This document shows, piece by piece, positions 1 through 64,000 of a stretch of DNA of 64,000 nt. Each line of letters opens with the position of its first letter. Position 1 is the stretch's first letter. Origin of the DNA: Pseudorhizobium banfieldiae (GTDB taxonomy: Bacteria > Pseudomonadota > Alphaproteobacteria > Rhizobiales > Rhizobiaceae); contig NZ_FO082820.1 in the NCBI RefSeq assembly GCF_000967425.1, positions 1,178,001 to 1,242,000 of the forward strand, read 5' to 3'. Position numbers and translations under genes: made by a program. The notes under the pieces are model-generated. The model searched no databases, was not told the origin of the DNA, and was given only the letters and a program-made list of their open reading frames with translations.

Positions 1-1
1 C

Positions 2-523
2 CTGGTGGCGGTGATGATCATGGTCTCCATCGGCACCTTCTCGTGGCGCTCCGTCATCGACCTGCGCCGTAACCCACTGCCGTCGTCGATCGTCATGCTG
101 GCAACGGTCATCACCGTCGTGGCAACCCATGATCTGGCGAAGGGCGTGCTGGTCGGCGTGCTACTCTCCGGCGTATTCTTTGCCGGCAAGGTCTCACGGC
201 TCTTTCATGTCCGCTCGAAAGCGAGTGCCGACGGCACGCAACGCACCTATCACGTCGACGGCGAGATCTTCTTCGCCTCCACCGAGAGCTTCATCAAGGC
301 GTTCGACTTTTCCGAACCCCTCAAGCGGGTGACGATCGATGTGACCGAGGCGCATCTGTGGGACATCACCGCCGTCGGTGCCGTGGATGACGTGGTGCTG
401 AAGTTCCGCCGCCACGGGGTCGAGGTGGAACTGCGCGGCCTCAATGAGGCGAGCGCCAACATGGTGGACCGGTTCGGGCTGCACGACAAGGATCACGCGC
501 CGCAGACGGTGGCCGGACACTGA
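2..523 (+). CDS. SulP family anion transporter, C-terminal part (5' truncated)
   Basis: The frame is open from the window edge, so only about the last 173 residues are present. The visible part starts with hydrophobic segments (about residues 1-60) typical of the last membrane helices of SulP (SLC26-like) sulfate/bicarbonate/anion permeases. A cytoplasmic STAS domain follows (about residues 75-165), with the stretch VTIDVTEAHLWDITAVGAVD fitting the STAS strand-helix core. The family imports inorganic anions by proton or sodium coupling, or exchange. The substrate cannot be read from the C-terminus. The ATG at 5 is inside the protein and is not the start. Confidence 0.85.
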   Translation: MVAVMIMVSIGTFSWRSVIDLRRNPLPSSIVMLATVITVVATHDLAKGVLVGVLLSGVFFAGKVSRLFHVRSKASADGTQRTYHVDGEIFFASTESFIKAFDFSEPLKRVTIDVTEAHLWDITAVGAVDDVVLKFRRHGVEVELRGLNEASANMVDRFGLHDKDHAPQTVAGH

Positions 524-608
524 GGGAGCGGCGGGGGAGGGAAGGGCGTCCACTGCCGGCACAACATGTCGCGCGGGTCGCGGTGACTACTGAGTCTCTC
601 GCCGGGTC

Positions 609-914
609 CTATATGCCGGAGCCATCCAGTTCCGCCTCGTCCTTGCCTTCCCAGGCTGGAGGCAGGGTGAGTGCCTCTACATTGGCTGCGGGCATCGGCA
701 TCCAGCACTTCAGCTCCGGCTCGGCGTATTCGATGATTCTGCCCGGCGCGGAATCGGAGGAGCGCCAGGCCTCGCCGCCATGCTGGTCTCCCCTGGCCCA
801 GTAGACAAGATCGACGGCGCCGGGGCCCTGTTCGGACGGGCGTATGGTCACAAGAATGCGACTGCCGTCCTTCGGTGCGGAGCGCATCTGCCGCCAGCGG
901 CCAGGTTCATCCAT
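609..914 (-). CDS. Conserved hypothetical protein, 101 aa
   Basis: A small soluble protein beginning MDEPGRWRQMRSAPKDG. The pattern 'W..M.sAPkDG..ilv' followed by a Trp/Gly-rich core resembles short DUF551-like proteins of unknown function common in Proteobacteria and phages. I chose the start at 914 because GGGAGG lies 7-8 bases upstream. An in-frame ATG at 971 would add 19 residues but lacks such a site. No signal peptide or membrane segment is visible. It stands alone, convergent with the SulP gene. Function unknown. Confidence 0.6.
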   Translation of the reverse strand: MDEPGRWRQMRSAPKDGSRILVTIRPSEQGPGAVDLVYWARGDQHGGEAWRSSDSAPGRIIEYAEPELKCWMPMPAANVEALTLPPAWEGKDEAELDGSGI

Positions 915-1014
915 TCTTGTTTCCTCCCAGAGAGATGGCCCAAGTGTCGCCGCGAGATCCCGTTCGGTCAACTCCAGTGCCCCAACGCGATCCAGAACAG
1001 TTGCCGCCTGTCGC

Positions 1015-1353
1015 TCACGTCACGAAAGGCATGATGTCGACGCCGTCACCCGGGAATACGGTCAGATGCGGATGGTCGCGGAATAGCTGCGCGGCCGCTT
1101 CGGCGGTTTCCGCCTCGACGACGAGATAACCGCAGAGTGGATTCTGGGCCGCCGCCACGCCGTCCTTCGTCACGCGTGTCGTCTTGCCAACCATTCCGCC
1201 ACGATCGAGGATGAGCGCGGCATTGCGTTCTTCCCAGGCTTTCCATTGCGCGACGCCCACGGCATCGATCGCATCCTGCTCGGCCTTCGGCATGTTGCGA
1301 AACGACGCGAGGTCCTCGGGCTTCATCGTGTAGACGGCAAGAAACCGGGGCAT
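1015..1353 (-). CDS. Conserved hypothetical protein, YCII-like fold possible, 112 aa
   Basis: A small protein beginning MPRFLAVYTMKPEDLASF. The alternation of a beta strand (RFLAVYTMK), a helix with a tryptophan (VAQWKAWEERN), a strand, and a C-terminal strand (CGYLVVEAETAEAAAQLF) followed by HPHLTVFPGDGVDIMPF is what YCII-related or DUF1330-like ferredoxin-fold proteins show. I infer the fold and cannot name a reaction. The start at 1353 has GGAGGT 8 bases upstream; an ATG 15 bases earlier is less likely. Monocistronic by appearance. Confidence 0.65.
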   Translation of the reverse strand: MPRFLAVYTMKPEDLASFRNMPKAEQDAIDAVGVAQWKAWEERNAALILDRGGMVGKTTRVTKDGVAAAQNPLCGYLVVEAETAEAAAQLFRDHPHLTVFPGDGVDIMPFVT

Positions 1354-1422
1354 CGGCGTAACCTCCATCCGCTCAGTTGGCCTCCCACGCCGCCGTATCC
1401 CTGATGGCGGCCTGTTCTGCCA

Positions 1423-2613
1423 CTACTGTCTCCGGTTTGCCTCCACCGTCACGCCCAGCACGTCCGGAAGCGTGTTCGGCGCTCCCATGGCAGCGCCCAT
1501 GATCATCGGGAAGGGGACCGGGTTTTCGGGCTCGGCCGAGATCGTCAGGTTGCCGGGATTGTCGAGATAGGTGTTGACGGCTTCCGTCACCATGTTCTGC
1601 AGCTTCGGCACATTGTACTGGGCGAGCATCATCGGCGTCATCGCCTTCAGCATCTGGGCCATGTTCTCACCCGAGACGCCCTGTTCCTTGCCGGCATAGT
1701 CGAGCGCCCGGCTGGTGATGCCGGCATCCTGGAAGCTGATCTCGGCACTGTTGAAGGTCAGTCGCTGCATCAGGCCGAGCATCGCAAGGCTCGCGGCATC
1801 CTGGGCCTCCTTGCCGGCGTTCGCTTCCATGGCCTGTGACGCCTGCTGCGCAGCACGCACGAAGTCCATGGTATAGCCGGAGAAGCTGAGGGCCATCGAG
1901 AGCTTGCCGACATTGGCGAAATCGAAGACATATTCTTCGAGATCGACCACACCTTCTTCTGCCTGCCAGCTTCCCGACAGACTCATGGTCCCCGAAAGCT
2001 TCGTCATCCCGAGCGACTGGAGAGCTTCACGGGACTTGGCATCCTCGACCGTCGACAGATCGGCTTCAATGCCGTCGACCTCTATCGCAAATCCGACCGC
2101 GGACTGGTCTTCGGCAACATCGGTGGCGGAGCTGGACGAGGTGACCGAGAACACGGTCTTTCCGTCGACAGTGACCTTCATCGGTCCGGTGGAGGCTTCC
2201 TCATAGAGGAGGACGGAGTCCAGGCTATCGCCCGTGGCCGTGGCGGGCACGGTCACGCCGCTCATCGATATGTCTGAGATCGTGACGGTGGTCTTGTCTT
2301 CCGTCGCGGTCACATCGGGAAAGGCAACGGTCTCGATAAAGTAGCCGCCATTGTCTTCCTCGACGCCCTCGAGGGTGATGTCACCAAGCGTGATGGCGGG
2401 GTCGGCCTCGACCGGCTTATAGGTGGCGCCGCGCAGGGTCACCGTGGACCCGCGCACGTCGATCGTCTGGGCAGCGAGCGGAGCGCCGGGCATGCCCATG
2501 GCCGCATTCAGCTTCGCCACCAGGTCTGCTCCGTCAAGCGAGAATGCAGGCCCTGCCATCATCATCAAAGCGCCGCCGGCTGCCAGAGCCCGCATGGTGC
2601 CTGCATAAGACAT
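1423..2613 (-). CDS. Secreted/periplasmic protein of unknown function, 396 aa
   Basis: Starts MSYAGTMRALAAGGALMMMA followed by a cleavage-like GPAFS, which is a clear Sec signal peptide. The mature part is acidic and rich in Thr, Ser and beta-forming segments (repeated 'TITLGDITLEGV / VTISDISMSGV' style strands), with an Ala-rich helical region around residues 230-290. This suggests an elongated beta protein acting in the periplasm or at the outer membrane. No enzyme motif is seen. GGGAGG 8 bases before the ATG supports this start over a 60-codon upstream extension. It is divergent from parC across about 185 bases. Confidence 0.7.
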   Translation of the reverse strand: MSYAGTMRALAAGGALMMMAGPAFSLDGADLVAKLNAAMGMPGAPLAAQTIDVRGSTVTLRGATYKPVEADPAITLGDITLEGVEEDNGGYFIETVAFPDVTATEDKTTVTISDISMSGVTVPATATGDSLDSVLLYEEASTGPMKVTVDGKTVFSVTSSSSATDVAEDQSAVGFAIEVDGIEADLSTVEDAKSREALQSLGMTKLSGTMSLSGSWQAEEGVVDLEEYVFDFANVGKLSMALSFSGYTMDFVRAAQQASQAMEANAGKEAQDAASLAMLGLMQRLTFNSAEISFQDAGITSRALDYAGKEQGVSGENMAQMLKAMTPMMLAQYNVPKLQNMVTEAVNTYLDNPGNLTISAEPENPVPFPMIMGAAMGAPNTLPDVLGVTVEANRRQ

Positions 2614-2798
2614 CGTCAATCCTCCCGTAGGCATGTGCCCGTAGCGTTCCGTTTTGCCTGTTATACGAGGCAGCGAAGAAACGTCCATGGTTTTTGTTCC
2701 CCGCCGACAGTGGTGGAAGGGCCGTGTCCGTGCCGTCATCCACAGGCGCATGTCCTGTATTTCTTGCCGGGAATCGGGCTTTCCGCTAGTCAAGGCCC

Positions 2799-5057
2799 AT
2801 GGGACAAAATCTTACACCGCCGTCAGACGGCGAGGGCGGCGACCATATCCTTCCGGTCGACCTGAAGGCGGCACTCGAAGAGCGCTATCTCGCCTATGCC
2901 CTGTCAACGATCATGCATCGCGCGCTTCCGGACGTCCGTGACGGCCTGAAGCCGGTGCATCGCCGCATCATCCATGCAATGAGCGAAATGGGCATCCGTC
3001 CCAATTCGGCCTTCAAGAAATGCGCCCGCATCGTCGGCGACGTCATCGGTAAGTTCCATCCGCATGGCGACCAGTCCGTCTATGACGCACTGGTGCGCCT
3101 GGCGCAGGATTTCTCTCAGCGCTACCCCGTCGTCGACGGGCAGGGCAACTTCGGCAATATCGACGGCGACAGTGCGGCCGCCTACCGGTACACCGAGGCG
3201 CGCATGACCGAGGTGGCGGCTCTCCTCCTCGAGGGGATCGATCAGGATGCCGTCGATTTTCGCCCGACCTATAACGAGGAGGACGAGGAACCTGTCGTCC
3301 TGCCGGCGGCCTTCCCGAACCTGCTTGCCAACGGCGCTTCCGGCATCGCGGTCGGCATGGCGACGTCCATCCCGCCCCACAACGCCCATGAACTCTGTGA
3401 CGCTGCACTCCACCTGATCAAGCATCCTGATGCGACCGTCGAGAAGCTCGTCGACTTCATTCCCGGCCCGGACATGCCGACCGGCGGCATCATCATCGAC
3501 AGCCGCGAGTCCATCATAGAATCCTACAAGACCGGTCGCGGCGGCTTTCGCGTACGGGCGAAGTGGGAGACGGAGGACCTCGGTCGCGGCGGCTACCAGA
3601 TCGTCGTCACCGAAATTCCTTATCAGGTGCAGAAGTCGCGGCTGATCGAGAAGATCGCCGAGCTCCTCATCGCCCGCAAGCTGCCACTGCTTGAAGATGT
3701 TCGGGACGAATCCGCCGAAGATGTCCGCATCGTGCTCGTGCCGAAGAGCCGCACGGTGGACGCCACGCTGCTGATGGAATCGCTCTTCCGACTGACGGAT
3801 CTGGAAAACCGCTTCCCGCTCAACATGAACGTCCTGTCCATGGGCAAGGTGCCCAAGGTCATGGCGTTGAACGAAATCCTGCTGGAATGGCTGGACCACC
3901 GCAAGACCGTCCTCATCCGGCGCTCGAAATTCCGGCTGGCAGCCATCGATCGCCGTCTCGAGATCCTCGGCGGTCTGCTGGTCGCCTATCTCAACCTCGA
4001 CGAGGTGATCCGCATTATCCGCGAGGAAGACGAGCCGAAGCCGGTGATGATCGCCAAATGGGATCTCACGGACATACAGGCCGAAGCGATCCTCAACATG
4101 CGCCTGCGCAACCTACGCAAGCTGGAGGAGTTCGAGATCCGCAAGGAGTTCGACGAACTCACCCAGGAGAAGGCCGACATCGAGGCGCTGCTCGCCTCCG
4201 ATGACAAGCTGTGGCGGGTGGTGGAAGTCGAGATCCAGGACGTCAAGAAGAAGTTCGCCAAGGCCACCGAGCTCGGCCGCCGCCGCACCCAGTTCGCCGA
4301 GGCTCCGGAAGCGGACGTTGACGCCATCCAGCAGGCGATGATCGAGAAGGAGCCGGTGACGGTCGTCCTCTCGCAGAAGGGCTGGATCCGCGCGCTGAAG
4401 GGCCATATCGGCGACACCTCGTCGCTAACATTCAAGGAAGGCGACGCCCTGAAGCTTGCCTTTCCTGCGCAGACGACGGACAAGCTGCTGCTCGTTACCA
4501 CCGGCGGCAAGGCCTATACGCTCGGAGCCGAAAAGCTGCCGGGCGGCCGCGGCCATGGCGAGCCGGTCCGCATCATGGTGGACATGGAGAACGACCAGGA
4601 CATCCTGGCTGCCTTCGTCCACGACCCGTCGCGCAAGCTGATCCTTGCCTCGACTGCCGGCAACGGCTTCGTGGTGGCAGAAAGCGAAATGGTCGCCAAT
4701 ACCCGCAAGGGCAAGCAGATCATGAACGTTGGTATGCCGGACGAGGCAAAGCTCGTCGTGCCGGTGACCGGCGATCACGTCGCGGTTGTCGGCGAGAACC
4801 GCAAAATGCTCGTGTTCCCGCTCGTCCAGCTGCCGGAGATGACCCGCGGCAAGGGCGTGCGCCTGCAGCGCTACAAGGACGGCGGCATTTCGGACGTGAA
4901 GTGCTTTGCCATCGACCAGGGCCTTACCTGGGAGGATTCCGCCGGCCGCGTCTTCACGAAGACGAAGGACGAACTGGTGGAATGGCTGGGCGACCGCGCC
5001 TCTGCCGGCCGGCTGGTGCCAAAGGGCTTCCCGCGCAGCGGCAAGTTCGCGGGGTGA
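2799..5057 (+). CDS. parC: DNA topoisomerase IV subunit A
   Basis: A 752-aa type IIA topoisomerase A subunit that decatenates daughter chromosomes with ParE. The N-terminal winged-helix and tower domains run to about residue 500, with the active-site tyrosine in [11 protein letters not shown] (Tyr131). The C-terminal half holds the beta-pinwheel repeats (about 510-745). The pinwheel lacks an obvious full GyrA box, and the length is shorter than GyrA (about 900), so ParC is preferred. The quinolone-contact helix reads [14 protein letters not shown], with Gln92 at the position of GyrA Ser83. The start ATG has no good Shine-Dalgarno; GGCCC precedes it. Confidence 0.93.
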
Positions 5058-5064
5058 TCCTCAC

Positions 5065-5955
5065 CTAGACTGAGGTCGAGGCCGGGACGGGCGCAAGCTG
5101 CGGATGCTGTCTTCGCCGCATCTGCCACGCCGAATGCGCTACCAGCGCCAGCACCAGGATGGCACCTCCGATAAGCGCCTGCGCTGCCGGTACTTCTGAG
5201 AATACGATCCACACCCAGACCGGTGCGAGGATCGTCTCCAGCAGGTAGAACATTCCGACCTCCGGGCCGCTGAGATAACGCGGGCCGGTCGCGAGGCACC
5301 AGAAGGCGAGGGGTATCATCACGGCGCCGTCGAAGATCACCCAGACTGGCGCGGCCACGGCGACGCCCTGCTGCGCCACGAAAGTCAGTCCGATCAACGC
5401 CGGCAGGATGGTTGCCACAAGCGGTACGAAGCCCATGTCGCGTCCGCTCTTGCGGCCGATCGTGATGGCCCCGGCAAGCAGGGCCGACGTCGAAAGCGCA
5501 AGCCCGTCACCGAACAACCCGCCAGCCTCCAGCCCACCCGCGACGATCAGAGCCACACCCGCAACCATGACGCTCATGGTCACGATCGTGGAGAATGACG
5601 GCACCTCCTTCAGGGCCAGCCAGCCGAACAGGGCGGCGAACATAGGCGTGAACGCGACGATGAAGACGACATTCGCCGTGGCGGTGTTGAAGACGGCGCC
5701 AAGGAAGGTCATCGTCGAAATCCCGTAGCACAGGCCGGCAACCAGGCCCGCCTTGCCGGGCATGAGCACCGGGCGCTTCTTCGAGAAGAAGCGCAGCAGG
5801 AGCCAGATCGTCATGCCGGCTGCAAACGTCATCACGCTGCGCAGTGCGATGACCGACCACACCTCGCCCTCTCCGAGCTTGACGAGCGGGACGTCAAAGG
5901 AGAGCGCGAGCCCGCCGAGGGTGGTCAGGGCAAGGCCCTTCTGGTGATCATTCAT
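5065..5955 (-). CDS. DMT-superfamily (EamA) transporter, 296 aa
   Basis: About ten hydrophobic segments arranged as two EamA repeats (residues about 8-140 and 155-285), the pattern of drug/metabolite transporters of the inner membrane. Landmarks are the N-terminal KGLALTTLGGLALSFDVPLVK and the second repeat ending in FSEVPAAQALIGGAILVLAL, the usual 'GE.p....liGa.lIl.G' signature with SE in place of GE. Substrate unknown. It follows bpt on the same strand after 10 bases and is probably cotranscribed. Convergent with parC (8-base gap), with no clear terminator between them. Confidence 0.85.
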   Translation of the reverse strand: MNDHQKGLALTTLGGLALSFDVPLVKLGEGEVWSVIALRSVMTFAAGMTIWLLLRFFSKKRPVLMPGKAGLVAGLCYGISTMTFLGAVFNTATANVVFIVAFTPMFAALFGWLALKEVPSFSTIVTMSVMVAGVALIVAGGLEAGGLFGDGLALSTSALLAGAITIGRKSGRDMGFVPLVATILPALIGLTFVAQQGVAVAAPVWVIFDGAVMIPLAFWCLATGPRYLSGPEVGMFYLLETILAPVWVWIVFSEVPAAQALIGGAILVLALVAHSAWQMRRRQHPQLAPVPASTSV

Positions 5956-5965
5956 GGATGGATCT

Positions 5966-6724
5966 TCAGATGTCGGTGGCGGGGTCGAAGCGTTCCCAGC
6001 CGCGCGGCGTCAGGTGTTCCTGCGGCTGGAAGCGCGTCTTGTAGCCCATCTTGCTCGATCCCTTCACCCAGTAGCCGAGATAGACATGCGGCAGGCCGAG
6101 CGCCTGCGTGCGGCTGATGTGATCGAGGATCATGAAGGTGCCGAGCGAGCGCCTGGCAAGACGTGTGTTGAAGAAGGAATAGACCATGGACAGGCCGTCG
6201 CTCATCGTGTCGGTGAGCGCGACTGCCAGCAGTTCGCCCTTCCGCTCGCCGATACCCGTTCCCGGCTCACGCTTGCGGTACTCGATGATGCGCGTGTTGA
6301 CATGGGTGTCCTCGACCATGATTGCGTAGTCGAGTGCCGACATGTCCGACATGCCGCCCCTCTGGTGGCGGTCGTCGAGGTATCGCCGAAAGAGCGAGAA
6401 CTGCTCGGTCGAAGGTTGTGCAGGCAGGAGCGTCGAGACCACGTCGGCATTCGCGGCAAGCACGCGCCGCATCGTTCGCCCCGCCTGGAACTCGTCAGCG
6501 AGGATGCGAACCGAAATGCAGGCCCGGCAGGTCTCGCAGGCGGGGCGATAGGCGATATTCTGCGATCGGCGGAAGCCGCCCTGGGTCAGGAGGTCGTTCA
6601 TCTCCGCCGCCCGCGGCCCGACCAGGTGGGTGAACACCTTGCGCTCCATCTGCCCCGGAAGGTAGGGACAGGTCGCCGGGGCTGTCAGGTAGAACTGCGG
6701 GGAGGGCGTGGTCTGAGTATTCAT
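5966..6724 (-). CDS. bpt: Aspartate/glutamate leucyltransferase (Bpt)
   Basis: A 252-aa aminoacyl-tRNA--protein transferase of the bacterial R-transferase family. Bpt attaches Leu from Leu-tRNA to proteins with N-terminal Asp or Glu, feeding the N-degron pathway to ClpS/ClpAP. Seen: the N-terminal Cys cluster in [16 protein letters not shown], and the C-terminal domain ending [19 protein letters not shown], both hallmarks of the ATE/Bpt family. The start at 6724 ([16 protein letters not shown]) matches my memory of rhizobial homologues; a 17-residue upstream extension is possible. No strong Shine-Dalgarno at either start. Confidence 0.9.
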
Positions 6725-6858
6725 CGCGGCGCGATTGGTTCCGTCCTGGCTTCCAGATGATGCCGTAACAGCCATACCATGGCGCAGATTGGGAAAACGT
6801 CAACAGCGCCTGAAGTGGTTGCTCCCGGCGCCGGATGATAAGGTGTTGATGGACCCGG

Positions 6859-7317
6859 TCAGTCGGTGCGGACGATGACGGTGCCCAGCAGCATGTCATG
6901 CACGAGCCGCGACCGCTCGGTGAAAAGGCCAGCAAGCAAGATGAGCGGCGTCAGCACCGAATTGATGATCCAGAACAGCACCGTGTGGACCATGGCGGTC
7001 AGGAAATCCATCCGACGGCCGTCGAGCCGCATCATGGCTACACCCATGGCCCGCATGCCGGGCGTTGCCTGGTTGGGCCCGCCGAGCGTCATGCCAAAAT
7101 AGAGAAGCGCGACGATGACAAAGAGCGCCGGATAGAGAAAGAAGCCAAGGCCGAGCGTGATGATGCCGAGGAAGAAGACGATCACCGCGGCCGGAATGCA
7201 CAGCAGCAGCACGATCGCGTAGTCGATCACGAAGGCGAAGGCCCGCCGTGACAGCACGCCGCTATAGGCGCGCCAGTCGTCGGGCGCGGTGTAGGTCGGG
7301 GTGGGGTCGAGGCTCAT
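6859..7317 (-). CDS. RDD family membrane protein, 152 aa
   Basis: The sequence has the RDD-type pattern. An Arg (SRRAFAFVIDYAIVLLL) and Asp residues sit in the first membrane helix, followed by a second helix, then GAPNQATPGMRAMG-like text (here GGPNQATPGMRAMGVAMM), which is typical of the family. Three to four transmembrane segments are expected in the inner membrane. RDD proteins have been linked to transport in some bacteria, but the function here is unknown. Start supported by GGAG about 9 bases before the ATG. Same strand as hemB upstream, 71 bases apart. Confidence 0.85.
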   Translation of the reverse strand: MSLDPTPTYTAPDDWRAYSGVLSRRAFAFVIDYAIVLLLCIPAAVIVFFLGIITLGLGFFLYPALFVIVALLYFGMTLGGPNQATPGMRAMGVAMMRLDGRRMDFLTAMVHTVLFWIINSVLTPLILLAGLFTERSRLVHDMLLGTVIVRTD

Positions 7318-7388
7318 CGGCTTTGTCTCCGGTTAGGTGATAAAGCATATGGGAGGTCTCCGCCGCCGGTGCAAGCGCAGCTCCTCCG

Positions 7389-8402
7389 TCACCCCTTTGC
7401 AAGCTTCCGCGCCACCTCCAGCGAGAAATAGCTCAGGATGCCGTCGCAGCCGGCGCGCTTGAAGCAGAGCAGGGTCTCCATCATGATCCGGTTGCCGTCG
7501 ATCCAGCCGTTCATCGCCGCCGCCTTGATCTGCGTGTATTCCCCCGAGACCTGGTAGGCGAAGGTAGGCAGTCCAAACGCTTCCTTGATGCGCCAGCAGA
7601 TGTCGAGATAGGCGAGACCCGGCTTCACCATCAGCATATCGGCGCCTTCCTCGACGTCGAGTGCAGCATCGCGCAACGCCTCGGTGCCGTTTGCCGGGCT
7701 GATGTAGTAGCTGTTCTTGTCGCCCTTCAGCAGGCCGCCGGTATTGATGGCCTCGCGATAGGGACCGTAGAAGCCCGAGGCGAACTTCGTGGCATAGGAC
7801 ATGATGCCGACGTCCTGGTGGCCGGCGGCATCGAGCCCCCGGCGGATGGCGCCGATCCGGCCGTCCATCATGTCCGACGGCGCGATGATGTCGGCGCCCG
7901 CATCGGCCTGCATCACCGCCGCACGCACGATCTGGTCGACCGTCTCGTCGTTGACGATGACACCGTCGCGCAGGATGCCGTCATGGCCGTGGCTCGTGAA
8001 CGGGTCGAGCGCCACGTCGGTGATGATGCCGATGTTCGGAACCGCCTTCTTGATCGCCGCCGTTGCCCGATTGACGAGGTTGTCCGCCGCAAGGCTCTGC
8101 GAGCCGGTTTCGTCGCGCAATTCCATCTCGATGTCTGGGAAGGTCGCGATTGCGGGGATGCCGAGGTCGGCCGCCTCCTTCACCGCCTCCACCGCCTTGT
8201 CGACGCTCATCCGGTTGACGCCCGGCATGGCGGCGATGGGATCAATGATGCCGGTCCCCGGCACGAGGAAGATCGGCCAGATCAGATCATCGACGGTCAG
8301 CCGGTTCTCCTGCACCATGCGTCGCGTCCAGTCCGCCTTGCGGTTTCGCCGCATGCGACGGTGGCCGGTGATCTCGTCCACCAGATGCGTCTTGTCGGTC
8401 AT
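7389..8402 (-). CDS. hemB: Delta-aminolevulinic acid dehydratase (porphobilinogen synthase)
   Basis: A 337-aa TIM-barrel enzyme that condenses two 5-aminolevulinate molecules to porphobilinogen in heme and tetrapyrrole synthesis. The two Schiff-base lysine motifs are present (MSYATKFASGFYGPYREA and DMLMVKPGLAYLDI), as is the substrate loop FAYQVSGEYTQIKAA. The metal loop reads IITDVALDPFTSHGHDG, where zinc-type enzymes have DVCLCEYTSHGHCG. All three zinc-binding cysteines are missing, as in Bradyrhizobium and Pseudomonas magnesium/potassium-dependent forms. GAGGCATC precedes the ATG. Divergent from the DUF6163 gene. Confidence 0.95.
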   Translation of the reverse strand: MTDKTHLVDEITGHRRMRRNRKADWTRRMVQENRLTVDDLIWPIFLVPGTGIIDPIAAMPGVNRMSVDKAVEAVKEAADLGIPAIATFPDIEMELRDETGSQSLAADNLVNRATAAIKKAVPNIGIITDVALDPFTSHGHDGILRDGVIVNDETVDQIVRAAVMQADAGADIIAPSDMMDGRIGAIRRGLDAAGHQDVGIMSYATKFASGFYGPYREAINTGGLLKGDKNSYYISPANGTEALRDAALDVEEGADMLMVKPGLAYLDICWRIKEAFGLPTFAYQVSGEYTQIKAAAMNGWIDGNRIMMETLLCFKRAGCDGILSYFSLEVARKLAKG

Positions 8403-8543
8403 GGAGATGCCTCGCTGTCTTTTCGTGATGTCATGCCACTTACCATCCCGGAGGATGATTGCGAATGGCCAGATCGACGCGCCCCGCTTGCGTCTGGCTT
8501 CTTGCGGCTGGCGGCCGCAACGCGCGCCGGGTAATGTGGCGCC

Positions 8544-8975
8544 ATGGAACCTGATTCACCCACAGTGCCGAAGCGGACGCTGACGCAGATCCTGTTCATC
8601 CTGTTTCTCCGTATCGTCGCCATGACCTGCTTCTGGTTCGGCCTGCAGTATTGGGCGATGCTGGTGGGATACACGCTCGACGGTCGCGGACGATTCGACC
8701 TGCTGTCCCTCCCGTGGCAGGTGGCCGCGCCAAGCCTCGCAGTGCTGTTTCCGGTCGCCTCCCTGGGCCTCTGGCTTGCCGTCTCCTGGGGGCCGGTCCT
8801 CTACGCGCTCGCGGCGATCATCCAGTTTCTGATGTACAATCTGTGGGCGGATATCTTCGGCGCGAACGTCTTCGTCCTGCTTTTCCACGCGGTGGTAGCG
8901 CTTCTCTACCTGCTTTTCCGCATCGCTTTCTGGCTGGAAGACCGGCGCAGGGCGGAGCAGGTAACCCCCCGTTAA
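8544..8975 (+). CDS. DUF6163 family membrane protein, 143 aa
   Basis: Four predicted membrane helices (about residues 14-42, 58-80, 84-105, 108-130) and a charged C-terminus. The N-terminus RTLTQILFILFLRIVAM and the mid-segment LYALAAIIQFLMYNLWADIF fit the DUF6163 family, which is found next to ldtR in Rhizobiales. Function unknown. The position upstream of the cell-wall regulator ldtR hints at an envelope role, but that is inference from context. Confidence 0.75.
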   Translation: MEPDSPTVPKRTLTQILFILFLRIVAMTCFWFGLQYWAMLVGYTLDGRGRFDLLSLPWQVAAPSLAVLFPVASLGLWLAVSWGPVLYALAAIIQFLMYNLWADIFGANVFVLLFHAVVALLYLLFRIAFWLEDRRRAEQVTPR

Positions 8976-9213
8976 CCCTCGTTCGAAAGCTTTCAAGCTT
9001 CCGATTTTAATGAATTTCGTACCTAACCTTTTGATTTTTATGGAGCGATTTGCGTCGCGACGGATGCTGCCTTGTCTCGGCCGCAATCGACGAGTGCCGG
9101 GTAAGCGCTTGTTAAGTATGTGTTTTAAGTCGAATTTTATGGGCATTCGATAGTCTCACTCACAAGGCGGGAAGACAACAAACACCGCCAAGCAAAACAG
9201 TGAGGCAGACAAC
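8976..9213. promoter_or_regulatory. AT-rich intergenic region upstream of ldtR
   Basis: A 238-base stretch markedly richer in A and T than its surroundings (for example 9000-9050 and 9110-9150). It must hold the ldtR promoter. LdtR homologues are autoregulated in related bacteria, so operator sites are plausible, but I cannot assign a specific operator by eye. No ORF or RNA gene is seen. Confidence 0.4.
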
Positions 9214-9726
9214 ATGAACACGAAGCTGAAGCCGCAGGCAGCCGTCGCTGCCGAAACCCGCGAAGATGCAATCCGCTCGCTCTACCTGGAATCCCTTCAC
9301 CTGGTCGAGCGTCTCCACCGCCGCCTTCTCGACGTCATCAAGGACGAGTTCGACCGCCAGGGCCGTGACGACATCAACGCAGTCCAGGCGCTGCTGCTTT
9401 TCAACATCGGCAATTCGGAACTCTCGGCCGGTGAGCTTCGCTCGCGGGGCTACTACCTCGGCTCGAACGTCTCCTACAACGTCAAGAAGCTGGTCGACCT
9501 CGGCTTCATCAACCACCAGCGCTCCCGCATCGACCGCCGGTCGGTCCGCATCAGCCTAACCGAGGACGGCCAGGAGATCGCCGAGACCGTCGCCAAGCTC
9601 TACGAGCGCCATATCGGCTCGATCGAGAAGGTCGGCGGCATCGGTGAGGGCGAGTTCGCCCAGATGAACAAGCTCCTGCAGCGCCTCGACCGCTTCTGGA
9701 ACGATACCATCGCCTACCGCCTCTGA
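9214..9726 (+). CDS. ldtR: MarR-family transcriptional regulator LdtR
   Basis: A 170-aa winged-helix regulator. The DNA-binding core is about residues 60-125 (AVQALLLFNIGNSELSAGEL, then YYLGSNVSYNVKKLVDLGFI as recognition helix, and the wing SRIDRRSVRISLTEDG). The sequence matches LdtR as described in Sinorhizobium meliloti and Liberibacter, which controls an L,D-transpeptidase gene and osmotic/cell-wall stress tolerance. Here the transpeptidase gene lies immediately downstream, supporting the assignment. It carries a terminator of its own (9753-9785), so ldtP has a separate promoter. Confidence 0.9.
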   Translation: MNTKLKPQAAVAAETREDAIRSLYLESLHLVERLHRRLLDVIKDEFDRQGRDDINAVQALLLFNIGNSELSAGELRSRGYYLGSNVSYNVKKLVDLGFINHQRSRIDRRSVRISLTEDGQEIAETVAKLYERHIGSIEKVGGIGEGEFAQMNKLLQRLDRFWNDTIAYRL

Positions 9727-9752
9727 TCCGCGACACTCCTCCAGTCGCCATC

Positions 9753-9785
9753 AAAACCGGACGCGTCCCTGCGCGGCCGGTTTTT
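9753..9785 (+). terminator. Rho-independent terminator of ldtR
   Basis: AAAACCGG pairs with CCGGTTTT across a GC-rich apical part that can form a further CGCG/CGCG stem. It is followed by a run of five T, 27 bases after the ldtR stop. Confidence 0.8.
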
Positions 9786-10011
9786 GCGTTGCCGGAAAAC
9801 CACAGCGCTCTGCCCCCATCGTCCGTCACGACCTTGTCATCCCTGTCATCGTCCGGTGGCTTCGCCGAGACACGAATTGGCCATATTGCCGTGTGATCCG
9901 CGCTATCGGGTCGCTGGGACTGGAATCACCCTTTGGTGTCGTCGCCGGCTGCGCAATTTGCGCCTTTGTTAACCATGTACCGCTAGGTCTGAACGGCAGC
10001 CGCGGGATGAG

Positions 10012-11358
10012 ATGGGTAGGATGATGTCGAAGAAGATCGGATCGGAACAGGTTTCTCGCCGGATGCTCCTGCGCTCGGCTGCAACGTTCGGCGCAGCGGC
10101 GCTCGCCGCGCCGGCGCTCGCCCAGACGGCGATCGATAACCTGATCGCGGCGCCACGCCGCGGTACCTGGGACGACCAGTTCGACGCCAAGGGCAGCTCG
10201 CGCACGGTGGCTGCCGTCGCCACGCACAATCCGGTTCTCGGTTCCCATGCGCCGGTGAACATCCAGCAGGCGATCATGAACTACCAGATGATCGTTTCCA
10301 ACGGTGGCTGGCCGGAGATCAATCCGGCGCAGACTCTGCGTCTCGGCGTGGTCGATCCATCCGTGCAGCAGGTTCGTCAGCGCTTGATGATCTCGGGCGA
10401 CTTGCCGCAATCCGCCGGCATGTCGGCAGCATTCGATTCCTATGTCGACGGTGCGGTGAAGCGCTTCCAGGCCCGCCATGGCCTTCCGGCCGACGGGGTC
10501 ATGGGCGAGTTCACCGTCAAGGCAATGAATGTCCCCGCCGCGACACGCCTGCACCAGCTCGAAACCAACCTCGTGCGCTTGCAGTCCATGTCCTCTGCGG
10601 ACCTCGGTCGTCGCTATGTCATGGTCAACATCCCCGCCGCCTACATCGAAGCGGTGGAGAATGGTCGCGTCGCGCTCCGCAATACCGCTGTCGTCGGCAA
10701 GATCGACCGCCCGACCCATGCCATCAACTCGAAGATCTACGAAGTCATCCTCAATCCGTACTGGACGGCACCGCGCTCGATCGTCGAGAAGGACATCGTG
10801 CCGCTGATGCGCAAGGATCCGACCTACCTGACGCGCAACAACATCCGCCTCTTCGACGGCAACGGCAACGAGGTGGCGCCGGAGACTGTGGATTGGCATG
10901 CGGAGAAGGCGCCAAACCTGATGTTCCGTCAGGATCCCGGCAAGATCAACGCCATGGCCTCGACCAAGATCAATTTCCACAATCCGAACAACGAATACAT
11001 GCACGACACGCCGCAGCAGGGCCTGTTCAACAAACTGATGCGGTTCGAATCCTCAGGCTGCATTCGTGCGCAGAACGTCCGTGACCTGACGACATGGCTG
11101 CTCAGGGAAACCCCGGGCTGGGACCGGCAGAACATGGAGCGGGTTATCGCCAGCCGTGTCAGCACCCCGATCAAGCTGAGCGAGGAAGTGCCGATCTACA
11201 TCGTCTATATCAGCGCCTGGTCTGCCGCCGACGGCATTGTCCAGTTCCGCGACGACATCTATCAGATGGACGGTGCGACCGAGCTTGCGCTGCAGACGAC
11301 GACCGGCGTCGAGCAATCCGCTGGGCCGATCAGCGAAGAAGACTTCCTGCCGCAGTAA
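10012..11358 (+). CDS. ldtP: L,D-transpeptidase (YkuD domain), LdtP
   Basis: A 448-aa periplasmic enzyme making or remodelling 3-3 peptidoglycan cross-links, or attaching proteins to the wall. The N-terminus has a twin-arginine-like signal (SRRMLLRSAATFGAAALAAPALAQ region, residues about 15-38), a peptidoglycan-binding domain (about 140-180, VKRFQARHGLPADGVMGEFT), then the YkuD catalytic domain with SSGCIRAQN; the nucleophile is Cys350. Starts at 10012, 10021 or 10024 are all possible. LdtR lies directly upstream and is the likely regulator. Confidence 0.9.
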   Translation: MGRMMSKKIGSEQVSRRMLLRSAATFGAAALAAPALAQTAIDNLIAAPRRGTWDDQFDAKGSSRTVAAVATHNPVLGSHAPVNIQQAIMNYQMIVSNGGWPEINPAQTLRLGVVDPSVQQVRQRLMISGDLPQSAGMSAAFDSYVDGAVKRFQARHGLPADGVMGEFTVKAMNVPAATRLHQLETNLVRLQSMSSADLGRRYVMVNIPAAYIEAVENGRVALRNTAVVGKIDRPTHAINSKIYEVILNPYWTAPRSIVEKDIVPLMRKDPTYLTRNNIRLFDGNGNEVAPETVDWHAEKAPNLMFRQDPGKINAMASTKINFHNPNNEYMHDTPQQGLFNKLMRFESSGCIRAQNVRDLTTWLLRETPGWDRQNMERVIASRVSTPIKLSEEVPIYIVYISAWSAADGIVQFRDDIYQMDGATELALQTTTGVEQSAGPISEEDFLPQ

Positions 11359-11380
11359 GCTGCGCATCCCGAGACATTCG

Positions 11381-11407
11381 AAGCCGCGGCGGGATGCCGC
11401 GGCTTTT
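11381..11407 (+). terminator. Rho-independent terminator of ldtP
   Basis: A perfect 10-bp stem AAGCCGCGGC / GCCGCGGCTT with loop GGGAT, followed by TT, 22 bases after the ldtP stop. Confidence 0.8.
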
Positions 11408-11525
11408 CGCGTCTTGGGGTACAGGGGCGTAACACTTCAAATCACGTGCGCCGTATTGCCGAATTCCGGGCCACCCGTTAAGACGCGGGGGCACAAGCAT
11501 CCCGACCCCTTGAGGAGCCCTGCCA

Positions 11526-12815
11526 ATGTCGAATACCGACGCCTTCTTCTCCCGCCCGCTTGCCGAATCCGATCCGGAGATCTTTGGCGCGATCGAGAAG
11601 GAGCTTGGTCGCCAGCGCCACGAGATCGAGCTGATCGCCTCCGAGAACATCGTCTCCCGTGCCGTGCTCGAAGCCCAGGGCTCGATCATGACCAACAAGT
11701 ATGCCGAGGGCTATCCGGGCAAACGCTATTATGGCGGCTGCCAGTTCGTGGACATCGCCGAGGAACTGGCGATCGAGCGCGCCAAGAAGCTCTTCGGCGT
11801 CAACTTCGCCAACGTCCAGCCGAATTCCGGTTCGCAGATGAACCAGGCGGTGTTCCTGGCGCTCCTGCAGCCCGGCGACACATTCATGGGGCTCGACCTC
11901 AACTCGGGCGGTCACCTGACGCATGGCTCGCCGGTGAACATGTCCGGCAAATGGTTCAACGTCGTCTCCTACGGCGTGCGCGAGGACGACCACCAACTCG
12001 ACATGGATGAAGTCGCCCGCAAGGCCGAGGAGCACAAGCCGAAGCTGATCATCGCCGGCGGCACCGCCTATTCGCGCGTCTGGGACTGGAAGCGTTTCCG
12101 CGAGATCGCCGATTCTGTCGGCGCATACCTCATGGTCGACATGGCCCATATTGCCGGCCTGGTCGCGGGCGGCGTGCATCCGTCGCCGTTCCCGCATTGC
12201 CATGTCGCCACCACGACGACCCATAAGTCTCTGCGCGGCCCGCGTGGCGGCATGATCCTGACGAACGACGAGGATCTGGCGAAGAAGTTCAACTCCGCCG
12301 TCTTCCCCGGACTCCAGGGCGGCCCGCTGATGCACGTGATCGCCGCCAAGGCGGTTGCTTTCGGCGAAGCACTGAAGCCGGAGTTCAAGGATTACGCCGC
12401 GCAGATCGTCAGGAACGCCAAGGTCCTCTCCGAGACCCTCGTCAAGGGCGGCCTCGACATCGTTTCCGGCGGTACCGACAACCACCTGATGCTGGTCGAC
12501 CTGCGCAAGAAGAACGCCACCGGCAAGCGCGCGGAGGCGGCACTTGGGCGCGGCTACATCACCTGCAACAAGAACGGCATTCCATTCGATCCGGAAAAGC
12601 CCTTCATCACCTCCGGCATCCGTCTGGGCACCCCGGCGGGGACGACGCGCGGCTTCAAGGAGGGCGAGTTCACCGAGATCGGCAACCTGATCGTCGAGGT
12701 CCTCGACGGACTGAAGGCGGCCAATTCCGACGAGGGAAATGCCGCGGTCGAGGCGGCGGTACGCGAGAAGGTCGTGGCGCTGACCGACCGCTTCCCGATG
12801 TACCCTTATATGTGA
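11526..12815 (+). CDS. glyA: Serine hydroxymethyltransferase
   Basis: A 429-aa PLP enzyme interconverting serine and glycine while charging tetrahydrofolate with a one-carbon unit. The PLP lysine lies in [14 protein letters not shown] (Lys234). Other signature parts are [32 protein letters not shown] and the C-terminal [16 protein letters not shown]. Full length for the family. TTGAGGAGC precedes the ATG. The nrdR gene follows after 16 bases, and glyA-nrdR-ribD-ribE is probably one transcript. Confidence 0.97.
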
Positions 12816-12831
12816 AGCTGAAGGAGCGGGA

Positions 12832-13311
12832 ATGCGCTGCCCCTATTGCGGTTCTGAGGACACTCAGGTCAAGGACTCGCGCCCGGCGGAGGACAACACC
12901 TCCATCCGCCGGCGGCGCATCTGCCCCGATTGCGGTGGACGCTTCACTACCTTCGAGCGGGTGCAACTGCGCGAACTGATGGTCTTGAAGAAGACCGGCC
13001 GCAAGGTGCCCTTCGACCGCGACAAGCTGGTGCGCTCCTTCCAGATCGCGCTGCGCAAGCGGCCGGTCGACGGCGATCGGATCGAGCGGGCCGTCTCCGG
13101 TATCGTCCGTCGGCTGGAAAGCTCGGGGGAGACGGAGATCTCATCCGAACAGATCGGCCTGCAGGTGCTGGAGGCATTGAAGAGCCTCGATGACGTCGCC
13201 TTCGTCCGCTACGCCTCGGTCTACCGGGATTTCTCCCATGCGGAGGACTTCGAGAAGGTGATCGAGGAGATCAACGCCAAGATCGCCCGCGATCCCGGGC
13301 TCGAGCCCTGA
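12832..13311 (+). CDS. nrdR: Transcriptional repressor NrdR
   Basis: A 159-aa regulator of ribonucleotide reductase genes that senses dATP/ATP. The N-terminal zinc ribbon is [17 protein letters not shown] with the second pair in [13 protein letters not shown], followed by an ATP-cone domain from about residue 48 ([16 protein letters not shown]) to 138. It targets NrdR boxes upstream of nrd operons elsewhere in the genome. Its position between glyA and ribD is conserved in alphaproteobacteria. Confidence 0.96.
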
Positions 13312-13315
13312 TCCC

Positions 13316-14407
13316 GTGAGCGTGACGCCACAGGACCGGCGATTCATGGCGGCTGCCATGCGGCTGTCGCGCTGGCACACCGGGCTGACCGCCACCAATC
13401 CCTCTGTTGCCGCACTTGTCGTGAAGGATGGCGCCATCGTCGGCCGCGCCGTGACCGCACCTGGCGGCCGGCCCCATGCGGAAACGCAGGCGCTCTCCGA
13501 AGCCAGCGAGAAGGCGAGGGGGGCGACCCTCTACGTCACGCTCGAGCCCTGCTCGCACCACGGCAAGACCCCGCCCTGTGCCGATGCCATCACCGCCGCC
13601 GGCGTCGCCCGCGTCGTCGTCTCGCTGACCGATCCCGATCCGCGCGTTTCCGGCCGCGGCCTTGCCATCCTTCGCGATGCCAGCATTGTGGTGGAAAGCG
13701 GCGTCCTCGAGGAGGAGGGGCGCAGAACCCTCGCCGCCTACCTCATGCGCCAGACGAGGGGCCGGCCGCGAGTGACTCTGAAGCTTGCGGTTTCCGCGGA
13801 CGGCATGATTGGCAGGAGAGGCGAGGGCCAAGTCGCCATCACCGGTCCCGCCGCCCGCGCCCAGGTGCATGTGCTGCGCGCAGAGATGGACGCCATCCTC
13901 GTCGGCATCGGCACGGCGCTCGCCGACGATCCTCAACTTACCTGCCGAACGCCAGGTCTCGAAGCCCGCTCGCCGCTCCGCATTGTACTGGATCGCCGGA
14001 TGGAACTGCCGCCGATCTCGAAGCTCGTGCGATCGGCCAGCAACGTGCCGGTACTCGTGGCGTCCATTGCTGGTCCCTCGGCATCATCTGAGCTGAACGC
14101 GCGCCGCGCCGCGCTCGCCGATGCCGGCGTCGGGCTCCTCGAAACCGAGACGCTCTCCACGTTCCTCTCGGGGCTCGCTGTCCGCGGCATTTCCTCGCTG
14201 CTGGTCGAGGGTGGCGCCGGCGTCGTCCGGGGCTTTCTCGCAGCCGGCCTCGTGGACCGCATCCTCCTCTTCGAAGGCGCAGCCACGGTGGGCGAGGGTG
14301 GCCTTGCATCGCCGCTCACGCGTGCCGATATGCCGGACGGCTTCCGCCTCCAGCGCGAATATGCGTTCGGGCCCGATCGGCTCTTCGACTACGAAAGGTT
14401 TTCCTGA
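13316..14407 (+). CDS. ribD: Riboflavin biosynthesis deaminase/reductase RibD
   Basis: A 363-aa bifunctional enzyme carrying out the second and third steps of riboflavin synthesis from the GTP-derived pyrimidine. The N-terminal deaminase domain (about 1-145) has the zinc motifs HAETQALSEA and LEPCSHHGKTPPC. The C-terminal reductase domain (about 150-360) begins RPRVTLKLAVSADGMI. Translation starts at GTG 13316, five bases after the nrdR stop. The stop overlaps the ribE start by one base, so the two are translationally coupled. Confidence 0.95.
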   Translation: MSVTPQDRRFMAAAMRLSRWHTGLTATNPSVAALVVKDGAIVGRAVTAPGGRPHAETQALSEASEKARGATLYVTLEPCSHHGKTPPCADAITAAGVARVVVSLTDPDPRVSGRGLAILRDASIVVESGVLEEEGRRTLAAYLMRQTRGRPRVTLKLAVSADGMIGRRGEGQVAITGPAARAQVHVLRAEMDAILVGIGTALADDPQLTCRTPGLEARSPLRIVLDRRMELPPISKLVRSASNVPVLVASIAGPSASSELNARRAALADAGVGLLETETLSTFLSGLAVRGISSLLVEGGAGVVRGFLAAGLVDRILLFEGAATVGEGGLASPLTRADMPDGFRLQREYAFGPDRLFDYERFS

Positions 14408-15030
14408 TGTTCACGGGTATCGTCACCGATGTCGGCACGGTTTCCAGCGTCATGCCGATGGATGAGGGCGTGCGGCTGAGGATTGCCACCGCCTATGACC
14501 CGAGGACCATCGAGATCGGCGCCTCCATCGCCCATTCCGGCGTCTGCCTCACCGTGACGGCGCTGCCGGGCGAGGGGGAGAATGCCCGCTGGTTCGAAGT
14601 CGAGGCGTGGGAGGAGGCGCTCAGGCTCACCACCATCGCTGGCTGGAGCGAGGGCACGCGCGTCAACCTGGAGCGGGCGCTGAAGATCGGCGATGAACTC
14701 GGTGGCCACATCGTCTCCGGCCATGTCGACGGCAAGGCCGAGATCCTCTCGGTCGAGCCGGAAGGCGAGGCCGTCCGCATCCGCCTGCGCGCGCCGGAAG
14801 CGTTCGCCCGCTTCGTTGCCCCGAAGGGTTCGGTCGCGCTGGACGGCACCTCGCTCACCGTCAACGCCGTCGACGGCGCCGATTTCGATGTGCTCCTCAT
14901 CCGCCACACGCTCGCCGTCACCACCTGGGGCGACCGCAAGCCCCGCGACTTCGTCAACTTCGAAGTCGACACCATGGCGCGCTACGCCGCACGGCTGGCG
15001 GAATTTCCGGTAAAAGCGTTGGAAGCCTGA
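14407..15030 (+). CDS. ribE: Riboflavin synthase, alpha chain
   Basis: A 207-aa enzyme that dismutates two 6,7-dimethyl-8-ribityllumazine molecules to riboflavin. It begins with the invariant MFTGIV and has two lumazine-binding beta-barrel repeats (about 1-95 and 98-195). The second repeat carries GHIVSGHVDGKAEI and VALDGTSLTVN. Its partner ribH is 4.4 kb downstream rather than adjacent. The gene end converges on the GST gene with an 18-base gap and no clear terminator. Confidence 0.95.
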   Translation: MFTGIVTDVGTVSSVMPMDEGVRLRIATAYDPRTIEIGASIAHSGVCLTVTALPGEGENARWFEVEAWEEALRLTTIAGWSEGTRVNLERALKIGDELGGHIVSGHVDGKAEILSVEPEGEAVRIRLRAPEAFARFVAPKGSVALDGTSLTVNAVDGADFDVLLIRHTLAVTTWGDRKPRDFVNFEVDTMARYAARLAEFPVKALEA

Positions 15031-15048
15031 CGCGGCCCGGCCTCATCC

Positions 15049-15699
15049 TCAGTCCTTCGCGCTGGCGAGGAACACCGCCCGCTGCGCCTCGAAAGCCCGC
15101 CGGTAGGCGGGACGGGCCTGACCGCGCGTCACATAGGCCGCAAGGTTCGGAAACTCCTCCAGAAGCCCCGCGCCCTCCAGCCGCCGCAACACGGTCACCA
15201 TCAACAGGTCCGCCGCGCTGAAGGCGCCGTCCAGCCACTCCGCATCGCCGAGCCGGGCGGAAAGCTGGCCAAGGCGCCGGCGGATGCGATCTTCCACCAT
15301 GCCGAGGCGCTCCTGGTACCAGCTCCGGTCGCCCTCCTGGTACCCCGCCATCTCGCGCTCGACGATCACCGGCTCCATGGTGCTGAGCGCCGCAAACATC
15401 CAGCTGATCGCCCGTGCACGGGCCTCCGAATCCTTCGGCAAGAGCCCCGGATGCTGCTCGGCGATATGCAGCACGATCGCTCCGGTTTCGAACAGGGCAA
15501 GCCCGTGCTCTTCATAGGTCGGGATTTGCCCGAATGGCTGGAGCGCCAGATGCGCCGGCTCCTTCATCGCCTGAAACGACAGCAGGCGAACTTCGTATGG
15601 TAACCCTACCTCTTCGAGCGCCCAGCGTACCCGCATGTCGCGGGCATGGCCCCGGCCGCGATCAGGTGAGCTTGCGAATGCCGTGATGGTGATGCTCAT
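15049..15699 (-). CDS. Glutathione S-transferase family protein, 216 aa
   Basis: An N-terminal thioredoxin-like domain (about 1-80; RVRWALEEVGLPYEVRLLSF, then the glutathione-binding PFGQIPTYEEHGLALFETGAI with the usual 'P..l' and ES/ET position), followed by an all-helical C-terminal domain. The likely role is cytosolic conjugation or reduction with glutathione; the substrate cannot be predicted. Start at 15699 has AGGAGG 7 bases upstream; a 30-codon extension exists but lacks a ribosome site. Divergent from the globin gene. Confidence 0.88.
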   Translation of the reverse strand: MSITITAFASSPDRGRGHARDMRVRWALEEVGLPYEVRLLSFQAMKEPAHLALQPFGQIPTYEEHGLALFETGAIVLHIAEQHPGLLPKDSEARARAISWMFAALSTMEPVIVEREMAGYQEGDRSWYQERLGMVEDRIRRRLGQLSARLGDAEWLDGAFSAADLLMVTVLRRLEGAGLLEEFPNLAAYVTRGQARPAYRRAFEAQRAVFLASAKD

Positions 15700-15869
15700 C
15701 CCTGCCTCCTGTGGTTTCCCGGAAGACGGCCGGCGAGGACGCATTCCGACATCCGGCGCCATCGGCGAAAGGCAGTCCGGCCGGGGCACGTCGTCGCAAC
15801 AGTCTCCCCCGCTCTTCGCAAACCCGCTGCGATCCCTTATCTAGGGCGCAACAGACAGGACCCGTTATC

Positions 15870-16337
15870 ATGCATCCCGATCTCAATGCCAGAGCGGCCC
15901 ATTCCGCCGCCATCCGCGAGCGTGCCGCCGCCGAGATGAAGGCGATCGGCGTCGACGAGGCGTTCATCTCGAAGCTCGTCAATACCTTCTACGGCCGCGT
16001 GCTGGCCCACCCCGAACTTGGCCCGGTCTTTGATGCGCGGCTTGCAGGCCGCTGGCCGCAGCACATGGAGAAGATGAAGGCCTTCTGGTCTTCCGTCGCC
16101 TTCCGCAGCGGCGCCTATGGCGGCAAGCCGGTCCAGGCCCATCTTGGCGTCGCCAACATGACGCCGGACCTCTTTCCGCAATGGCTGTCGTTGTTTGCTG
16201 ACACCCTCGATGACATCGCCCCGAGCGAGGAAGCCAAGGCCTGGTTCATGGCGACCGCCGAGCGCATCGCCAGGAGCCTGACGCTGTCGCTTTTCTACAA
16301 TCCCGCACTCGACGATCCGGCCCTGCGCCGAAGCTGA
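15870..16337 (+). CDS. Group III truncated hemoglobin, 155 aa
   Basis: A small heme protein of the 2-over-2 globin fold. Group III features are the helix-B segment LVNTFYGRVLAHPELGPVF, the helix-E block HMEKMKAFWSSVAFRSGAYG and AHLGVANMTPDLFPQWLSLF, where the His of 'AHL' is the probable proximal ligand region. Such proteins bind O2 or NO and are often linked to nitrosative stress or microaerobic life in rhizobia and Campylobacter, but the role here is not proven. The start follows ACCCGTTATC with a weak ribosome site. A terminator follows at 16350. Confidence 0.88.
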   Translation: MHPDLNARAAHSAAIRERAAAEMKAIGVDEAFISKLVNTFYGRVLAHPELGPVFDARLAGRWPQHMEKMKAFWSSVAFRSGAYGGKPVQAHLGVANMTPDLFPQWLSLFADTLDDIAPSEEAKAWFMATAERIARSLTLSLFYNPALDDPALRRS

Positions 16338-16349
16338 TCGATCCTCGGC

Positions 16350-16373
16350 GGCCGCCCGCGCAAGGCGGCCTTT
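16350..16373 (+). terminator. Rho-independent terminator of the globin gene
   Basis: GGCCGCC pairs with GGCGGCC around CGCGCAA, followed by TTT, 12 bases after the globin stop. It insulates the promoter that starts immediately after it. Confidence 0.65.
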
Positions 16374-16374
16374 G

Positions 16375-16404
16375 CTTGACTTCCATGCCCGAAGGGCCCA
16401 TGTT
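16375..16404 (+). promoter_or_regulatory. Candidate promoter of the first leader-peptide/Rnk transcript
   Basis: CTTGAC at 16375-16380 matches the rhizobial -35 consensus. Seventeen bases later CCATGT (16398-16403) keeps four of six positions of the CTATAT -10 element. Transcription would start about 7 bases on, at 16410-16411, which is the ATG of the 19-codon upstream ORF. The transcript would therefore be leaderless, as known for the trp leader peptide in Sinorhizobium. Inferred by eye only. Confidence 0.5.
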
Positions 16405-16410
16405 CGAGCC

Positions 16411-16470
16411 ATGTTGACCGAGCGCCTCGATAACCGTTTCAAGCGGGTGTGCCTCATCGCAGGCACCTGA
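16411..16470 (+). CDS. Candidate leader peptide A (19 aa, ends CLIAGT)
   Basis: The small ORF reads MLTERLDNRFKRVCLIAGT and ends with TGA at 16468-16470. It sits alone in the 291-base gap between the globin gene and the first Rnk-like gene, 158 bases before the latter. A second short ORF upstream of the paralogous gene (17078-17140) ends in the same CLIAG, encoded by an identical 14-base block (TGCCTCATCGCAGG) in the same frame. In A this block lies inside a perfect 6-bp stem GTGCCT/AGGCAC. No Shine-Dalgarno is seen; leaderless initiation is plausible. I infer a regulatory leader peptide, not a functional enzyme. Confidence 0.6.
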   Translation: MLTERLDNRFKRVCLIAGT

Positions 16471-16489
16471 CCCCCGGCTCGGTCGCGTC

Positions 16490-16509
16490 GCGCCCCGGCC
16501 GTGGGGCGC
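16490..16509 (+). other. GC hairpin downstream of leader peptide A
   Basis: A perfect 7-bp stem GCGCCCC / GGGGCGC with loop GGCCGT, 19 bases after the leader-peptide stop. An overlapping weaker pairing, GCCG (16498-16501) with CGGC (16515-16518) followed by TTTT, would exclude it. A translation-dependent switch is conceivable but unproven. Confidence 0.45.
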
Positions 16510-16628
16510 ATAGGCGGCTTTTCCGCGAAATCCGGCGAAGCCTGCCCTTGGGGGCGACAGTCAATTTTCCACATCAACAGTCACCGCAGCGCAATCTCGC
16601 CTGCGTACAAGTCAGCGAGGATCCAGCA

Positions 16629-17081
16629 ATGGCTCCCAACAAGAACACACGCCGCAAGCCGGCCATCAATGTCACCCAGTCGGATCACGAGCGGCTGTCG
16701 CGTCTCGCCGAGGCGCATGCCGATCGCAATCCCGACGTCTCCGAAGAGCTTCTGGCCGAACTGGACCGCGCACGCGTCGTGCAGGACGGGAAGATCGGCG
16801 CAGATGTCGTGCGCATGGGCTCGACCTTGCGCTTCACCAGCGATCTTGGCGAGGACCGCACCGTCACGCTCGTCTTTCCGGGCGAAGCGGATATCGCAGC
16901 CGGCAAGATTTCCATCCTCACCCCTATCGGTGCGGCCCTGATCGGGCTATCGGCGGGCCAGTCGATCGACTGGACGGCGCGAGACGGCCGCGTCCACCGC
17001 CTCACCGTAGAGACTGTGCAGGCGCCGGCGGAAAGCCAGGCCGCCTCTGCCGCCCCAGCGGAGCTGCGGCCGGCGTCATGA
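16629..17081 (+). CDS. rnk: Rnk-like GreA/GreB C-terminal domain protein (first paralogue), 150 aa
   Basis: A protein of the nucleoside-diphosphate-kinase-regulator (Rnk) family. A short N-terminal helical part (about 1-45, ITVTQSDHERLSRL style) replaces the long Gre coiled coil. It is followed by the FKBP-like GreA/GreB C-terminal domain (about 55-135) with VRMGSTLRFTSDLGEDRTVT, KISILTPIGAALIGL and the final strand HRLTVETVQ. Rnk proteins bind RNA polymerase near the secondary channel and lack the transcript-cleavage acidic tip. It is preceded by a leader with a CLIAG-ending ORF. Its stop overlaps the start of leader peptide B. Confidence 0.85.
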   Translation: MAPNKNTRRKPAINVTQSDHERLSRLAEAHADRNPDVSEELLAELDRARVVQDGKIGADVVRMGSTLRFTSDLGEDRTVTLVFPGEADIAAGKISILTPIGAALIGLSAGQSIDWTARDGRVHRLTVETVQAPAESQAASAAPAELRPAS

Positions 17082-17140
17082 TCCGCGTTCTGCCGCCTTG
17101 CCGCCTCTCGCTCTACGGAGGCTGCCTCATCGCAGGATAG
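17078..17140 (+). CDS. Candidate leader peptide B (20 aa, ends CLIAG)
   Basis: The ORF reads MIRVLPPCRLSLYGGCLIAG and stops with TAG at 17138-17140. Its ATG overlaps the stop of the first Rnk-like gene (ATGA at 17078-17081), which allows translational coupling. The last five codons before the stop encode CLIAG, using the same 14 bases as leader A. The second Rnk-like gene starts 90 bases downstream. A strong hairpin begins three bases after the stop. The N-terminal halves of A and B differ, so the conserved part is only the terminal motif and its stop, the usual look of an arrest or attenuation peptide. Confidence 0.6.
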   Translation: MIRVLPPCRLSLYGGCLIAG

Positions 17141-17143
17141 TTG

Positions 17144-17173
17144 CCCCTGCACCGCGTTTCGCGCGGGCAGGGG
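17144..17173 (+). other. Strong hairpin downstream of leader peptide B
   Basis: CCCCTGC pairs with GCAGGGG and, after a single bulged A, CCGCG pairs with CGCGG around loop TTTCG, giving 12 base pairs. It starts 3 bases after the stop of leader peptide B and has no T-run, so it is more likely a translation or stability control element than a terminator. Confidence 0.6.
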
Positions 17174-17230
17174 ATCTCCCGTTCATGATCAAATGTGCGC
17201 GCTCCCCCCGGAGCAAAGGAGAACTGCGAT

Positions 17231-17770
17231 ATGTCCAAGGACAACATCATCCTCACCACGAAGGATTTCACCATACTGGAAGCCATCTCCGACAACCCGC
17301 GGGTCAGGACGGACCTGCTCGTCCCGCATATCCGCCGCAAGCTCGGTGCTGCGATCGTTGTTTTCCGCCAGGACCTGCCGGAAGGGGTGGCGAGCGTCAA
17401 CAGCCGCGTCACCTTCCGAGTCGATGGCGGTGCGACCGATACTCGGGTTCTCTCGACCGGACAGGTCGAGGCGCCGGTCGGCATGTTCCTGCCGATCACC
17501 ACGCCGAGAGGCCTGGCGCTGCTAGGTCTTTCCGAGGGCCAGGAGGCGGTTGTGGACAATACCGACGGACGCGCGGAACGGATCGTACTCGAGAAGGTGG
17601 AATACCAGCCCGAAGCGGCACGGCGAGAGCGCATGGCTGCAAAGAGCGAGCCCGCCTCCACGCAGCACAAGCCGTTGCTTCGCGTGGTGTCCGGCGGCAT
17701 GAAGGACGTGCGCCGCCCCGTCCCAGTGATGTCGGACGGTTTTGACGACCCGGGCCCGTCGGCCGCTTGA
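17231..17770 (+). CDS. Rnk-like GreA/GreB C-terminal domain protein (second paralogue), 179 aa
   Basis: A divergent second copy of the Rnk-type architecture. A short helical N-terminus (about 1-50, LTTKDFTILEAISDNPRVRT) is followed by the GreA/GreB C-terminal domain (about 60-135) with VASVNSRVTFRVDGGATDT, LPITTPRGLALLGLSEGQE and RIVLEKVEYQ. An extra basic, low-complexity tail of about 45 residues follows and is absent from the first copy. GGAG lies 8-9 bases before the ATG. It is probably cotranscribed with the first copy. The likely role is modulation of RNA polymerase, inferred from the family. A terminator follows at 17791. Confidence 0.8.
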   Translation: MSKDNIILTTKDFTILEAISDNPRVRTDLLVPHIRRKLGAAIVVFRQDLPEGVASVNSRVTFRVDGGATDTRVLSTGQVEAPVGMFLPITTPRGLALLGLSEGQEAVVDNTDGRAERIVLEKVEYQPEAARRERMAAKSEPASTQHKPLLRVVSGGMKDVRRPVPVMSDGFDDPGPSAA

Positions 17771-17790
17771 GCCGCGCCAGCCTGGCATGA

Positions 17791-17811
17791 CGCGGGCCAG
17801 GAAGGCCCGCG
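17791..17811 (+). terminator. Terminator after the second Rnk-like gene
   Basis: A perfect 8-bp stem CGCGGGCC / GGCCCGCG with loop AGGAA, followed by TTT, 20 bases after the stop. Confidence 0.7.
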
Positions 17812-17837
17812 TTTCCATCAGAGTAAGAAGGAACAGC

Positions 17838-18734
17838 ATGTCTACGAACCTCACCCCGGCGCAAGGCACGCGCTCCACCGACTTCGCGCAGGGGCTCGCC
17901 TGGATGGGGCTCAGCATGGCCTCCTTCATCGGCATGTCGGTTGGCTCCCGCGAACTGGCGGCAACCCTTTCCATCCAGCAGGTGCTCTTCTTCCGCGCCC
18001 TCGTCGGCCTCTTCGTCATCCTCGCGCTCGGGCGGGCGCTGCTGCCGGAATTGCGCGGGCTGAAGATGGTCCGGCTGCATGTCCTGCGCAATGTGGTGCA
18101 CTTCTTCGCCCAGTATCTCTGGACGATCGGCATCGTGCTGCTGCCGCTCGCCTCGGTCTTCGCGCTCGAATTCACCATGCCGATCTGGGTCGCCTTCTTC
18201 GCCTTCCTGTTCCTGAAGGAAAGGCTGACGACGCCGCGCATCCTCGCCACCATCGGCGGCTTCATCGGCGTCCTCGTCATCGTCCGCCCCGGCCTCGGCA
18301 TGGTGGATCCCGCAGCCGGGCTGGTGCTGATCGCCGCCGCCGGTTATGGCCTGTCGCTTATCCTCGTGAAGCAACTGACGCGCGAGGTCTCGCCCGGCGC
18401 CATCGTCGTCTGGATGATCCTGATCCAGCTGCCGCTCGGCTTCCTCGTCTCGCTCACCGATTGGCGTCCCGTCAGCTTCACCGACATCCCGTGGATGCTG
18501 GTTGCCGGCATCGGTGCGCTCGCCGCCCACTACTGCCAGGCCCAGGCCCTGAAGCGCCTCGACGCCTCCGTCGTCATGCCGATCGATTTCCTGCGTGTGC
18601 CCATGGCCGCCGTCGTCGGCTACTACGCCTATGCCGAAGCCATCGACCTCTGGGTCTTCCTCGGCGGCGGCATCATATTATTCTCGAACTACCGCGCCGT
18701 CATGGCCGAGCGCCGGGCTGCGATGGCCGGATAA
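17838..18734 (+). CDS. DMT-superfamily (EamA) transporter, 298 aa
   Basis: An inner-membrane transporter with ten hydrophobic segments in two EamA repeats (about 15-145 and 155-290). Recognisable parts are AATLSIQQVLFFRALVGLFV, the repeat-1 end FLFLKERLTTPRILATIGGF ('lkErl...i.G') and repeat-2 ending YAEAIDLWVFLGGGIILFSN. Substrate unknown; paralogue of the DMT gene at 5065-5955 but clearly different. The ATG at 17838 follows AAGAAGGAA. Confidence 0.87.
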   Translation: MSTNLTPAQGTRSTDFAQGLAWMGLSMASFIGMSVGSRELAATLSIQQVLFFRALVGLFVILALGRALLPELRGLKMVRLHVLRNVVHFFAQYLWTIGIVLLPLASVFALEFTMPIWVAFFAFLFLKERLTTPRILATIGGFIGVLVIVRPGLGMVDPAAGLVLIAAAGYGLSLILVKQLTREVSPGAIVVWMILIQLPLGFLVSLTDWRPVSFTDIPWMLVAGIGALAAHYCQAQALKRLDASVVMPIDFLRVPMAAVVGYYAYAEAIDLWVFLGGGIILFSNYRAVMAERRAAMAG

Positions 18735-18825
18735 AGGGCTGCTTTCAGGCAGCATTCCTGGAGGGCCGGCTTTCCCTGTGGTCTCAGAGTGAGGGGCGAG
18801 GAACGTCCTTTACCGCCCGCCCGTC

Positions 18826-18850
18826 GTCATCCTCGGCTTGACCCGAGGAC
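18826..18850 (+). repeat. Palindromic intergenic repeat (REP/RIME-like) copy
   Basis: GTCATCCTCGGCTTGACCCG followed by AGGAC, with arms CCTCGG / CCGAGG around CTTGAC-like text. This 'GTCATCCTCGGGCTTGACCCGAGGA'-type palindrome is widely scattered between genes in Rhizobiaceae and related alphaproteobacteria. This copy lacks one G relative to the form I remember. Only one copy is seen in the window. Confidence 0.5.
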
Positions 18851-18925
18851 ATGGACGTCCGTTTCGACTAATTTCGCGACTTCAGGCGTGTATGCGTTGA
18901 AAGACCACTCTTCCTGGAGGGCAGC

Positions 18926-19126
18926 ATGAGCGGACACAGGGTCTATGGCGTCAGCGTCGCGAGCGTCTATCCGCTTTACGTGGCCAAGGCGGAGAAGAAG
19001 GGGCGGACTGGAGCCGAGGTCGACGAGATCATCTGCTGGCTGACCGGCCATGACCGCGACAGCCTGAAAGCGGAACTGGAGGCAAGTACCTCTTTCGAGA
19101 ATTTCTTCGCCAGGGCGCCGCGATGA
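18926..19126 (+). pseudogene. DUF2200 protein, N-terminal half (frameshifted)
   Basis: Encodes 66 residues starting MSGHRVYGVSVASVYPLYVA and including [20 protein letters not shown], the N-terminal half of the roughly 117-residue DUF2200 family. The frame ends at TGA 19124-19126 just after FFARAPR. The rest of the domain continues without a gap in the +1-shifted frame from 19123. The break is consistent with loss of one base in the codon before ATG AAC. GGAGGGCAGC gives a good ribosome site. It could be a real mutation, a sequencing error, or a split gene reinitiating at ATGA. Confidence 0.75.
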
Positions 19127-19275
19127 ACCCGTCGCGCAGCTTGATCAAGGGCGTCGTCTGCGGCGTCCGCGTCGAGGATATCGAAGAGCCGACCATGCGC
19201 GAGATACGCTATCTCGACAAGCTGGTCGATGAGCTCGCCAAGGGCAAGGCGATGGAGAAGATCCTGCGGGGATAG
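19123..19275 (+). pseudogene. DUF2200 protein, C-terminal half (frameshifted)
   Basis: Encodes 50 residues, [20 protein letters not shown] then [28 protein letters not shown] sequence ending EKILRG, the conserved second half of DUF2200. Its ATG overlaps the TGA of the first half (ATGA), so coupled reinitiation could yield two half-proteins. The family has no assigned function. I interpret the locus as one gene with a one-base deletion. Confidence 0.75.
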
Positions 19276-19308
19276 CGCTCAAAGCTTCGCGGATGCCGGC
19301 GCGAAGAA

Positions 19309-19446
19309 GTGCCGGTCTTCATCCTGGCCCAGGCGCTGCGGCATCCGGGGAGCAGCCATGCGGGAAAAGTGCTTGCCTTCCTGCCACCGCCGTGGTTTGA
19401 CCCGCGCCATTCCGATTTGCACGCCCTTTCCGCCAAGGTTGCCTGA
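19309..19446 (+). CDS. Possible small ORF overlapping the ribH start, 45 aa
   Basis: A GTG-started frame that reads [20 protein letters not shown] and ends HALSAKVA, with TGA overlapping the ribH ATG by one base. The frame is open from just after the DUF2200 stop and has plausible codon use. There is no strong ribosome site and I recognise no homologue. It may be a coupled leader ORF or a remnant. Listed as uncertain. Confidence 0.25.
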
Positions 19447-19901
19447 TGTCCGACACGTCCAAGCCCCATCTCCTGATCGTCGAGGCCCGTTTCTATGACG
19501 ATATGTCCGACGCGCTGCTCGACGGGGCGACCTCGGCGCTGAAGGATGCCGGCGCCACCTGGGATGTGGTCACCGTTCCCGGTGCGCTCGAAATCCCGCC
19601 GGCGATCGCCATGGCGCTCGACGCGGCTGAGAACGACGGCACCCATTACGACGGCTTCGTCGCGCTCGGCATGGTTATTCGCGGCGAGACATACCATTTC
19701 GATATCGTGGCCAACGAATCCTCCCGCGCCCTGATGGATCTTGCCGTCTCGGAATCGCTGGCGATCGGCAACGGCATAATGACGGTCGAGAACGAGGAGC
19801 AGGCCTGGGCGCGGGTGCGTCGCTCCGACAAGGACAAGGGCGGCTTTGCCGCACGTGCGGCGCTAGCGATGATCGCGCTGCGCGAAAAGCTGAATGGTTG
19901 A
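19446..19901 (+). CDS. ribH: 6,7-dimethyl-8-ribityllumazine synthase
   Basis: A 151-aa enzyme that joins the ribityl-pyrimidine with 3,4-dihydroxybutanone phosphate to make lumazine, the substrate of RibE, in an oligomeric shell. Motifs are [37 protein letters not shown] (phosphate site) and [21 protein letters not shown] with the catalytic His. Full length. nusB overlaps its end by 8 bases if the first ATG is used, so the two are coupled. No FMN riboswitch is visible upstream. Confidence 0.95.
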
Positions 19902-20385
19902 TCCGATGACGAACGACGAAAAACCGGCGGTGAAGCCCGCGAACCAGCGGGGTGCCGCGCGCCTCGCCGCCGTGCAGGCGCTCTACCAGATGGACGTCGG
20001 CGGCGCCGGCGTGCTGGAGGTGGTCGCCGAATACGAGGCCCATCGCCTCGGCCAGGAACTCGACGGCGACACCTACCTGAAGGCGGACGCCTCCTGGTTC
20101 CGCTCGATCGTCTCCGGCGTCGTGCGCGATCAGGTGAAGATCGACCCGGTTGTGCGCTCGGCCCTGCAGAACGACTGGCCGCTGTCGCGGCTGGATTCCA
20201 CGCTCCGCGCCATCCTGCGCGCCGGTACTTTTGAGATCCTCGAGCGCAAGGATGTGCCGATCCCGGTGATCGTCACCGAATACGTCGAGATCGCCCAGGC
20301 CTTCTTCGAGGGCGAGGAGCCGAAGATCGTCAACGCGGTACTTGACCGGATCGCCAAGCAGGTTCGCGGCCAGGCGGCAAAATAG
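19894..20385 (+). CDS. nusB: Transcription antitermination protein NusB
   Basis: A 163-aa all-helical RNA-binding protein that, with NusE/S10, binds boxA in rRNA leaders to prevent termination. Seen: [19 protein letters not shown] at the start of the fold and [20 protein letters not shown] with the final FVNGVLD-type motif (here [14 protein letters not shown]). Start may be ATG 19894 (overlapping ribH) or ATG 19906 (MTNDEKPAV); the second is equally plausible. Confidence 0.93.
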
Positions 20386-20407
20386 CACAACAGGAAAGAC
20401 GGCGGAG

Positions 20408-21631
20408 ATGGACGGCAGCGTGGAGGGACTTCAGGGACAGCTCAAGGCCGCCAAACGCAACGTCTTCCTGCTGTCGACAGTTCAGGCGCTGCTCGGCGCC
20501 GCGCCGCCGCTCACCTTCGCCCTCGGCGGTCTTGCCACCTATCAGATGCTGGGCGAGGACAAGTCGCTGGCCACAGCTCCATTGACCGGCTTCAATGTCG
20601 GTGTGGCCTTGGGCGCCGTCGCCGTCGCGATTGCGTCGCGGTTCCTTGGGCGACAGGCGGGCTTCATGCTGGGGGCGCTGATGGGCGCCGTCGGGGCAGG
20701 GGTCGCGGCCGTCGCTCTCTTCCGCAGCGATTTCTGGCTCTTCGCCATCGGCCTGATGATGATCGGCATCTCAGGCGGCTTCACCCAGAAGATCCGTTTC
20801 GCCGCCGCCGATGTCTCACCGAGCTTCTACAAGCCGAAGGCGATCTCCTGGATCCTCGCCGCCGGCATCGTCTCCGCCATTCTCGGGCCGCAGCTGGCGA
20901 TCTGGTTCAAGGACCTCTTCGAGCCCGTCGGCTTTGCCGGCGCCTTCGTGGCGCTCATCCCGCTCAGCCTCGTCGCCATTCTGATCCTTGCGGCGCTGAG
21001 GTTGCCGGAGGCGGGGGTGAGGACCGCGGAGGATGCGCCGGTGCGCCCGCTCCGGGAGATCGTGCTGACGCAACGCTTCATCACCGGCATGGTCTGCGGC
21101 ATCGGCTCCTATGCGCTGATGACCTTCATGATGACCGGCGCGCCGCTTGCCATGGTGATCGGCTGCGGCTTCTCCACCGAGCTCGCGACGCTCGGCATCC
21201 AGTGGCACGTGCTCGCCATGTTCGCGCCGAGCTTCTTCACCGGCATGCTGATCACCCGCTTCGGAACCGAGAAGGTGGTCGCAGCCGGCCTCGTCATCCT
21301 CATGGCCTGCGCCGTCGTTGCCCATATGGGCATCGAGCTCTGGAACTTCTGGGGCGCCCTGGTGCTGCTCGGCATCGGCTGGAATTTCGGCTTCATCGGC
21401 TCCACTGCCATCGTCGCCTCCAGCTACCGTCCGCATGAGGCAGACAAGGTCCAGGGCTTCCACGACATCATCCTCTTCGGCACCGTGGCGCTCTCCTCCT
21501 TCTCGTCGGGCAAGGTCTTCACCGCCTGGGGCTGGGAGGCGATGAACCTCGTCATCTGGCCCGTCACCATCCTCTGCCTCGTGCTCATCTTCCTCCTGAT
21601 GCGCCGGACTGCCGCGACAAAAGCGGCGTAA
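20408..21631 (+). CDS. Major facilitator superfamily transporter, 407 aa
   Basis: Twelve predicted membrane segments with a central cytoplasmic loop around residues 195-220. The N-terminus carries RNVFLLSTVQALLGAAPPLT and the C-terminal half GIGWNFGFIGSTAIVASSYR, a stretch common in a group of alphaproteobacterial MFS proteins of unknown substrate. It starts 23 bases after nusB and may be its cotranscript. The substrate cannot be inferred. Confidence 0.85.
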   Translation: MDGSVEGLQGQLKAAKRNVFLLSTVQALLGAAPPLTFALGGLATYQMLGEDKSLATAPLTGFNVGVALGAVAVAIASRFLGRQAGFMLGALMGAVGAGVAAVALFRSDFWLFAIGLMMIGISGGFTQKIRFAAADVSPSFYKPKAISWILAAGIVSAILGPQLAIWFKDLFEPVGFAGAFVALIPLSLVAILILAALRLPEAGVRTAEDAPVRPLREIVLTQRFITGMVCGIGSYALMTFMMTGAPLAMVIGCGFSTELATLGIQWHVLAMFAPSFFTGMLITRFGTEKVVAAGLVILMACAVVAHMGIELWNFWGALVLLGIGWNFGFIGSTAIVASSYRPHEADKVQGFHDIILFGTVALSSFSSGKVFTAWGWEAMNLVIWPVTILCLVLIFLLMRRTAATKAA

Positions 21632-21691
21632 GCCTCTTGCTTTTCTAGGGCTTGACGCAACCTCATCTCCGCCGCAATCTCCCTCCCGCAT

Positions 21692-21729
21692 GGCAACCCT
21701 TGGTTTCCTTGGGAGGGGAGGTGGTTGCC
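21692..21729 (+). other. Possible structured leader of hppA
   Basis: In the 147-base gap before hppA, GGCAACC (21692-21698) can pair with GGTTGCC (21723-21729). Inside and around it a CTCCCTCCC stretch faces GGGAGGGGAG. The shape would be a long imperfect stem. I do not recognise a known riboswitch class in it. Confidence 0.3.
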
Positions 21730-21778
21730 GGTTCATGCTGCGAGGGGACTCGTCGGCAAAAGGGAGAGGAAGAAGCGA

Positions 21779-23917
21779 ATGACCGTAATTTTCGGTGTGA
21801 TCCTGTGCGGCCTGCTGTCCGTCGCGTATGCCGTCTGGGCAACGCAGAGCGTGCTGGCCGCTGATCAGGGCAATGCCCGCATGCAGGAAATAGCAGGCTA
21901 TATCCGGGAAGGGGCGCAGGCCTATCTCACTCGGCAATACATGACCATCGCCATCGTCGGCGCGGTCGTCACCGTGCTTACATGGCTGCTCCTCTCCGGA
22001 ACGGCCGCCATCGGCTTCGTCATCGGCGCAGTGCTCTCCGGGGCGGCCGGCTTCATCGGCATGCACGTCTCCGTCCGCGCCAATGTCCGCACCGCCCAGG
22101 CTGCTTCGCAGAGCCTGTCGGCAGGCCTCGACATCGCCTTCAAATCCGGGGCCATCACCGGAATGCTGGTGGCCGGTCTCGCGCTTCTCGGCGTATCCAT
22201 CTACTACTGGATACTGGTCTCGGCGCTCGGCCATGAAAGCGGCTCGCGCGAAGTCATCGACGCGCTGGTGGCGCTCGGCTTTGGTGCCTCGCTCATCTCG
22301 ATCTTCGCCCGTCTCGGCGGCGGCATCTTCACCAAGGGTGCAGATGTCGGCGGCGACTTGGTTGGCAAGGTGGAAGCCGGCATTCCCGAGGACGATCCGC
22401 GCAACCCGGCAACGATCGCCGACAACGTCGGCGACAATGTCGGCGACTGCGCCGGCATGGCCGCCGACCTCTTCGAGACCTATGCCGTCTCCGTCGTCGC
22501 CACCATGGTGCTCGCCGCGATCTTCTTCGCCGGTGCGCCGGTGCTCGGAAGCGCGATGGTCTATCCGCTCGCCATCTGCGCCGCCTGCATCGTCACGTCG
22601 ATCATCGGCACATTCTTCGTCAAGCTCGGCACGAACGGGTCGATCATGGGCGCCCTCTACAAGGGCTTGATCGTCACCGGTCTGCTGTCGATCATCGGAC
22701 TGGGAGCAGCGACTTCGTTCACGATCGGCTGGGGCTCGATCGGCACGGTCGCCGGCATGGATATCACCGGCACCAATCTCTTCCTCTGCGGCATCCTTGG
22801 CTTGGTCGTCACGGCCCTGATCGTGGTCATCACCGAATACTACACCGGTACCAACAAGCGGCCGGTCAATTCCATCGCCCAGGCCTCGGTCACCGGCCAC
22901 GGCACCAACGTCATCCAGGGCCTCGCCGTCTCCCTGGAATCGACGGCACTGCCGGCAATCGTTATCGTCGCCGGCATCATCTCGACCTACCAGCTCGGTG
23001 GCCTGTTCGGTACCGGCATCGCGGTCACCGCCATGCTCGGCCTCGCCGGCATGATTGTCGCACTCGACGCCTTCGGCCCCGTCACGGACAATGCCGGTGG
23101 TATCGCGGAAATGTCCGGCCTGCCGTCCGACGTGCGCAAGTCGACGGATGCGCTTGATGCAGTCGGCAACACCACCAAGGCCGTCACCAAGGGTTACGCA
23201 ATCGGCTCGGCCGGCCTCGGTGCGCTGGTGCTCTTTGCCGCCTATTCGAACGACCTTGCCTACTTCGCGGCCAATGGCGATCGCTACCCGTATTTCGCAG
23301 ATATGGGCGACATTTCGTTCAGCCTGTCCAACCCCTATGTGGTGGCTGGGCTGATCTTCGGGGGTCTCATCCCCTACCTGTTCGGCGGTATCGCCATGAC
23401 CGCGGTTGGCCGGGCTGCCGGCTCCATCGTCGAGGAAGTGCGCAAGCAGTTCCGCGATAATGCAGGCATCATGCAGGGAACGGTGAAGCCGGATTACGGC
23501 CGGGCGGTGGATATCCTCACGAAGGCGGCGATCCGGGAGATGATCATCCCGTCGCTGCTGCCGGTTCTGGCGCCGATCGTCGTCTATTTTGGCGTGCTGC
23601 TGATCTCCGGCTCGAAGGCCTCGGCGTTCGCCGCACTCGGTGCCTCGCTGCTGGGCGTCATCGTCAACGGCCTCTTCGTGGCGATCTCCATGACCTCCGG
23701 CGGCGGCGCCTGGGACAATGCGAAGAAGAGCTTCGAGGACGGCTATGTCGACAAGGACGGTACGCGCCATATGAAGGGCTCGGAAGCGCACAAGGCCTCC
23801 GTTACGGGTGACACCGTCGGCGACCCCTACAAGGACACCGCGGGTCCTGCCGTGAACCCGGCGATCAAGATCACCAACATCGTGGCGCTGCTGCTTCTGG
23901 CGGTCCTCGCCGGCTGA
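21779..23917 (+). CDS. hppA: Membrane-bound proton-translocating pyrophosphatase
   Basis: A 712-aa inner-membrane pump with about 16 helices, coupling pyrophosphate hydrolysis to H+ export. The catalytic loops are [20 protein letters not shown] and [20 protein letters not shown], plus [19 protein letters not shown] and the C-terminal [20 protein letters not shown]. The K+-site signature reads GNTTKA: lysine instead of alanine marks the potassium-independent class. Rhizobia use it in energy saving and acid or osmotic tolerance. It ends in a long perfect terminator. Confidence 0.96.
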
Positions 23918-23935
23918 TGGGCCGACCTTGAACGA

Positions 23936-23971
23936 CGAAAGGGCCCGCGGATCGCTCCGCGGGCCCTTTCG
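23936..23971 (+). terminator. Strong terminator between hppA and bamE
   Basis: A perfect 16-bp stem, CGAAAGGGCCCGCGGA with its complement, closed by loop TCGC and followed by TTTCTTT. It ends hppA. With A-rich bases on the other side (minus strand CGTTCAAGG, weak T-run) it probably also helps stop bamE transcripts. Confidence 0.9.
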
Positions 23972-23996
23972 TTTCTTTGATTCTATGGCGCGGTGG

Positions 23997-24482
23997 TCAC
24001 CGGCCGAGGTTCTGGAAGAGGCTTCGCGCCGCGTTCGCGTTCCCGGCCCCGCCGGCGCCGGAAAGCAGCTGCTGCAGGAATGTCAGGTCGCGGCCGCCTG
24101 TCGGCGTCGTGCGTGAGATCGTGTCGAACACCTTGCCGTCCTGCAGCGTGTAGTTCGCCTTGTTGGCGACGACGCCGTCCTTGTCGAAGTAGATGGCGAG
24201 CACGGTCTGCTCCACGAGGCGCGGCTTCATGAATGCCACCGGCCGCTCCCGCTTCTGCGAGATGTAGTAGAAGACTTCGCTGTCGAAGGTGGCGGTGGTG
24301 GAAGGCGTGCCCATTGTCAGCAGAACCTGCTCGCGGCTCGATCCGACCGGAATGAGTGCCAGCGACTCCTGGTCGATGACATAGCCATTGTACATCGTCT
24401 GGCCGATATCCATGGACGTGCAGCCGGTGACTGCGGTCGATGCGATGATGGCCGCCATTGCGGTTCTGCTCAACAACTTCAT
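23997..24482 (-). CDS. bamE: Outer membrane assembly lipoprotein, BamE/SmpA-OmlA family
   Basis: A 161-aa lipoprotein of the beta-barrel assembly machinery. The signal peptide MKLLSRTAMAAIIASTAVTG is cut before Cys in TGCTS (lipobox V-T-G-C). The BamE fold follows, with IPVGSSREQVLLTMGTPSTT and DSEVFYYISQKRERPVAFMK. A flexible Gly/Ala-rich tail (about 130-161) is typical of alphaproteobacterial forms. The start at 24482 is fixed by the signal peptide; longer reading of the frame is non-coding. Divergent from the bc1 chaperone gene. Confidence 0.9.
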   Translation of the reverse strand: MKLLSRTAMAAIIASTAVTGCTSMDIGQTMYNGYVIDQESLALIPVGSSREQVLLTMGTPSTTATFDSEVFYYISQKRERPVAFMKPRLVEQTVLAIYFDKDGVVANKANYTLQDGKVFDTISRTTPTGGRDLTFLQQLLSGAGGAGNANAARSLFQNLGR

Positions 24483-24720
24483 TTCAGACCTTAACACCCG
24501 CCTTGAGAGACTTCCCCGAACTTCGCCTTGCGGCCTTCGCCGTCGTCTGCTGGCCATATCATTGTGGCTATTCCGGGGACATGGCTCGAGACCAGGTTCC
24601 GGCCTGATGCGGAAGTGACCGCTGCGGACGACATGCGTAACGGCGTTGCAATTCGTGCATGCTTCGGTAAACCAGCTTTCGTTTCCATGCAACAGATGGA
24701 GACCAAACACGAGAGTTCTC

Positions 24721-25257
24721 ATGATCTTCGGCCTGTTCCGCAAGAAAAAACAAAACCAGCCGATCGTCGATCGCCAGTACGCCTCCTTGACATCGACTGC
24801 ACGCGATCCCTTCTTCTACACGGACCTCGGCGTGCCGGACACGGTCATGGGCCGATTCGAGATGCTGTCGATCGCGATGATCCTGTTTTTCCGCCGCACT
24901 GCCAGTTCTGCGGTGAGCGGGCAGGAACTGGCACAGGAGATCATCGACGCCTTCTTTCAGGACCTCGATCATTCGATCCGGGAACTGGGCATTGGCGACC
25001 CGGGCGTTCCGAAGAGGATGAAGAAGCTCGCCGGCATGTTCTACGGGCGGCTGGAAAGCTACGCTGCAGCCCTGGACGCCACCGATCGAGATGCACTGGC
25101 CGCGGCACTGGCGAGAAACATCCATCCGCAGTCTGCCGAGCATCCGCCGATGGATGGTCTGGCGGGCTGGATGATCGCTGCAGAGAAGGCGCTTGTCGCC
25201 GTTTCGGAAGAAGAGATCGCCCGCGGTGGGGCAGTGCTGTCGCCGCCGGGCAAGTGA
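24721..25257 (+). CDS. Ubiquinol-cytochrome c chaperone (CBP3-like) family protein, 178 aa
   Basis: The sequence MIFGLFRKKKQNQPIVDRQY then YTDLGVPDTVMGRFEMLSIAMILF and the GDPGVPKRMKKLAGMFYGRL block match the CBP3/UQCC1 (Pfam Ubiq_cyt_C_chap) family. This family assists assembly of cytochrome b in the bc1 complex in mitochondria; the bacterial role is presumed similar. It heads a cluster with YceD, plsX and fabH conserved in Rhizobiales. The yceD gene follows after 7 bases. Confidence 0.88.
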   Translation: MIFGLFRKKKQNQPIVDRQYASLTSTARDPFFYTDLGVPDTVMGRFEMLSIAMILFFRRTASSAVSGQELAQEIIDAFFQDLDHSIRELGIGDPGVPKRMKKLAGMFYGRLESYAAALDATDRDALAAALARNIHPQSAEHPPMDGLAGWMIAAEKALVAVSEEEIARGGAVLSPPGK

Positions 25258-25264
25258 GGACGTC

Positions 25265-25834
25265 ATGACGCAAGAACACGGTCGAGGCGAAAGGCCTCCC
25301 TTCTCCTATCCCGTACGGGTCGGCCACATATCCGCCAATGCGGTGTCCGTTCACGTCGAGGCGGCGCCTCGCGAACTTGCGGGACTGGCAAAGCTCTGGA
25401 ACGTGCGGGATGTGAAGTCGCTGAAGGCGGATTTGCAGATCGCGCGCTGGAAGAAGGATGGCGTCCGCATCAAGGGGCGCGTCGAGGCGGCGATCGAGCA
25501 AGCCTGCGTCGTTACGCTTGAGCCGGTGGTTTCGCAGATCGACGAGGCCTTCGAGCAGGTTTTCGTGCCGGAAGGGTCGAAGCTTGCCCGCCTCGTGCTC
25601 AGCGACACGACCGAGATGGTGCTTGACCCCGAGGGGCCCGACCTGCCCGAGACCTTCACCGGCGACACGATCGATGCCGGTGAAGTTGTTGCCGAAGTGG
25701 TAGCATTGGCCATCGATCCCTATCCCCGCAAGGCCAGTGTCGAGTTCAGCGCGCATATCGAAAGCGACGCGTCGACGGATGAACGCAAGCCATCCCCCTT
25801 CGCCGTCCTCAAGGACTGGAAAAAGCAGGACTAG
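25265..25834 (+). CDS. DUF177 (YceD) domain protein, 189 aa
   Basis: The YceD/DUF177 domain spans about residues 20-170, with the typical FSYPVRVGHISANAVSVHVE start, a VEAAIEQACVVTLEPVVSQI block (containing the single Cys of the usual 'C.RCL.p' region, the second Cys being lost), and EVVAEVVALAIDPYPRKASV. YceD proteins lie next to rpmF-plsX and are linked to 23S rRNA maturation in plants and bacteria. Here rpmF is absent and plsX follows after 94 bases. Confidence 0.85.
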   Translation: MTQEHGRGERPPFSYPVRVGHISANAVSVHVEAAPRELAGLAKLWNVRDVKSLKADLQIARWKKDGVRIKGRVEAAIEQACVVTLEPVVSQIDEAFEQVFVPEGSKLARLVLSDTTEMVLDPEGPDLPETFTGDTIDAGEVVAEVVALAIDPYPRKASVEFSAHIESDASTDERKPSPFAVLKDWKKQD

Positions 25835-25928
25835 GATGGAAATCGCCTCGATTGGGTTGTAAGCACCGCCAGAACAATTATTTTGGCCTCGATTTTCGCC
25901 GGATGGCGAGCAAAGGGATCAGCGAAGA

Positions 25929-26975
25929 GTGATCAGAATATCTCTTGATGTTATGGGAGGCGATTTCGGCCCCGAAGTCGTCATCGCCGGTGCAGCCAAG
26001 GCATTGGAGCGGCATCCCGACGTCACGTTCGTCCTCTTCGGGCTCAAGGAGGATTGCGAGCCCCATCTCCAGAAATACCCCAAGCTGCGCGAACGCTCGG
26101 TCTTCCACGAGTGCGAACTCGCGGTCGGCATGGACGAGAAGCCGAGCCAGGCCCTGCGCCGCGGCCGCTATGTCTCGACCATGTGGCGGGCCATTGAGGC
26201 GGTAAAGCGTGACGAGGCGGACGTTGCCGTCTCCGCCGGCAATACCGGTGCGCTGATGGCGATGGCAAAGTTCTGTCTCCGGACCATGGCGCATGTCGAG
26301 CGCCCGGCGATCGCCGGCATCTGGCCGACCCTGAAGGGTGAGAGCATCGTCCTCGATATCGGCGCGACGATCGGCGCGGATGCCCAGCAGTTGATGGATT
26401 TCGCGCTGATGGGCGGCGCGATGGCGCGCGCGCTTTTTGAAACGGATCGACCGACTGTCGGCCTCCTCAATGTCGGCGTCGAGGAAGTCAAGGGTCTCGA
26501 GGAAGTCAAGGAAGCGGGCCGGCTGATCCGCGAGGCGAACCTTCCCACCATCGCCTATCACGGTTTCGTCGAGGGAGACGATATCGGTAAGGGAACGGTG
26601 GATGTCGTCGTGACAGAGGGCTTTACCGGCAACATCGCCCTGAAGACAGCCGAAGGAACGGCCCGTCAGATATCGCAGCTGCTTCGCGACGCGATGTCCC
26701 GGACGTTCCTCGCCAAGATGGGATACCTGTTGGCGAAGGGCGCATTCGACCTGCTGCGTGAGAAGATGGATCCTCGCAAGGTCAATGGCGGCGTGTTCCT
26801 GGGCCTCAACGGCATCGTCATCAAGAGCCATGGCAGCACCGACCCCGAAGGGTTCGCGGCGGCCATCGACGTCGGCTACGACATGGCCCGCAACCGGCTG
26901 ACCGAGAAGATCGCCGAGGATTTGAGAATTTATCACGCCCGCCACCAGCCGCCGGCTGGTCCCGAGGCTGCCTGA
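25929..26975 (+). CDS. plsX: Phosphate acyltransferase PlsX
   Basis: A 348-aa peripheral membrane enzyme turning acyl-ACP plus phosphate into acyl-phosphate, the first step of phospholipid acyl transfer with PlsY. It begins (GTG start at 25929) [20 protein letters not shown], the PlsX signature. Further marks are [28 protein letters not shown] and [20 protein letters not shown]. Followed 18 bases later by fabH, the usual partner, so lipid and fatty-acid synthesis are coupled. Confidence 0.95.
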
Positions 26976-26993
26976 CGACAGGATGACAACAGC

Positions 26994-27965
26994 ATGATCC
27001 GTTCAGTGGTTCGCGGCTATGGTGCCGCACTGCCCAAGCGCGCGGTGGCAAATCGTGAACTGGAAGGTGTCGTCGAGACATCCGATGAATGGATCGTCCA
27101 GCGGACGGGTATTCGCCAGCGCTACATCGCAGGAGAAGGGGAGACGACGGCGTCGCTGGGCGAGGCGGCTGCGCGTGCTGCTCTCGACAAGGCCGCCCTG
27201 GCACCAGCCGATATCGACCTGATCATCGTCGCCACGTCGACGCCCGACAACACGTTCCCGGCGACGGCCGTGAATATCCAGAACCGCCTGGGCATGACGC
27301 ACGGCTTCGCCTTCGACATGCAGGCCGTCTGTTCAGGCTTCGTCTACGCCATGGCGACGGCAGACATGTACATCCGGGGCGGCATGGCGAAGCGCGTGCT
27401 CGTGATCGGTGCCGAAACCTTCTCCCGAATTCTTGACTGGAAGGACCGCACCACCTGCGTTCTCTTCGGTGACGGCGCCGGCGCGCTGGTTCTCGAGGCG
27501 GCGGAAGGCGAGGGCACAATAGCCGACCGGGGGGTGCTGACGTCCCACCTGCGATCCGACGGCACCCACAAGGAGAAGCTCTACGTGGATGGCGGCCCTT
27601 CGACGACGGGCACGGTCGGGCATCTTCGCATGGAGGGCCGCGAGGTCTTCAAGCATGCGGTCGGCATGATCACCGACGTCATCGAGGCGGCCTTCGAGGC
27701 GACGGGGACCACTGCCGAAGACCTGGACTGGCTTGTGCCGCATCAGGCAAACCGGCGCATCATCGACGGCTCCGCGAAGAAGCTCGGAATTCCCTCCGAG
27801 AAGGTCGTGGTGACTGTCGATCTGCATGGCAACACGTCGGCCGCGTCCATACCGCTGGCGCTCTCCGTCGCGCTCGATGACGGCCGCATCAAGCAGGGCG
27901 ATCTGGTCATGCTGGAAGCCATGGGCGGCGGCTTCACCTGGGGCGCCGTTCTCGTTCGCTGGTAG
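26994..27965 (+). CDS. fabH: Beta-ketoacyl-ACP synthase III
   Basis: A 323-aa thiolase-fold enzyme that condenses acetyl-CoA with malonyl-ACP to start fatty-acid synthesis. The catalytic triad is visible: Cys113 in [13 protein letters not shown], His in [13 protein letters not shown] and Asn in [14 protein letters not shown]-terminal [20 protein letters not shown] and [20 protein letters not shown] are standard. Full length. Transcription probably continues from plsX; ihfA has its own promoter downstream. Confidence 0.96.
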
Positions 27966-28026
27966 CCTCCAACGGCCCTGTCTCCTTTCAGGACATTTGC
28001 CGAAGCTGCTGATTTTACAGTAGTGC

Positions 28027-28055
28027 TTGACCCTGCGGCCTAAGCAAAATACTCT
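28027..28055 (+). promoter_or_regulatory. Promoter of ihfA
   Basis: TTGACC (28027-28032; with a preceding C giving CTTGAC) and TACTCT (28050-28055) are separated by 17 bases, 39 bases before the ihfA start. Confidence 0.6.
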
Positions 28056-28093
28056 CGCACGGCTTTCAGACGACAGTGGACTGGGCGGGGATC

Positions 28094-28432
28094 ATGGCCG
28101 GAAAAACAGTGACACGGGCGGATCTGGCGGAATCGGTTTTCCGCAAGGTGGGTCTTTCGCGAACCGAGTCCGCCGAACTGGTGGAAACCATCATCGACGA
28201 GATCTGCAATGCCATCGTCCGCGGCGAGACGGTGAAGCTCTCCTCCTTCGCTACCTTCCAGATCCGGTCGAAGAACGAGCGGATCGGCCGCAATCCGAAG
28301 ACGGGCGAGGAAGTTCCGATCTCTCCGCGCCGGGTGATGACCTTCAAGGCCTCCAATGTCCTCAAGCAGCGTATCCTGCGCGCCCATAACATGCGAAAGC
28401 TGAAGCAGAAGCCGCCAGTGCCGGCCGCCTGA
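28094..28432 (+). CDS. ihfA: Integration host factor alpha subunit
   Basis: A 112-aa DNA-bending protein of the HU/IHF family that works as a heterodimer with IhfB. The dimerisation helices ([20 protein letters not shown]) and the beta-arm region with [20 protein letters not shown], including the intercalating proline arm GRNPKTGE, are complete. The start ATG at 28094 follows GGCGGGG; a GTG 18 bases upstream is less likely. It lies upstream of a merR gene, an order conserved in alphaproteobacteria. Confidence 0.94.
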
Positions 28433-28573
28433 GCAATTCAGCTGTTCAAATCCTCCACGCCTGCTTGAATTCCGCCCTATAGAGGGCTGAAATGTCGACG
28501 ATTCGTGACTTGGTCATTCGATGACACGTCGCGGGTTCTGCGCGGGCATCATGCTCGCTTGTGGGAGATTGAC

Positions 28574-29110
28574 GTGGACAAAAGCCCGGACGCTTTCCGC
28601 ACCATCAGCGAGGTTGCCGAGGATCTCGACCTGCCACAGCATGTGCTGAGGTTCTGGGAGACGCGCTTCCCGCAGATCAAGCCGATGAAGAGAGGAGGCG
28701 GGCGTCGCTATTACCGGCCGGAAGATGTCGACCTGCTGAAGGGTATCCGCCATCTGCTCTATGATCACGGCTATACCATCAAGGGCGTCCAGAAGCTCCT
28801 GAGGACCAATGGCAACAAGTTCGTTTCCGCCATCGCCTCCGGTGATCTTGCGGCAATGGATGCGATCGTGGCCGCCAGCAACGACAAGCATGTCGAGCCC
28901 AAAGTCAGCAATTCGGAGGAGGATCAGCTTGTCGGCCGACCAAAGGCCAAGCCGAGCGGCCGCTTCTTCGGCTTCGGAGCGGCCGGTGAGGGCGACATGC
29001 CCGAGGTTGCGATCGGCAAGGCTAGCATCGCCAAGGAAGACCGGGCGCTGTTGCAGGAGGCGCTTTTCGACCTGCTGGAGTGCAAGCGCCTGCTCGACCA
29101 GGTGCGCTGA
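28574..29110 (+). CDS. MerR-family transcriptional regulator, 178 aa
   Basis: The N-terminal winged-helix domain (about 8-80) reads [20 protein letters not shown] then [20 protein letters not shown] with the MerR recognition and wing motif. The C-terminal part lacks metal-binding cysteines in a MerR-like arrangement and ends in a helix [20 protein letters not shown]. This is the conserved MerR protein found after ihfA in Rhizobiales; its effector is unknown. Start chosen at GTG 28574 ([10 protein letters not shown]), supported by GGGAG 8 bases upstream; a longer frame to 28505 has no such site. Confidence 0.85.
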
Positions 29111-29231
29111 AGGTCCCAGTCCTCCGGCGCGTCTTCGCTTCCGAAGCACGAAAATATGTTCGTTCACCTCTGGTTCAGGCACTTTGCCGGACCATTTCCT
29201 CTGGAAGGGACAAGAAAAGAGGTGAGGAAAC

Positions 29232-29645
29232 ATGAAAAAGCTCGCAGTCATTTTCGTTTCGCTGGTCACGGCCGTGTCCGGCATCACGCCTGCGCAGGCA
29301 TTTCCCTCGGCCCCCACCGTCAAGGTTGAGGTAGCCAAGGACGTTCAGCAGGTCAGGCATCGCGGTCACCGGTACAGACACTGGCGGGGAGATCGGTACT
29401 ATGGTCCTCGCTACTACGGCCACAGGCACTACCGTCACCGTCGCGGCAATGCCGGCGCAATCATAGGTGGCCTTGCGGCAGGGGCCATTATCGGCGGCGC
29501 ACTGGCGGCCCAGCAGCCGCGCTACTACCGCGGTGGCAATGCGCATGTGCAGTGGTGCCACGCGCGTTACCGCTCCTACAGGGCCTATGACAACACCTTC
29601 CAGCCCTACAACGGCCCGCGCCGGCAGTGCCGCTCGCCCTATTGA
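29232..29645 (+). CDS. BA14K family secreted protein, 137 aa
   Basis: The signal peptide [23 protein letters not shown] is followed by a basic, His/Tyr/Arg-rich segment (about 42-75), a Gly/Ala hydrophobic segment [20 protein letters not shown] (about 76-95), and the C-terminal BA14K motif [20 protein letters not shown] then GPRRQC. The Brucella 14-kDa homologue is an immunoreactive lectin-like protein needed for smooth LPS. Here a cell-envelope role is likely. RBS GAGGTGAGGAAAC precedes the ATG. Confidence 0.85.
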
Positions 29646-29678
29646 CGACGCGGTAAAATGGCCAAGAAAGGCCTGAAA

Positions 29679-29711
29679 ATCGGCGGCCGGGCATCCTGCC
29701 CCGCCGCCGAT
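29679..29711 (+). terminator. Probable terminator hairpin after the BA14K gene
   Basis: ATCGGCGGC pairs with GCCGCCGAT, with an inner GGGC/GCCC stem. There is no strong T-run after it. Confidence 0.5.
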
Positions 29712-29795
29712 GTAAATCTTCGTAAACAAAGTCTTCCTAGGCTGGGAACTGGTGGGGTCGATGCGCCGTTGTGGCGACTGAGACGGAGGGAAGAC

Positions 29796-29990
29796 ATGAT
29801 CTGGAAGATTCTTAGGGAAGTGCTGTCGTACGATAACCAGCAGGCCACGGGGACCTATGCGGACGGCTTCTATCACGTACTGGCCAAGAGAGATCTCGTC
29901 CACGAACGCGACCGCAATTTCCGCGAGTCCTACGGCCGCGACTATTCGATCGGCCGCGAGCTCGACACGGCTCAACAGCTCCTTGCTTGA
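29796..29990 (+). CDS. Small hypothetical protein, 64 aa
   Basis: MIWKILREVLSYDNQQATGT is followed by a hydrophilic, Tyr/Arg/Asp-rich sequence (RDRNFRESYGRDYSIGRELD). GGAGGGAAGAC 5-6 bases before the ATG is a strong ribosome site, and the codon use is like neighbours. No signal peptide or known domain. Function unknown. Confidence 0.55.
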   Translation: MIWKILREVLSYDNQQATGTYADGFYHVLAKRDLVHERDRNFRESYGRDYSIGRELDTAQQLLA

Positions 29991-30083
29991 CATCGGCGTC
30001 TACTGAGCGATGAGCAGGCTGCGATTTTTCGCTTGCGCCCGTCCTGCCGAATGACTAGGGAAATCCTGCTCGAAAGAGCGTGA

Positions 30084-30157
<74 letters not shown>

Positions 30158-30197
30158 GATTTTCGACAGGTAGTCCGCAAGGCAATCCCTATCTCTG

Positions 30198-30229
30198 AAC
30201 GCCAGCTCCGACTGCGAGCTGGCGTTTTT
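30198..30229 (+). terminator. Terminator after tRNA-Pro
   Basis: An 11-bp stem AACGCCAGCTC / GAGCTGGCGTT with a 7-base loop and T5, 41 bases after the tRNA end. Confidence 0.85.
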
Positions 30230-30385
30230 GATTCTGAGGTTCACAGCCGCGGAAGACCGTCCCATCACCCCAGAGCGTAGAAAAAGCCGGCGGGGTTTGA
30301 TCCAGATTAAGCAAATACATTCAAATAACCCTATCCTTCCCTGACCGGTCGATTCCCTTGGGCCGCGAAATTGGAGAACTGGATA

Positions 30386-31480
30386 GTGATAGAGACGCTG
30401 ATAGACCGGATAGGCACGTCGGATCTTTTGCTCCTGGGAGGAATCTCGGTGGGCTTCCTGTTCGGCGCTTTCGCGCAGCAAAGCCGTTTCTGCCTGCGCT
30501 CGGCCGTCACCGAGTTTCGTCGCCGCGAGCCGGGTAACAAGCTTGCCGTCTGGCTATTCGCCTTCTCGGTGGCTCTTGCCGGCGTCCAGGTGGCGATCAT
30601 GGCCGGATGGCTGGATGTCTCCCAATCGCGGATGATCGCCGCGACGGGCAGCATGTCGGGAGCGGCGATCGGCGGCATCCTGTTCGGGATCGGCATGATC
30701 TGCGCGCGTGGTTGCGCCACGCGGCTTCTGGTGCTGTCGGCGACCGGCAACCTGCGCGCGCTGCTGGCGGGGCTGGTCTTCGCCGTGGCGGCACAATCGG
30801 CCTATAACGGGCTGCTGGCGCCGCTGCGGGCGGAAATCTCGGGGTGGTGGTTGGTCGAGGGCGGCTCCAATCGCGAAATCCTTTCCCTGCTCGGGGGCGG
30901 CAATAGACTCGGCCTCGTGATTGGGCTCGCCTGGCTCGGTGCGGGCCTGGCCGTGGCTCTCTACAGCAAGGTGAGCCGGCGCGTCCTGATCGCTGCGGTC
31001 GGCGCCGGGCTCGCCATCCCGGCTGGCTGGATCTTCACCTATGCAGTTTCCCAGGCATCGTTTGACATCGTCTCCGTCGAATCGCTCACCTTCTCCGGAC
31101 CCTCGGCCGAGCTCCTGATGCTGACCGTCGCACCTTATGACAAGGCCCTCGACTTCGGGATCGGCATCATGCCCGGCGTGTTCCTCGGCTCGTTCACGGC
31201 AGCCTTCCTGACGGGAGAACTGAAGATTCAGGGTTTCGACAGCGGCCACACAATGCCACGCTACATCATCGGTGCGGTTCTCATGGGGTTCGGCGCGATG
31301 CTGGCCGGGGGCTGCGCGGTTGGTGCCGGCGTCACCGGCGGGTCGATACTGGCCGTCACCGCATGGACGACGCTGATCGGGATGTGGCTCGGCGCCATGG
31401 TCACCGACTGGGCCTTCGTTCGTTTCTGGGAAGAGCCCGAAGGATCGGTCTCCAGCATGGAACTGCGGCCGTCCTCCTGA
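30386..31480 (+). CDS. YeeE/YedE family transporter, thiosulfate (TsuA)-like, 364 aa
   Basis: An inner-membrane protein with about 9-10 hydrophobic segments and two pseudo-repeats. Conserved cysteines lie in GAFAQQSRFCLRSAVTEF, GIGMICARGCATRLLVLSA and AMLAGGCAVGAGVTGGS. These correspond to the Cys-bearing loops of the YeeE/TsuA thiosulfate channel family. The likely role is uptake of thiosulfate or a related sulfur compound. The GTG at 30386 has GGAGA 8 bases upstream; a TTG at 30371 gives a slightly longer frame. No TusA-like (YeeD) partner adjoins it. Confidence 0.82.
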   Translation: MIETLIDRIGTSDLLLLGGISVGFLFGAFAQQSRFCLRSAVTEFRRREPGNKLAVWLFAFSVALAGVQVAIMAGWLDVSQSRMIAATGSMSGAAIGGILFGIGMICARGCATRLLVLSATGNLRALLAGLVFAVAAQSAYNGLLAPLRAEISGWWLVEGGSNREILSLLGGGNRLGLVIGLAWLGAGLAVALYSKVSRRVLIAAVGAGLAIPAGWIFTYAVSQASFDIVSVESLTFSGPSAELLMLTVAPYDKALDFGIGIMPGVFLGSFTAAFLTGELKIQGFDSGHTMPRYIIGAVLMGFGAMLAGGCAVGAGVTGGSILAVTAWTTLIGMWLGAMVTDWAFVRFWEEPEGSVSSMELRPSS

Positions 31481-31588
31481 CGCCTCTCTGGCCTACGGGA
31501 ACATATCTCTCCCGCCGCCTGTTGTTTCCTGTCATGGAGTGCGCCATGGCGGCACGCGTCACGAGACGGATGATGAAAGGAGACCAGC

Positions 31589-32437
31589 GTGGAGAGGCGA
31601 CAGGAGATCGGGCATCAGGACCTTCTTGAGCGGCAGGCTCAGATTGCAAAGACACTGGGGGTCTCCAGGGATTTCGACGCTGCGGCCGAAGCTGAACGCC
31701 GCATTGCCTTTCTCGCGGATTATCTGAAGCAAAATGCGCTCCGCACGCTCGTATTGGGGATCAGCGGAGGCGTCGATTCCCTTGCTGCGGGCTTGCTTGC
31801 TCAACGGGCGGTCGAGCGGCTGCGAAAGGGTGGATCGGAAGCCGAGTTTATTGCTGTCCGCCTCCCTTACGGGAACCAGGCGGATGAAGCGGATGCCCGG
31901 AAGTGTCTGGAGGTCATTGGCCCCGACCGCGTGGGATCGATCGACATCCGGCCGGCGACCGACGCGATGATGGAGGAGGTCATGCGCGACGCAGCAGATC
32001 TGCTGGAAGGGGAGCGCTTTCACTTCCATCTCGGCAATATCAAGGCCCGCCAGCGAATGATCGCGCAATACGCGCTCGCCGGCGCCTCACGCGGCATCGT
32101 CATCGGCACGGATCATGCTGCCGAGGCACTCATGGGGTTCTACACGAAGTTCGGTGATGGCGCCGCCGACATCCTCCCGCTCGCGGGCCTCAACAAGCGG
32201 CGCGTTCGCGCTGTCGCGCGGCATCTCGGCGCTCCCGACGATCTCGTCGAGAAGGTACCGACCGCCGATCTCGAATCAGATGCGCCATTGAAGCCGGACG
32301 AGGCGGTCTATGGCGTCACCTATGAGGAGATCGACGACTTTCTTGAGGGCAAGTCGATCTCGGACGAATCGCTGGGGAAGATCCTCACCAGCCACCAGGT
32401 CTCTGCCCACAAGCGGGAACTGCCGGTGGTCCCGTGA
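31589..32437 (+). CDS. nadE: Ammonia-dependent NAD+ synthetase
   Basis: A 282-aa enzyme for the last step of NAD synthesis (nicotinate adenine dinucleotide to NAD+ with ATP and ammonia). The PP-loop LGISGGVDSLAAGLLAQ, the deamido-NAD segment LGNIKARQRMIAQYALAG, the ATP-binding GTDHAAEALMGFYTKFGDGA and LAGLNKRRVRAVARHLGAP are all clear. There is no N-terminal glutaminase domain. Rhizobia usually also carry the longer glutamine-dependent enzyme. GTG start at 31589 with AAAGGAG upstream. Confidence 0.94.
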   Translation: MERRQEIGHQDLLERQAQIAKTLGVSRDFDAAAEAERRIAFLADYLKQNALRTLVLGISGGVDSLAAGLLAQRAVERLRKGGSEAEFIAVRLPYGNQADEADARKCLEVIGPDRVGSIDIRPATDAMMEEVMRDAADLLEGERFHFHLGNIKARQRMIAQYALAGASRGIVIGTDHAAEALMGFYTKFGDGAADILPLAGLNKRRVRAVARHLGAPDDLVEKVPTADLESDAPLKPDEAVYGVTYEEIDDFLEGKSISDESLGKILTSHQVSAHKRELPVVP

Positions 32438-32461
32438 CCGCCGGCAGCAGTTAGCGCCGGA

Positions 32462-32956
32462 CTACCTCCGCAGGCCGAAGAAGAATCCGAGGATGGCGGC
32501 AATGCCGACTGCCTTCCACGGGCGCTCCCGGATGCGAAGCTCGACGTCATCCAGAGCATCCTGTGCGCGCGCCTTGGCGACGCGCGTCGTGCCGGAAGCC
32601 AGTGTCGTCACCGTTTCCCGCAGCCGTGCAACTTCCGCCTTCAGTGCATGGAGTTCCCCAGGATAAACCTGCGTGTCCTCTTCATCCGCCTTTTCGCGCG
32701 TGGCCTGCAAGGCTTCTTCCACGAGCGGGAACTGGTCGTTCAAAGCATCGGAACGCGCCGACAGCCTGTTACCTGGTGCCTTCCTTGCAATCCCGCCACG
32801 GCCGGCAACTGTCGTTTCGGTGACTGCGACCGGATCGGAGGCGGGGAAGGTATCCTCCAGCCCTTCGTCAAGCTCGCTCTTTCCTTCGCTCATACGCTGC
32901 CGGGCGCGCTCCTTCTTGACCGAGCGTACTGCGGGAGACTCGTCGTCCTGTGCCAT
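32462..32956 (-). CDS. DUF883/ElaB-like membrane-anchored protein, 164 aa
   Basis: A hydrophilic N-terminus (SVKKERARQRMSEGKSELDE), a helical, coiled-coil-like region with GELHALKAEVARLRETVTTL, and the end ERPWKAVGIAAILGFFFGLR, a single C-terminal membrane anchor followed by RR. This is the YqjD/ElaB (DUF883) arrangement; in E. coli such proteins bind ribosomes at the membrane in stationary phase. The role here is inferred only. Start at 32956 has GGAAGGAA upstream. Divergent from pstS. Confidence 0.75.
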   Translation of the reverse strand: MAQDDESPAVRSVKKERARQRMSEGKSELDEGLEDTFPASDPVAVTETTVAGRGGIARKAPGNRLSARSDALNDQFPLVEEALQATREKADEEDTQVYPGELHALKAEVARLRETVTTLASGTTRVAKARAQDALDDVELRIRERPWKAVGIAAILGFFFGLRR

Positions 32957-33135
32957 GTCTGTTCCTTCCGTTTTTCCGTGAAGAAAATTCCCAAGCCCTC
33001 CCGAAGTTCCACGGTCCGCGACAGAGGAGCCTTCCGCTGCGGCGGTGGGCCCTAGACCCATGCAGGTTGCCTTCGGCGCTTGGCCCGGGGGCGCGGAGGA
33101 GCAGGTGCAGAGTCCCGGACCGAACTGCTATATAA

Positions 33136-33166
33136 CTGTCACAAAACTGTAATGGGGCACCTATAG
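33136..33166 (+). promoter_or_regulatory. Pho box and -10 element of the pst operon
   Basis: CTGTCACAAAACTGTAAT (33136-33153) fits the PhoB-binding direct repeat CTGTCAT-N4-CTGTCAT closely. CTATAG (33161-33166) is a good -10 element placed 8 bases after the box. pstS starts 50 bases downstream. This predicts induction by phosphate starvation. Confidence 0.85.
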
Positions 33167-33215
33167 AGGGAAGCCGACGCCGAAGCGTCAATCCGAATTC
33201 TTAGGGAGAATTTCC

Positions 33216-34247
33216 ATGAAGAAGTACCTTGGAAGCTGCGCGGTCGTCGCACTCATGCTGGCTACCACGGGCGCTGCTGCTGCACGCGATCAGATCCAGA
33301 TCGCCGGCTCCTCGACCGTCCTGCCCTATGCCTCGATCGTTGCCGAAGCCTTCGGCGAAAACTTCGACCATCCGACCCCCGTCGTCGAATCCGGTGGCTC
33401 CGGCGCCGGCCGCAAGAAGCTCTGCGAAGGCGTTGGCGAGAACACCATCGACATCGCGAACTCCTCTTCGCGCATCAAGCAGTCGGACATCGACCTGTGC
33501 GCCCAGAACGGCGTGACCGAAATCCAGGAAGTCCGCATCGGCTACGACGGTATCGTCTTTGCTTCCGACATCAACGGGGCGGAATATGCCTTTACCCCGG
33601 CCGACTGGCACAATGCCCTTGCTGCCAAGGTCCTGAAGGACGGCCAGCTGGTCGACAATCCCTACAAGAACTGGAACGAGATTCGCGCCGACCTGCCGGC
33701 ACAGCCGATCCTCGCCTTCATCCCGGGCACCAAGCACGGTACCCGCGAAGTCTTCGATGAGAAGGTTATCGTCGACGGCTGCAAGGAAAACGGTGCCGAG
33801 GAAGCCCACAAGGCTGCCGGTGCTGAAGATGCGGCCAAGGCTTGCATGCAGCTCCGCACCGACGGTGTCTCCGTCGATATCGACGGCGACTACACCGAGA
33901 CCCTGTCGCGCATCGATGCCAACAAGAACGGTATCGGCGTGTTCGGCCTGTCCTTCTACCAGAACAACACCGATAAGCTTCGCGTCGCGACCATGAGCGG
34001 TATCGAGCCGTCGGTCGAGACCATCGCTTCCGGCGAGTATCCGGTATCGCGTCCGCTGTTCTTCTATGTGAAGAATGCCCACCTCGATGTCATTCCCGGC
34101 CTTCAGGAATATGTCGAGTTCTTCGTGTCGGACGACATGGCCGGCCCGAACGGTCCGCTGGCACAGTACGGTCTCGTCTCCGATCCGGAGCTTGCCAAGA
34201 CCCAAGAAGCGGTTAAGAACCGCACCCCGATGGGTCCGCTGAACTGA
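33216..34247 (+). CDS. pstS: Phosphate ABC transporter, substrate-binding protein
   Basis: A 343-aa periplasmic protein that captures inorganic phosphate for the PstCAB transporter. The signal peptide MKKYLGSCAVVALMLATTGA ends at AAA, and the mature part starts RDQIQIAGSSTVLPYASIVA, whose Ser/Thr bind phosphate. ESGGSGAGRKKLCEGVGENT supplies the second phosphate loop. It is the first gene of the pst operon under a Pho box. A hairpin at 34258 separates it from pstC. Confidence 0.95.
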   Translation: MKKYLGSCAVVALMLATTGAAAARDQIQIAGSSTVLPYASIVAEAFGENFDHPTPVVESGGSGAGRKKLCEGVGENTIDIANSSSRIKQSDIDLCAQNGVTEIQEVRIGYDGIVFASDINGAEYAFTPADWHNALAAKVLKDGQLVDNPYKNWNEIRADLPAQPILAFIPGTKHGTREVFDEKVIVDGCKENGAEEAHKAAGAEDAAKACMQLRTDGVSVDIDGDYTETLSRIDANKNGIGVFGLSFYQNNTDKLRVATMSGIEPSVETIASGEYPVSRPLFFYVKNAHLDVIPGLQEYVEFFVSDDMAGPNGPLAQYGLVSDPELAKTQEAVKNRTPMGPLN

Positions 34248-34257
34248 TCAGCGCCTT

Positions 34258-34284
34258 CTGGCGGCGCAATGAATGCGCCGCCAG
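34258..34284 (+). other. Intercistronic hairpin pstS-pstC
   Basis: A perfect 11-bp stem CTGGCGGCGCA / TGCGCCGCCAG with loop ATGAA, no T-run, in the 65-base gap after pstS. It can stabilise the pstS part of the mRNA or partially stop transcription, so binding protein exceeds the permease. Confidence 0.6.
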
Positions 34285-34312
34285 TGCTCCTTCGATCGAG
34301 GATCTCGGCTAG

Positions 34313-35773
34313 ATGAACGTTGGTAGCATTATCCTTGTCGTCCTCGTGCTGGCGGCAATCGGCTATGTCCTCGGCAGGCGCCGTGCGCTGGCCACATCAA
34401 CGGCAAGTGGTGTCCGGCTACATTCGCTTCCCGGCTACTACGGCCAGACGGTTGCTCTCTTCGTTGCCGTGCCCGCCCTTGTTGTTCTGGCTGCCTGGCT
34501 TTTCGTCCAGCCGATCGTGATCGAAAGCCGCGTCGACGGCATGATCCCCGATAGCGTGATCCCACAGGGTGGTGCGCGCAGCCTGGTCATGGCGGATGTG
34601 CGGCAGATCGCCGGTGGTCTCGATGCGGTTCTCGAACGCAATGCGCTGAACGAGGAAGCGCTCGTCAACGGCGAGGTCGACTTTTCCAATATCCGCGCAC
34701 GGCTCGCAGAGGTCGGTGTCGCAATTGGCAGCGATGCTCCACGGGAGGTGTTCGAGGCGGCCGTGAGCTATCGGCAGAGCGCCGGGTACGGCAGTATCGC
34801 CATGGCCCTTGTGGTGCTCGGGCTGGCTCTTGGGCTGGGAGCCTGGTCGATGTTGCGCATCCGGCCGAAGATGCGAGCGCGCAATGTCAGCGAGAACTTC
34901 GTTCTCACCCTGCTGATCGGCTCTTCGATGATCGCCATCCTGACGACGGCAGGCATCGTCTTTTCACTGGTGTTCGAGACCATCAACTTCTTCAAGATGT
35001 ATCCGGCATCGGAGTTCTTCTTCTCCACCGTCTGGAACCCGCAATTCCGGGGAGGGTCAGAACTCGGCATCCTGCCGCTGCTCTGGGGGACGCTCTATAT
35101 CTCGCTGGTGGCGCTCCTCGTCGCCGTGCCGATCGGGCTGATGATAGCGATCTACCTTGCCGATTACGCGGGATCGAAGCTGCGAAGCTTCGCCAAGCCG
35201 GCGATCGAGATCCTTGCCGGCATCCCGACCATTGTTTACGGCCTCTTTGCGCTTATTACGGTTGGACCGTTCCTTCGCGACTGGATCGCCCAACCCCTGG
35301 GCCTCGGAAACTCCTCGTCGTCCGTCCTGACTGCCGGCCTGGTCATGGGCGTCATGATCATCCCGTTCGTGAGCTCGCTTTCTGACGACATCATCAATGC
35401 CGTACCCCAGGCGATGCGCGACGGTTCCTACGCCCTGGGTGCGACCCAGTCGGAGACCATCAAGCAGGTGATTCTTCCCGCCGCACTTCCGGGCATCGTC
35501 GGCGCCATTCTCCTGGCCGCCAGCCGGGCGATCGGCGAGACGATGATCGTCGTGCTCGGCGCCGGTGCCGCGGCGAGGCTCGATCTCAATCCCTTCGAGG
35601 CGATGACGACCGTTACCGTCAAGATCGTCAGCCAGCTGACCGGCGACACCGAGTTTGCGAGCCCGGAAACCCTGGTCGCCTTCGCGCTCGGCCTTACCCT
35701 TTTCGTGATCACACTCGGGCTCAACGTGCTGGCCCTCTATGTCGTGCGCAAATATCGGGAGCAGTACGAATGA
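34313..35773 (+). CDS. pstC: Phosphate ABC transporter permease PstC
   Basis: A 486-aa inner-membrane permease. An N-terminal membrane segment and a roughly 120-residue periplasmic extension precede the canonical core (about 200-480) with TLYISLVALLVAVPIGLMIA, EILAGIPTIVYGLFALITVG and the EAA-loop region ALGATQSETIKQVILPAALP. It is longer than E. coli PstC (about 319 aa), a feature of alphaproteobacterial homologues. Its stop overlaps the pstA start by four bases (ATGA). Confidence 0.95.
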   Translation: MNVGSIILVVLVLAAIGYVLGRRRALATSTASGVRLHSLPGYYGQTVALFVAVPALVVLAAWLFVQPIVIESRVDGMIPDSVIPQGGARSLVMADVRQIAGGLDAVLERNALNEEALVNGEVDFSNIRARLAEVGVAIGSDAPREVFEAAVSYRQSAGYGSIAMALVVLGLALGLGAWSMLRIRPKMRARNVSENFVLTLLIGSSMIAILTTAGIVFSLVFETINFFKMYPASEFFFSTVWNPQFRGGSELGILPLLWGTLYISLVALLVAVPIGLMIAIYLADYAGSKLRSFAKPAIEILAGIPTIVYGLFALITVGPFLRDWIAQPLGLGNSSSSVLTAGLVMGVMIIPFVSSLSDDIINAVPQAMRDGSYALGATQSETIKQVILPAALPGIVGAILLAASRAIGETMIVVLGAGAAARLDLNPFEAMTTVTVKIVSQLTGDTEFASPETLVAFALGLTLFVITLGLNVLALYVVRKYREQYE

Positions 35774-37104
35774 CCGACGCTATCGCCGCGACGACCGGCC
35801 AGGTCAAATCCGCAGTCAGCGCCAGGACGCGCCGCCGCAAGGCAGCCGAAAACCGCTTCCGGCGCCTTGGCCTGCTTGCCGTCATCCTCGGGGTTCTGGC
35901 GCTCGTCGGACTACTGACCTCCATCCTGACAAACGGATTGTCGTCCTTCCGGCAGACCTACATCACGATGGAGATCTACCTCGACCCGGGCATACTCGAC
36001 AAGCAGGGCAATCGCGACCCTGCCGAGATCGCCAAGGTCACCACCTTCGGCTATGCGCCGCTGATCAAGGCTTCTCTCGCAAAGGCGATGGTTGACAAGG
36101 GCTTTGACAGCACGATGGAGGCGGATGCGGCCGCCGAGCTGATCTCGAAGGAGGCGCCTGCGATCCTGCGGCGCTATGTGCTTGCGGATCCTTCCCGGAT
36201 CGGCAAGACGGTCGAGTTCGACATGCTCGCATCCGGACGCATCGACGGCTACTACAAGGGCCGGGTGACGATGGCGAGTGCGAAGCTTGACCGCAACACA
36301 TCCCCGGAACAATTGCGCCTTGCCGACGAGTTGAAGCAGGCAGGAATCCTGACGACCCGCTTCAACTGGGACTTCTTCACGGCACCAGACGCGTCGGACA
36401 CGCGGCCCGAGGCGGCCGGCCTCGGGGTGGCGATTTTGGGTTCGGCCTACATGATGCTGATCGTCCTCGTCCTATCACTGCCGATCGGCGTGGCGGCTTC
36501 GATCTATCTTGAGGAATTTGCGCCGAAGAACCGCTTCACCGATCTGATCGAGGTAAACATTGCCAATCTTGCGGCCGTACCCTCGATCGTCTTTGGTATT
36601 CTGGGGCTTGCCGCCTTCATCAACTTCGTCGGGTTGCCGCAATCGGCGCCGATCGTCGGCGGGCTGGTGCTAACGCTGATGACGCTGCCGACCATCATCA
36701 TCGCCACCCGGGCTGCCCTGAAGGCAGTCCCTCCGTCGATACGCGATGCAGCTCTGGGCGTCGGCGCATCAAAGATGCAGTCTGTCTTCCACCACGTCCT
36801 GCCGCTGGCCATGCCCGGTATTCTCACCGGCACGATCATTGGCCTTGCCCAGGCGCTCGGTGAGACGGCTCCGCTGCTTCTGATCGGCATGGTCGCCTTC
36901 GTGCGGGAATATCCCGCGGCACCTCCAGAGGGCTTTTTTGATCCCTCTTCGGCTCTGCCCGTCCAGGTCTACAACTGGACGCAGCGCGGCGACCCTGCTT
37001 TTGTGGAGCGCGCATCCGGTGCGATCATCGTCTTGCTGGTATTCCTGCTCGTCATGAACCTTGTCGCAGTCATACTGCGTCGCCGCTTCGAGCGCCGGTG
37101 GTAA
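35770..37104 (+). CDS. pstA: Phosphate ABC transporter permease PstA
   Basis: A 444-aa inner-membrane permease partner of PstC. It has an extended N-terminal region with one helix ([20 protein letters not shown]) and a large soluble segment (about 65-215). The transport core (about 215-440) contains [20 protein letters not shown] and the EAA loop [20 protein letters not shown]. The long form is typical of alphaproteobacteria. Translationally coupled to pstC; pstB follows after 14 bases. Confidence 0.94.
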
Positions 37105-37118
37105 TGGAGAACAGAGCG

Positions 37119-37934
<816 letters not shown>

Positions 37935-37978
37935 TCCGCGGTGGACCGCTCGCGACCAAGACACTGAGGAACTGGATC

Positions 37979-38698
37979 ATGCCATCATCCCACATCACGT
38001 CGGCATTCGACGAGGAGTTGAAATACCTGGCCCGCCGGATTTCCGAGATGGGTGGCCTTGCCGAGCAGATGTGCGGCGATGCGGTTCGCGCCTTGGTAAA
38101 TTCCGACACCGCACTTGCTCAGAAGGTGATTTCCGACGATGTGATCCTGGATCACGCGGAACGCGAGATCGGCGAGAAGGCCATCGTGACGATCGCCAAG
38201 CGCCAGCCCATGGCAGCCGACCTCCGCGAGGTAATCGGCTCGCTTCGCATCGCAGCCGACCTGGAGCGGGTAGGGGACCTCGGCAAGAACACCGCAAAGC
38301 GGGTGATTGCGGTTCAGGAGACGGGCATCCCGCGCAACCTGGCGCGCGGGATAGAGCATCTGTCGGAACTGGCGCTGGTCCAGCTCAAGGAAGTGCTCGA
38401 CGTCTATGTCACGCGCTCGGCAGAGAAGGCGGAAGCCATCCGCGAGCGCGACGAGGAAATCGACGCCATGTACACCTCGCTGTTCCGCGAGCTCCTCACC
38501 TACATGATGGAGGATCCGCGCAACATCACGAGCTGCACCCATCTGCTCTTCTGCGCCAAGAACATCGAGCGCATCGGCGACCATGCAACGAACATCGCCG
38601 AGACGATCTACTACATGGCGACCGGATCGCAGCCGGAGGGTGAGCGTCCGAAGGACGATCGCTCCAACACGCTGAGCGCCGTCCTGAGCGACGACTAG
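37979..38698 (+). CDS. phoU: Phosphate transport regulator PhoU
   Basis: A 239-aa protein of two three-helix bundles with the metal-binding E(D)xxxD motifs in each repeat (LIRIAADLERVGDLGKNTAK-like in the first, CAKNIERIGDHATNIAETIY in the second). PhoU keeps the Pho response off when phosphate is plentiful by joining PstB and PhoR. It follows pstB by 44 bases and precedes phoB. Confidence 0.95.
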   Translation: MPSSHITSAFDEELKYLARRISEMGGLAEQMCGDAVRALVNSDTALAQKVISDDVILDHAEREIGEKAIVTIAKRQPMAADLREVIGSLRIAADLERVGDLGKNTAKRVIAVQETGIPRNLARGIEHLSELALVQLKEVLDVYVTRSAEKAEAIRERDEEIDAMYTSLFRELLTYMMEDPRNITSCTHLLFCAKNIERIGDHATNIAETIYYMATGSQPEGERPKDDRSNTLSAVLSDD

Positions 38699-38715
38699 GA
38701 TCGCGGAGCCTTTCC

Positions 38716-39399
38716 ATGCAGCCAAAGATCACCGTCGTAGAGGACGAGGAGGCCCTCAGCGTCCTTCTCCGCTACAACCTCGAGGCCGAAGGCTACGAGG
38801 TTGAAACCATCGTCAAGGGGGACGAGGCGGAGCTGCGCCTCCAGGAGCGCGTTCCGGACCTCCTCATTCTTGACTGGATGCTGCCCGGCGTATCCGGGAT
38901 CGAGCTTTGCCGTCGCCTGCGCCAGCGCCGCGAGACCGAGCGCCTGCCGATCATCATGCTGACGGCGCGCGGTGAGGAGAGCGAGCGGGTTCGCGGCCTG
39001 TCGACCGGCGCCGACGACTATGTGGTCAAACCGTTCTCGACGCCCGAACTGATGGCTCGCGTCAGGGCCATGCTCCGGCGCGCCAAGCCCGAGGTATTGT
39101 CGACCGTGCTCCGTTGCGGCGACATCGAGCTCGACCGGGAAACCCACCGCGTTCACCGCAAGAGCCGGGAAGTGCGGTTGGGGCCGACCGAATTCCGCTT
39201 GCTGGAATTCCTGATGTCGGCGCCGGGGCGCGTCTACTCTCGGGCGCAGCTGCTCGATGGCGTCTGGGGCCATGACATCTATGTCGACGAGCGTACGGTG
39301 GACGTCCATGTCGGCCGTCTGCGCAAGGCCCTGAACTTCTCCAACATGCCCGACGTGATCCGCACGGTCCGTGGCGCCGGCTATTCCCTGGAAGGCTAG
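38716..39399 (+). CDS. phoB: Phosphate regulon response regulator PhoB
   Basis: A 227-aa OmpR-class regulator. The receiver domain (1-120) has the phosphoacceptor Asp53 in LLILDWMLPG, Thr in ITLTARG-type text (here IIMLTARGEESERVRG) and the Lys in DYVVKPF. The winged-helix output domain (about 130-225) has LDRETHRVHRKSREVRLGPT and DERTVDVHVGRLRKAL. It binds Pho boxes such as the one at 33136. Its kinase PhoR is not in the visible operon. A terminator follows. Confidence 0.96.
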   Translation: MQPKITVVEDEEALSVLLRYNLEAEGYEVETIVKGDEAELRLQERVPDLLILDWMLPGVSGIELCRRLRQRRETERLPIIMLTARGEESERVRGLSTGADDYVVKPFSTPELMARVRAMLRRAKPEVLSTVLRCGDIELDRETHRVHRKSREVRLGPTEFRLLEFLMSAPGRVYSRAQLLDGVWGHDIYVDERTVDVHVGRLRKALNFSNMPDVIRTVRGAGYSLEG

Positions 39400-39430
39400 A
39401 CGCCCGGCATCCCGGAGCCATTCCAAGAAC

Positions 39431-39467
39431 GAAGAGCAGCGGCCCCCCAGCGCGGCTGCTCTTCTCG
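39431..39467 (+). terminator. Terminator of the pst-phoB operon
   Basis: GAAGAGCAGC pairs with GCTGCTCTTC around a 14-base GC-rich loop, followed by TCGTTT, 31 bases after the phoB stop. Confidence 0.75.
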
Positions 39468-39617
39468 TTTCTGGATGGCGCCGGCGTGTCGAGTTGGGGG
39501 GTGATGGCCGGGGACAGGAGGGCAAGAAAAGAGCTGCGGCCATTCCCGGCGCGACTCTCTAATTTCATGGACCGAAGCCGGACGGAGGCTCGGATCGCTC
39601 GCTCGCAAAGGCCTCCG

Positions 39618-41117
39618 TCACCTTTCCCTGCCGATCAGCCGGGACCGCAATGCGTTCGATATGCCGTCGAAGAGGAAGATGACGATGAGGATGAGCAGCA
39701 CCATGTAGGCGACGTTCTCCCAGTCGGAATTGGTGCGCATCGCCTCCCACAGCTTGAGGCCGATGCCGCCGGCTCCCACCGCACCGATGATCGTCGCGGA
39801 TCGGGTATTGGATTCCCAGAAGTAGAGCGCCTGGGAGGCAAAGACCGGCATGACCTGCGGCAGGACGCCGTAGCGCTGGACGGTGACCGGCGGTGCGCCG
39901 ACCGAGCGGACGCCTTCGCGCTGTTTGTCGTCAATGTTCTCCAGCGCCTCGGCATAGAGCTTGCCGAGCGTTCCAGTGTCGGTGAAGAAGATGGCAGAGA
40001 TGCCGGCGAGCGGCCCCGGGCCGAAGGCACGTGTGAAGAACAGCGCCCAGATCAGCATGTCAACCGAACGGAGGAAGTCGAACAGGCGCTTCGTCAGCTG
40101 GTTCCCCGGCCGGTTGCGGAAGATGTTGCGGGCGGCGATGAAGGAGAGGGGGAAGGCGACGATCATGGCGAACAACGTGCCGATGAAGGCCATGACGATG
40201 GTCTGCAGGAGCTTCGTCCAGACGTCGAGATGCTGCCAGGACGGGTTGTAGAGGATGTCGCTCCAGGCGAGCGACACGTTCGACCGAGCCGGGTCGATCC
40301 GCTCGCCGGTAAAGATCAGCGAGACAACCTCGCCCGACGACTTGCCGAAGAAGGCGGAATCCGTATCGAAGAGGAAGTTCTCCCAGCCGAGGAAGCGCTT
40401 GCGGATGCGAACGCGGTCGTCGCTGACGTCGACCCAGCCGGAGAAGCCGAAAAATGCCGTCACCCGACCGCCAATCGATCGCTGTTCCACCCATTCCGGA
40501 AGCGGCCCCTGGACGTGGACTTCCTCTGCGTCCCGATCGAGCAGCAGCGTCACCGTTTCGGCGCCGCGCGTGAGGACGACACGGTCCGGCTGGACATCAA
40601 TGGTGTGGGAGGAGCCCATGCGGACGACGGCCTCGGTCACGATCTCCTCGGTTCGTGTCTCGACAGTAGGCGCCGCCGGTGCGGCCGGCTGCTGGGCCGG
40701 TGCGGGCGCCATGAAGCTGAAGCTCGATGTGGCCTGGCCCGATTGGGAGGAAGCAGCGGCCGGTGTCTCGACCCTGCGCGTCACCGTCTCGCGTTTCGCC
40801 TCGAGCCAGTCCGGATTGGGGTTCGGGCCAATCGGATCGAAGCGCGGATAGTTGATCTGCATGGATCCGTCGGAGGCGATGTCGATGTCGGGCCGGATTT
40901 CGTAGGAGACCCAGTCGGCGAGGAAGTTTCCTGCAAGGCCCCAGTTCGCGCCGCCGACCACCTTGCCGACAGCGAAGAACCACAAGGCGAAGATGAAGTA
41001 GAGAATGGCCGCCGATGCGATGATCGGGATGCGGAAGCGCTGCCAGATAGAGCGGTGCAGGAGCTCGGGATGGCGCGCCGCCAACGCGTCCATTTCGGCT
41101 GTGTTGAGAACGGTCAT
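39618..41117 (-). CDS. phnE: Phosphonate/phosphate ABC transporter permease PhnE-type, long form (499 aa)
   Basis: An inner-membrane permease of the PhnE family. One membrane helix (about 28-50, IPIIASAAILYFIFALWFFA) is followed by a long soluble insert (about 75-275) with a Pro/Ala-rich linker (FMAPAPAQQPAAPAAPTVET). The transport core (about 285-490) then has WTKLLQTIVMAFIGTLFAMI, EALENIDDKQREGVRSVGAP (EAA-type loop) and GAVGAGGIGLKLWEAMRTNS. Usual PhnE proteins are about 260-320 residues, so the insert is unusual. It follows phnE1 by 11 bases and is the last gene of phnC-D-E-E. Confidence 0.88.
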   Translation of the reverse strand: MTVLNTAEMDALAARHPELLHRSIWQRFRIPIIASAAILYFIFALWFFAVGKVVGGANWGLAGNFLADWVSYEIRPDIDIASDGSMQINYPRFDPIGPNPNPDWLEAKRETVTRRVETPAAASSQSGQATSSFSFMAPAPAQQPAAPAAPTVETRTEEIVTEAVVRMGSSHTIDVQPDRVVLTRGAETVTLLLDRDAEEVHVQGPLPEWVEQRSIGGRVTAFFGFSGWVDVSDDRVRIRKRFLGWENFLFDTDSAFFGKSSGEVVSLIFTGERIDPARSNVSLAWSDILYNPSWQHLDVWTKLLQTIVMAFIGTLFAMIVAFPLSFIAARNIFRNRPGNQLTKRLFDFLRSVDMLIWALFFTRAFGPGPLAGISAIFFTDTGTLGKLYAEALENIDDKQREGVRSVGAPPVTVQRYGVLPQVMPVFASQALYFWESNTRSATIIGAVGAGGIGLKLWEAMRTNSDWENVAYMVLLILIVIFLFDGISNALRSRLIGRER

Positions 41118-41128
41118 GGCAGCCTCTC

Positions 41129-42088
41129 TCAGATTGTCTGGAATGCCTGGTCGCCGACCAGCCTGCGACGCAGCCATGCGGAAAACTGGTCTACGGCGAT
41201 GATGGTCAGGAGAAGGAGCAGGACGATCGCCAGGGTCTTGGCTTCATGCCCCTGGCCGATGGAAAGGCGCAGCAGCTCACCGATGCCGCCGCCACCGACC
41301 GCACCGATGATGGTGGAGGCCCGCACGTTGATCTCCAGGCGCAGCAGGAAATAGCTCATGAAGTTCGGCATGACCTGCGGCACCATCCCAAACCAGGACC
41401 GCTCCAGCCAGTTGGCGCCAACGGCCTTCAGACCCTCGTCCGGCTTCATGTCGGCGTTCTCGATCACCTCGAAGAACATTTTTCCGAGGGCGCCGATCGT
41501 GTGGATGGAGACAGCGATAAGTGCCGGAACTGGCCCGAGCGAGAAAATTGCCAGAAAGAAGCCCGCAATGACGACTTCCGGGAAAGCTCGAAGCAGTTCC
41601 ATCAGCCGACGAATTGGCCCTCGTATCCACGGGTTTGGCGTCATGTTCTTTGCCGCAAGGAAGGACAGCATGAAGCCGAAGATCAAGCCGATGCCTGTGG
41701 CTGCAATCGCGATGTTCAGTGTCACGAGCATCTGATGAACGTATTCCGGCAGGTAGATGCTCTCCGTCAGGTAGAGCCGGCCCTCGGGATAGTTGTACTT
41801 CAGGCTTCCGTCTTCATAAGGAGAGGGCAGGTCGAACAGGGCGCGCCAGATCTCCCAGCCGTCCCTCGGGATGAGGTCGCCGATGAAGTCGAAGAGATGT
41901 GGCAGGCGATCGAAGAACTTGCCGGCGTTGGTTTCGTTGGCGAACCATAGCGAGCCGGATACGGCGAGGAGCAGCAGTATGCCGGAGGCGACGGTATAGA
42001 AACGGCGCTGGCCTGCGAGCTGCTGCCAGTGGCGCTCCACGAGAACGCCGCTGTCGCTGAGTGTCGGCCTCATGACGGAAGTCGGCAT
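41129..42088 (-). CDS. phnE: Phosphonate/phosphate ABC transporter permease PhnE-type (319 aa)
   Basis: An inner-membrane permease with about six helices. VSGSLWFANETNAGKFFDRL follows the first helix; the core holds YVHQMLVTLNIAIAATGIGL, the coupling loop EVIENADMKPDEGLKAVGAN and SVIIGAVGGGGIGELL-like text (here STIIGAVGGGGIGELLRLSI). The pairing with a second PhnE gene and upstream phnD/phnC matches the phoCDET phosphate/phosphonate system of Sinorhizobium. Start could be ATG 42088 or 42073. Confidence 0.9.
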   Translation of the reverse strand: MPTSVMRPTLSDSGVLVERHWQQLAGQRRFYTVASGILLLLAVSGSLWFANETNAGKFFDRLPHLFDFIGDLIPRDGWEIWRALFDLPSPYEDGSLKYNYPEGRLYLTESIYLPEYVHQMLVTLNIAIAATGIGLIFGFMLSFLAAKNMTPNPWIRGPIRRLMELLRAFPEVVIAGFFLAIFSLGPVPALIAVSIHTIGALGKMFFEVIENADMKPDEGLKAVGANWLERSWFGMVPQVMPNFMSYFLLRLEINVRASTIIGAVGGGGIGELLRLSIGQGHEAKTLAIVLLLLLTIIAVDQFSAWLRRRLVGDQAFQTI

Positions 42089-42165
42089 CACGCTTTCCTG
42101 ACTATTGTGGAGGTAGGGGAAGGCCGCCGAACTCAAAGTTCAGCGGCCTCGGTATGGTCTGCGGA

Positions 42166-43074
42166 TCAGCCGCCGATGGTCGCCCTGCGGGCATCGATGA
42201 TCGGCTTGTAGAAGTCGACGCTGACTTCCGCGAAGCCCGTGAAATCGCCGCCCTGGATGGCGGAGAAGCAGGCAGGATCGCTCTTCGGCAGAGCCATCAT
42301 GAAGTCCTTGAACTTCGCCTTCATGTCATCGTTCATTGAGCTGCGGACGACGACCGGGCCGTTCGGGATCAGCGGCGACTTCCACAGTTCGACGAGGTCG
42401 TCCATGTTGAGGATGCCCTTGTCGACCATCTTGCGAAGGTTGCCGGACGTATAGCCATCCTTGAAGTCGCCGACGCCCGAGCCGAAGGTTGTCCCGGCAT
42501 CGAAAGTGCCCTTCAGCACTTCGAGGACGAGATTTTCGTGGCCGCCGCCGAAACCGGTCTCGGCAACCACTTCCTTTACCGGCTTTCCGCCGAGGGCTTC
42601 GGGCAGGGTAACGGTGGGGATCAGGAACCCGGAGGTGGAGTCCGGATCCGCAAAACCAAGCTTCTTCCCCTGGATGTCCTCAACCTTGGTCATGCCGGAA
42701 TCCTTCCGTGCGACCATGATCGAGTGGTAGCCCATCGAGCCGTCGGTCTGCACTGTCGTGAGGATCGGCTCGACGGCTTCCGGGTTCTCCAGGTAGATCT
42801 TCGCGTAGCCCGAGGCCCCGAGTTCTGCGTAGTCGAGCGTGCCGCCGAGAAGACCCTGGATCGTGCCGTCATAGTCTGCGGCGGGGAACAGCGATACCTT
42901 TTCCACACCGATGGCGGCAGGCAGCTTGTCCACCATGCACTGGAAGTTGCGCAGGCGGTCGGCCTCGTTCTCACCGCCGATGATGCCGATACGGAATTCC
43001 TTCAGGTCCTCGGCCATGGCATGGCCGCTAAGAGCGGCGATGGCCGCGGTGGCGAGCAGAATTTTCTTCAGCAT
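42166..43074 (-). CDS. phnD: Phosphonate/phosphate ABC transporter substrate-binding protein
   Basis: A 302-aa periplasmic binding protein. The signal peptide MLKKILLATAAIAALSGHAM-A is followed by EFRIGIIGGENEADRLRNFQ, the PhnD opening, YAELGASGYAKIYLENPEAV and KKLGFADPDSTSGFLIPTVT, whose Ser/Thr loop binds the phosphonate or phosphate. In S. meliloti the homologue PhoD also binds orthophosphate. Expected to feed the two PhnE permeases encoded next. AGGAG precedes the ATG. Confidence 0.93.
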   Translation of the reverse strand: MLKKILLATAAIAALSGHAMAEDLKEFRIGIIGGENEADRLRNFQCMVDKLPAAIGVEKVSLFPAADYDGTIQGLLGGTLDYAELGASGYAKIYLENPEAVEPILTTVQTDGSMGYHSIMVARKDSGMTKVEDIQGKKLGFADPDSTSGFLIPTVTLPEALGGKPVKEVVAETGFGGGHENLVLEVLKGTFDAGTTFGSGVGDFKDGYTSGNLRKMVDKGILNMDDLVELWKSPLIPNGPVVVRSSMNDDMKAKFKDFMMALPKSDPACFSAIQGGDFTGFAEVSVDFYKPIIDARRATIGG

Positions 43075-43155
43075 GGAATTTCTCCTGTCTTGTCCGGTCC
43101 CCCGGAGCGTCGTTGCATGAAGTGCCCTTGACGCGGGCGTTACGATCGGGGCGGG

Positions 43156-44004
43156 TCAGGCGCTGGCGGCAGCCAGGGCACCGATGCCTTCGGATGGTCG
43201 GGCGGCGGCTGCGGCGGCCGCAGGAATGTTGATGCTGGTGGACGTCATCGTCTCATCGATGCCGGCACCGTGCCGATCAGAACCGTAGATTTCCTGGACA
43301 GCATCCGCCGTCAGTTCGTGCGGAGCGCCGTCAAAGACCACGCGTCCGCCGGCCATTCCGATGATGCGCTCGCAATAGGCCCGGGCCGTATCGAGCGTGT
43401 GGAGGTTGGTGATGACGGTGATGCCCTCGCGCTCGTTGATGTCGCGCAGCGCGTCCATGACGATCTTCGCGTTGAGCGGGTCGAGCGAGGCGATGGGTTC
43501 GTCGGCGAGGACCAGCCGTGGGGCTTGCATCAGCGCGCGGGCGATCGCGACGCGTTGCTGCTGGCCGCCGGACAGTGTGCCGGCCCGCTGCAGCGCAGTC
43601 TGTTCGACCCCAAGCCGTTCCAGGGCGGCGATCGCCATGATGCGCTCTTCGCGGGTGAAGAGGTTGAGCACGCTCATGGCCGTGGAGCGGTGGTTGAGCC
43701 GTCCGAGCAGGACATTGGTCAGGACGTCGAGCCGCGGCACGAGATTGAACTGCTGGAAGATCATCGCGCAGTCGCGCTGCCAGCGGCGAAGCTCGGTTCC
43801 CCGGAGGGCGGAGACTTCCAGCTCGCCGAAGTGGATTGTACCGGATGAAGCGTCGGTGAGCCTGTTCATCATCCGCAGCAGGGTGGACTTTCCTGCACCC
43901 GAGCGGCCGATGATCCCGACCATCTGGCCCTGCGGAATGTCCAGGGTGACGGCATCAACGGCCGTGCGGGTGCCAAATATCCGAGTGAGGTTCGTCAGTC
44001 GCAT
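43156..44004 (-). CDS. phnC: Phosphonate/phosphate ABC transporter ATP-binding protein
   Basis: A 282-aa ABC ATPase with Walker [22 protein letters not shown]-loop [20 protein letters not shown], signature [20 protein letters not shown], Walker [18 protein letters not shown] and the PhnC-typical [20 protein letters not shown] at the end of the domain. A C-terminal Ala-rich tail of about 30 residues ([11 protein letters not shown]) is extra. It is first in the operon, 81 bases before phnD, and sits behind a weak possible Pho box. Confidence 0.94.
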
Positions 44005-44046
44005 CCTGTGCCCCCTGTTCTAGCTGAGGGGTCACTAGCCGCGCTT

Positions 44047-44065
44047 CATGAAGTGCTCATGTCAC
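44047..44065 (-). promoter_or_regulatory. Weak possible Pho box of the phn operon
   Basis: On the minus strand GTGACATGAGCACTTCATG resembles the repeat CTGTCAT-N4-CTGTCAT at about 11 of 18 positions with correct 11-base spacing, 43 bases before the phnC start. Suggestive only. Confidence 0.3.
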
Positions 44066-44094
44066 GTTGATGTAGGTTTTGTGAAAAAGACTAA

Positions 44095-44133
44095 AGAGGC
44101 CGCGGCGGTCCCGGTGGGACGTCCGCGGCCTCT
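44095..44133 (-). terminator. Terminator of the small secreted-protein gene
   Basis: An 11-bp stem AGAGGCCGCGG / CCGCGGCCTCT with an inner GTCCC/GGGAC helix. Reading on the minus strand it is followed by TTTAGTCTTTTT. It lies 38 bases after the stop at 44172 and upstream of the phnC start. Confidence 0.8.
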
Positions 44134-44171
44134 GGCGTTGTAGATAGATCGAGTCGAGGTATGTGGCTCTC

Positions 44172-44513
44172 TCAGAGCTCCGGGCAGCCGCGCTCGTTGG
44201 CGAAGACCATCCGCTCGGGACCGCGACGCGTCATGCCCTGGACGGTGAGCGTCCGTCGGGTGATCCTCGTCACTTCGGCACGGCGCAAGCCGGCATCGCG
44301 AGCGATGGAGAGGGCGAGGCGCGGGCTGCATTCGTCGAAGCGCCGGTCGCGATCGCGATCCCGATCCAGATCTCGGTCCCGGATGACGGGCCGTACACCG
44401 TCGGGTCCGATCCGCAATTCCAGATCCTGCGCAGAGGCAATCTGCGCGGCGGTAGTGACGCCACCGAATGTCAGAGCGAGGGCAACGCCCATATTGGCAA
44501 GGGTCTTAAGCAT
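44172..44513 (-). CDS. Small secreted protein with RD-rich tract, 113 aa
   Basis: A signal peptide MLKTLANMGVALALTFGGVT followed by TAAQIASAQ, then LELRIGPDGVRPVIRDRDLD and an Arg-Asp repeat tract (RDRDRDRR, about 45-58). The C-terminal part resembles a BON/PepSY-like small domain (CSPRLALSIARDAGLRRAEV then RTLTVQGMTRRGP) with two cysteines near its ends. Common in Rhizobiaceae as a hypothetical periplasmic protein; function unknown. GGAGAAAC precedes the ATG. Confidence 0.7.
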   Translation of the reverse strand: MLKTLANMGVALALTFGGVTTAAQIASAQDLELRIGPDGVRPVIRDRDLDRDRDRDRRFDECSPRLALSIARDAGLRRAEVTRITRRTLTVQGMTRRGPERMVFANERGCPEL

Positions 44514-44646
44514 TTGTTTCTCCGCTGGCGAGGGGCCGCCGTTGATGACGCCCCCAACGCGATTGTGAACGATAGGTTCCGTGCATCTGCAAGGGTAATT
44601 GTGAGGAATGGCTATGGCAGGCGAAGGGATGGGTCCCATCCCGTTT

Positions 44647-44835
44647 TCAGCGAAACCGGGGCGTCCGCGAAGCGTTCATGAGCAGTTCCTGCTCGGAAGC
44701 GAAGGGACCGAGGAGCTTCAGCAGACGTGCTTCCTCTGTCCGGTCAAGACGGTAGCGTTTTGCAAATTCGCTCACACTCCACACCTTGCGGAGACCCTTC
44801 TGTTCGAACTGCTCCAAGTCGATCCGCTCACTCAT
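44647..44835 (-). CDS. Small hypothetical protein, 62 aa
   Basis: MSERIDLEQFEQKGLRKVWS then VSEFAKRYRLDRTEEARLLK and LLGPFASEQELLMNASR. It has a helix-turn-helix-like pattern (VSEFAKRYRLDRTEEARLL) that could bind DNA or a protein partner, but I recognise no family. Codon use matches neighbours and a G-rich segment precedes the ATG. Hypothetical. Confidence 0.55.
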   Translation of the reverse strand: MSERIDLEQFEQKGLRKVWSVSEFAKRYRLDRTEEARLLKLLGPFASEQELLMNASRTPRFR

Positions 44836-44930
44836 CTCAACCCCCAGAACGCGACATTTCGCCTGTAACGCGGGGTCGGGCAGGAAGTTCCGGAAGAAGA
44901 TGAAGAAAAAGACGTGGGCGTGGAGTAGCG

Positions 44931-45221
44931 CTAGCCGTCGTTGGCGGAACTCAGGTTCTGGGGACGGATGCCCTCATCTGTCGCGCGCTGGCGCAACCGG
45001 ACCCCCGGTCCGGCGCCGGGATTGTCCTCGCCGGCCGCAAGAAAGACGACACCCTTGGCCTCAAGAGTGAGTCGAAGTCGTTCGACGACCGCCGGATCGA
45101 CCGCCGTCGATGTCTCTGCCTCGTTGAGCGCCTCCACGGAAAGCCCGGTTGCGGCGGCCAGGTCTTCTATCGAGAGGCCGGCGATGGCGCGACCGGCGCG
45201 AATTTGTGTTCCTGTCAGCAT
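44931..45221 (-). CDS. XRE-family helix-turn-helix regulator, 96 aa
   Basis: A single HTH_3 domain: MLTGTQIRAGRAIAGLSIED then LAAATGLSVEALNEAETSTA and ERLRLTLEAKGVVFLAAGED. The helix 2-turn-helix 3 motif 'LAAATGLSVEALNEAE' is clear. An acidic, Gly/Pro-rich C-terminal tail follows. A small DNA-binding repressor or phage-like regulator is likely; the target is unknown. Start at 45221 chosen because it begins the HTH fold; the longer frame upstream runs into the preceding gene. Confidence 0.8.
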   Translation of the reverse strand: MLTGTQIRAGRAIAGLSIEDLAAATGLSVEALNEAETSTAVDPAVVERLRLTLEAKGVVFLAAGEDNPGAGPGVRLRQRATDEGIRPQNLSSANDG

Positions 45222-45252
45222 GGCTGGAAATCTGGTGCGGCCGCCGGGCAAG

Positions 45253-46503
45253 TCAAGCGTCCCGCAAATGGTTGGTCGAGGGGAAGCGTCGCAGATGGCG
45301 TTGCTCGAGAGCAATGCAGCCCCAGACGATGCCGAGAAGCAGATAGAAGTGTCGCCAGTGATCGGTGTCGATGACATTGCCGATTAGGGTATGTCCCAGG
45401 ATCATAACCCAGCCGATCATCAGGTAGGGCTGCCAGGGACGGTCACGCAGGAGATACCGGAAACCAGCCGCAAGCGTCCAGCAGATGAGCGTCGCATAGG
45501 AAACGAAGCCGAGCCACCCGTGGGTCGTCAGCGACTTGAGCCAGATATTATGCTCGTCCTCTCCGAACATCCGACCAAGCTCCATCGGTCCCAGGCCCAA
45601 CGGCCGCTCCATTGCGAGGAGGAAGCCGATCTTGTGGCGCTCGAAGCGGCCGAGGCGGGCGCCGTCATATTCCTGCACGAGACGGGCGCGGTTGCTGAAA
45701 AGGTCGGAAACCCGGTCGAACTGCAGGGCGATGATGACGGCGACCGCCAGCAGGACGATCGCGGCGATGCTGAGCGCGAGGATCTTCAGCCGGAATGCTC
45801 CCGTGCGTTCCTTGAGCAGCATGAGGAAGACGAGCATGGGGCTGGAAAAGAGCAGTAATCCCCAGGCTGCACGGGAGAAGGAGAGGAAGACGCCCATGAC
45901 CAGCACCAGCAGTCCGGCGATGAGGAGGGGTGCCTGCACCAGTCTGCCGGTCAGGAGACGGTGCAGGAGGTAGAGGATCGGGGCGACGAGGTAGGGGCCA
46001 AAGACGTTCGGGTCTTCGAAGGCGCCCATGGCACGTTCATAACGGGTAAAAATGCCGGCGCCGGGAAAGGCATGGAAGTAGCCCAGAATCCCGAGCGTGC
46101 CGGTGATAAGGGCAGCTGCTACCCAGGCCTTGAAGATGATCTGGAGCCGTTGCGGACGTTGCTCGATTACCGCGGCATAGAGGACAGTGGTGAGCGCGAG
46201 AAATGTGGAAACGGCGATGTAGATCGGGCCACCGGCCATTTCCGGCATGACAAGTAGCGACAGCATTCCGCCGACGTTGAAGACGAGGAACAGGGCGAGC
46301 GGGATTGCGACGGTTCTGGATATGGTCAGCCCAAGCAGGAACCAGACGACGATCTGCCCGACCATGAGCAGTTCGTAAGGTGCCGGCTCCGACATCACGA
46401 AGCCGGAGAGGAAGACACCGACGGCGATGGCCGCCGATCCTGCAAGGGCTGCAATTGCCCGCCCCGGTGCCGCGACGCGGCTATCGGCCGGTACCGCGCT
46501 CAA
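45253..46503 (-). CDS. O-antigen ligase/polymerase-like membrane protein, 416 aa
   Basis: About 11-12 hydrophobic segments with a large periplasmic loop (about residues 270-320), the pattern of Wzy_C / O-antigen ligase-polymerase family proteins. The loop holds RLGRFERHKIGFLLAMERPL and GPMELGRMFGEDEHNIWLKS, with Gly/Pro and His residues typical of these enzymes. It likely polymerises or ligates polysaccharide repeat units on the periplasmic side. TTG start at 46503 overlaps the wbaP stop by 4 bases (TTGA). Confidence 0.8.
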   Translation of the reverse strand: MSAVPADSRVAAPGRAIAALAGSAAIAVGVFLSGFVMSEPAPYELLMVGQIVVWFLLGLTISRTVAIPLALFLVFNVGGMLSLLVMPEMAGGPIYIAVSTFLALTTVLYAAVIEQRPQRLQIIFKAWVAAALITGTLGILGYFHAFPGAGIFTRYERAMGAFEDPNVFGPYLVAPILYLLHRLLTGRLVQAPLLIAGLLVLVMGVFLSFSRAAWGLLLFSSPMLVFLMLLKERTGAFRLKILALSIAAIVLLAVAVIIALQFDRVSDLFSNRARLVQEYDGARLGRFERHKIGFLLAMERPLGLGPMELGRMFGEDEHNIWLKSLTTHGWLGFVSYATLICWTLAAGFRYLLRDRPWQPYLMIGWVMILGHTLIGNVIDTDHWRHFYLLLGIVWGCIALEQRHLRRFPSTNHLRDA

Positions 46504-48053
46504 TAGGCATTCTCCGCCTTCAGGAGCCGGATGGGCGTCAGGAAGAGGATCTTCAGGTCGAACAGCAGCGACCAGTTCTCGATGTAGTGCAGATCATAGG
46601 AGGTCCGCATCCGGATCTTCTCGTCGCTGTCGAGTTCGCCGCGCAGGCCATTTATCTGCGCCCAGCCCGTGACGCCCGGCTTCACCCTGTGGCGGGCGAA
46701 GTAGCTCTCGACGACATCCACATAGCGGCGCTCCCCGGTCTGTGCGTAGACCGAATGGGGCCGCGGCCCGACCAGCGACAGGTCGCCGCGCAGGACGTTG
46801 TACAACTGCGGCAGTTCGTCGATCGAGGACTTTCGCAGGAAGCGCCCAACGGGCGTCACCCGCGGGTCGTCCTTGGTGACCGCCCGCTTGGCCGTCGGGT
46901 CCGCCTGTTCCGTGTACATCGAACGGAACTTGAGCACGTCGATGACCTCGTTGTTGAAGCCATGGCGCTTCTGCACGAAGAGGATAGGTCCCTTCGACGT
47001 CGCCTTCACGGCGATTGCTGCGCCGAGCATGATGGGCCAGGCGAGCGCAAGCGCAAGCAGGGCAAAGACGATGTCGAATGCCCGCTTGGCCACGGAGTCC
47101 CAGTCCCGGATCGGCTTGTCGAGTATGTCGAACATCGGCACCACACCCACATGGGAATAGGATCGGGGCCTGAAACGTAGCTGATTGGCATGTGCCGCCA
47201 GCCGGATGTCGACGGGCAGGACCCAGAGCTTGCGCAGGAGCTGCAGGATGCGCGCCTCGGCAGTGGCGGGTAGCGCGATGATCAACATGTCGACATGGGC
47301 GAGCCGGGCGAACTCCACCAGCTCTGCAAAGGTGCCGAGCTTGGGATAGCCGGCGATGACGGCCGGTGAGCGTATTGATCCGCGATCGTCGAAGACGCCG
47401 CAGATACGGATGTCGTTGTCGGATTGCTGCTCGAGCGCCCGTACCAGCTGCTTGGCGGGCTCGCCGCCTCCGACGATGACGGCCCGCCGTTCCATGATGC
47501 CGTTGCGTGCCCAGTGCTGGATGCCGAACGCGATGAGTTGGCGTTCGACCAGAAGAAACAGGGTTCCGGCGGCAAGCCAGAGGAGGTACTCGCCGGCCGC
47601 GAGCCTCTGTCCTTCGACCAGATAGAGGCCTCCCGCGGAGGCGAGGATGCCGAGGGCGGCGGCCGCAGCCACCCGACCGCGACTGCGCCGTGCGCTTCGC
47701 AGCATCGGGATATGGTAAGTGTCGGCCAACTGGAGCAGCAGCACCGTCAATGCGGAGCCGAGTGACAGGACCGCGATCCGCCCCAGTGGAGCAGCGGCGA
47801 ACAGGAGCATAGCCGCCGCCAGCAGGTTGATGGCCAAGAGAGATGCAAATTCGAGAAGTCGGATCTGGCCGATCAGAAGGGTTGGAGAGTAATTCTCGTC
47901 GCGGTACTGGCGGGCAATCTGCCGGGCGAGCGGATTGAGCACCGACGGCTGGTCGCTTTCGTCGGTTGCAGAAGTGGCATCCGTTTCGGGTTCGGCGATC
48001 CTGCGGCGCAGGGATGCGGCGTCGAAACGCTCCTTTCCGCCCAGTTCGTTCAT
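46500..48053 (-). CDS. WbaP-type polyprenyl-phosphate hexose-1-phosphate transferase, 517 aa
   Basis: A full-length initiating glycosyltransferase. The N-terminal half has four membrane helices (about 80-190) and a CoA-binding-like domain (about 200-320). The C-terminal PGT domain (about 325-517) carries the catalytic KRAFDIVFALLALALAWPIM helix, then VKATSKGPILFVQKRHGFNN, the RSMYTE loop, RVTPVGRFLRKSSIDELPQL with the conserved Asp-Glu pair, and LSLVGPRPHSVYAQ. It transfers hexose-1-phosphate to undecaprenyl phosphate, the first step of polymer synthesis. Start at 48053 has AGGAG about 11 bases upstream. Confidence 0.9.
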   Translation of the reverse strand: MNELGGKERFDAASLRRRIAEPETDATSATDESDQPSVLNPLARQIARQYRDENYSPTLLIGQIRLLEFASLLAINLLAAAMLLFAAAPLGRIAVLSLGSALTVLLLQLADTYHIPMLRSARRSRGRVAAAAALGILASAGGLYLVEGQRLAAGEYLLWLAAGTLFLLVERQLIAFGIQHWARNGIMERRAVIVGGGEPAKQLVRALEQQSDNDIRICGVFDDRGSIRSPAVIAGYPKLGTFAELVEFARLAHVDMLIIALPATAEARILQLLRKLWVLPVDIRLAAHANQLRFRPRSYSHVGVVPMFDILDKPIRDWDSVAKRAFDIVFALLALALAWPIMLGAAIAVKATSKGPILFVQKRHGFNNEVIDVLKFRSMYTEQADPTAKRAVTKDDPRVTPVGRFLRKSSIDELPQLYNVLRGDLSLVGPRPHSVYAQTGERRYVDVVESYFARHRVKPGVTGWAQINGLRGELDSDEKIRMRTSYDLHYIENWSLLFDLKILFLTPIRLLKAENAY

Positions 48054-48143
48054 GGCACTGGTTCTCCTGCAGCGCATGCGCATGCGCGCGCGGCCCCTGG
48101 TTCCGTCATCGTCCGGACTAGCAGAAAGTTGCTAAGAAACGCT

Positions 48144-49304
48144 TTAGGATGTGGTGGTGGAGCTCGGTGGGGCTGCGAGTTCCCGGTAGAGGCGCAGCAT
48201 CTGGCTCGCCATCGCGGATGTCGAGAAGGCGGAGCGAAAGGCCTCGGGTCTCGGCATCACCCGATCTCGCCAAGCTCCGTTGGACATGGCGTCGGCCATG
48301 ATACGTGACAGATCGGCGGGGTCACCGGGCACTGCTAGCGCCTCGCTGCCGCTACCGAGGATTTCCGGTATGCCACCCACTCGCGACGCGATCACCGGCT
48401 TGCCGGCCGCCAGCGCCTCGATGACGACATAGGGCATGGCTTCGGCGCGCGAGGGAACGACGACGAGATGAGCCATGGCGAAGGCCTCGCGAGCGGGCAT
48501 GGCAGGCAGCATCCGCAGCCGCCGCGAAAGCCCGCGTTCGGCGATCAGGGTCATGTAGCGATCATGATCAGGACCATCCCCGACGACCAAGCCTGACAAG
48601 GGGCGTCCGATGAGGCGTTCCGTGCGTGCGAAGGCGTCGATGAAGACATCCGGCCCCTTCAGGTCGCGGAGCATGCCGATGTAGAGGAAGTCGGCTGCAT
48701 CGGTCTCCGGCGCAACGGGCTCGAATTCGCAGTCCCTGACGCCGTTGAGGATTACCCGGAACGGCACGCGCGGCGCGCCGATCTTGTCCTGATACGTCCT
48801 TCGCTCGTAGTCGCAGACGAAGACAAGGGCGTCGGTGAAGTGCTCCTGCAGTCGCTCCAACCGGGTGACGATTTTTCCGGAAAGCTGGCCGGGATCGAAA
48901 TGGAGGCTACCTCCATGCGGCGAGTAGAGCCGTGTCACCGGGAGCTGGTTGAGCTTCAGGGCGGAGCCGATCAGACGGGCCATTGCGCCGCCCTTGGCTC
49001 CGTGGCCGTGCAGGATGTCGGGCTGCAGGCTCCGGATGTGCCGGTAGGCGCGATAGAGCGCCGGAATGTCGGAGGGCGATATCGCCCGGCGCATGGGGAT
49101 GCGGGTCAGGCCAAGCGCGAGATGCGGCTTGACCGCATCGAACATGCGCTCCTCATGGGCGCCGCCCGTCGAGCTGTCGCAGAGAATACCCACTGCATGC
49201 CCCGCAGCGTGGTGCTCCTCCACGAGATCGCGAACATGGCGGAAGATGCCGCCGACCGGAGACCGGAAGCAGTGCAGGATCCGCAATGATCGCGATTGTT
49301 CCAT
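48144..49304 (-). CDS. Family 4 glycosyltransferase, 386 aa
   Basis: A GT-B fold retaining glycosyltransferase of the cytosolic face. The N-terminal half has RILHCFRSPVGGIFRHVRDL and HGHGAKGGAMARLIG; the C-terminal half has the donor-site motif RAEAMPYVVIEALAAGKPVI with E(x7)E and SRVGGIPEILG. It likely adds a sugar to the lipid-linked repeat started by the WbaP-like enzyme. It starts 6 bases after the upstream Wza-like gene ends (same strand), so the two are coupled. Sugar specificity unknown. Confidence 0.88.
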   Translation of the reverse strand: MEQSRSLRILHCFRSPVGGIFRHVRDLVEEHHAAGHAVGILCDSSTGGAHEERMFDAVKPHLALGLTRIPMRRAISPSDIPALYRAYRHIRSLQPDILHGHGAKGGAMARLIGSALKLNQLPVTRLYSPHGGSLHFDPGQLSGKIVTRLERLQEHFTDALVFVCDYERRTYQDKIGAPRVPFRVILNGVRDCEFEPVAPETDAADFLYIGMLRDLKGPDVFIDAFARTERLIGRPLSGLVVGDGPDHDRYMTLIAERGLSRRLRMLPAMPAREAFAMAHLVVVPSRAEAMPYVVIEALAAGKPVIASRVGGIPEILGSGSEALAVPGDPADLSRIMADAMSNGAWRDRVMPRPEAFRSAFSTSAMASQMLRLYRELAAPPSSTTTS

Positions 49305-49310
49305 GCCGGC

Positions 49311-49895
49311 TCAGAAGAGCCGCTCGCGGACGTGGATTGTGTCACCGGCGAGCACCGGGCTCGACACCTCGGTTCGACCGGTAAATATGCGTCCGTTTAT
49401 CTTGCGCGTCACGTCCACGTCCCGCTGGTTTCCGCGCGGGGTGAAGCCGCCGGCAATGGCGATGGCATTCTGTGCCGTCATGCCCGGCACGTAGGAATAC
49501 TGGCCGGGACGGCCGACCTCGCCCATCACGAATACGGGGCGATAGCGATCCACTTCGATCGTTACGTCCGGGTCGCGCAGGTAGCCCTGCTTCAGGCGAG
49601 TCGCAATGGCTCCCTCAAGGGCCGGAAGCGTCTCGCCGCGCGCCGCGACCTGGCCGATCAGTGGGAAGGCAATGTAGCCGGCCTGGTCGACCGTGTAGGT
49701 GTTGGAGAGGCCGGACTGCTCGAAGACCGTGATCCGCAGCCGGTCGCCACTGTCGAGGCGGTAGGGCTGCACCGCTGCCTGGTCGAACGACTTCGGCGCA
49801 GGCTGGGAAGTAGAGCAGGCCGCAAGCGCCGTGGCAATCGAGACCAGGGCGACTGTCGTGAGGCTTTTTCGACTGGCGAATGACATTCGCGGCAT
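49311..49895 (-). CDS. Polysaccharide export lipoprotein, Wza/GumB type, 194 aa
   Basis: The N-terminus SLTTVALVSIATALAACSTS is a lipoprotein signal (Cys after AACS-type lipobox, L-A-A-C). It is followed by the Poly_export domain (QPYRLDSGDRLRITVFEQSG then LSNTYTVDQAGYIAFPLIGQ) and SLBB-like repeats with VGRPGQYSYVPGMTAQNAIA and GGFTPRGNQRDV. It forms the outer-membrane export channel. First gene of the minus-strand part of the polysaccharide cluster, divergent from wzz. The start could be ATG 49895 or 49886. Confidence 0.9.
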   Translation of the reverse strand: MPRMSFASRKSLTTVALVSIATALAACSTSQPAPKSFDQAAVQPYRLDSGDRLRITVFEQSGLSNTYTVDQAGYIAFPLIGQVAARGETLPALEGAIATRLKQGYLRDPDVTIEVDRYRPVFVMGEVGRPGQYSYVPGMTAQNAIAIAGGFTPRGNQRDVDVTRKINGRIFTGRTEVSSPVLAGDTIHVRERLF

Positions 49896-50048
49896 GCTCC
49901 GGCTGCGCAGATGGATGCCCTTTTATCGGTCGAACATGGTTAACGCCCGGTAAAGGCAGATGTGGTTGCCCTTGTCTCGTCGTCCATTAACCCTCGCGTT
50001 ACCATGGTGGTTTACCATTGCGCCCGTTGATGAGGTTGGAGCTTCGAT

Positions 50049-52220
50049 ATGTCGGGCGTGATGGGCAACGATCAGGATGCAGATATCGACCTGGGACGGC
50101 TCTTCTCTGCCGTGTGGCAGCGCAGGGGCCGGTTGCTTGCCGCCACGGCACTGGCGGCAGGACTCGCATTCGTCGCAACGACGATAATGGCGCCGAGCTT
50201 CCGCGGCGAGGCGCGGATCCTGATCGAATCCCGATCCCCGAACCTCAGCGCCGGCCAGACGCCCGCGTCCGGCAATGACCCGGTCCTCGATACACTCAAC
50301 ATCACGAGCCAGGCGGAGGTCCTGCAGTCGAGCGACCTGATCAAGCAGGTTGCGCGGGATCTGCGCCTGCACGAGATCGCCGAATTCGATCCGGATGGAC
50401 ACTCGCTGTTCCCCGGTCCTTTCGTCCTGCTCGGGCTGGCGCAGGATCCCTTATCGGTCGCTCCCGAGGAACGCGTCGTCCGCGAGTTCCGGGAGAAGCT
50501 GAAGGTCTATCCGATCGAGAACTCGCGCATCATCGCGATCGAGTTCTCATCGCATGATCCGAAGCTGGCCGCAGCCATTCCCAACAAGATGGCGCAAGTC
50601 TACCTGGCGCTCGAAAGCGGTGCCAAGCTGGACACGCAGTCCGACACAGCCAAATGGCTCGAGCCGGAAATCACGGCGCTGACGGAGAAGGTGCGCGAAG
50701 CCGAGCGCAAGGTCGCCGACTACCGATCCGAAGCCGGCCTCTTCCAGACTGCCCAGAGCGGCAGTTTCGCGGCCCAGCAACTCAACGACATTTCGAACGA
50801 GCTCGCGCGGGTACGGGGAGAGCGGGCCAATGCCGAGGCACGGGCGCAGAACGTTCGGGCGGCGCTGGATGCCGGTCGTGCCTCGGACACGTTGACGGAT
50901 GTCGTAGGTTCCCAGGTGATCCAGCGATTGAAGGAGACCGAAGCGAACCTCCAGGCACAGATATCCGATCAGTCGACCGTGCTGCTGGAAAACCACCCCC
51001 GTCTCAAGGGGCTGCGGGCGCAGCTTCAGGGAATCCGCCGACAGATCGAGGCGGAGACGCAGAAGATTCTTGCCAGCCTGGATAACGAGGCAGAGGTCTC
51101 CCGCCTGCGTGAGACGCAGCTCATCCAGCAGTTGAACACGATCAAGGCCGACTCCGCCCGCACCGGCGAGGATGAGGTGGGGCTTCGTGCGTTGGAACGC
51201 GAGGCGGCGGCCCAGCGGCAATTGCTGGAGACCTACCTTGCCCGCTACCGCGAGGCCGCATCGCGGCAGGAACCCGGCGCGGCGCCCGCCGATGCACGGA
51301 TCGTTTCCACGGCCATAGAACCCCAGGAGCCCTACTTCCCCAAGGTCGTGCCGATCGTGATCGTCGTATCACTCGCGACGTTCGTGATGGGCGCCATCGC
51401 CGTCATGCTCGGCGAACTGTTCTCGGGCAGGGCGCTGAGGCCCTCGCAGGCAGCGCCCGGCATCGAACCAGAGGTGCGGGACGAGGCCGATGAACATCTC
51501 GTCCATCGGATGCAGGCGGATGCCGCCGCGGAGTTCGACCAGATCCATGCGAGGTTGCAGAACGAGCAGCCTGCGCCGGCAGAAGAGCCGAGCGAAGCCG
51601 ATCCAGCCGTGCCTGGGCCAAATGCTGAGGACTCGGACGAAGTCTTCAATATCGAGACGGTGGCGAACTACCTGACCCGCTACGACGTCTCGGTGGCACT
51701 TGCCGTGTCACCGCAAGGCGACAAAGGGTCCACCGCCACGGTGATGCTGGCACGGGACATTTCCGATCGCGGCAAGACCGTGGTGCTGATCGACATGACG
51801 GGCTCGGCTTGCCCGAGCCGGTTGATGGGTGCCGGAACATTGCCCGGGGTCACTGACCTGTTGTGCGGAGAAGCAGCGTTCGGCGAGGCCATTCATGGCG
51901 ACCGCCTTTCTGACGCACATATTGTGCCACAGGGCAATGCCGATGCCGTGGCTGCCATGCGCGGCATCGACCGCCTGTCGATGATCATCGACGCGCTTGC
52001 CGATGCCTATGACCATGTGCTGGTCGAATGCGGGGCAGCCGATGTCGAGGGGGTCTCGCGCCTCAGCCGTGGGCGCGACGCCGAGATCATCTTCTCCATC
52101 GCCGATGCCCACAGTGAAAGCTTTTCCGCAACGCTGGACGGCTACCGGAACGCCGGTTTCGACAATCTCCTGGTTATGGCGTCCGATGCTACCGTTCCAA
52201 GCGGGCGCCGCGCGGCGTGA
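50049..52220 (+). CDS. Polysaccharide co-polymerase, Wzz plus degenerate BY-kinase-like domain, 723 aa
   Basis: An ExoP/GumC-like inner-membrane chain-length regulator. Wzz domain: first membrane helix about residues 30-50 (LAATALAAGLAFVATTIMAP), long periplasmic coiled coil (about 150-420 with repeated helices), second membrane helix about 433-455. A cytoplasmic tail then has an acidic linker and a kinase-like domain (about 545-723). There the Walker A reads SPQGDKGSTAT, without the GKS/T order, the A' motif is VVLIDMTGSACPSR, and the Walker B region is DHVLVECGAADV. All three look inactive. A Tyr-rich C-terminal cluster is also missing. It is probably a structural co-polymerase only. Confidence 0.85.
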   Translation: MSGVMGNDQDADIDLGRLFSAVWQRRGRLLAATALAAGLAFVATTIMAPSFRGEARILIESRSPNLSAGQTPASGNDPVLDTLNITSQAEVLQSSDLIKQVARDLRLHEIAEFDPDGHSLFPGPFVLLGLAQDPLSVAPEERVVREFREKLKVYPIENSRIIAIEFSSHDPKLAAAIPNKMAQVYLALESGAKLDTQSDTAKWLEPEITALTEKVREAERKVADYRSEAGLFQTAQSGSFAAQQLNDISNELARVRGERANAEARAQNVRAALDAGRASDTLTDVVGSQVIQRLKETEANLQAQISDQSTVLLENHPRLKGLRAQLQGIRRQIEAETQKILASLDNEAEVSRLRETQLIQQLNTIKADSARTGEDEVGLRALEREAAAQRQLLETYLARYREAASRQEPGAAPADARIVSTAIEPQEPYFPKVVPIVIVVSLATFVMGAIAVMLGELFSGRALRPSQAAPGIEPEVRDEADEHLVHRMQADAAAEFDQIHARLQNEQPAPAEEPSEADPAVPGPNAEDSDEVFNIETVANYLTRYDVSVALAVSPQGDKGSTATVMLARDISDRGKTVVLIDMTGSACPSRLMGAGTLPGVTDLLCGEAAFGEAIHGDRLSDAHIVPQGNADAVAAMRGIDRLSMIIDALADAYDHVLVECGAADVEGVSRLSRGRDAEIIFSIADAHSESFSATLDGYRNAGFDNLLVMASDATVPSGRRAA

Positions 52221-52231
52221 AGTAAGCGGCC

Positions 52232-53440
52232 TTAGCCAGCTAGCCGGGAGCGCAGGCGTTGCGCCCACGAGTAGAGGCCGGCATTCCTCTTGATCGCCCT
52301 CTTCAGGCCGCCGATGGCTGCAAGGGTTGGCCGCATCAGGCGACCCTTCCATGACAGCGGCAGGAGAACGTCGTACAGGATCGTCTCCTGCGTGCACCAA
52401 CTGCGCTTGTAGGGCTGGTCTCCCAGGCCGAAGTCGAACACTGTCGCACCTTCCCGGCAGGCCTGCTCGATCAGAAGCCAGAAGAGAAGCTCGCCCGGGC
52501 TTGCGTCCGGGCAGAGCTTGTCGTCGATCGATCCGAACTGGCAAAGGATGTGGTCTCCCTTGCGGGATAACCCGCTGATGGCGACGATGCTACGCTCCTC
52601 GTCTGCCAGCCGCAGTGCGTGCAGTTTTAGGGCATAGTCGCGGGCTCCGACGGATCTGTCGATCAGGCCATGGAAGAAGCGACGGATCTGCGGCGGGCGA
52701 AAGACGTCAGGCAGGCCGGCGGCCGCCAGCCGATCCGATTTCTGATTGAAGAAAATATCGAGCAGCGCGTGCTGTTCGCTCACCTCGTCCGGGCAGTAGT
52801 GCTGGAAACCGCCGAGGGCCTCGAGCCGCCGGCACTGTTGCCTGTACCGCTTGCGTCGGGTTTTCGCGTTCAACTGCGCGATCGTTTCGTCCATGCTTGC
52901 CTTGAGGGGGAGCTGGAAGGAACGGTCTGGATGTTCGGATGTCATCCGGGCGTGAAACGGACTTTGTGTCCCCGCAAGTGAAAGGGGCATGGTATCGAGA
53001 ACGAGGAGATCGGTCTGCGGCGCCAGAGCCTTGTGCAGAGCCTCGACCAACCGGCGCGAAGCCTTGGGATCGAGCGGCAGGAAATCTGCGCTGGTCAGGC
53101 TGCTGTTGACATTGTTGAACCTCTCGCCCGGAAACCGCGCGGTACGCAGTCCGTATTCGGTTCTCAGCTCGAGCGGTAGCAGCATGACGGTTCGCCCTTC
53201 GGCGCGACCACGAACAATCAGCGGCGTCCGCTGCTCCGCCTGCCACCACGCACAACACCAGTCGAAACCCTGGTGAAGCGAATTATGCGGTAGCCGTGCA
53301 AGTTCCCGCCATTCCGCTTCCACCACTTCCGGGGCATCGAGGATATCGAACGTCATTGAACACACGTCGAATGGCGCAGGCGGTCCGGCGGCCGACGCCT
53401 TCTGAACATGGCCCTGGGCCTGGAGGTTCTGACGCAACAT
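52232..53440 (-). CDS. GNAT/CelD-type acyltransferase, 402 aa
   Basis: An acetyltransferase of the BcsL/CelD (GNAT_acetyltr_2-like, FemAB-related) group. N-terminal MTFDILDAPEVVEAEWRELA then HQGFDWCCAWWQ; the core has IVAISGLSRKGDHILCQFGS, LCPDASPGELLFWLLIEQAC and FDFGLGDQPYKRSWC, the usual 'fdfG.g.e.yK' end of this family. It likely acylates polysaccharide or cell-envelope precursors. Convergent with the wzz gene (11-base gap); it belongs to the same cluster. Confidence 0.85.
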   Translation of the reverse strand: MLRQNLQAQGHVQKASAAGPPAPFDVCSMTFDILDAPEVVEAEWRELARLPHNSLHQGFDWCCAWWQAEQRTPLIVRGRAEGRTVMLLPLELRTEYGLRTARFPGERFNNVNSSLTSADFLPLDPKASRRLVEALHKALAPQTDLLVLDTMPLSLAGTQSPFHARMTSEHPDRSFQLPLKASMDETIAQLNAKTRRKRYRQQCRRLEALGGFQHYCPDEVSEQHALLDIFFNQKSDRLAAAGLPDVFRPPQIRRFFHGLIDRSVGARDYALKLHALRLADEERSIVAISGLSRKGDHILCQFGSIDDKLCPDASPGELLFWLLIEQACREGATVFDFGLGDQPYKRSWCTQETILYDVLLPLSWKGRLMRPTLAAIGGLKRAIKRNAGLYSWAQRLRSRLAG

Positions 53441-53556
53441 CTCGCCACCCGATTTGATGGATGCGATGATAGTCTGCCTGACTTGCAGCGGAGTTTACGA
53501 GGCTTCCAGGGCCAAGGAACTTTGCTGGGTGTGGTTAACTTCCGCCGAACGCGTCG

Positions 53557-53772
53557 TCAGTCGCTCTTCCTGACCGGGCCTGCCATCCACTTGATGATGA
53601 GCATCGCCGGCAGGATCCACAACAGGCCGGAAAACAGGAAGTAGAGCAGGTGGACCCACCAGGGGTAGTTGGCGAGCGTCAGGGTGGCGATCGTTGTCGC
53701 AACGAGAGCATAGATGATCACCAGGAAGATGATCAGGATCGTTCCGATGAAACTCCGCAGCCTTGGCGGCAT
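53557..53772 (-). CDS. DUF2842 family small membrane protein, 71 aa
   Basis: [20 protein letters not shown] then [20 protein letters not shown] and [20 protein letters not shown], two helices with a Trp-rich loop, as in the DUF2842 family of alphaproteobacteria. Function unknown; often found beside heme A synthase or respiratory genes, and here it is divergent from ctaA. Start at 53772 has AGGAG 7-8 bases upstream. Confidence 0.85.
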
Positions 53773-53910
53773 GATCTTCTCCTGAGGTCGGCGCATGGCA
53801 CGCCCGCGACGGCATGCCGCAAAGCGCCGGGGCTTGTTTTGCATGGGTGCATGGGGCAAATCAACGGCTTTGATCGAGGCATTTCGACTGCCTTGCCATT
53901 CCCTGGAGCG

Positions 53911-55014
53911 ATGATGTCAGCGGCCGACGTAACAGCAGTGGAAATCCATGGACGCACGCAGAAGCGCGACCGCGACCGCAAGATGGTGCGCATCTGGCTC
54001 GGCGTCGTGATCTTCACGCTGCTCTGTCTCGTCATCGTCGGCGGCGCGACGCGGCTGACCGGTTCCGGCCTCTCGATTACCGAATGGAAGCCGATCCATG
54101 GGGTGGTCCCGCCGCTATCCGTCGAGGAGTGGCAGGAGGAATTCGAACTCTATAAGCGCATTCCGCAATACCAGGAAATCAACAAGGGGATGTCGCTCGA
54201 CGAGTTCAAGACGATATTCTGGTGGGAATGGGCGCACCGGTTCCTTGCGCGCGGCATCGGCCTGATCTTCGCCCTGCCGCTTGCCTTCTTCTGGCTGACG
54301 GGGCGGATCGAGCCTCGTATTCGCCGACCGCTGGTGGGGCTTCTGGCGCTTGGCGGCTTCCAGGGCTTCATTGGCTGGTGGATGGTCTCGTCGGGACTGA
54401 GCAAGCTCACCAGCGTTTCGCAGTACCGTCTGGCGGTCCATCTCACTATCGCCTGCCTGATCTTCGCGGGCTGCGTCTGGATCATGAGAGGACTGGCGCC
54501 GCACAGCGACGACCGCGCGCCCGCTGGCCGCGGCAAGGCCGGAGCGATAGCGGTTGCCATGCTCTGCATCATCCAGATCTATCTCGGTGCCCTGGTGGCC
54601 GGACTGGATGCCGGACTCACCTACAATACCTGGCCGCTGATGGATGGCGCCCTGGTCCCGGGCGGGCTGTTCATCCAGGAGCCCTGGTGGATCAATCTGT
54701 TCGAAAATCCCAAGACCGTGCAGTTCGTCCATCGTGTGGGCGCCTACACGCTGCTTCTGGTCGCTGTCTGGCACATGGTGACGATGCTGGCGGATGCGCC
54801 TCGTACGACCCACGCGCGTCGCTCCGTGGTGCTGCTCGGCCTGATCCTGCTCCAGGCGGGTGTCGGCATCATGACCCTGCTGACGCAGGTCCACCTCCAT
54901 ACGGCGCTGCTGCACCAGGGCATGGCCTTCATCGTGCTTGGCTTTGCAGTCGCCCACTGGCGGGGCTTCCTTGGCGAGTATCCGCGCGAGGTGAGGGTGG
55001 AAGTGCGTAACTGA
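53911..55014 (+). CDS. ctaA: Heme A synthase (COX15/CtaA type 2)
   Basis: A 367-aa inner-membrane monooxygenase that converts heme O to heme A for aa3-type cytochrome oxidase. About eight helices in two four-helix bundles. Conserved histidine ligands occur in [51 protein letters not shown] and [11 protein letters not shown]. The motif [20 protein letters not shown] at the first helix end is diagnostic. The start is ATG 53911 or 53914 (GGAGCG upstream); a longer open frame upstream is not coding. Confidence 0.94.
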
Positions 55015-55019
55015 AGCTG

Positions 55020-55044
55020 AAAAGGCCGCGGAAGCGGCCTTTTT
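55020..55044 (+). terminator. Terminator of ctaA
   Basis: A 10-bp stem AAAAGGCCGC / GCGGCCTTTT with loop GGAA and an extra T, starting six bases after the stop. On the other strand it could also serve argC. Confidence 0.85.
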
Positions 55045-55063
55045 CAATTCCGTTCCGCAGGCG

Positions 55064-55993
55064 TCACGCGGAGAGCATGATGTCCATGTTCTGGACCGCC
55101 GCACCCGAGGCGCCCTTGCCGAGATTGTCGAGCACGGCGACGAGGTTAACGTGGTCGCCGCCCGTGCTGCCGAAGACGAAAAGCTTCATCGTGTCCTTGC
55201 CCGCCAGCTCCTCGGCGTCGATGCGGGAGATCGACTTCATCTCCTCCAGTCCTACCACCTCGACAACGTCCTGGCCGGAATAGTGGGCGACCAGAGCCTT
55301 GTGGATGCTCTCCCGCGTGAAGCCGTTCTTGAGATCCTCCAGGAAGAGGGGGACCTGGACGATCATTCCCTGCGGGAAACGTCCGACGGATGGCGAGAAC
55401 ACAGGTGCCCGGTCGAGCATGCCGTGCACGGTCATTTCCGGCACATGCTTGTGCTTCAGGTTGAGGCCGTAGAGGAAGTGGTTGGCGGTAATGGCATCCT
55501 CGCGGCTTGCATCCTCCATCTGGGCGATCATCTGCTTGCCGCCGCCGGTATAACCGGAAACCGCATTGACAGTGACCGGGTAGCCGTCGGGGATGATGCC
55601 GGAGGCCCGCAGCGGCCGGATCAACCCGATAGCGCCGGTTGGGTAGCAGCCCGGATTGGCGACGAAGCGTGCATCGCGGATCTTCGCCGCCTGGGCCTTG
55701 TCCATTTCGGCGAAACCATAGGCCCAAGCCGGATCAACCCGATAGGCGGTCGAGGTGTCGATCACCCGCACATGATTGTTGCCGGAGAGCATGCCGATCG
55801 CTTCGCGCGAAGCATCATCGGGCAGGCAGAGGATAGCGATGTCGGCGCTGTTCAGCAGGTCCTCGCGCATCGCCGCATTGCGCCGCTCAACTTCCGGAAT
55901 CGATAGAAGCTCCACGTCGCGGCGGGCAGCCAGGCGCGTGCGGATCTGCAGGCCTGTCGTGCCGTGTTCGCCGTCGATGAAGATCTTCGCCAT
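55064..55993 (-). CDS. argC: N-acetyl-gamma-glutamyl-phosphate reductase (short type)
   Basis: A 309-aa enzyme of arginine synthesis that reduces N-acetyl-glutamyl phosphate to the semialdehyde with NADPH. It begins [20 protein letters not shown] with the nucleotide loop, and the catalytic Cys is in [19 protein letters not shown]. The length (about 310) and the [10 protein letters not shown] loop identify the short class 2 form. It lies 64 bases downstream of speB on the same strand; linkage of arginine and agmatine metabolism is plausible. Convergent with ctaA. Confidence 0.95.
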
Positions 55994-56057
55994 CTTGTCA
56001 GTCCTGTCTGTTCAATAGCCCTGGGGCCAAATACTGTGCGCGCTTCCGCCGGCTGTT

Positions 56058-57011
56058 TCAACGCCCTTCGGCAAGCCGCTCGGCCCGAAGCCCGAGCATA
56101 TACATGGCGACCGTTGCGCCAGCAATGGCGGTAACATCGGCGTGGTCGTAGGCAGGCGCGACTTCCACGACGTCGGCTCCGCGGATATCGAGCCCCTGCA
56201 ACCTGCGCAGCACCGACAGGACTTTCGCGCTTGACGGCCCGCCTGCGACCGGTGTTCCGGTGCCGGGAGCGAAGGCCGGATCGAAGCAATCGATATCAAA
56301 GGTGAGGTAGGCCGGTGCGTCCTGCGTATGCCCTAGGATGGTCTCGGCGATCTCGCCTGCCGTCATTTCTTCCACCTCATGACCGTAGAGGATGCGGATG
56401 CCGCAATCTTCCGGCGCATGGGTGCGTATGCCAATCTGGATCGAGCGGCTGGTATCGATCAGGCCTTCCCGGGCGGCTCGGGCAACGAAGGAGCCGTGGT
56501 CTATACGGCGGTTGTCGTCGAACCAGGTGTCCTGATGGGCGTCGAACTGGACGAGCGCCAGCGGCCCATGCCGCGCGACATGCGCCTTCAGGAGCGGCCA
56601 GGTGATGTAGTGGTCGCCGCCGAGGGTGAGCAGGAAGGCACCTTTGGCAATCAGCGCCGAGGCCTCGCGCTCGATCGTCGCGGGTGTTTCGTGGTGGTTG
56701 CCGTAGTCGAGCAGGCAATCCCCATAATCCACCACCGCCATCTCTGCGAAGAGGTCGCGGTCGAAAGGATATTGCGGGTCGTTGTCGAAGATCGCGGAGG
56801 CGCGCCGGATCGCCTGCGGTCCGAAGCGGGCGCCGGGTCGGTTGGATGTGGCAGCGTCGAAGGGGATGCCCCAGACGACCACATCTGCGCCGCTGACGTT
56901 CTTGCTGAACCTTCGGCGCATGAAGGAGAGAGCGCCGGCATAGGTCGGGTCGGTCGCGGCGGACGTCAGGCCCGTTGCGGTGAAGGCGTGGTCGATGGTC
57001 TTTCCGGGCAT
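56058..57011 (-). CDS. speB: Agmatinase (ureohydrolase family)
   Basis: A 317-aa dimanganese enzyme of the arginase/agmatinase family that hydrolyses agmatine to putrescine and urea. The Mn ligands are in LTLGGDHYITWPLLKAHVA, LVQFDAHQDTWFDDN (with D-x-H-x-D) and LTFDIDCFDPAFAPGTGTPV (D-x-D). The sequence is nearest to the agmatinase group, but guanidinobutyrase or another guanidino-acid hydrolase cannot be excluded. Start at 57011 (MPGKTIDHAF); a 59-codon longer frame overlaps the rpsI terminator region. Confidence 0.87.
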   Translation of the reverse strand: MPGKTIDHAFTATGLTSAATDPTYAGALSFMRRRFSKNVSGADVVVWGIPFDAATSNRPGARFGPQAIRRASAIFDNDPQYPFDRDLFAEMAVVDYGDCLLDYGNHHETPATIEREASALIAKGAFLLTLGGDHYITWPLLKAHVARHGPLALVQFDAHQDTWFDDNRRIDHGSFVARAAREGLIDTSRSIQIGIRTHAPEDCGIRILYGHEVEEMTAGEIAETILGHTQDAPAYLTFDIDCFDPAFAPGTGTPVAGGPSSAKVLSVLRRLQGLDIRGADVVEVAPAYDHADVTAIAGATVAMYMLGLRAERLAEGR

Positions 57012-57071
57012 GACGCGCGAACCTGATTGAGCGAGTTGGAGCGGAGTCTTGGCGACAGATGCCAAAAAGAA

Positions 57072-57095
57072 AAGGCGGAGCCGAAGCCCCGCCTT
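57072..57095 (-). terminator. Terminator of the rplM-rpsI operon
   Basis: On the minus strand AAGGCGG pairs with CCGCCTT and, past one mismatch, a GC step closes the loop TTCG. It is followed by TTCTTTTTGG, 26 bases after the rpsI stop. Confidence 0.85.
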
Positions 57096-57120
57096 GTCTG
57101 CATTCCGAAGTCCGCAGCGA

Positions 57121-57588
57121 TTAACGCTTGGAGAACTGGAACGAACGACGGGCCTTGGCCTTGCCGTACTTCTTACGCTCGACGACACGGCTGTCGCGGG
57201 TCAGGAAGCCACCCTTCTTGAGAACCGAGCGCAGGCCCGGCTCGAAGTAGGTCAGCGCCTTGGAGACACCGTGACGAACGGCGCCGGCCTGGCCGGAAAG
57301 CCCACCGCCGGCAACCGTTGCGATGATGTCGAACTGGCCCGTGCGGGCAGCAGCAACGAGCGGCTGCTGCAGGATCATCTGCAGGACCGGACGTGCGAAG
57401 TATGCGGAGTAGTCCTTGCCGTTGATGACGATCTTGCCGGAGCCGGCCTTGACCCATACGCGGGCGACCGCGTTCTTGCGCTTGCCGGTCGCATAGGAGC
57501 GGCCTTGCGCGTCGACCTTGCGGACGTGAACCGGAGCCTGGCTTTCGGCCGCCGGAGCGAGATCCTTCAGAGAGGAGAGATCGGCCAT
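57121..57588 (-). CDS. rpsI: 30S ribosomal protein S9
   Basis: A 155-aa S9/S9e protein. An N-terminal extension of about 26 residues is usual in alphaproteobacteria, then [40 protein letters not shown] and the basic C-terminal tail ending [16 protein letters not shown], which reaches the P-site tRNA. Two bases separate it from the rplM stop; the genes form the usual L13-S9 operon. Confidence 0.98.
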
Positions 57589-57590
57589 TA

Positions 57591-58055
57591 TCAGGCGCTC
57601 CTTACGTTCTTCTTGTTCAGCGATGCCACGTCGAGAGCGACCGGCTGCTGTGCTTCGTGGGGATGGTTGGAGCCGGCATAGACGCGCAGGTTCTTCATCT
57701 GGCGACGGCCGAGCGGGCCGCGCGGGATCATGCGCTCCACCGCCTTCTCGACGACGCGCTCCGGGAAGCGGCCTTCGATGATGGCGCGTGCAGTGCGCTC
57801 CTTGATGCCGCCGGGATAGCCGGTGTGCCAGTAGTACTTCTTGTCGGTGTACTTCTTGCCGGTCAGGACGACCTTCTCGGCATTGATGATGATGACGTTG
57901 TCGCCGTCGTCAACATGGGGGGTGTAGGTAGCCTTGTGCTTGCCGCGCAGGCGGTTGGCGACGATGGTGGCGAGGCGACCGACGACGAGCCCTTCGGCGT
58001 CGATGATCACCCACTTCTTCTCCACCTCTGCAGGCTTCTGAACGAAAGTAGACAT
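57591..58055 (-). CDS. rplM: 50S ribosomal protein L13
   Basis: A 154-aa L13 with all the usual blocks: [60 protein letters not shown] and [20 protein letters not shown] with final [20 protein letters not shown]. The start ATG at 58055 lies behind a long leader with a good promoter. Upstream hairpins may serve feedback control by L13, but I see no known Rfam-like leader. Confidence 0.98.
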
Positions 58056-58171
58056 TGTGTATCTTTCTACTGGATCCCCATGCTCGAAAGCGGGGACGTT
58101 TCTTGTTGCTTGAATTCGGCGGCGAGGCGCCAAAAAGAATGCCGGCCCGCGAAGGTCAGCAATCTGCGGCG

Positions 58172-58201
58172 CTTATACCGGGAGATGCTGTCCGTGGTCA
58201 A
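58172..58201 (-). promoter_or_regulatory. Promoter of the rplM-rpsI operon
   Basis: On the minus strand TTGACC and TATAAG are separated by 18 bases (with CTTGAC overlapping, 17 bases to GGTATA). The predicted start is about 110 bases before rplM, leaving a long untranslated leader. Confidence 0.65.
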
Positions 58202-58278
58202 GAACGCTGGTTTGACGAGCCTGAAAAATCACGAAGTAAAATCAATAACCTACCAATGTGGTGTTGTAATACCGCAAA

Positions 58279-58704
58279 CTACGGAGGCGGGATTGAGTAG
58301 GTGGCGGTCGCCTGGCAGACCGGCTCTTCCGCTTTTCCTTGTGTCACTACGGTATCGATGACCGCCAGCCGCTTGCCGAGCTTGAGCACGCGGCAGTCGC
58401 AAAAGAGCGGGGCCAGCTTCGGCTTTCGCAGGAAGTTGATGTTGAGGCTGGTGGTGACCGCGAGGGCCACAGGACCCACATGTGCAAGGATTGCCGCGTA
58501 GGCGGCAACATCCGCCAGCATGAACATGGCGGGCCCGGAAATTGTCGCGCCCGGTCGCAGATGACGGTCCGCCGGATCGAAGCGCATGGTCAGGCCCGCG
58601 GGACGGACGTCCGTGATCTCGAGCACGCGGCCATCCATGTGAATCTGTGGAAACTCCCGGTCCAGAAAATCGTGAATCTCGTCCAATGTCATGACCGGCT
58701 GCAT
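58279..58704 (-). CDS. PaaI-family acyl-CoA thioesterase (hot-dog fold), 141 aa
   Basis: A small hot-dog thioesterase: TMRFDPADRHLRPGATISGP then AMFMLADVAAYAAILAHVGP as the central helix, and AVTTSLNINFLRKPKLAPLF. The motif GP..F.LAD.a.y places it in the 4HBT/PaaI class, which hydrolyses aryl- or short acyl-CoA. Exact substrate unknown. GGCGGGGTAACGC precedes the ATG; ATG 58692 is an alternative start. Same strand as rplM and just upstream of its promoter region. Confidence 0.85.
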   Translation of the reverse strand: MQPVMTLDEIHDFLDREFPQIHMDGRVLEITDVRPAGLTMRFDPADRHLRPGATISGPAMFMLADVAAYAAILAHVGPVALAVTTSLNINFLRKPKLAPLFCDCRVLKLGKRLAVIDTVVTQGKAEEPVCQATATYSIPPP

Positions 58705-58861
58705 GCGTTACCCCGCCTGTTCGTGGTTCAAAGCACTTCTAGCAGCGATTGCCGAACTGGCCAGTTTCTCGTTTCGAACATAGGCGATTTCCGTGGAGGG
58801 GATGTATCGGGCGATATCGACCCTAAATCTAGATCGAGATGAACGAGCCCTGGAGGAACCG

Positions 58862-59290
58862 ATGAACCACGACAATTATGATCCGGCCTACATCACCGAT
58901 ATCCTCAAGACGACGAAGACGGTCGCGCTGCTCGGCGCGTCACCCAACCCCGACCGGCCGAGCAACAGCGTTATGCGGTTCCTGCTGTCGAAGGGCTACC
59001 GCGTGTTTCCCGTCAACCCCGGGCAGGCAGGCAAGGAGATCCACGGGCAGAAGGTTTATGGCAAGCTTGCCGACATTCCGGAACCGGTCGACATGGTGGA
59101 TGTCTTCCGCGCCGCCGAATACCTGGACGGGGTGGTGGATGAGGCGCTCGCCCTGCCGCAGAAGCCCAAAGTGATCTGGGGGCAGTTGAGCGTGCGGGAC
59201 GTCGACGCCGCAGCCAAGGCCGAGGCCGCCGGTCTGAAGGTCGTCATGGACCGCTGCCCGGCGATCGAGTATCCGCGGCTGATGGGGTGA
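58862..59290 (+). CDS. CoA-binding (YccU-like) protein, 142 aa
   Basis: A Rossmann-fold CoA_binding_2 protein: KTVALLGASPNPDRPSNSVM then RFLLSKGYRVFPVNPGQAGK and the stretch DMVDVFRAAEYLDGVVDEAL, followed by PKVIWGQLSVRDVDAAAKAE and VMDRCPAIEYPRLMG. This is the YccU family, with a GASxNPxR loop binding CoA. Function is not established; a role in protein CoAlation or metabolism is proposed in some bacteria. TGGAGGAACC precedes the ATG. Confidence 0.9.
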   Translation: MNHDNYDPAYITDILKTTKTVALLGASPNPDRPSNSVMRFLLSKGYRVFPVNPGQAGKEIHGQKVYGKLADIPEPVDMVDVFRAAEYLDGVVDEALALPQKPKVIWGQLSVRDVDAAAKAEAAGLKVVMDRCPAIEYPRLMG

Positions 59291-59294
59291 CGCC

Positions 59295-59720
59295 TCAGGC
59301 GATCAGCAGATCCGGCTCCGCGCGCATGCCGTTCAGGTGTTCGGCGTTGCCGCAATAGTGGACATATTCCTGATCGGCAGCGTGACGAGCCAGGTCCCTT
59401 CGGCAGCGCTCCTTCGACGTGCAGGCCGAACAGGTGATCTGCATGTCGCGGAACTGGAAGGCATGCGCATGGGCTGCCTCGTCCGGGTCGATGTTGAGAG
59501 CCGTCATCAGTGCGATCATCTCATCGGCCGCGTGTGGTCCCGCCTTTGCCAGTTGCAGCAACTGGTCGGGCGTCACGCAGCAATCGCGGGCGATTTCTCG
59601 CAGGGCCTGGTCATCCAGGCTGCCGATGACGTCTCCCTCGACCGTGGCCTCCCAAGCCTTTGCGCACCAGTTCAGCAGGCGCGAGGCAATCGTCCCGGAT
59701 GAATGTGCTACCGTTTGCAT
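59295..59720 (-). CDS. DUF6455 family protein with cysteine cluster, 141 aa
   Basis: An N-terminal helical region (LLNWCAKAWEATVEGDVIGS, ALREIARDCCVTPDQLLQLA) resembles the helix-turn-helix-like DUF6455/DUF1127-related fold. The C-terminal part has CSACTSKERCRRDLARHAAD and YCGNAEHLNGMR; the four Cys (CSAC, C, C) could bind zinc or an Fe-S centre. These proteins occur in denitrifying and microaerobic rhizobia. A perfect FNR/FixK box lies 53 bases upstream of the start, pointing to oxygen-regulated expression. GAGGAG precedes the ATG. Its stop lies 4 bases from the CoA-binding gene stop. Confidence 0.8.
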   Translation of the reverse strand: MQTVAHSSGTIASRLLNWCAKAWEATVEGDVIGSLDDQALREIARDCCVTPDQLLQLAKAGPHAADEMIALMTALNIDPDEAAHAHAFQFRDMQITCSACTSKERCRRDLARHAADQEYVHYCGNAEHLNGMRAEPDLLIA

Positions 59721-59772
59721 GACGGACTCCTCTCTTCTTTTTTCAAGGCTAGCGCCAAGGGATGGAATTTCC

Positions 59773-59786
59773 TTGATCGGGATCAA
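59773..59786. promoter_or_regulatory. FNR/FixK-type anaerobox between DUF6455 and metY
   Basis: TTGATCGGGATCAA is a perfect inverted repeat matching the FNR/FixK/FnrN consensus TTGAT-N4-ATCAA. It is 53 bases before the DUF6455 start (minus) and 49 bases before the metY start (plus), so it could serve either or both. Confidence 0.8.
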
Positions 59787-59834
59787 CCAAAACGCTTTGT
59801 TGTGGCCCGATGAATTCCGCAGGAGGAGGACGAC

Positions 59835-61118
59835 ATGACCACGCAAAATCCGGGCTTCGCAACGCTGGCCGTTCACGCGGGCGCCCAACCCGACCCGACC
59901 ACCGGGGCCAGGGCGACGCCCATCTACCAGACGACCTCCTTCGTCTTTAATGATGCGGATCATGCGGCGGCTCTCTTCGGCCTGCAGCAGTTCGGCAATA
60001 TCTACACCCGCATCATGAATCCGACGCAGGCGGTCCTGGAGGAGCGCGTTGCGGCACTGGAAGGCGGCACGGCGGCACTTGCAGTGGCGTCCGGACACGC
60101 AGCGCAGATGCTCGTCTTCCACACGATCATGAAGCCGGGCGACAACTTCATCGCTGCCCGCAAGCTCTATGGCGGCTCGATCAACCAGTTCGGCCATGCA
60201 TTCAAGAACTTCGGATGGGAGGTGCGCTGGGCCGATCCTGCTGATCCGGAGAGCTTTGCGAGCCTGGTCGACGAGCGCACCAAGGGCGTCTTCATCGAAA
60301 GCCTCGCCAATCCGGGCGGTACCTTCGTCGATATTGCGGCCATCGCGGATGTCGCGCACCGCCACGGCTTGCCGCTGATCGTCGACAACACGATGGCAAG
60401 CCCCTATCTCCTTCGTCCGCTGGAGCACGGCGCGGATCTCGTCATCCACTCGCTCACCAAATTCCTTGGCGGCCACGGCAATTCAATGGGCGGCATCATC
60501 GTCGATGGCGGCACCTTCGATTGGTCCGCGTCCGGCAAGTATCCGATGCTCTCGGAACCGCGGCCGGAATATGCCGGCGTCGTGCTGCACCAGACCTTTG
60601 GCAATATCGCCTTCGCGATCGCCTGCCGGGTGCTGGGCCTTCGCGACCTCGGCGCGGCCATTTCGCCCTTCAACGCCTTCATGATCCTGACCGGTATAGA
60701 AACGCTTCCGCTGCGCATGCAGCGCCATTGCGACAATGCTTTGGCGGTCGCCAAATGGCTGAAGGGACACGACAAGGTCGCGTGGGTGAACTATGCCGGT
60801 CTGGAGGACGATCCCAACAACACCCTGCAGCGCCGCTATTCACCAAAGGGTGCCGGTGCGGTGTTCACCTTCGGGCTGAAGGGGGGCTACGACGCGGGCA
60901 AGGCCTTCGTGGAGGGCCTGCAGATGTTCTCGCATCTCGCCAACATCGGAGACACCCGCTCGCTCGTCATCCACCCGGCCTCGACCACGCACCGCCAGCT
61001 TTCGGAAGAACAGCAAGTCGCCGCAGGCGCCGGGCCGGACGTGGTGCGCCTGTCGATCGGCATCGAGGATCAGTCGGACATCATCGCCGACCTCGAGCAG
61101 TCGCTCGCGAAGATCTGA
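59835..61118 (+). CDS. metY: O-acetylhomoserine aminocarboxypropyltransferase (sulfhydrylase)
   Basis: A 427-aa PLP enzyme of the Cys/Met metabolism family that makes homocysteine from O-acetylhomoserine and sulfide. The PLP lysine is in DLVIHSLTKFLGGHGNSMGG, with TTSFVFNDADHAAALFGLQQ, NIYTRIMNPTQAVLEERVAA and the C-terminal GDTRSLVIHPASTTHRQLSE. The length (about 427) favours MetY over the shorter MetB/C/Z (about 390). AGGAGGAGG is a strong ribosome site. The cupin gene follows after 5 bases. No SAM-II riboswitch is visible upstream. Confidence 0.93.
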   Translation: MTTQNPGFATLAVHAGAQPDPTTGARATPIYQTTSFVFNDADHAAALFGLQQFGNIYTRIMNPTQAVLEERVAALEGGTAALAVASGHAAQMLVFHTIMKPGDNFIAARKLYGGSINQFGHAFKNFGWEVRWADPADPESFASLVDERTKGVFIESLANPGGTFVDIAAIADVAHRHGLPLIVDNTMASPYLLRPLEHGADLVIHSLTKFLGGHGNSMGGIIVDGGTFDWSASGKYPMLSEPRPEYAGVVLHQTFGNIAFAIACRVLGLRDLGAAISPFNAFMILTGIETLPLRMQRHCDNALAVAKWLKGHDKVAWVNYAGLEDDPNNTLQRRYSPKGAGAVFTFGLKGGYDAGKAFVEGLQMFSHLANIGDTRSLVIHPASTTHRQLSEEQQVAAGAGPDVVRLSIGIEDQSDIIADLEQSLAKI

Positions 61119-61123
61119 GCGAC

Positions 61124-61468
61124 ATGTCCGCCGCGCTCCGCTTCGACCTTTCCTCGATCGAGCCGGAGGAGGGCGCTCCGGCGCCTGACCGGCTGATCTC
61201 GGGTGATCCGAGTTTCCGGACCTGGAATTTCGAGGAGGCGGAGGGCGGCCTCTATGCCGGCGTCTGGGAATCGACGCCGGGCAAGTGGCGGATCACCTAC
61301 GAGGAGTGGGAGTATTTCCACATCCTCGACGGGTATTCTATCGTTACGGAGGAAGGAGGCGAAGCCTTCCACCTCCGCGCGGGCGATCGCCTCGTTCTCA
61401 GACCCGGCTTCAAGGGAACCTGGGAAGTCGTTGAAACGACTCGCAAGGACTACGTGATCAGGCTCTGA
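61124..61468 (+). CDS. Cupin_3 (DUF861) domain protein, 114 aa
   Basis: A single small beta-barrel: TWNFEEAEGGLYAGVWESTP, then KWRITYEEWEYFHILDGYSI, AFHLRAGDRLVLRPGFKGTW and EVVETTRKDYVIRL. This is the cupin_3 (DUF861) pattern with 'E.e.fhil.G' in place of the usual metal-binding His set; only one His is left, so metal binding is doubtful. It is probably cotranscribed with metY. Substrate unknown. Confidence 0.85.
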   Translation: MSAALRFDLSSIEPEEGAPAPDRLISGDPSFRTWNFEEAEGGLYAGVWESTPGKWRITYEEWEYFHILDGYSIVTEEGGEAFHLRAGDRLVLRPGFKGTWEVVETTRKDYVIRL

Positions 61469-62716
61469 TCACCAGGCCAGATCCAGCCGCTCCAGGCCGT
61501 GGAAGTGATAGACATCCTTCACGCGCGGGGTCTTGGCCATCCTGAGGCCGGGAAGGCGGCGGAAGAGGATAGGCAGCACTGTCTTGAGTTCCAGCCGGGC
61601 GAGCGGCGCACCGATGCAGAAATGGATGCCGGCGCCGAAGGAGAGGTTGGGAGCCTCCTGCCGCTCCGGGTTGAAGACCAGCGGCTCGGCGAACTTGTTC
61701 GGATCGAGATTGGCGGCGGCGAGAATGAGGCTCACCTTGTCCCCGCGCTTAAGGACAACGCCGTCGACCTCGACGTCCTCCAGAGCCCAGCGCCGGAAGA
61801 TGTGGACGGGAGCGCAGATGCGCAGCGTTTCCTCGACCGTCCGCTCCGTCGCCACCTCATCACGAAACATCTCCGCAGGTGGAAGGCCGCTCTCCAGGAT
61901 GACGCGCACGGAATTTCCGATCTGGTGGACGGTTGCCTCGTGGCCGGCATTGAGGAGCACGATCGTCGTGGAGACCAGCTCGTCCTCGCTCAGATATTGC
62001 CCCTTGTGCTCCGTATGGATCATGTGGCTCAGCAGATCGTCGCGCGGGGCGTTCCGGCGCTCTGCAATCAGCGTCTTCACGTAGTCGGCAAACTCCCGCG
62101 CCGAGCGGTCGGCGGCAAGCTCGTCCTCGCGGGTCCGCTTGAACATGTACATGCCGACATAGTCGTGGCTCCATTTCAGGAGCTGCGGACCCATCTCGTC
62201 GGGGATGCCGATCATCCGCGCGATCATCGTCACGGGAATGATGTCGGCAAAGGAGGAAAGGAGTTCAGTCTTTCCGTCCTTCTCGAACCCGTCAATCAGT
62301 TGCTCCGCCAGTACGGCGATCTCTGGCCGTAGCCGCTCGATGTGGCGGGACACGAATGCGCGGTTGACCAGCGTCCTGAGCCGCGTGTGCTCCGGCGGCT
62401 CGATCTCGAGCAGCGAGTGGCGCTCCACAAGGTCGAAGTTTGCCAGATGCGGCTGCGGTTCCGGCAGCCCCAGGTCCTCGCGGCTGGCGATGTGGAGTAT
62501 CTGCCGTCCGAAGCGACGGTCGCGGAGCAGTGCGTTGACGTGGTGATAGCCGGTAAAGAACCACTGCCTCTGCTCCTCCCAATAGAAGGTCGGGCAGTGC
62601 TGGTGAAGCGCGGCATAGACACGGTTCGGGTCGCCGTAGAAGGCAGGGTCCCGCCCATCGAGCGAGACACGACGGGTGGTGGGATCGATGGGAAGGAAGG
62701 AGGGTATATCGGTCAT
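61469..62716 (-). CDS. Cytochrome P450, 415 aa
   Basis: A soluble bacterial class I P450. The heme-thiolate loop is LSFGAGIHFCIGAPLARLEL, the I-helix oxygen-activation region is IVLLNAGHEATVHQIGNSVR (with A-G-H-E-A-T), and the K-helix ExxR is in VEETLRICAPVHIFRRWALE. The N-terminal half has HFEPPEHTRLRTLVNRAF-like text (here LEIEPPEHTRLRTLVNRAF). Substrate unknown; a redox partner (ferredoxin) is not adjacent. Convergent with the cupin gene, stop codons adjoining. Start at 62716 (MTDIPSFLPI). Confidence 0.93.
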   Translation of the reverse strand: MTDIPSFLPIDPTTRRVSLDGRDPAFYGDPNRVYAALHQHCPTFYWEEQRQWFFTGYHHVNALLRDRRFGRQILHIASREDLGLPEPQPHLANFDLVERHSLLEIEPPEHTRLRTLVNRAFVSRHIERLRPEIAVLAEQLIDGFEKDGKTELLSSFADIIPVTMIARMIGIPDEMGPQLLKWSHDYVGMYMFKRTREDELAADRSAREFADYVKTLIAERRNAPRDDLLSHMIHTEHKGQYLSEDELVSTTIVLLNAGHEATVHQIGNSVRVILESGLPPAEMFRDEVATERTVEETLRICAPVHIFRRWALEDVEVDGVVLKRGDKVSLILAAANLDPNKFAEPLVFNPERQEAPNLSFGAGIHFCIGAPLARLELKTVLPILFRRLPGLRMAKTPRVKDVYHFHGLERLDLAW

Positions 62717-62762
62717 GGCCAGAGGCCTACCGCAATCTCTCAACCTCCGGAAGAGCCTCGGA

Positions 62763-64000
62763 CTAATCCGCGAGTGCCACGCCCTCGCGCCTCGGGTCGG
62801 CACTGCCGGCAAGGCCGCCCGGCGTCAGCTCAATCACGTGGAGACCGGAGGTCATGTCGCCGAGCTTCACCTCGTAGCCCAGTGTCTTGAGCGGCTCGGC
62901 CAGCTCTTCCGCCCAGGTGCCGGCCTCCAGGTCGTAGCTACCGAAGCGGTTGATGAGATGCGGCATGGTGACGATCTCCTCCACCGGCATCTGCCAGTCG
63001 ATGTAGGCGATCAGGGCCTGGGCAACATAACCGATGATCTGGCTGCCACCGGGTGAGCCGATCGCCAGAAGCGGCTTGCCGTCCTTCATCACGATCGTCG
63101 GCGACATGGAGGAGCGCGGCCGTTTCCCAGGCTCCACACGGTTGGCGACCGGTACTCCGGCATTATGTGTCTTGAAGGAGAAGTCGGTCAGTTCGTTGTT
63201 AAGCAGGAAGCCGTTGGTCATCAGCCGCGAGCCGAAGCCATTCTCGATCGTCGTCGTCATGGAGACGACGTTGCCGTTCGCATCGACGATGACGAAGTGG
63301 CTGGTCGAAGGCAGTTCGATCGCTTCCCCATCGCTAAAGAGAAGCGCGTGATCCCATTCCGGCTCCCCGGCCTTGACGGCATCTGGAGCAAGCGCCTTGT
63401 CGGCGTCCAGCAGGGACGCTCGTTCAGCCAGATATTCCTTCGAAAGCAGGCCCTTGATCGGCGCCGGCACGAAATCGGTGTCGGCGAGGTAGCGCTCGCG
63501 ATCGGCGAAGGCGAGCCGCTGTGCGTCGCCGATCACCCGCCAGCTCTCCGGGTTCCGCGGCCCGAGGCCACGCAGGTCGAAGTTCTCCAGAACGCCCAGC
63601 ATCTGCCCTACGGCGATGCCGCCCGAGGAGGGCGGTCCCATGCCGCAGATGTCGAGCGCTCTGTAGGTGATGCAGACGGCTTGGCGCTCCTTGATGCGAT
63701 AGTTTGCCAGATCCGAGAGCGAGAGGACGCCCGGGTTGCCCGTCGCCTCCCTTACCGTCTTGACGATTGCTTCGGCAATGGCGCCCTCGTAGAAGGCTTC
63801 TGCGCCGCCAGCGGCGATCGCCCTCAATGTCTCAGCATAGGGCTCGTTCTTCAGGACACTACCGACCTTCAGCGGTGCGCCGGCCTCGTCGAAGAAGTAG
63901 CTCGTGGTGCTCTCATGGGTCTTCAGCTTGTCGCCTTCGGCTGCGACGAGCGAGGCCAGGCGTGGGGAGACCTCGAACCCCTCGGAGGCCAGTTTGATGG
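62763..64000 (-). CDS. ggt: Gamma-glutamyltransferase, C-terminal part (5' end outside window)
   Basis: The frame runs without a stop to the window edge, so about 412 residues are seen and the N-terminus is missing. The nucleophilic Thr opens the small subunit in LPSTSHFVIVDANGNVVSMT, followed by GFGSRLMTNGFLLNNELTDF, RPRSSMSPTIVMKDGKPLLA and IGSPGGSQIIGYVAQALIAY. It belongs to the periplasmic Ggt family that cleaves glutathione and gamma-glutamyl peptides. An internal ATG at 63827 is not the start. It follows the P450 gene by 46 bases on the same strand. Confidence 0.93.
   Translation of the reverse strand, partial: IKLASEGFEVSPRLASLVAAEGDKLKTHESTTSYFFDEAGAPLKVGSVLKNEPYAETLRAIAAGGAEAFYEGAIAEAIVKTVREATGNPGVLSLSDLANYRIKERQAVCITYRALDICGMGPPSSGGIAVGQMLGVLENFDLRGLGPRNPESWRVIGDAQRLAFADRERYLADTDFVPAPIKGLLSKEYLAERASLLDADKALAPDAVKAGEPEWDHALLFSDGEAIELPSTSHFVIVDANGNVVSMTTTIENGFGSRLMTNGFLLNNELTDFSFKTHNAGVPVANRVEPGKRPRSSMSPTIVMKDGKPLLAIGSPGGSQIIGYVAQALIAYIDWQMPVEEIVTMPHLINRFGSYDLEAGTWAEELAEPLKTLGYEVKLGDMTSGLHVIELTPGGLAGSADPRREGVALAD

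Follow-up and report, generated by a model that had tools for sequence, protein, structure and literature searches.

In the 64,000 nucleotides of Pseudorhizobium banfieldiae DNA analyzed here (the window; contig NZ_FO082820.1, positions 1,178,001 to 1,242,000 of the forward strand), two tandem genes for Rnk-like proteins are each preceded by a short upstream open reading frame (uORF), and both uORFs end in the same residues, C-L-I-A-G, directly before or one codon before the stop. The locus raises the question of which part of this shared leader is conserved, the peptide, the RNA or both, and what it would do to rnk. Based on the comparisons reported here, uORF translation, the motif and the fixed spacings are supported, and the cassette would probably be a built-in ribosome pause that helps to set the amount of Rnk.

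All features of the locus lie on the forward strand. Leader 1 starts with a sigma70-type promoter (16376-16404), composed of a -35 TTGACT (16376-16381), a 17-nt spacer and a -10-like CATGTT (16399-16404), the end of which lies 6 nt before the ATG of the putatively leaderless uORF A (16411-16470), encoding MLTERLDNRFKRVCLIAGT and a stop. Within this uORF, an internal Shine-Dalgarno (SD)-like hexamer, CGGGTG (16444-16449), begins 18 nt before the Gly codon and is followed by the C-L-I-A-G codons (16450-16464); hairpin A (CCCCC...GGGG, 16471-16506), which is placed by conservation and is weak on its own sequence, comes directly 3' of the stop, and Rnk1, with its Rnk_N and GreA_GreB C-terminal domains, is encoded at 16629-17081. 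The ATG of uORF B (17078-17140, MIRVLPPCRLSLYGGCLIAG and a stop) overlaps the Rnk1 stop in the sequence ATGA (17078-17081). In this case, the internal SD-like hexamer is GGAGGC (17117-17122), the C-L-I-A-G codons occupy 17123-17137, and hairpin B (17144-17173) starts 3 nt after the stop, which places it 9 nt from the first base of the Gly codon; the divergent Rnk-like protein Rnk2 is encoded downstream, at 17231-17770.

The first-pass annotation had proposed these two ORFs as leaders of paralogous Rnk-type genes, and both are present as described. Gene 1 matches the Rnk_N and GreA_GreB domains (Pfam) and scores 162 bits against PRK05753, above the cut-off of 109 bits, and gene 2 has no Pfam match and scores 61 bits, under that cut-off, as a divergent relative; by sequence, both proteins match solved Rnk-type structures. 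Also, in a segment of the window (13316-20385), ribD/ribE-like genes on one side and ribH/nusB-like genes on the other flank a globin-like gene, rnk1, rnk2 and a gene for an EamA transporter. Except for EamA, we take these names from recognition of the translations, and the globin-like gene, named by eye, has no Pfam match in the window.

The identical 14-base block that had been pointed out in both ORFs is confirmed. The 14-mer TGCCTCATCGCAGG is found exactly at 16450 and 17123 (16450-16463 and 17123-17136), in the same codon frame, and these two positions in the rnk leaders are the only exact copies on both strands of the 4,577,425-base genome. With one mismatch, three more places appear genome-wide, and a control with the pattern written backwards gives 0. 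Within the window, three matches are found at up to 2 mismatches, a number reached by 9 of 100 shuffles and thus not unusual; the weight of the 14-mer comes from its genome-wide uniqueness and from the relatives, not from the window count.

When leader 1 is aligned with three homologues from relatives, the uORF is gap-free and of equal length with interchangeable stops, the -35 region and the stretch past the stop are conserved, and the spacer between uORF and rnk shows little conservation. A covariance model built from six leader-1 sequences (R1) and run on 80 relatives found leader 2, absent from its training, at E 0.013-0.018, close to the false matches (0.04-0.08); in another genome, it detected new leaders, with E values of 7e-7 and 1.5e-4. 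In the first wave of matches, 74 of 87 had a motif uORF, and one match (G404, before an rpoH-like gene and with a T run) was judged false. A second model (R2), trained on 12 leaders including the two of the window, found matches in 92 of 247 genomes and 50 of 109 genera of the family at E 0.001. For the order, at E 0.02, 56 of 397 genomes had a match, with the weakest matches judged false; for the class, the number was 6 of 385, including the window's own genome and two judged false. Among the loci scanned, 224 of 249 unique R2 matches have an in-frame motif uORF, and their first downstream match is Rnk1-like in 141, Rnk2-like in 76, a universal stress protein (Usp) in 1 and none in 6. By manual reading, the 25 matches outside the motif pattern comprise 11 sense leaders with a variant end whose stop is in the usual position, 1 sense match without a stop and 13 antisense or hairpin-only matches.

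For the codon and spacing statistics, a set of 247 distinct leaders was used, chosen with a pattern for the motif ending and a stop. It joins the R2 matches to loci selected by protein, with identical ends removed (209 + 38 rows), after leaving out the 6 matches without Rnk or Usp (2 judged false, 3 divergent leaders and 1 before a TauE gene). The R2 and protein-selected sets overlap, because many protein-selected loci are probably from species whose genomes were also found with the RNA model. By peptide pattern, the leaders fall into 181 of type A and 66 of type B.

Among the rnk genes of rhizobia and related bacteria that were compared, the majority have this cassette of uORF and hairpin. 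A search for short motif ORFs upstream of rnk, which the first-pass annotation had suggested, gives a positive answer: among the best 80 of 103 rnk loci, chosen only by their protein similarity, a 10-40-codon ORF with the motif at its end lies at most 400 nt upstream in 67, versus 2 of 80 for the reverse complement, 3 of 80 for reversed and 1 of 80 for shuffled sequences, and 2 of 78 for downstream DNA. In the remaining 13, an ATG located 34-36 nt after TTGAC opens a short ORF with a variant end (for example, CPIPGI, HPIADL or CLIVGI), and the hairpin starts 1-2 nt after the stop in all of them. Carriers include Mesorhizobium, Stappia, Aureimonas, Bosea, Chelativorans, Phyllobacterium and Maricaulis. 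A few alphaproteobacterial rnk genes are without the cassette. Absence of the ORF or breakage of its frame in related genera, which had been named as counting against the proposal, is found in a minority only: one of 12 strong rnk relatives (G052, L015) has the promoter and a short ORF in place with the motif absent, 5 of 12 further rnk loci of the class or order have none (4 have a motif uORF, for example MQIRRGLLRFRFHGGQLLAGL and a stop, and 3 a variant in place), and one of the 249 R2 matches keeps the motif with the stop lost. Another rnk locus of the class has the leader MDRLRTSFDRIVLITGS and a stop.

By comparison, the uORF has the marks of a coding sequence. The stop codons of the 247 leaders, a set selected for having a stop, are TAG in 106, TGA in 101 and TAA in 40. 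Moreover, at the codon level, the variable N-terminal codons of type A show a synonymous to non-synonymous ratio of 75/160 in frame (51 independent pairs), in comparison with 36/179 and 38/172 in the other two frames. Both the interchangeable stops and the doubled in-frame synonymous change support translation. With respect to its start, 105 of 116 single-ATG leaders have a TTGAC that starts 34-36 nt upstream of the ATG, and 10 of the 116 show an SD-like sequence ahead of the ATG; from these distances, the promoter sets the start and the leader-1 uORF looks leaderless. The type B starts overlap a stop codon of another frame in 55 of 66, which in the window is the Rnk1 stop.

The C-terminal motif directly before the stop, following a variable N-terminus, is conserved across genera. 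The ends of the 247 leaders can be written as P (155) or L (87), then I (207), L (24) or V (14), then A (237) and G (233) or E (14), with 0-1 residue before the stop, the codons up to and including Gly numbering 15-21; ends with D, V, P or other residues at these positions also exist. The Cys and Leu of the shared C-L-I-A-G end are not invariant in this set, and the motif is wider than first described.

Past the stop, a stem is formed with many different base-pair types across the leaders. In a sample of 120, this hairpin has a mean z of -2.25 versus mononucleotide shuffles, and pairing begins at the first nucleotide past the stop in 94. In the window, hairpin B is unusually stable (z -4.9), and hairpin A has an unexceptional stability (z -0.46, equalled or exceeded by 59 of 200 shuffles), a different fold being preferred once more 3' sequence is included. 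The first paired base lies 9 nt from the first base of the Gly codon in 195 of the 232 leaders with one residue after Gly. In the leaders without this residue, the hairpin is found 3 nt later past the stop, at the same 9 nt, in 10 of 15, most of the 15 being related type B leaders and thus not independent cases. As the 9-nt distance tends to be kept when the stop moves, the hairpin seems to be placed relative to the motif codons.

Conservation of this kind could also belong to an RNA element, in which G/C blocks located within the uORF and past its end would form alternative helices or a protein-binding site, in the manner of a classical attenuator, and translation would act as the switch. The alternation of G-rich and C-rich segments fits such an element, as does the association of CTN at codon -3 with GCA and of CCN with GCG, and folding is somewhat stronger in the type A leaders than in their synonymous versions (fraction of shuffles with equal or higher stability, 0.30-0.34). 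However, the type B leaders are less folded than their synonymous versions (0.63-0.71; in this test, the types number 177 and 70), convincing covariation inside the uORF is absent beyond the A/B split, and by inspection the post-stop hairpin is apparently too stable to swap for short alternatives. Based on this, we consider an RNA element unlikely as the explanation. Two particular folds were also set aside: a small stem-loop in the uORF end (TGCCY..ATCGC..RGGCA), appealing in single sequences and for the codon association mentioned above, because the synonymous-shuffle test gives the opposite result for type B and no covariation past the A/B split is detected by the MI scan; and alternating attenuator helices, as a main model, since by fold inspection the post-stop hairpin looks much stronger.

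A different kind of constraint is observed in the codons themselves. The Ala codon is GCG in 135, GCA in 101, GCC in 1 and GCT in 0 of the 247 leaders, in comparison with a background of downstream reading frames in which GCC and GCT make up about half of the Ala codons; the Gly codon is GGA in 164, GGC in 66, GGT in 2 and GGG in 1, and the choice of Ile codon is likewise far from free. At codon -6, the 165 Arg codons are CGG in 99, AGG in 58, CGA in 4, CGT in 3, AGA in 1 and CGC in 0, the background of CGC being 0.38. Moreover, irrespective of the residue encoded, 243 of 247 leaders have a purine as the third base of codon -6; the third base of codon -4 is a pyrimidine in 241 of 247. With up to 60 leaders sampled per window of codons, the mean energy of the duplex between codons -6 to -4 and the anti-SD is -4.83 for type A versus -2.23 after synonymous recoding, and -8.25 versus -6.35 for type B; from codon -7 to -4, the pairing is better than that of synonymous alternatives in both types. 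When positions -27 to -6 relative to the Gly codon are searched, 231 of 247 leaders have the start of their best SD-like hexamer at -17 to -19. The limits on the Ala (GCR) and Gly (GGA or GGC) codons are accounted for neither by the SD nor by a small hairpin inside the uORF. The conserved unit is more than a peptide, since it includes third positions, the internal SD-like sequence and the hairpin at fixed spacing. The original reading as a peptide leader is supported in that the uORF is conserved, and it is incomplete in that the RNA features belong to the conserved unit as well; the stalling, the sensing of stress and the control of Rnk synthesis that it proposes are putative.

These constraints bear directly on a pure nascent-chain arrest, in which the P/L-I-A-G end alone would halt the ribosome and the mRNA features would be secondary. 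P/L-I-A-G is the most constant amino-acid stretch of the leaders, and the SecM-type end R-A-G-P is loosely alike by eye, arrest at RAGP and RAPP ends being described in PMC10987492. Nonetheless, a peptide acting alone would need neither the constrained third positions at codon -6, codon -4, Ile, Ala and Gly nor the conservation of SD strength and hairpin distance, and we regard this explanation as rather improbable.

An attenuator that senses amino-acid supply, for example of Cys or Pro, appears highly improbable. Cys and Pro are found at fixed places in 173 and 155 of the 247 leaders, respectively, but both are replaceable (Cys by F, S, Y, V, H and others, and Pro by Leu), no run of a single codon is present, no conserved T run follows and the downstream genes are not biosynthetic for Cys or Pro. 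Codon-supply attenuation was rejected on this codon composition and on the missing T run. Also, intrinsic termination was rejected: past the hairpin no conserved T run is observed in the leaders, only 32 of 247 having TTTT at a distance of 25-60 nt from the stop, and no intrinsic terminator (hairpin and T run) is evident in them. In the window, no T run directly follows hairpin A or B, the TTTT at 16519-16522 being 12 nt past hairpin A. With respect to a frameshift fusion into rnk, the frame of rnk is open as far back as the uORF stop in some leaders only.

The cassette is also found before other genes. One copy, MKISDTFPHSSFRICSLAEH and a stop, precedes a double universal stress protein gene (PF00582; L074:2896-4040). 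A leader divergent from that of rnk, MTSVFP..GILFRVCPIAGN and a stop, is found with close variants in three genomes (L172:2169-2246 and L174:2874-2952 on the forward strand, L191:1947-2025 on the reverse strand); in two of them it precedes a homospermidine synthase gene, identified in one case by comparison of the protein with PDB entries (E about 1e-237), and in the third no recognizable homospermidine synthase gene lies behind it. Another leader, ending in GVRPIAGV and a stop, is located before a TauE/SafE gene (PF01925; L207:1113-2091, reverse strand). The copies before Usp, homospermidine synthase and TauE genes suggest that the cassette is a portable control element. As separate observations, a protein that by eye resembles the TauE/SafE one is encoded downstream of rnk2 in some other genomes, and a variant end, RPKAG followed by R or L and the stop, with a hairpin (L191:4652-4727, reverse strand; L174:203-278, forward strand), precedes an apparent small basic protein (MATRKGNREGRKPKQPKEK...). 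Conserved sequence without regulatory function, carried along with rnk, would agree with the 217 of 224 copies that travel with this gene, but the excess of in-frame synonymous change even in variable N-terminal codons, the tendency of the hairpin to hold its distance when the stop shifts and the copies before unrelated genes make it the least credible explanation of all.

The explanation that we favor, and consider somewhat more probable than its negation, is that a leader acting in cis to pause ribosomes lies in front of both rnk paralogues. According to this model, RNA polymerase would start at or beside the A of the uORF ATG in leader 1, and ribosomes would load on the leaderless AUG; in leader 2, ribosomes would come from Rnk1 through the ATGA overlap. 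Ribosomes would then translate 15-21 codons, through the conserved Gly, and at P/L-I-A-G a single ribosome would meet three influences, the SD-like sequence behind, the nascent C-terminus within and the G+C-rich hairpin ahead. When Ala occupies the P site, the end of the SD-like hexamer is located 9 nt upstream and the hairpin starts at 12 nt, counted from the first base of the P-site codon; by general ribosome geometry, one ribosome would contact both. With the stop within one codon, the ribosome would dwell there, and the dwell time would set how much transcription or translation reaches rnk, through a Rho-, decay- or polymerase-coupled step. With respect to the first of these, the spacer to rnk has no clear Rho signature, being only mildly C-rich (C 0.33, G 0.25). 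The pause itself, the direction of its effect and the signal that it reads are what we infer from the arrangement.

A broader proposal, which we put forward tentatively as a minority possibility, is that these leaders form a new class, in which anti-SD contact, nascent motif and hairpin act at fixed distances and the state of the translating ribosome is read out onto the RNA-polymerase-binding Rnk factors, with feedback by Rnk being possible, and, by copying of the cassette, onto genes of stress (Usp) and polyamines (homospermidine synthase). No account of a uORF-hairpin leader of rnk is present among the matches listed from the open-licence PubMed Central literature, and the cassette is apparently undescribed so far. 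A 2015 review calls the cellular role of Rnk unknown (PMC4598747). With a shared leader that looks made for holding or timing a ribosome, a possible sensor of translation is connected to a factor that competes on RNA polymerase. The cassette is also a natural example of a combination of anti-SD contact, nascent peptide and mRNA hairpin that was apparently selected as a whole. The question of the Rnk leader is open to small reporter constructs.

Finally, the leaders can be compared with several known systems. The rnk leaders of Rfam (RF01771 from Enterobacteria and RF01772 from Pseudomonas) are, like the present ones, directly upstream of rnk, and together with the greA leader/GraL they share the layout of a cis leader with a strong hairpin before rnk or greA. 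However, they end in an intrinsic terminator, whereas the leaders reported here have a translated uORF and no conserved T run, and the Rfam covariance models give no match over a leader in the window and 9 leader loci. The greA and rnk genes rank high as leader-regulated genes, with terminator-type rnk leaders described (PMC2965389), and GreA is reported to autoregulate through its own leader (PMC6829880). Outside the class, a motif uORF is found at 0 of 26 rnk loci, and in 8 others, 1 fits a widened pattern, apparently by chance. In these outside-class leaders, a terminator-like hairpin of -15 kcal/mol or lower is present in 21 of 26 versus 2 of 78 dinucleotide shuffles, and in 0 of 26 when the search is made inside rnk or, likewise 0 of 26, further upstream; with a looser cut-off 25 of 26 pass, yet 27 of 78 shuffles also do. 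As a positive control, the Rfam rnk leaders are matched by 4 of the 16 outside-class loci tested. Strong terminator-like hairpins at most 170 nt upstream of rnk (L327-L355) are also seen where the Rfam rnk-leader models give no match, and attenuation of rnk may extend past what Rfam covers.

A tiny leaderless ORF in a 5' leader is likewise known from trpL/peTrpL of Sinorhizobium meliloti (PMC10117765). In this case, trpL is part of the tryptophan attenuator, and amino-acid attenuators of the trpL and ilvL type have a regulatory codon run and a terminator, both of which are absent in the rnk leaders. The arrest peptides SecM, ApdA/ApdP and the RAPP/RAGP types also have a uORF with conserved C-terminal residues (PMC10987492), and a conserved translated uORF with fixed C-terminal residues is what the comparison of sequences finds here. 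Nonetheless, the rnk leaders are very short, end in P/L-I-A-G/E and not in RAPP or RAGP, do not precede sec or yidC genes, add the internal SD and the hairpin, and their arrest is only putative. A dnaX-type recoding site, like the rnk leaders, has an internal SD upstream and a hairpin downstream of the decoding center, the SD lying 8-11 nt before the slippery site (PMC6321510). By inspection of the column frequencies, a slippery heptamer was not recognized in the leaders, and where the dnaX-type site gives a second product, the rnk leaders have a stop codon. Ribosome pausing at internal SD sites is described for Caulobacter, which also has many leaderless mRNAs (PMC4117421).
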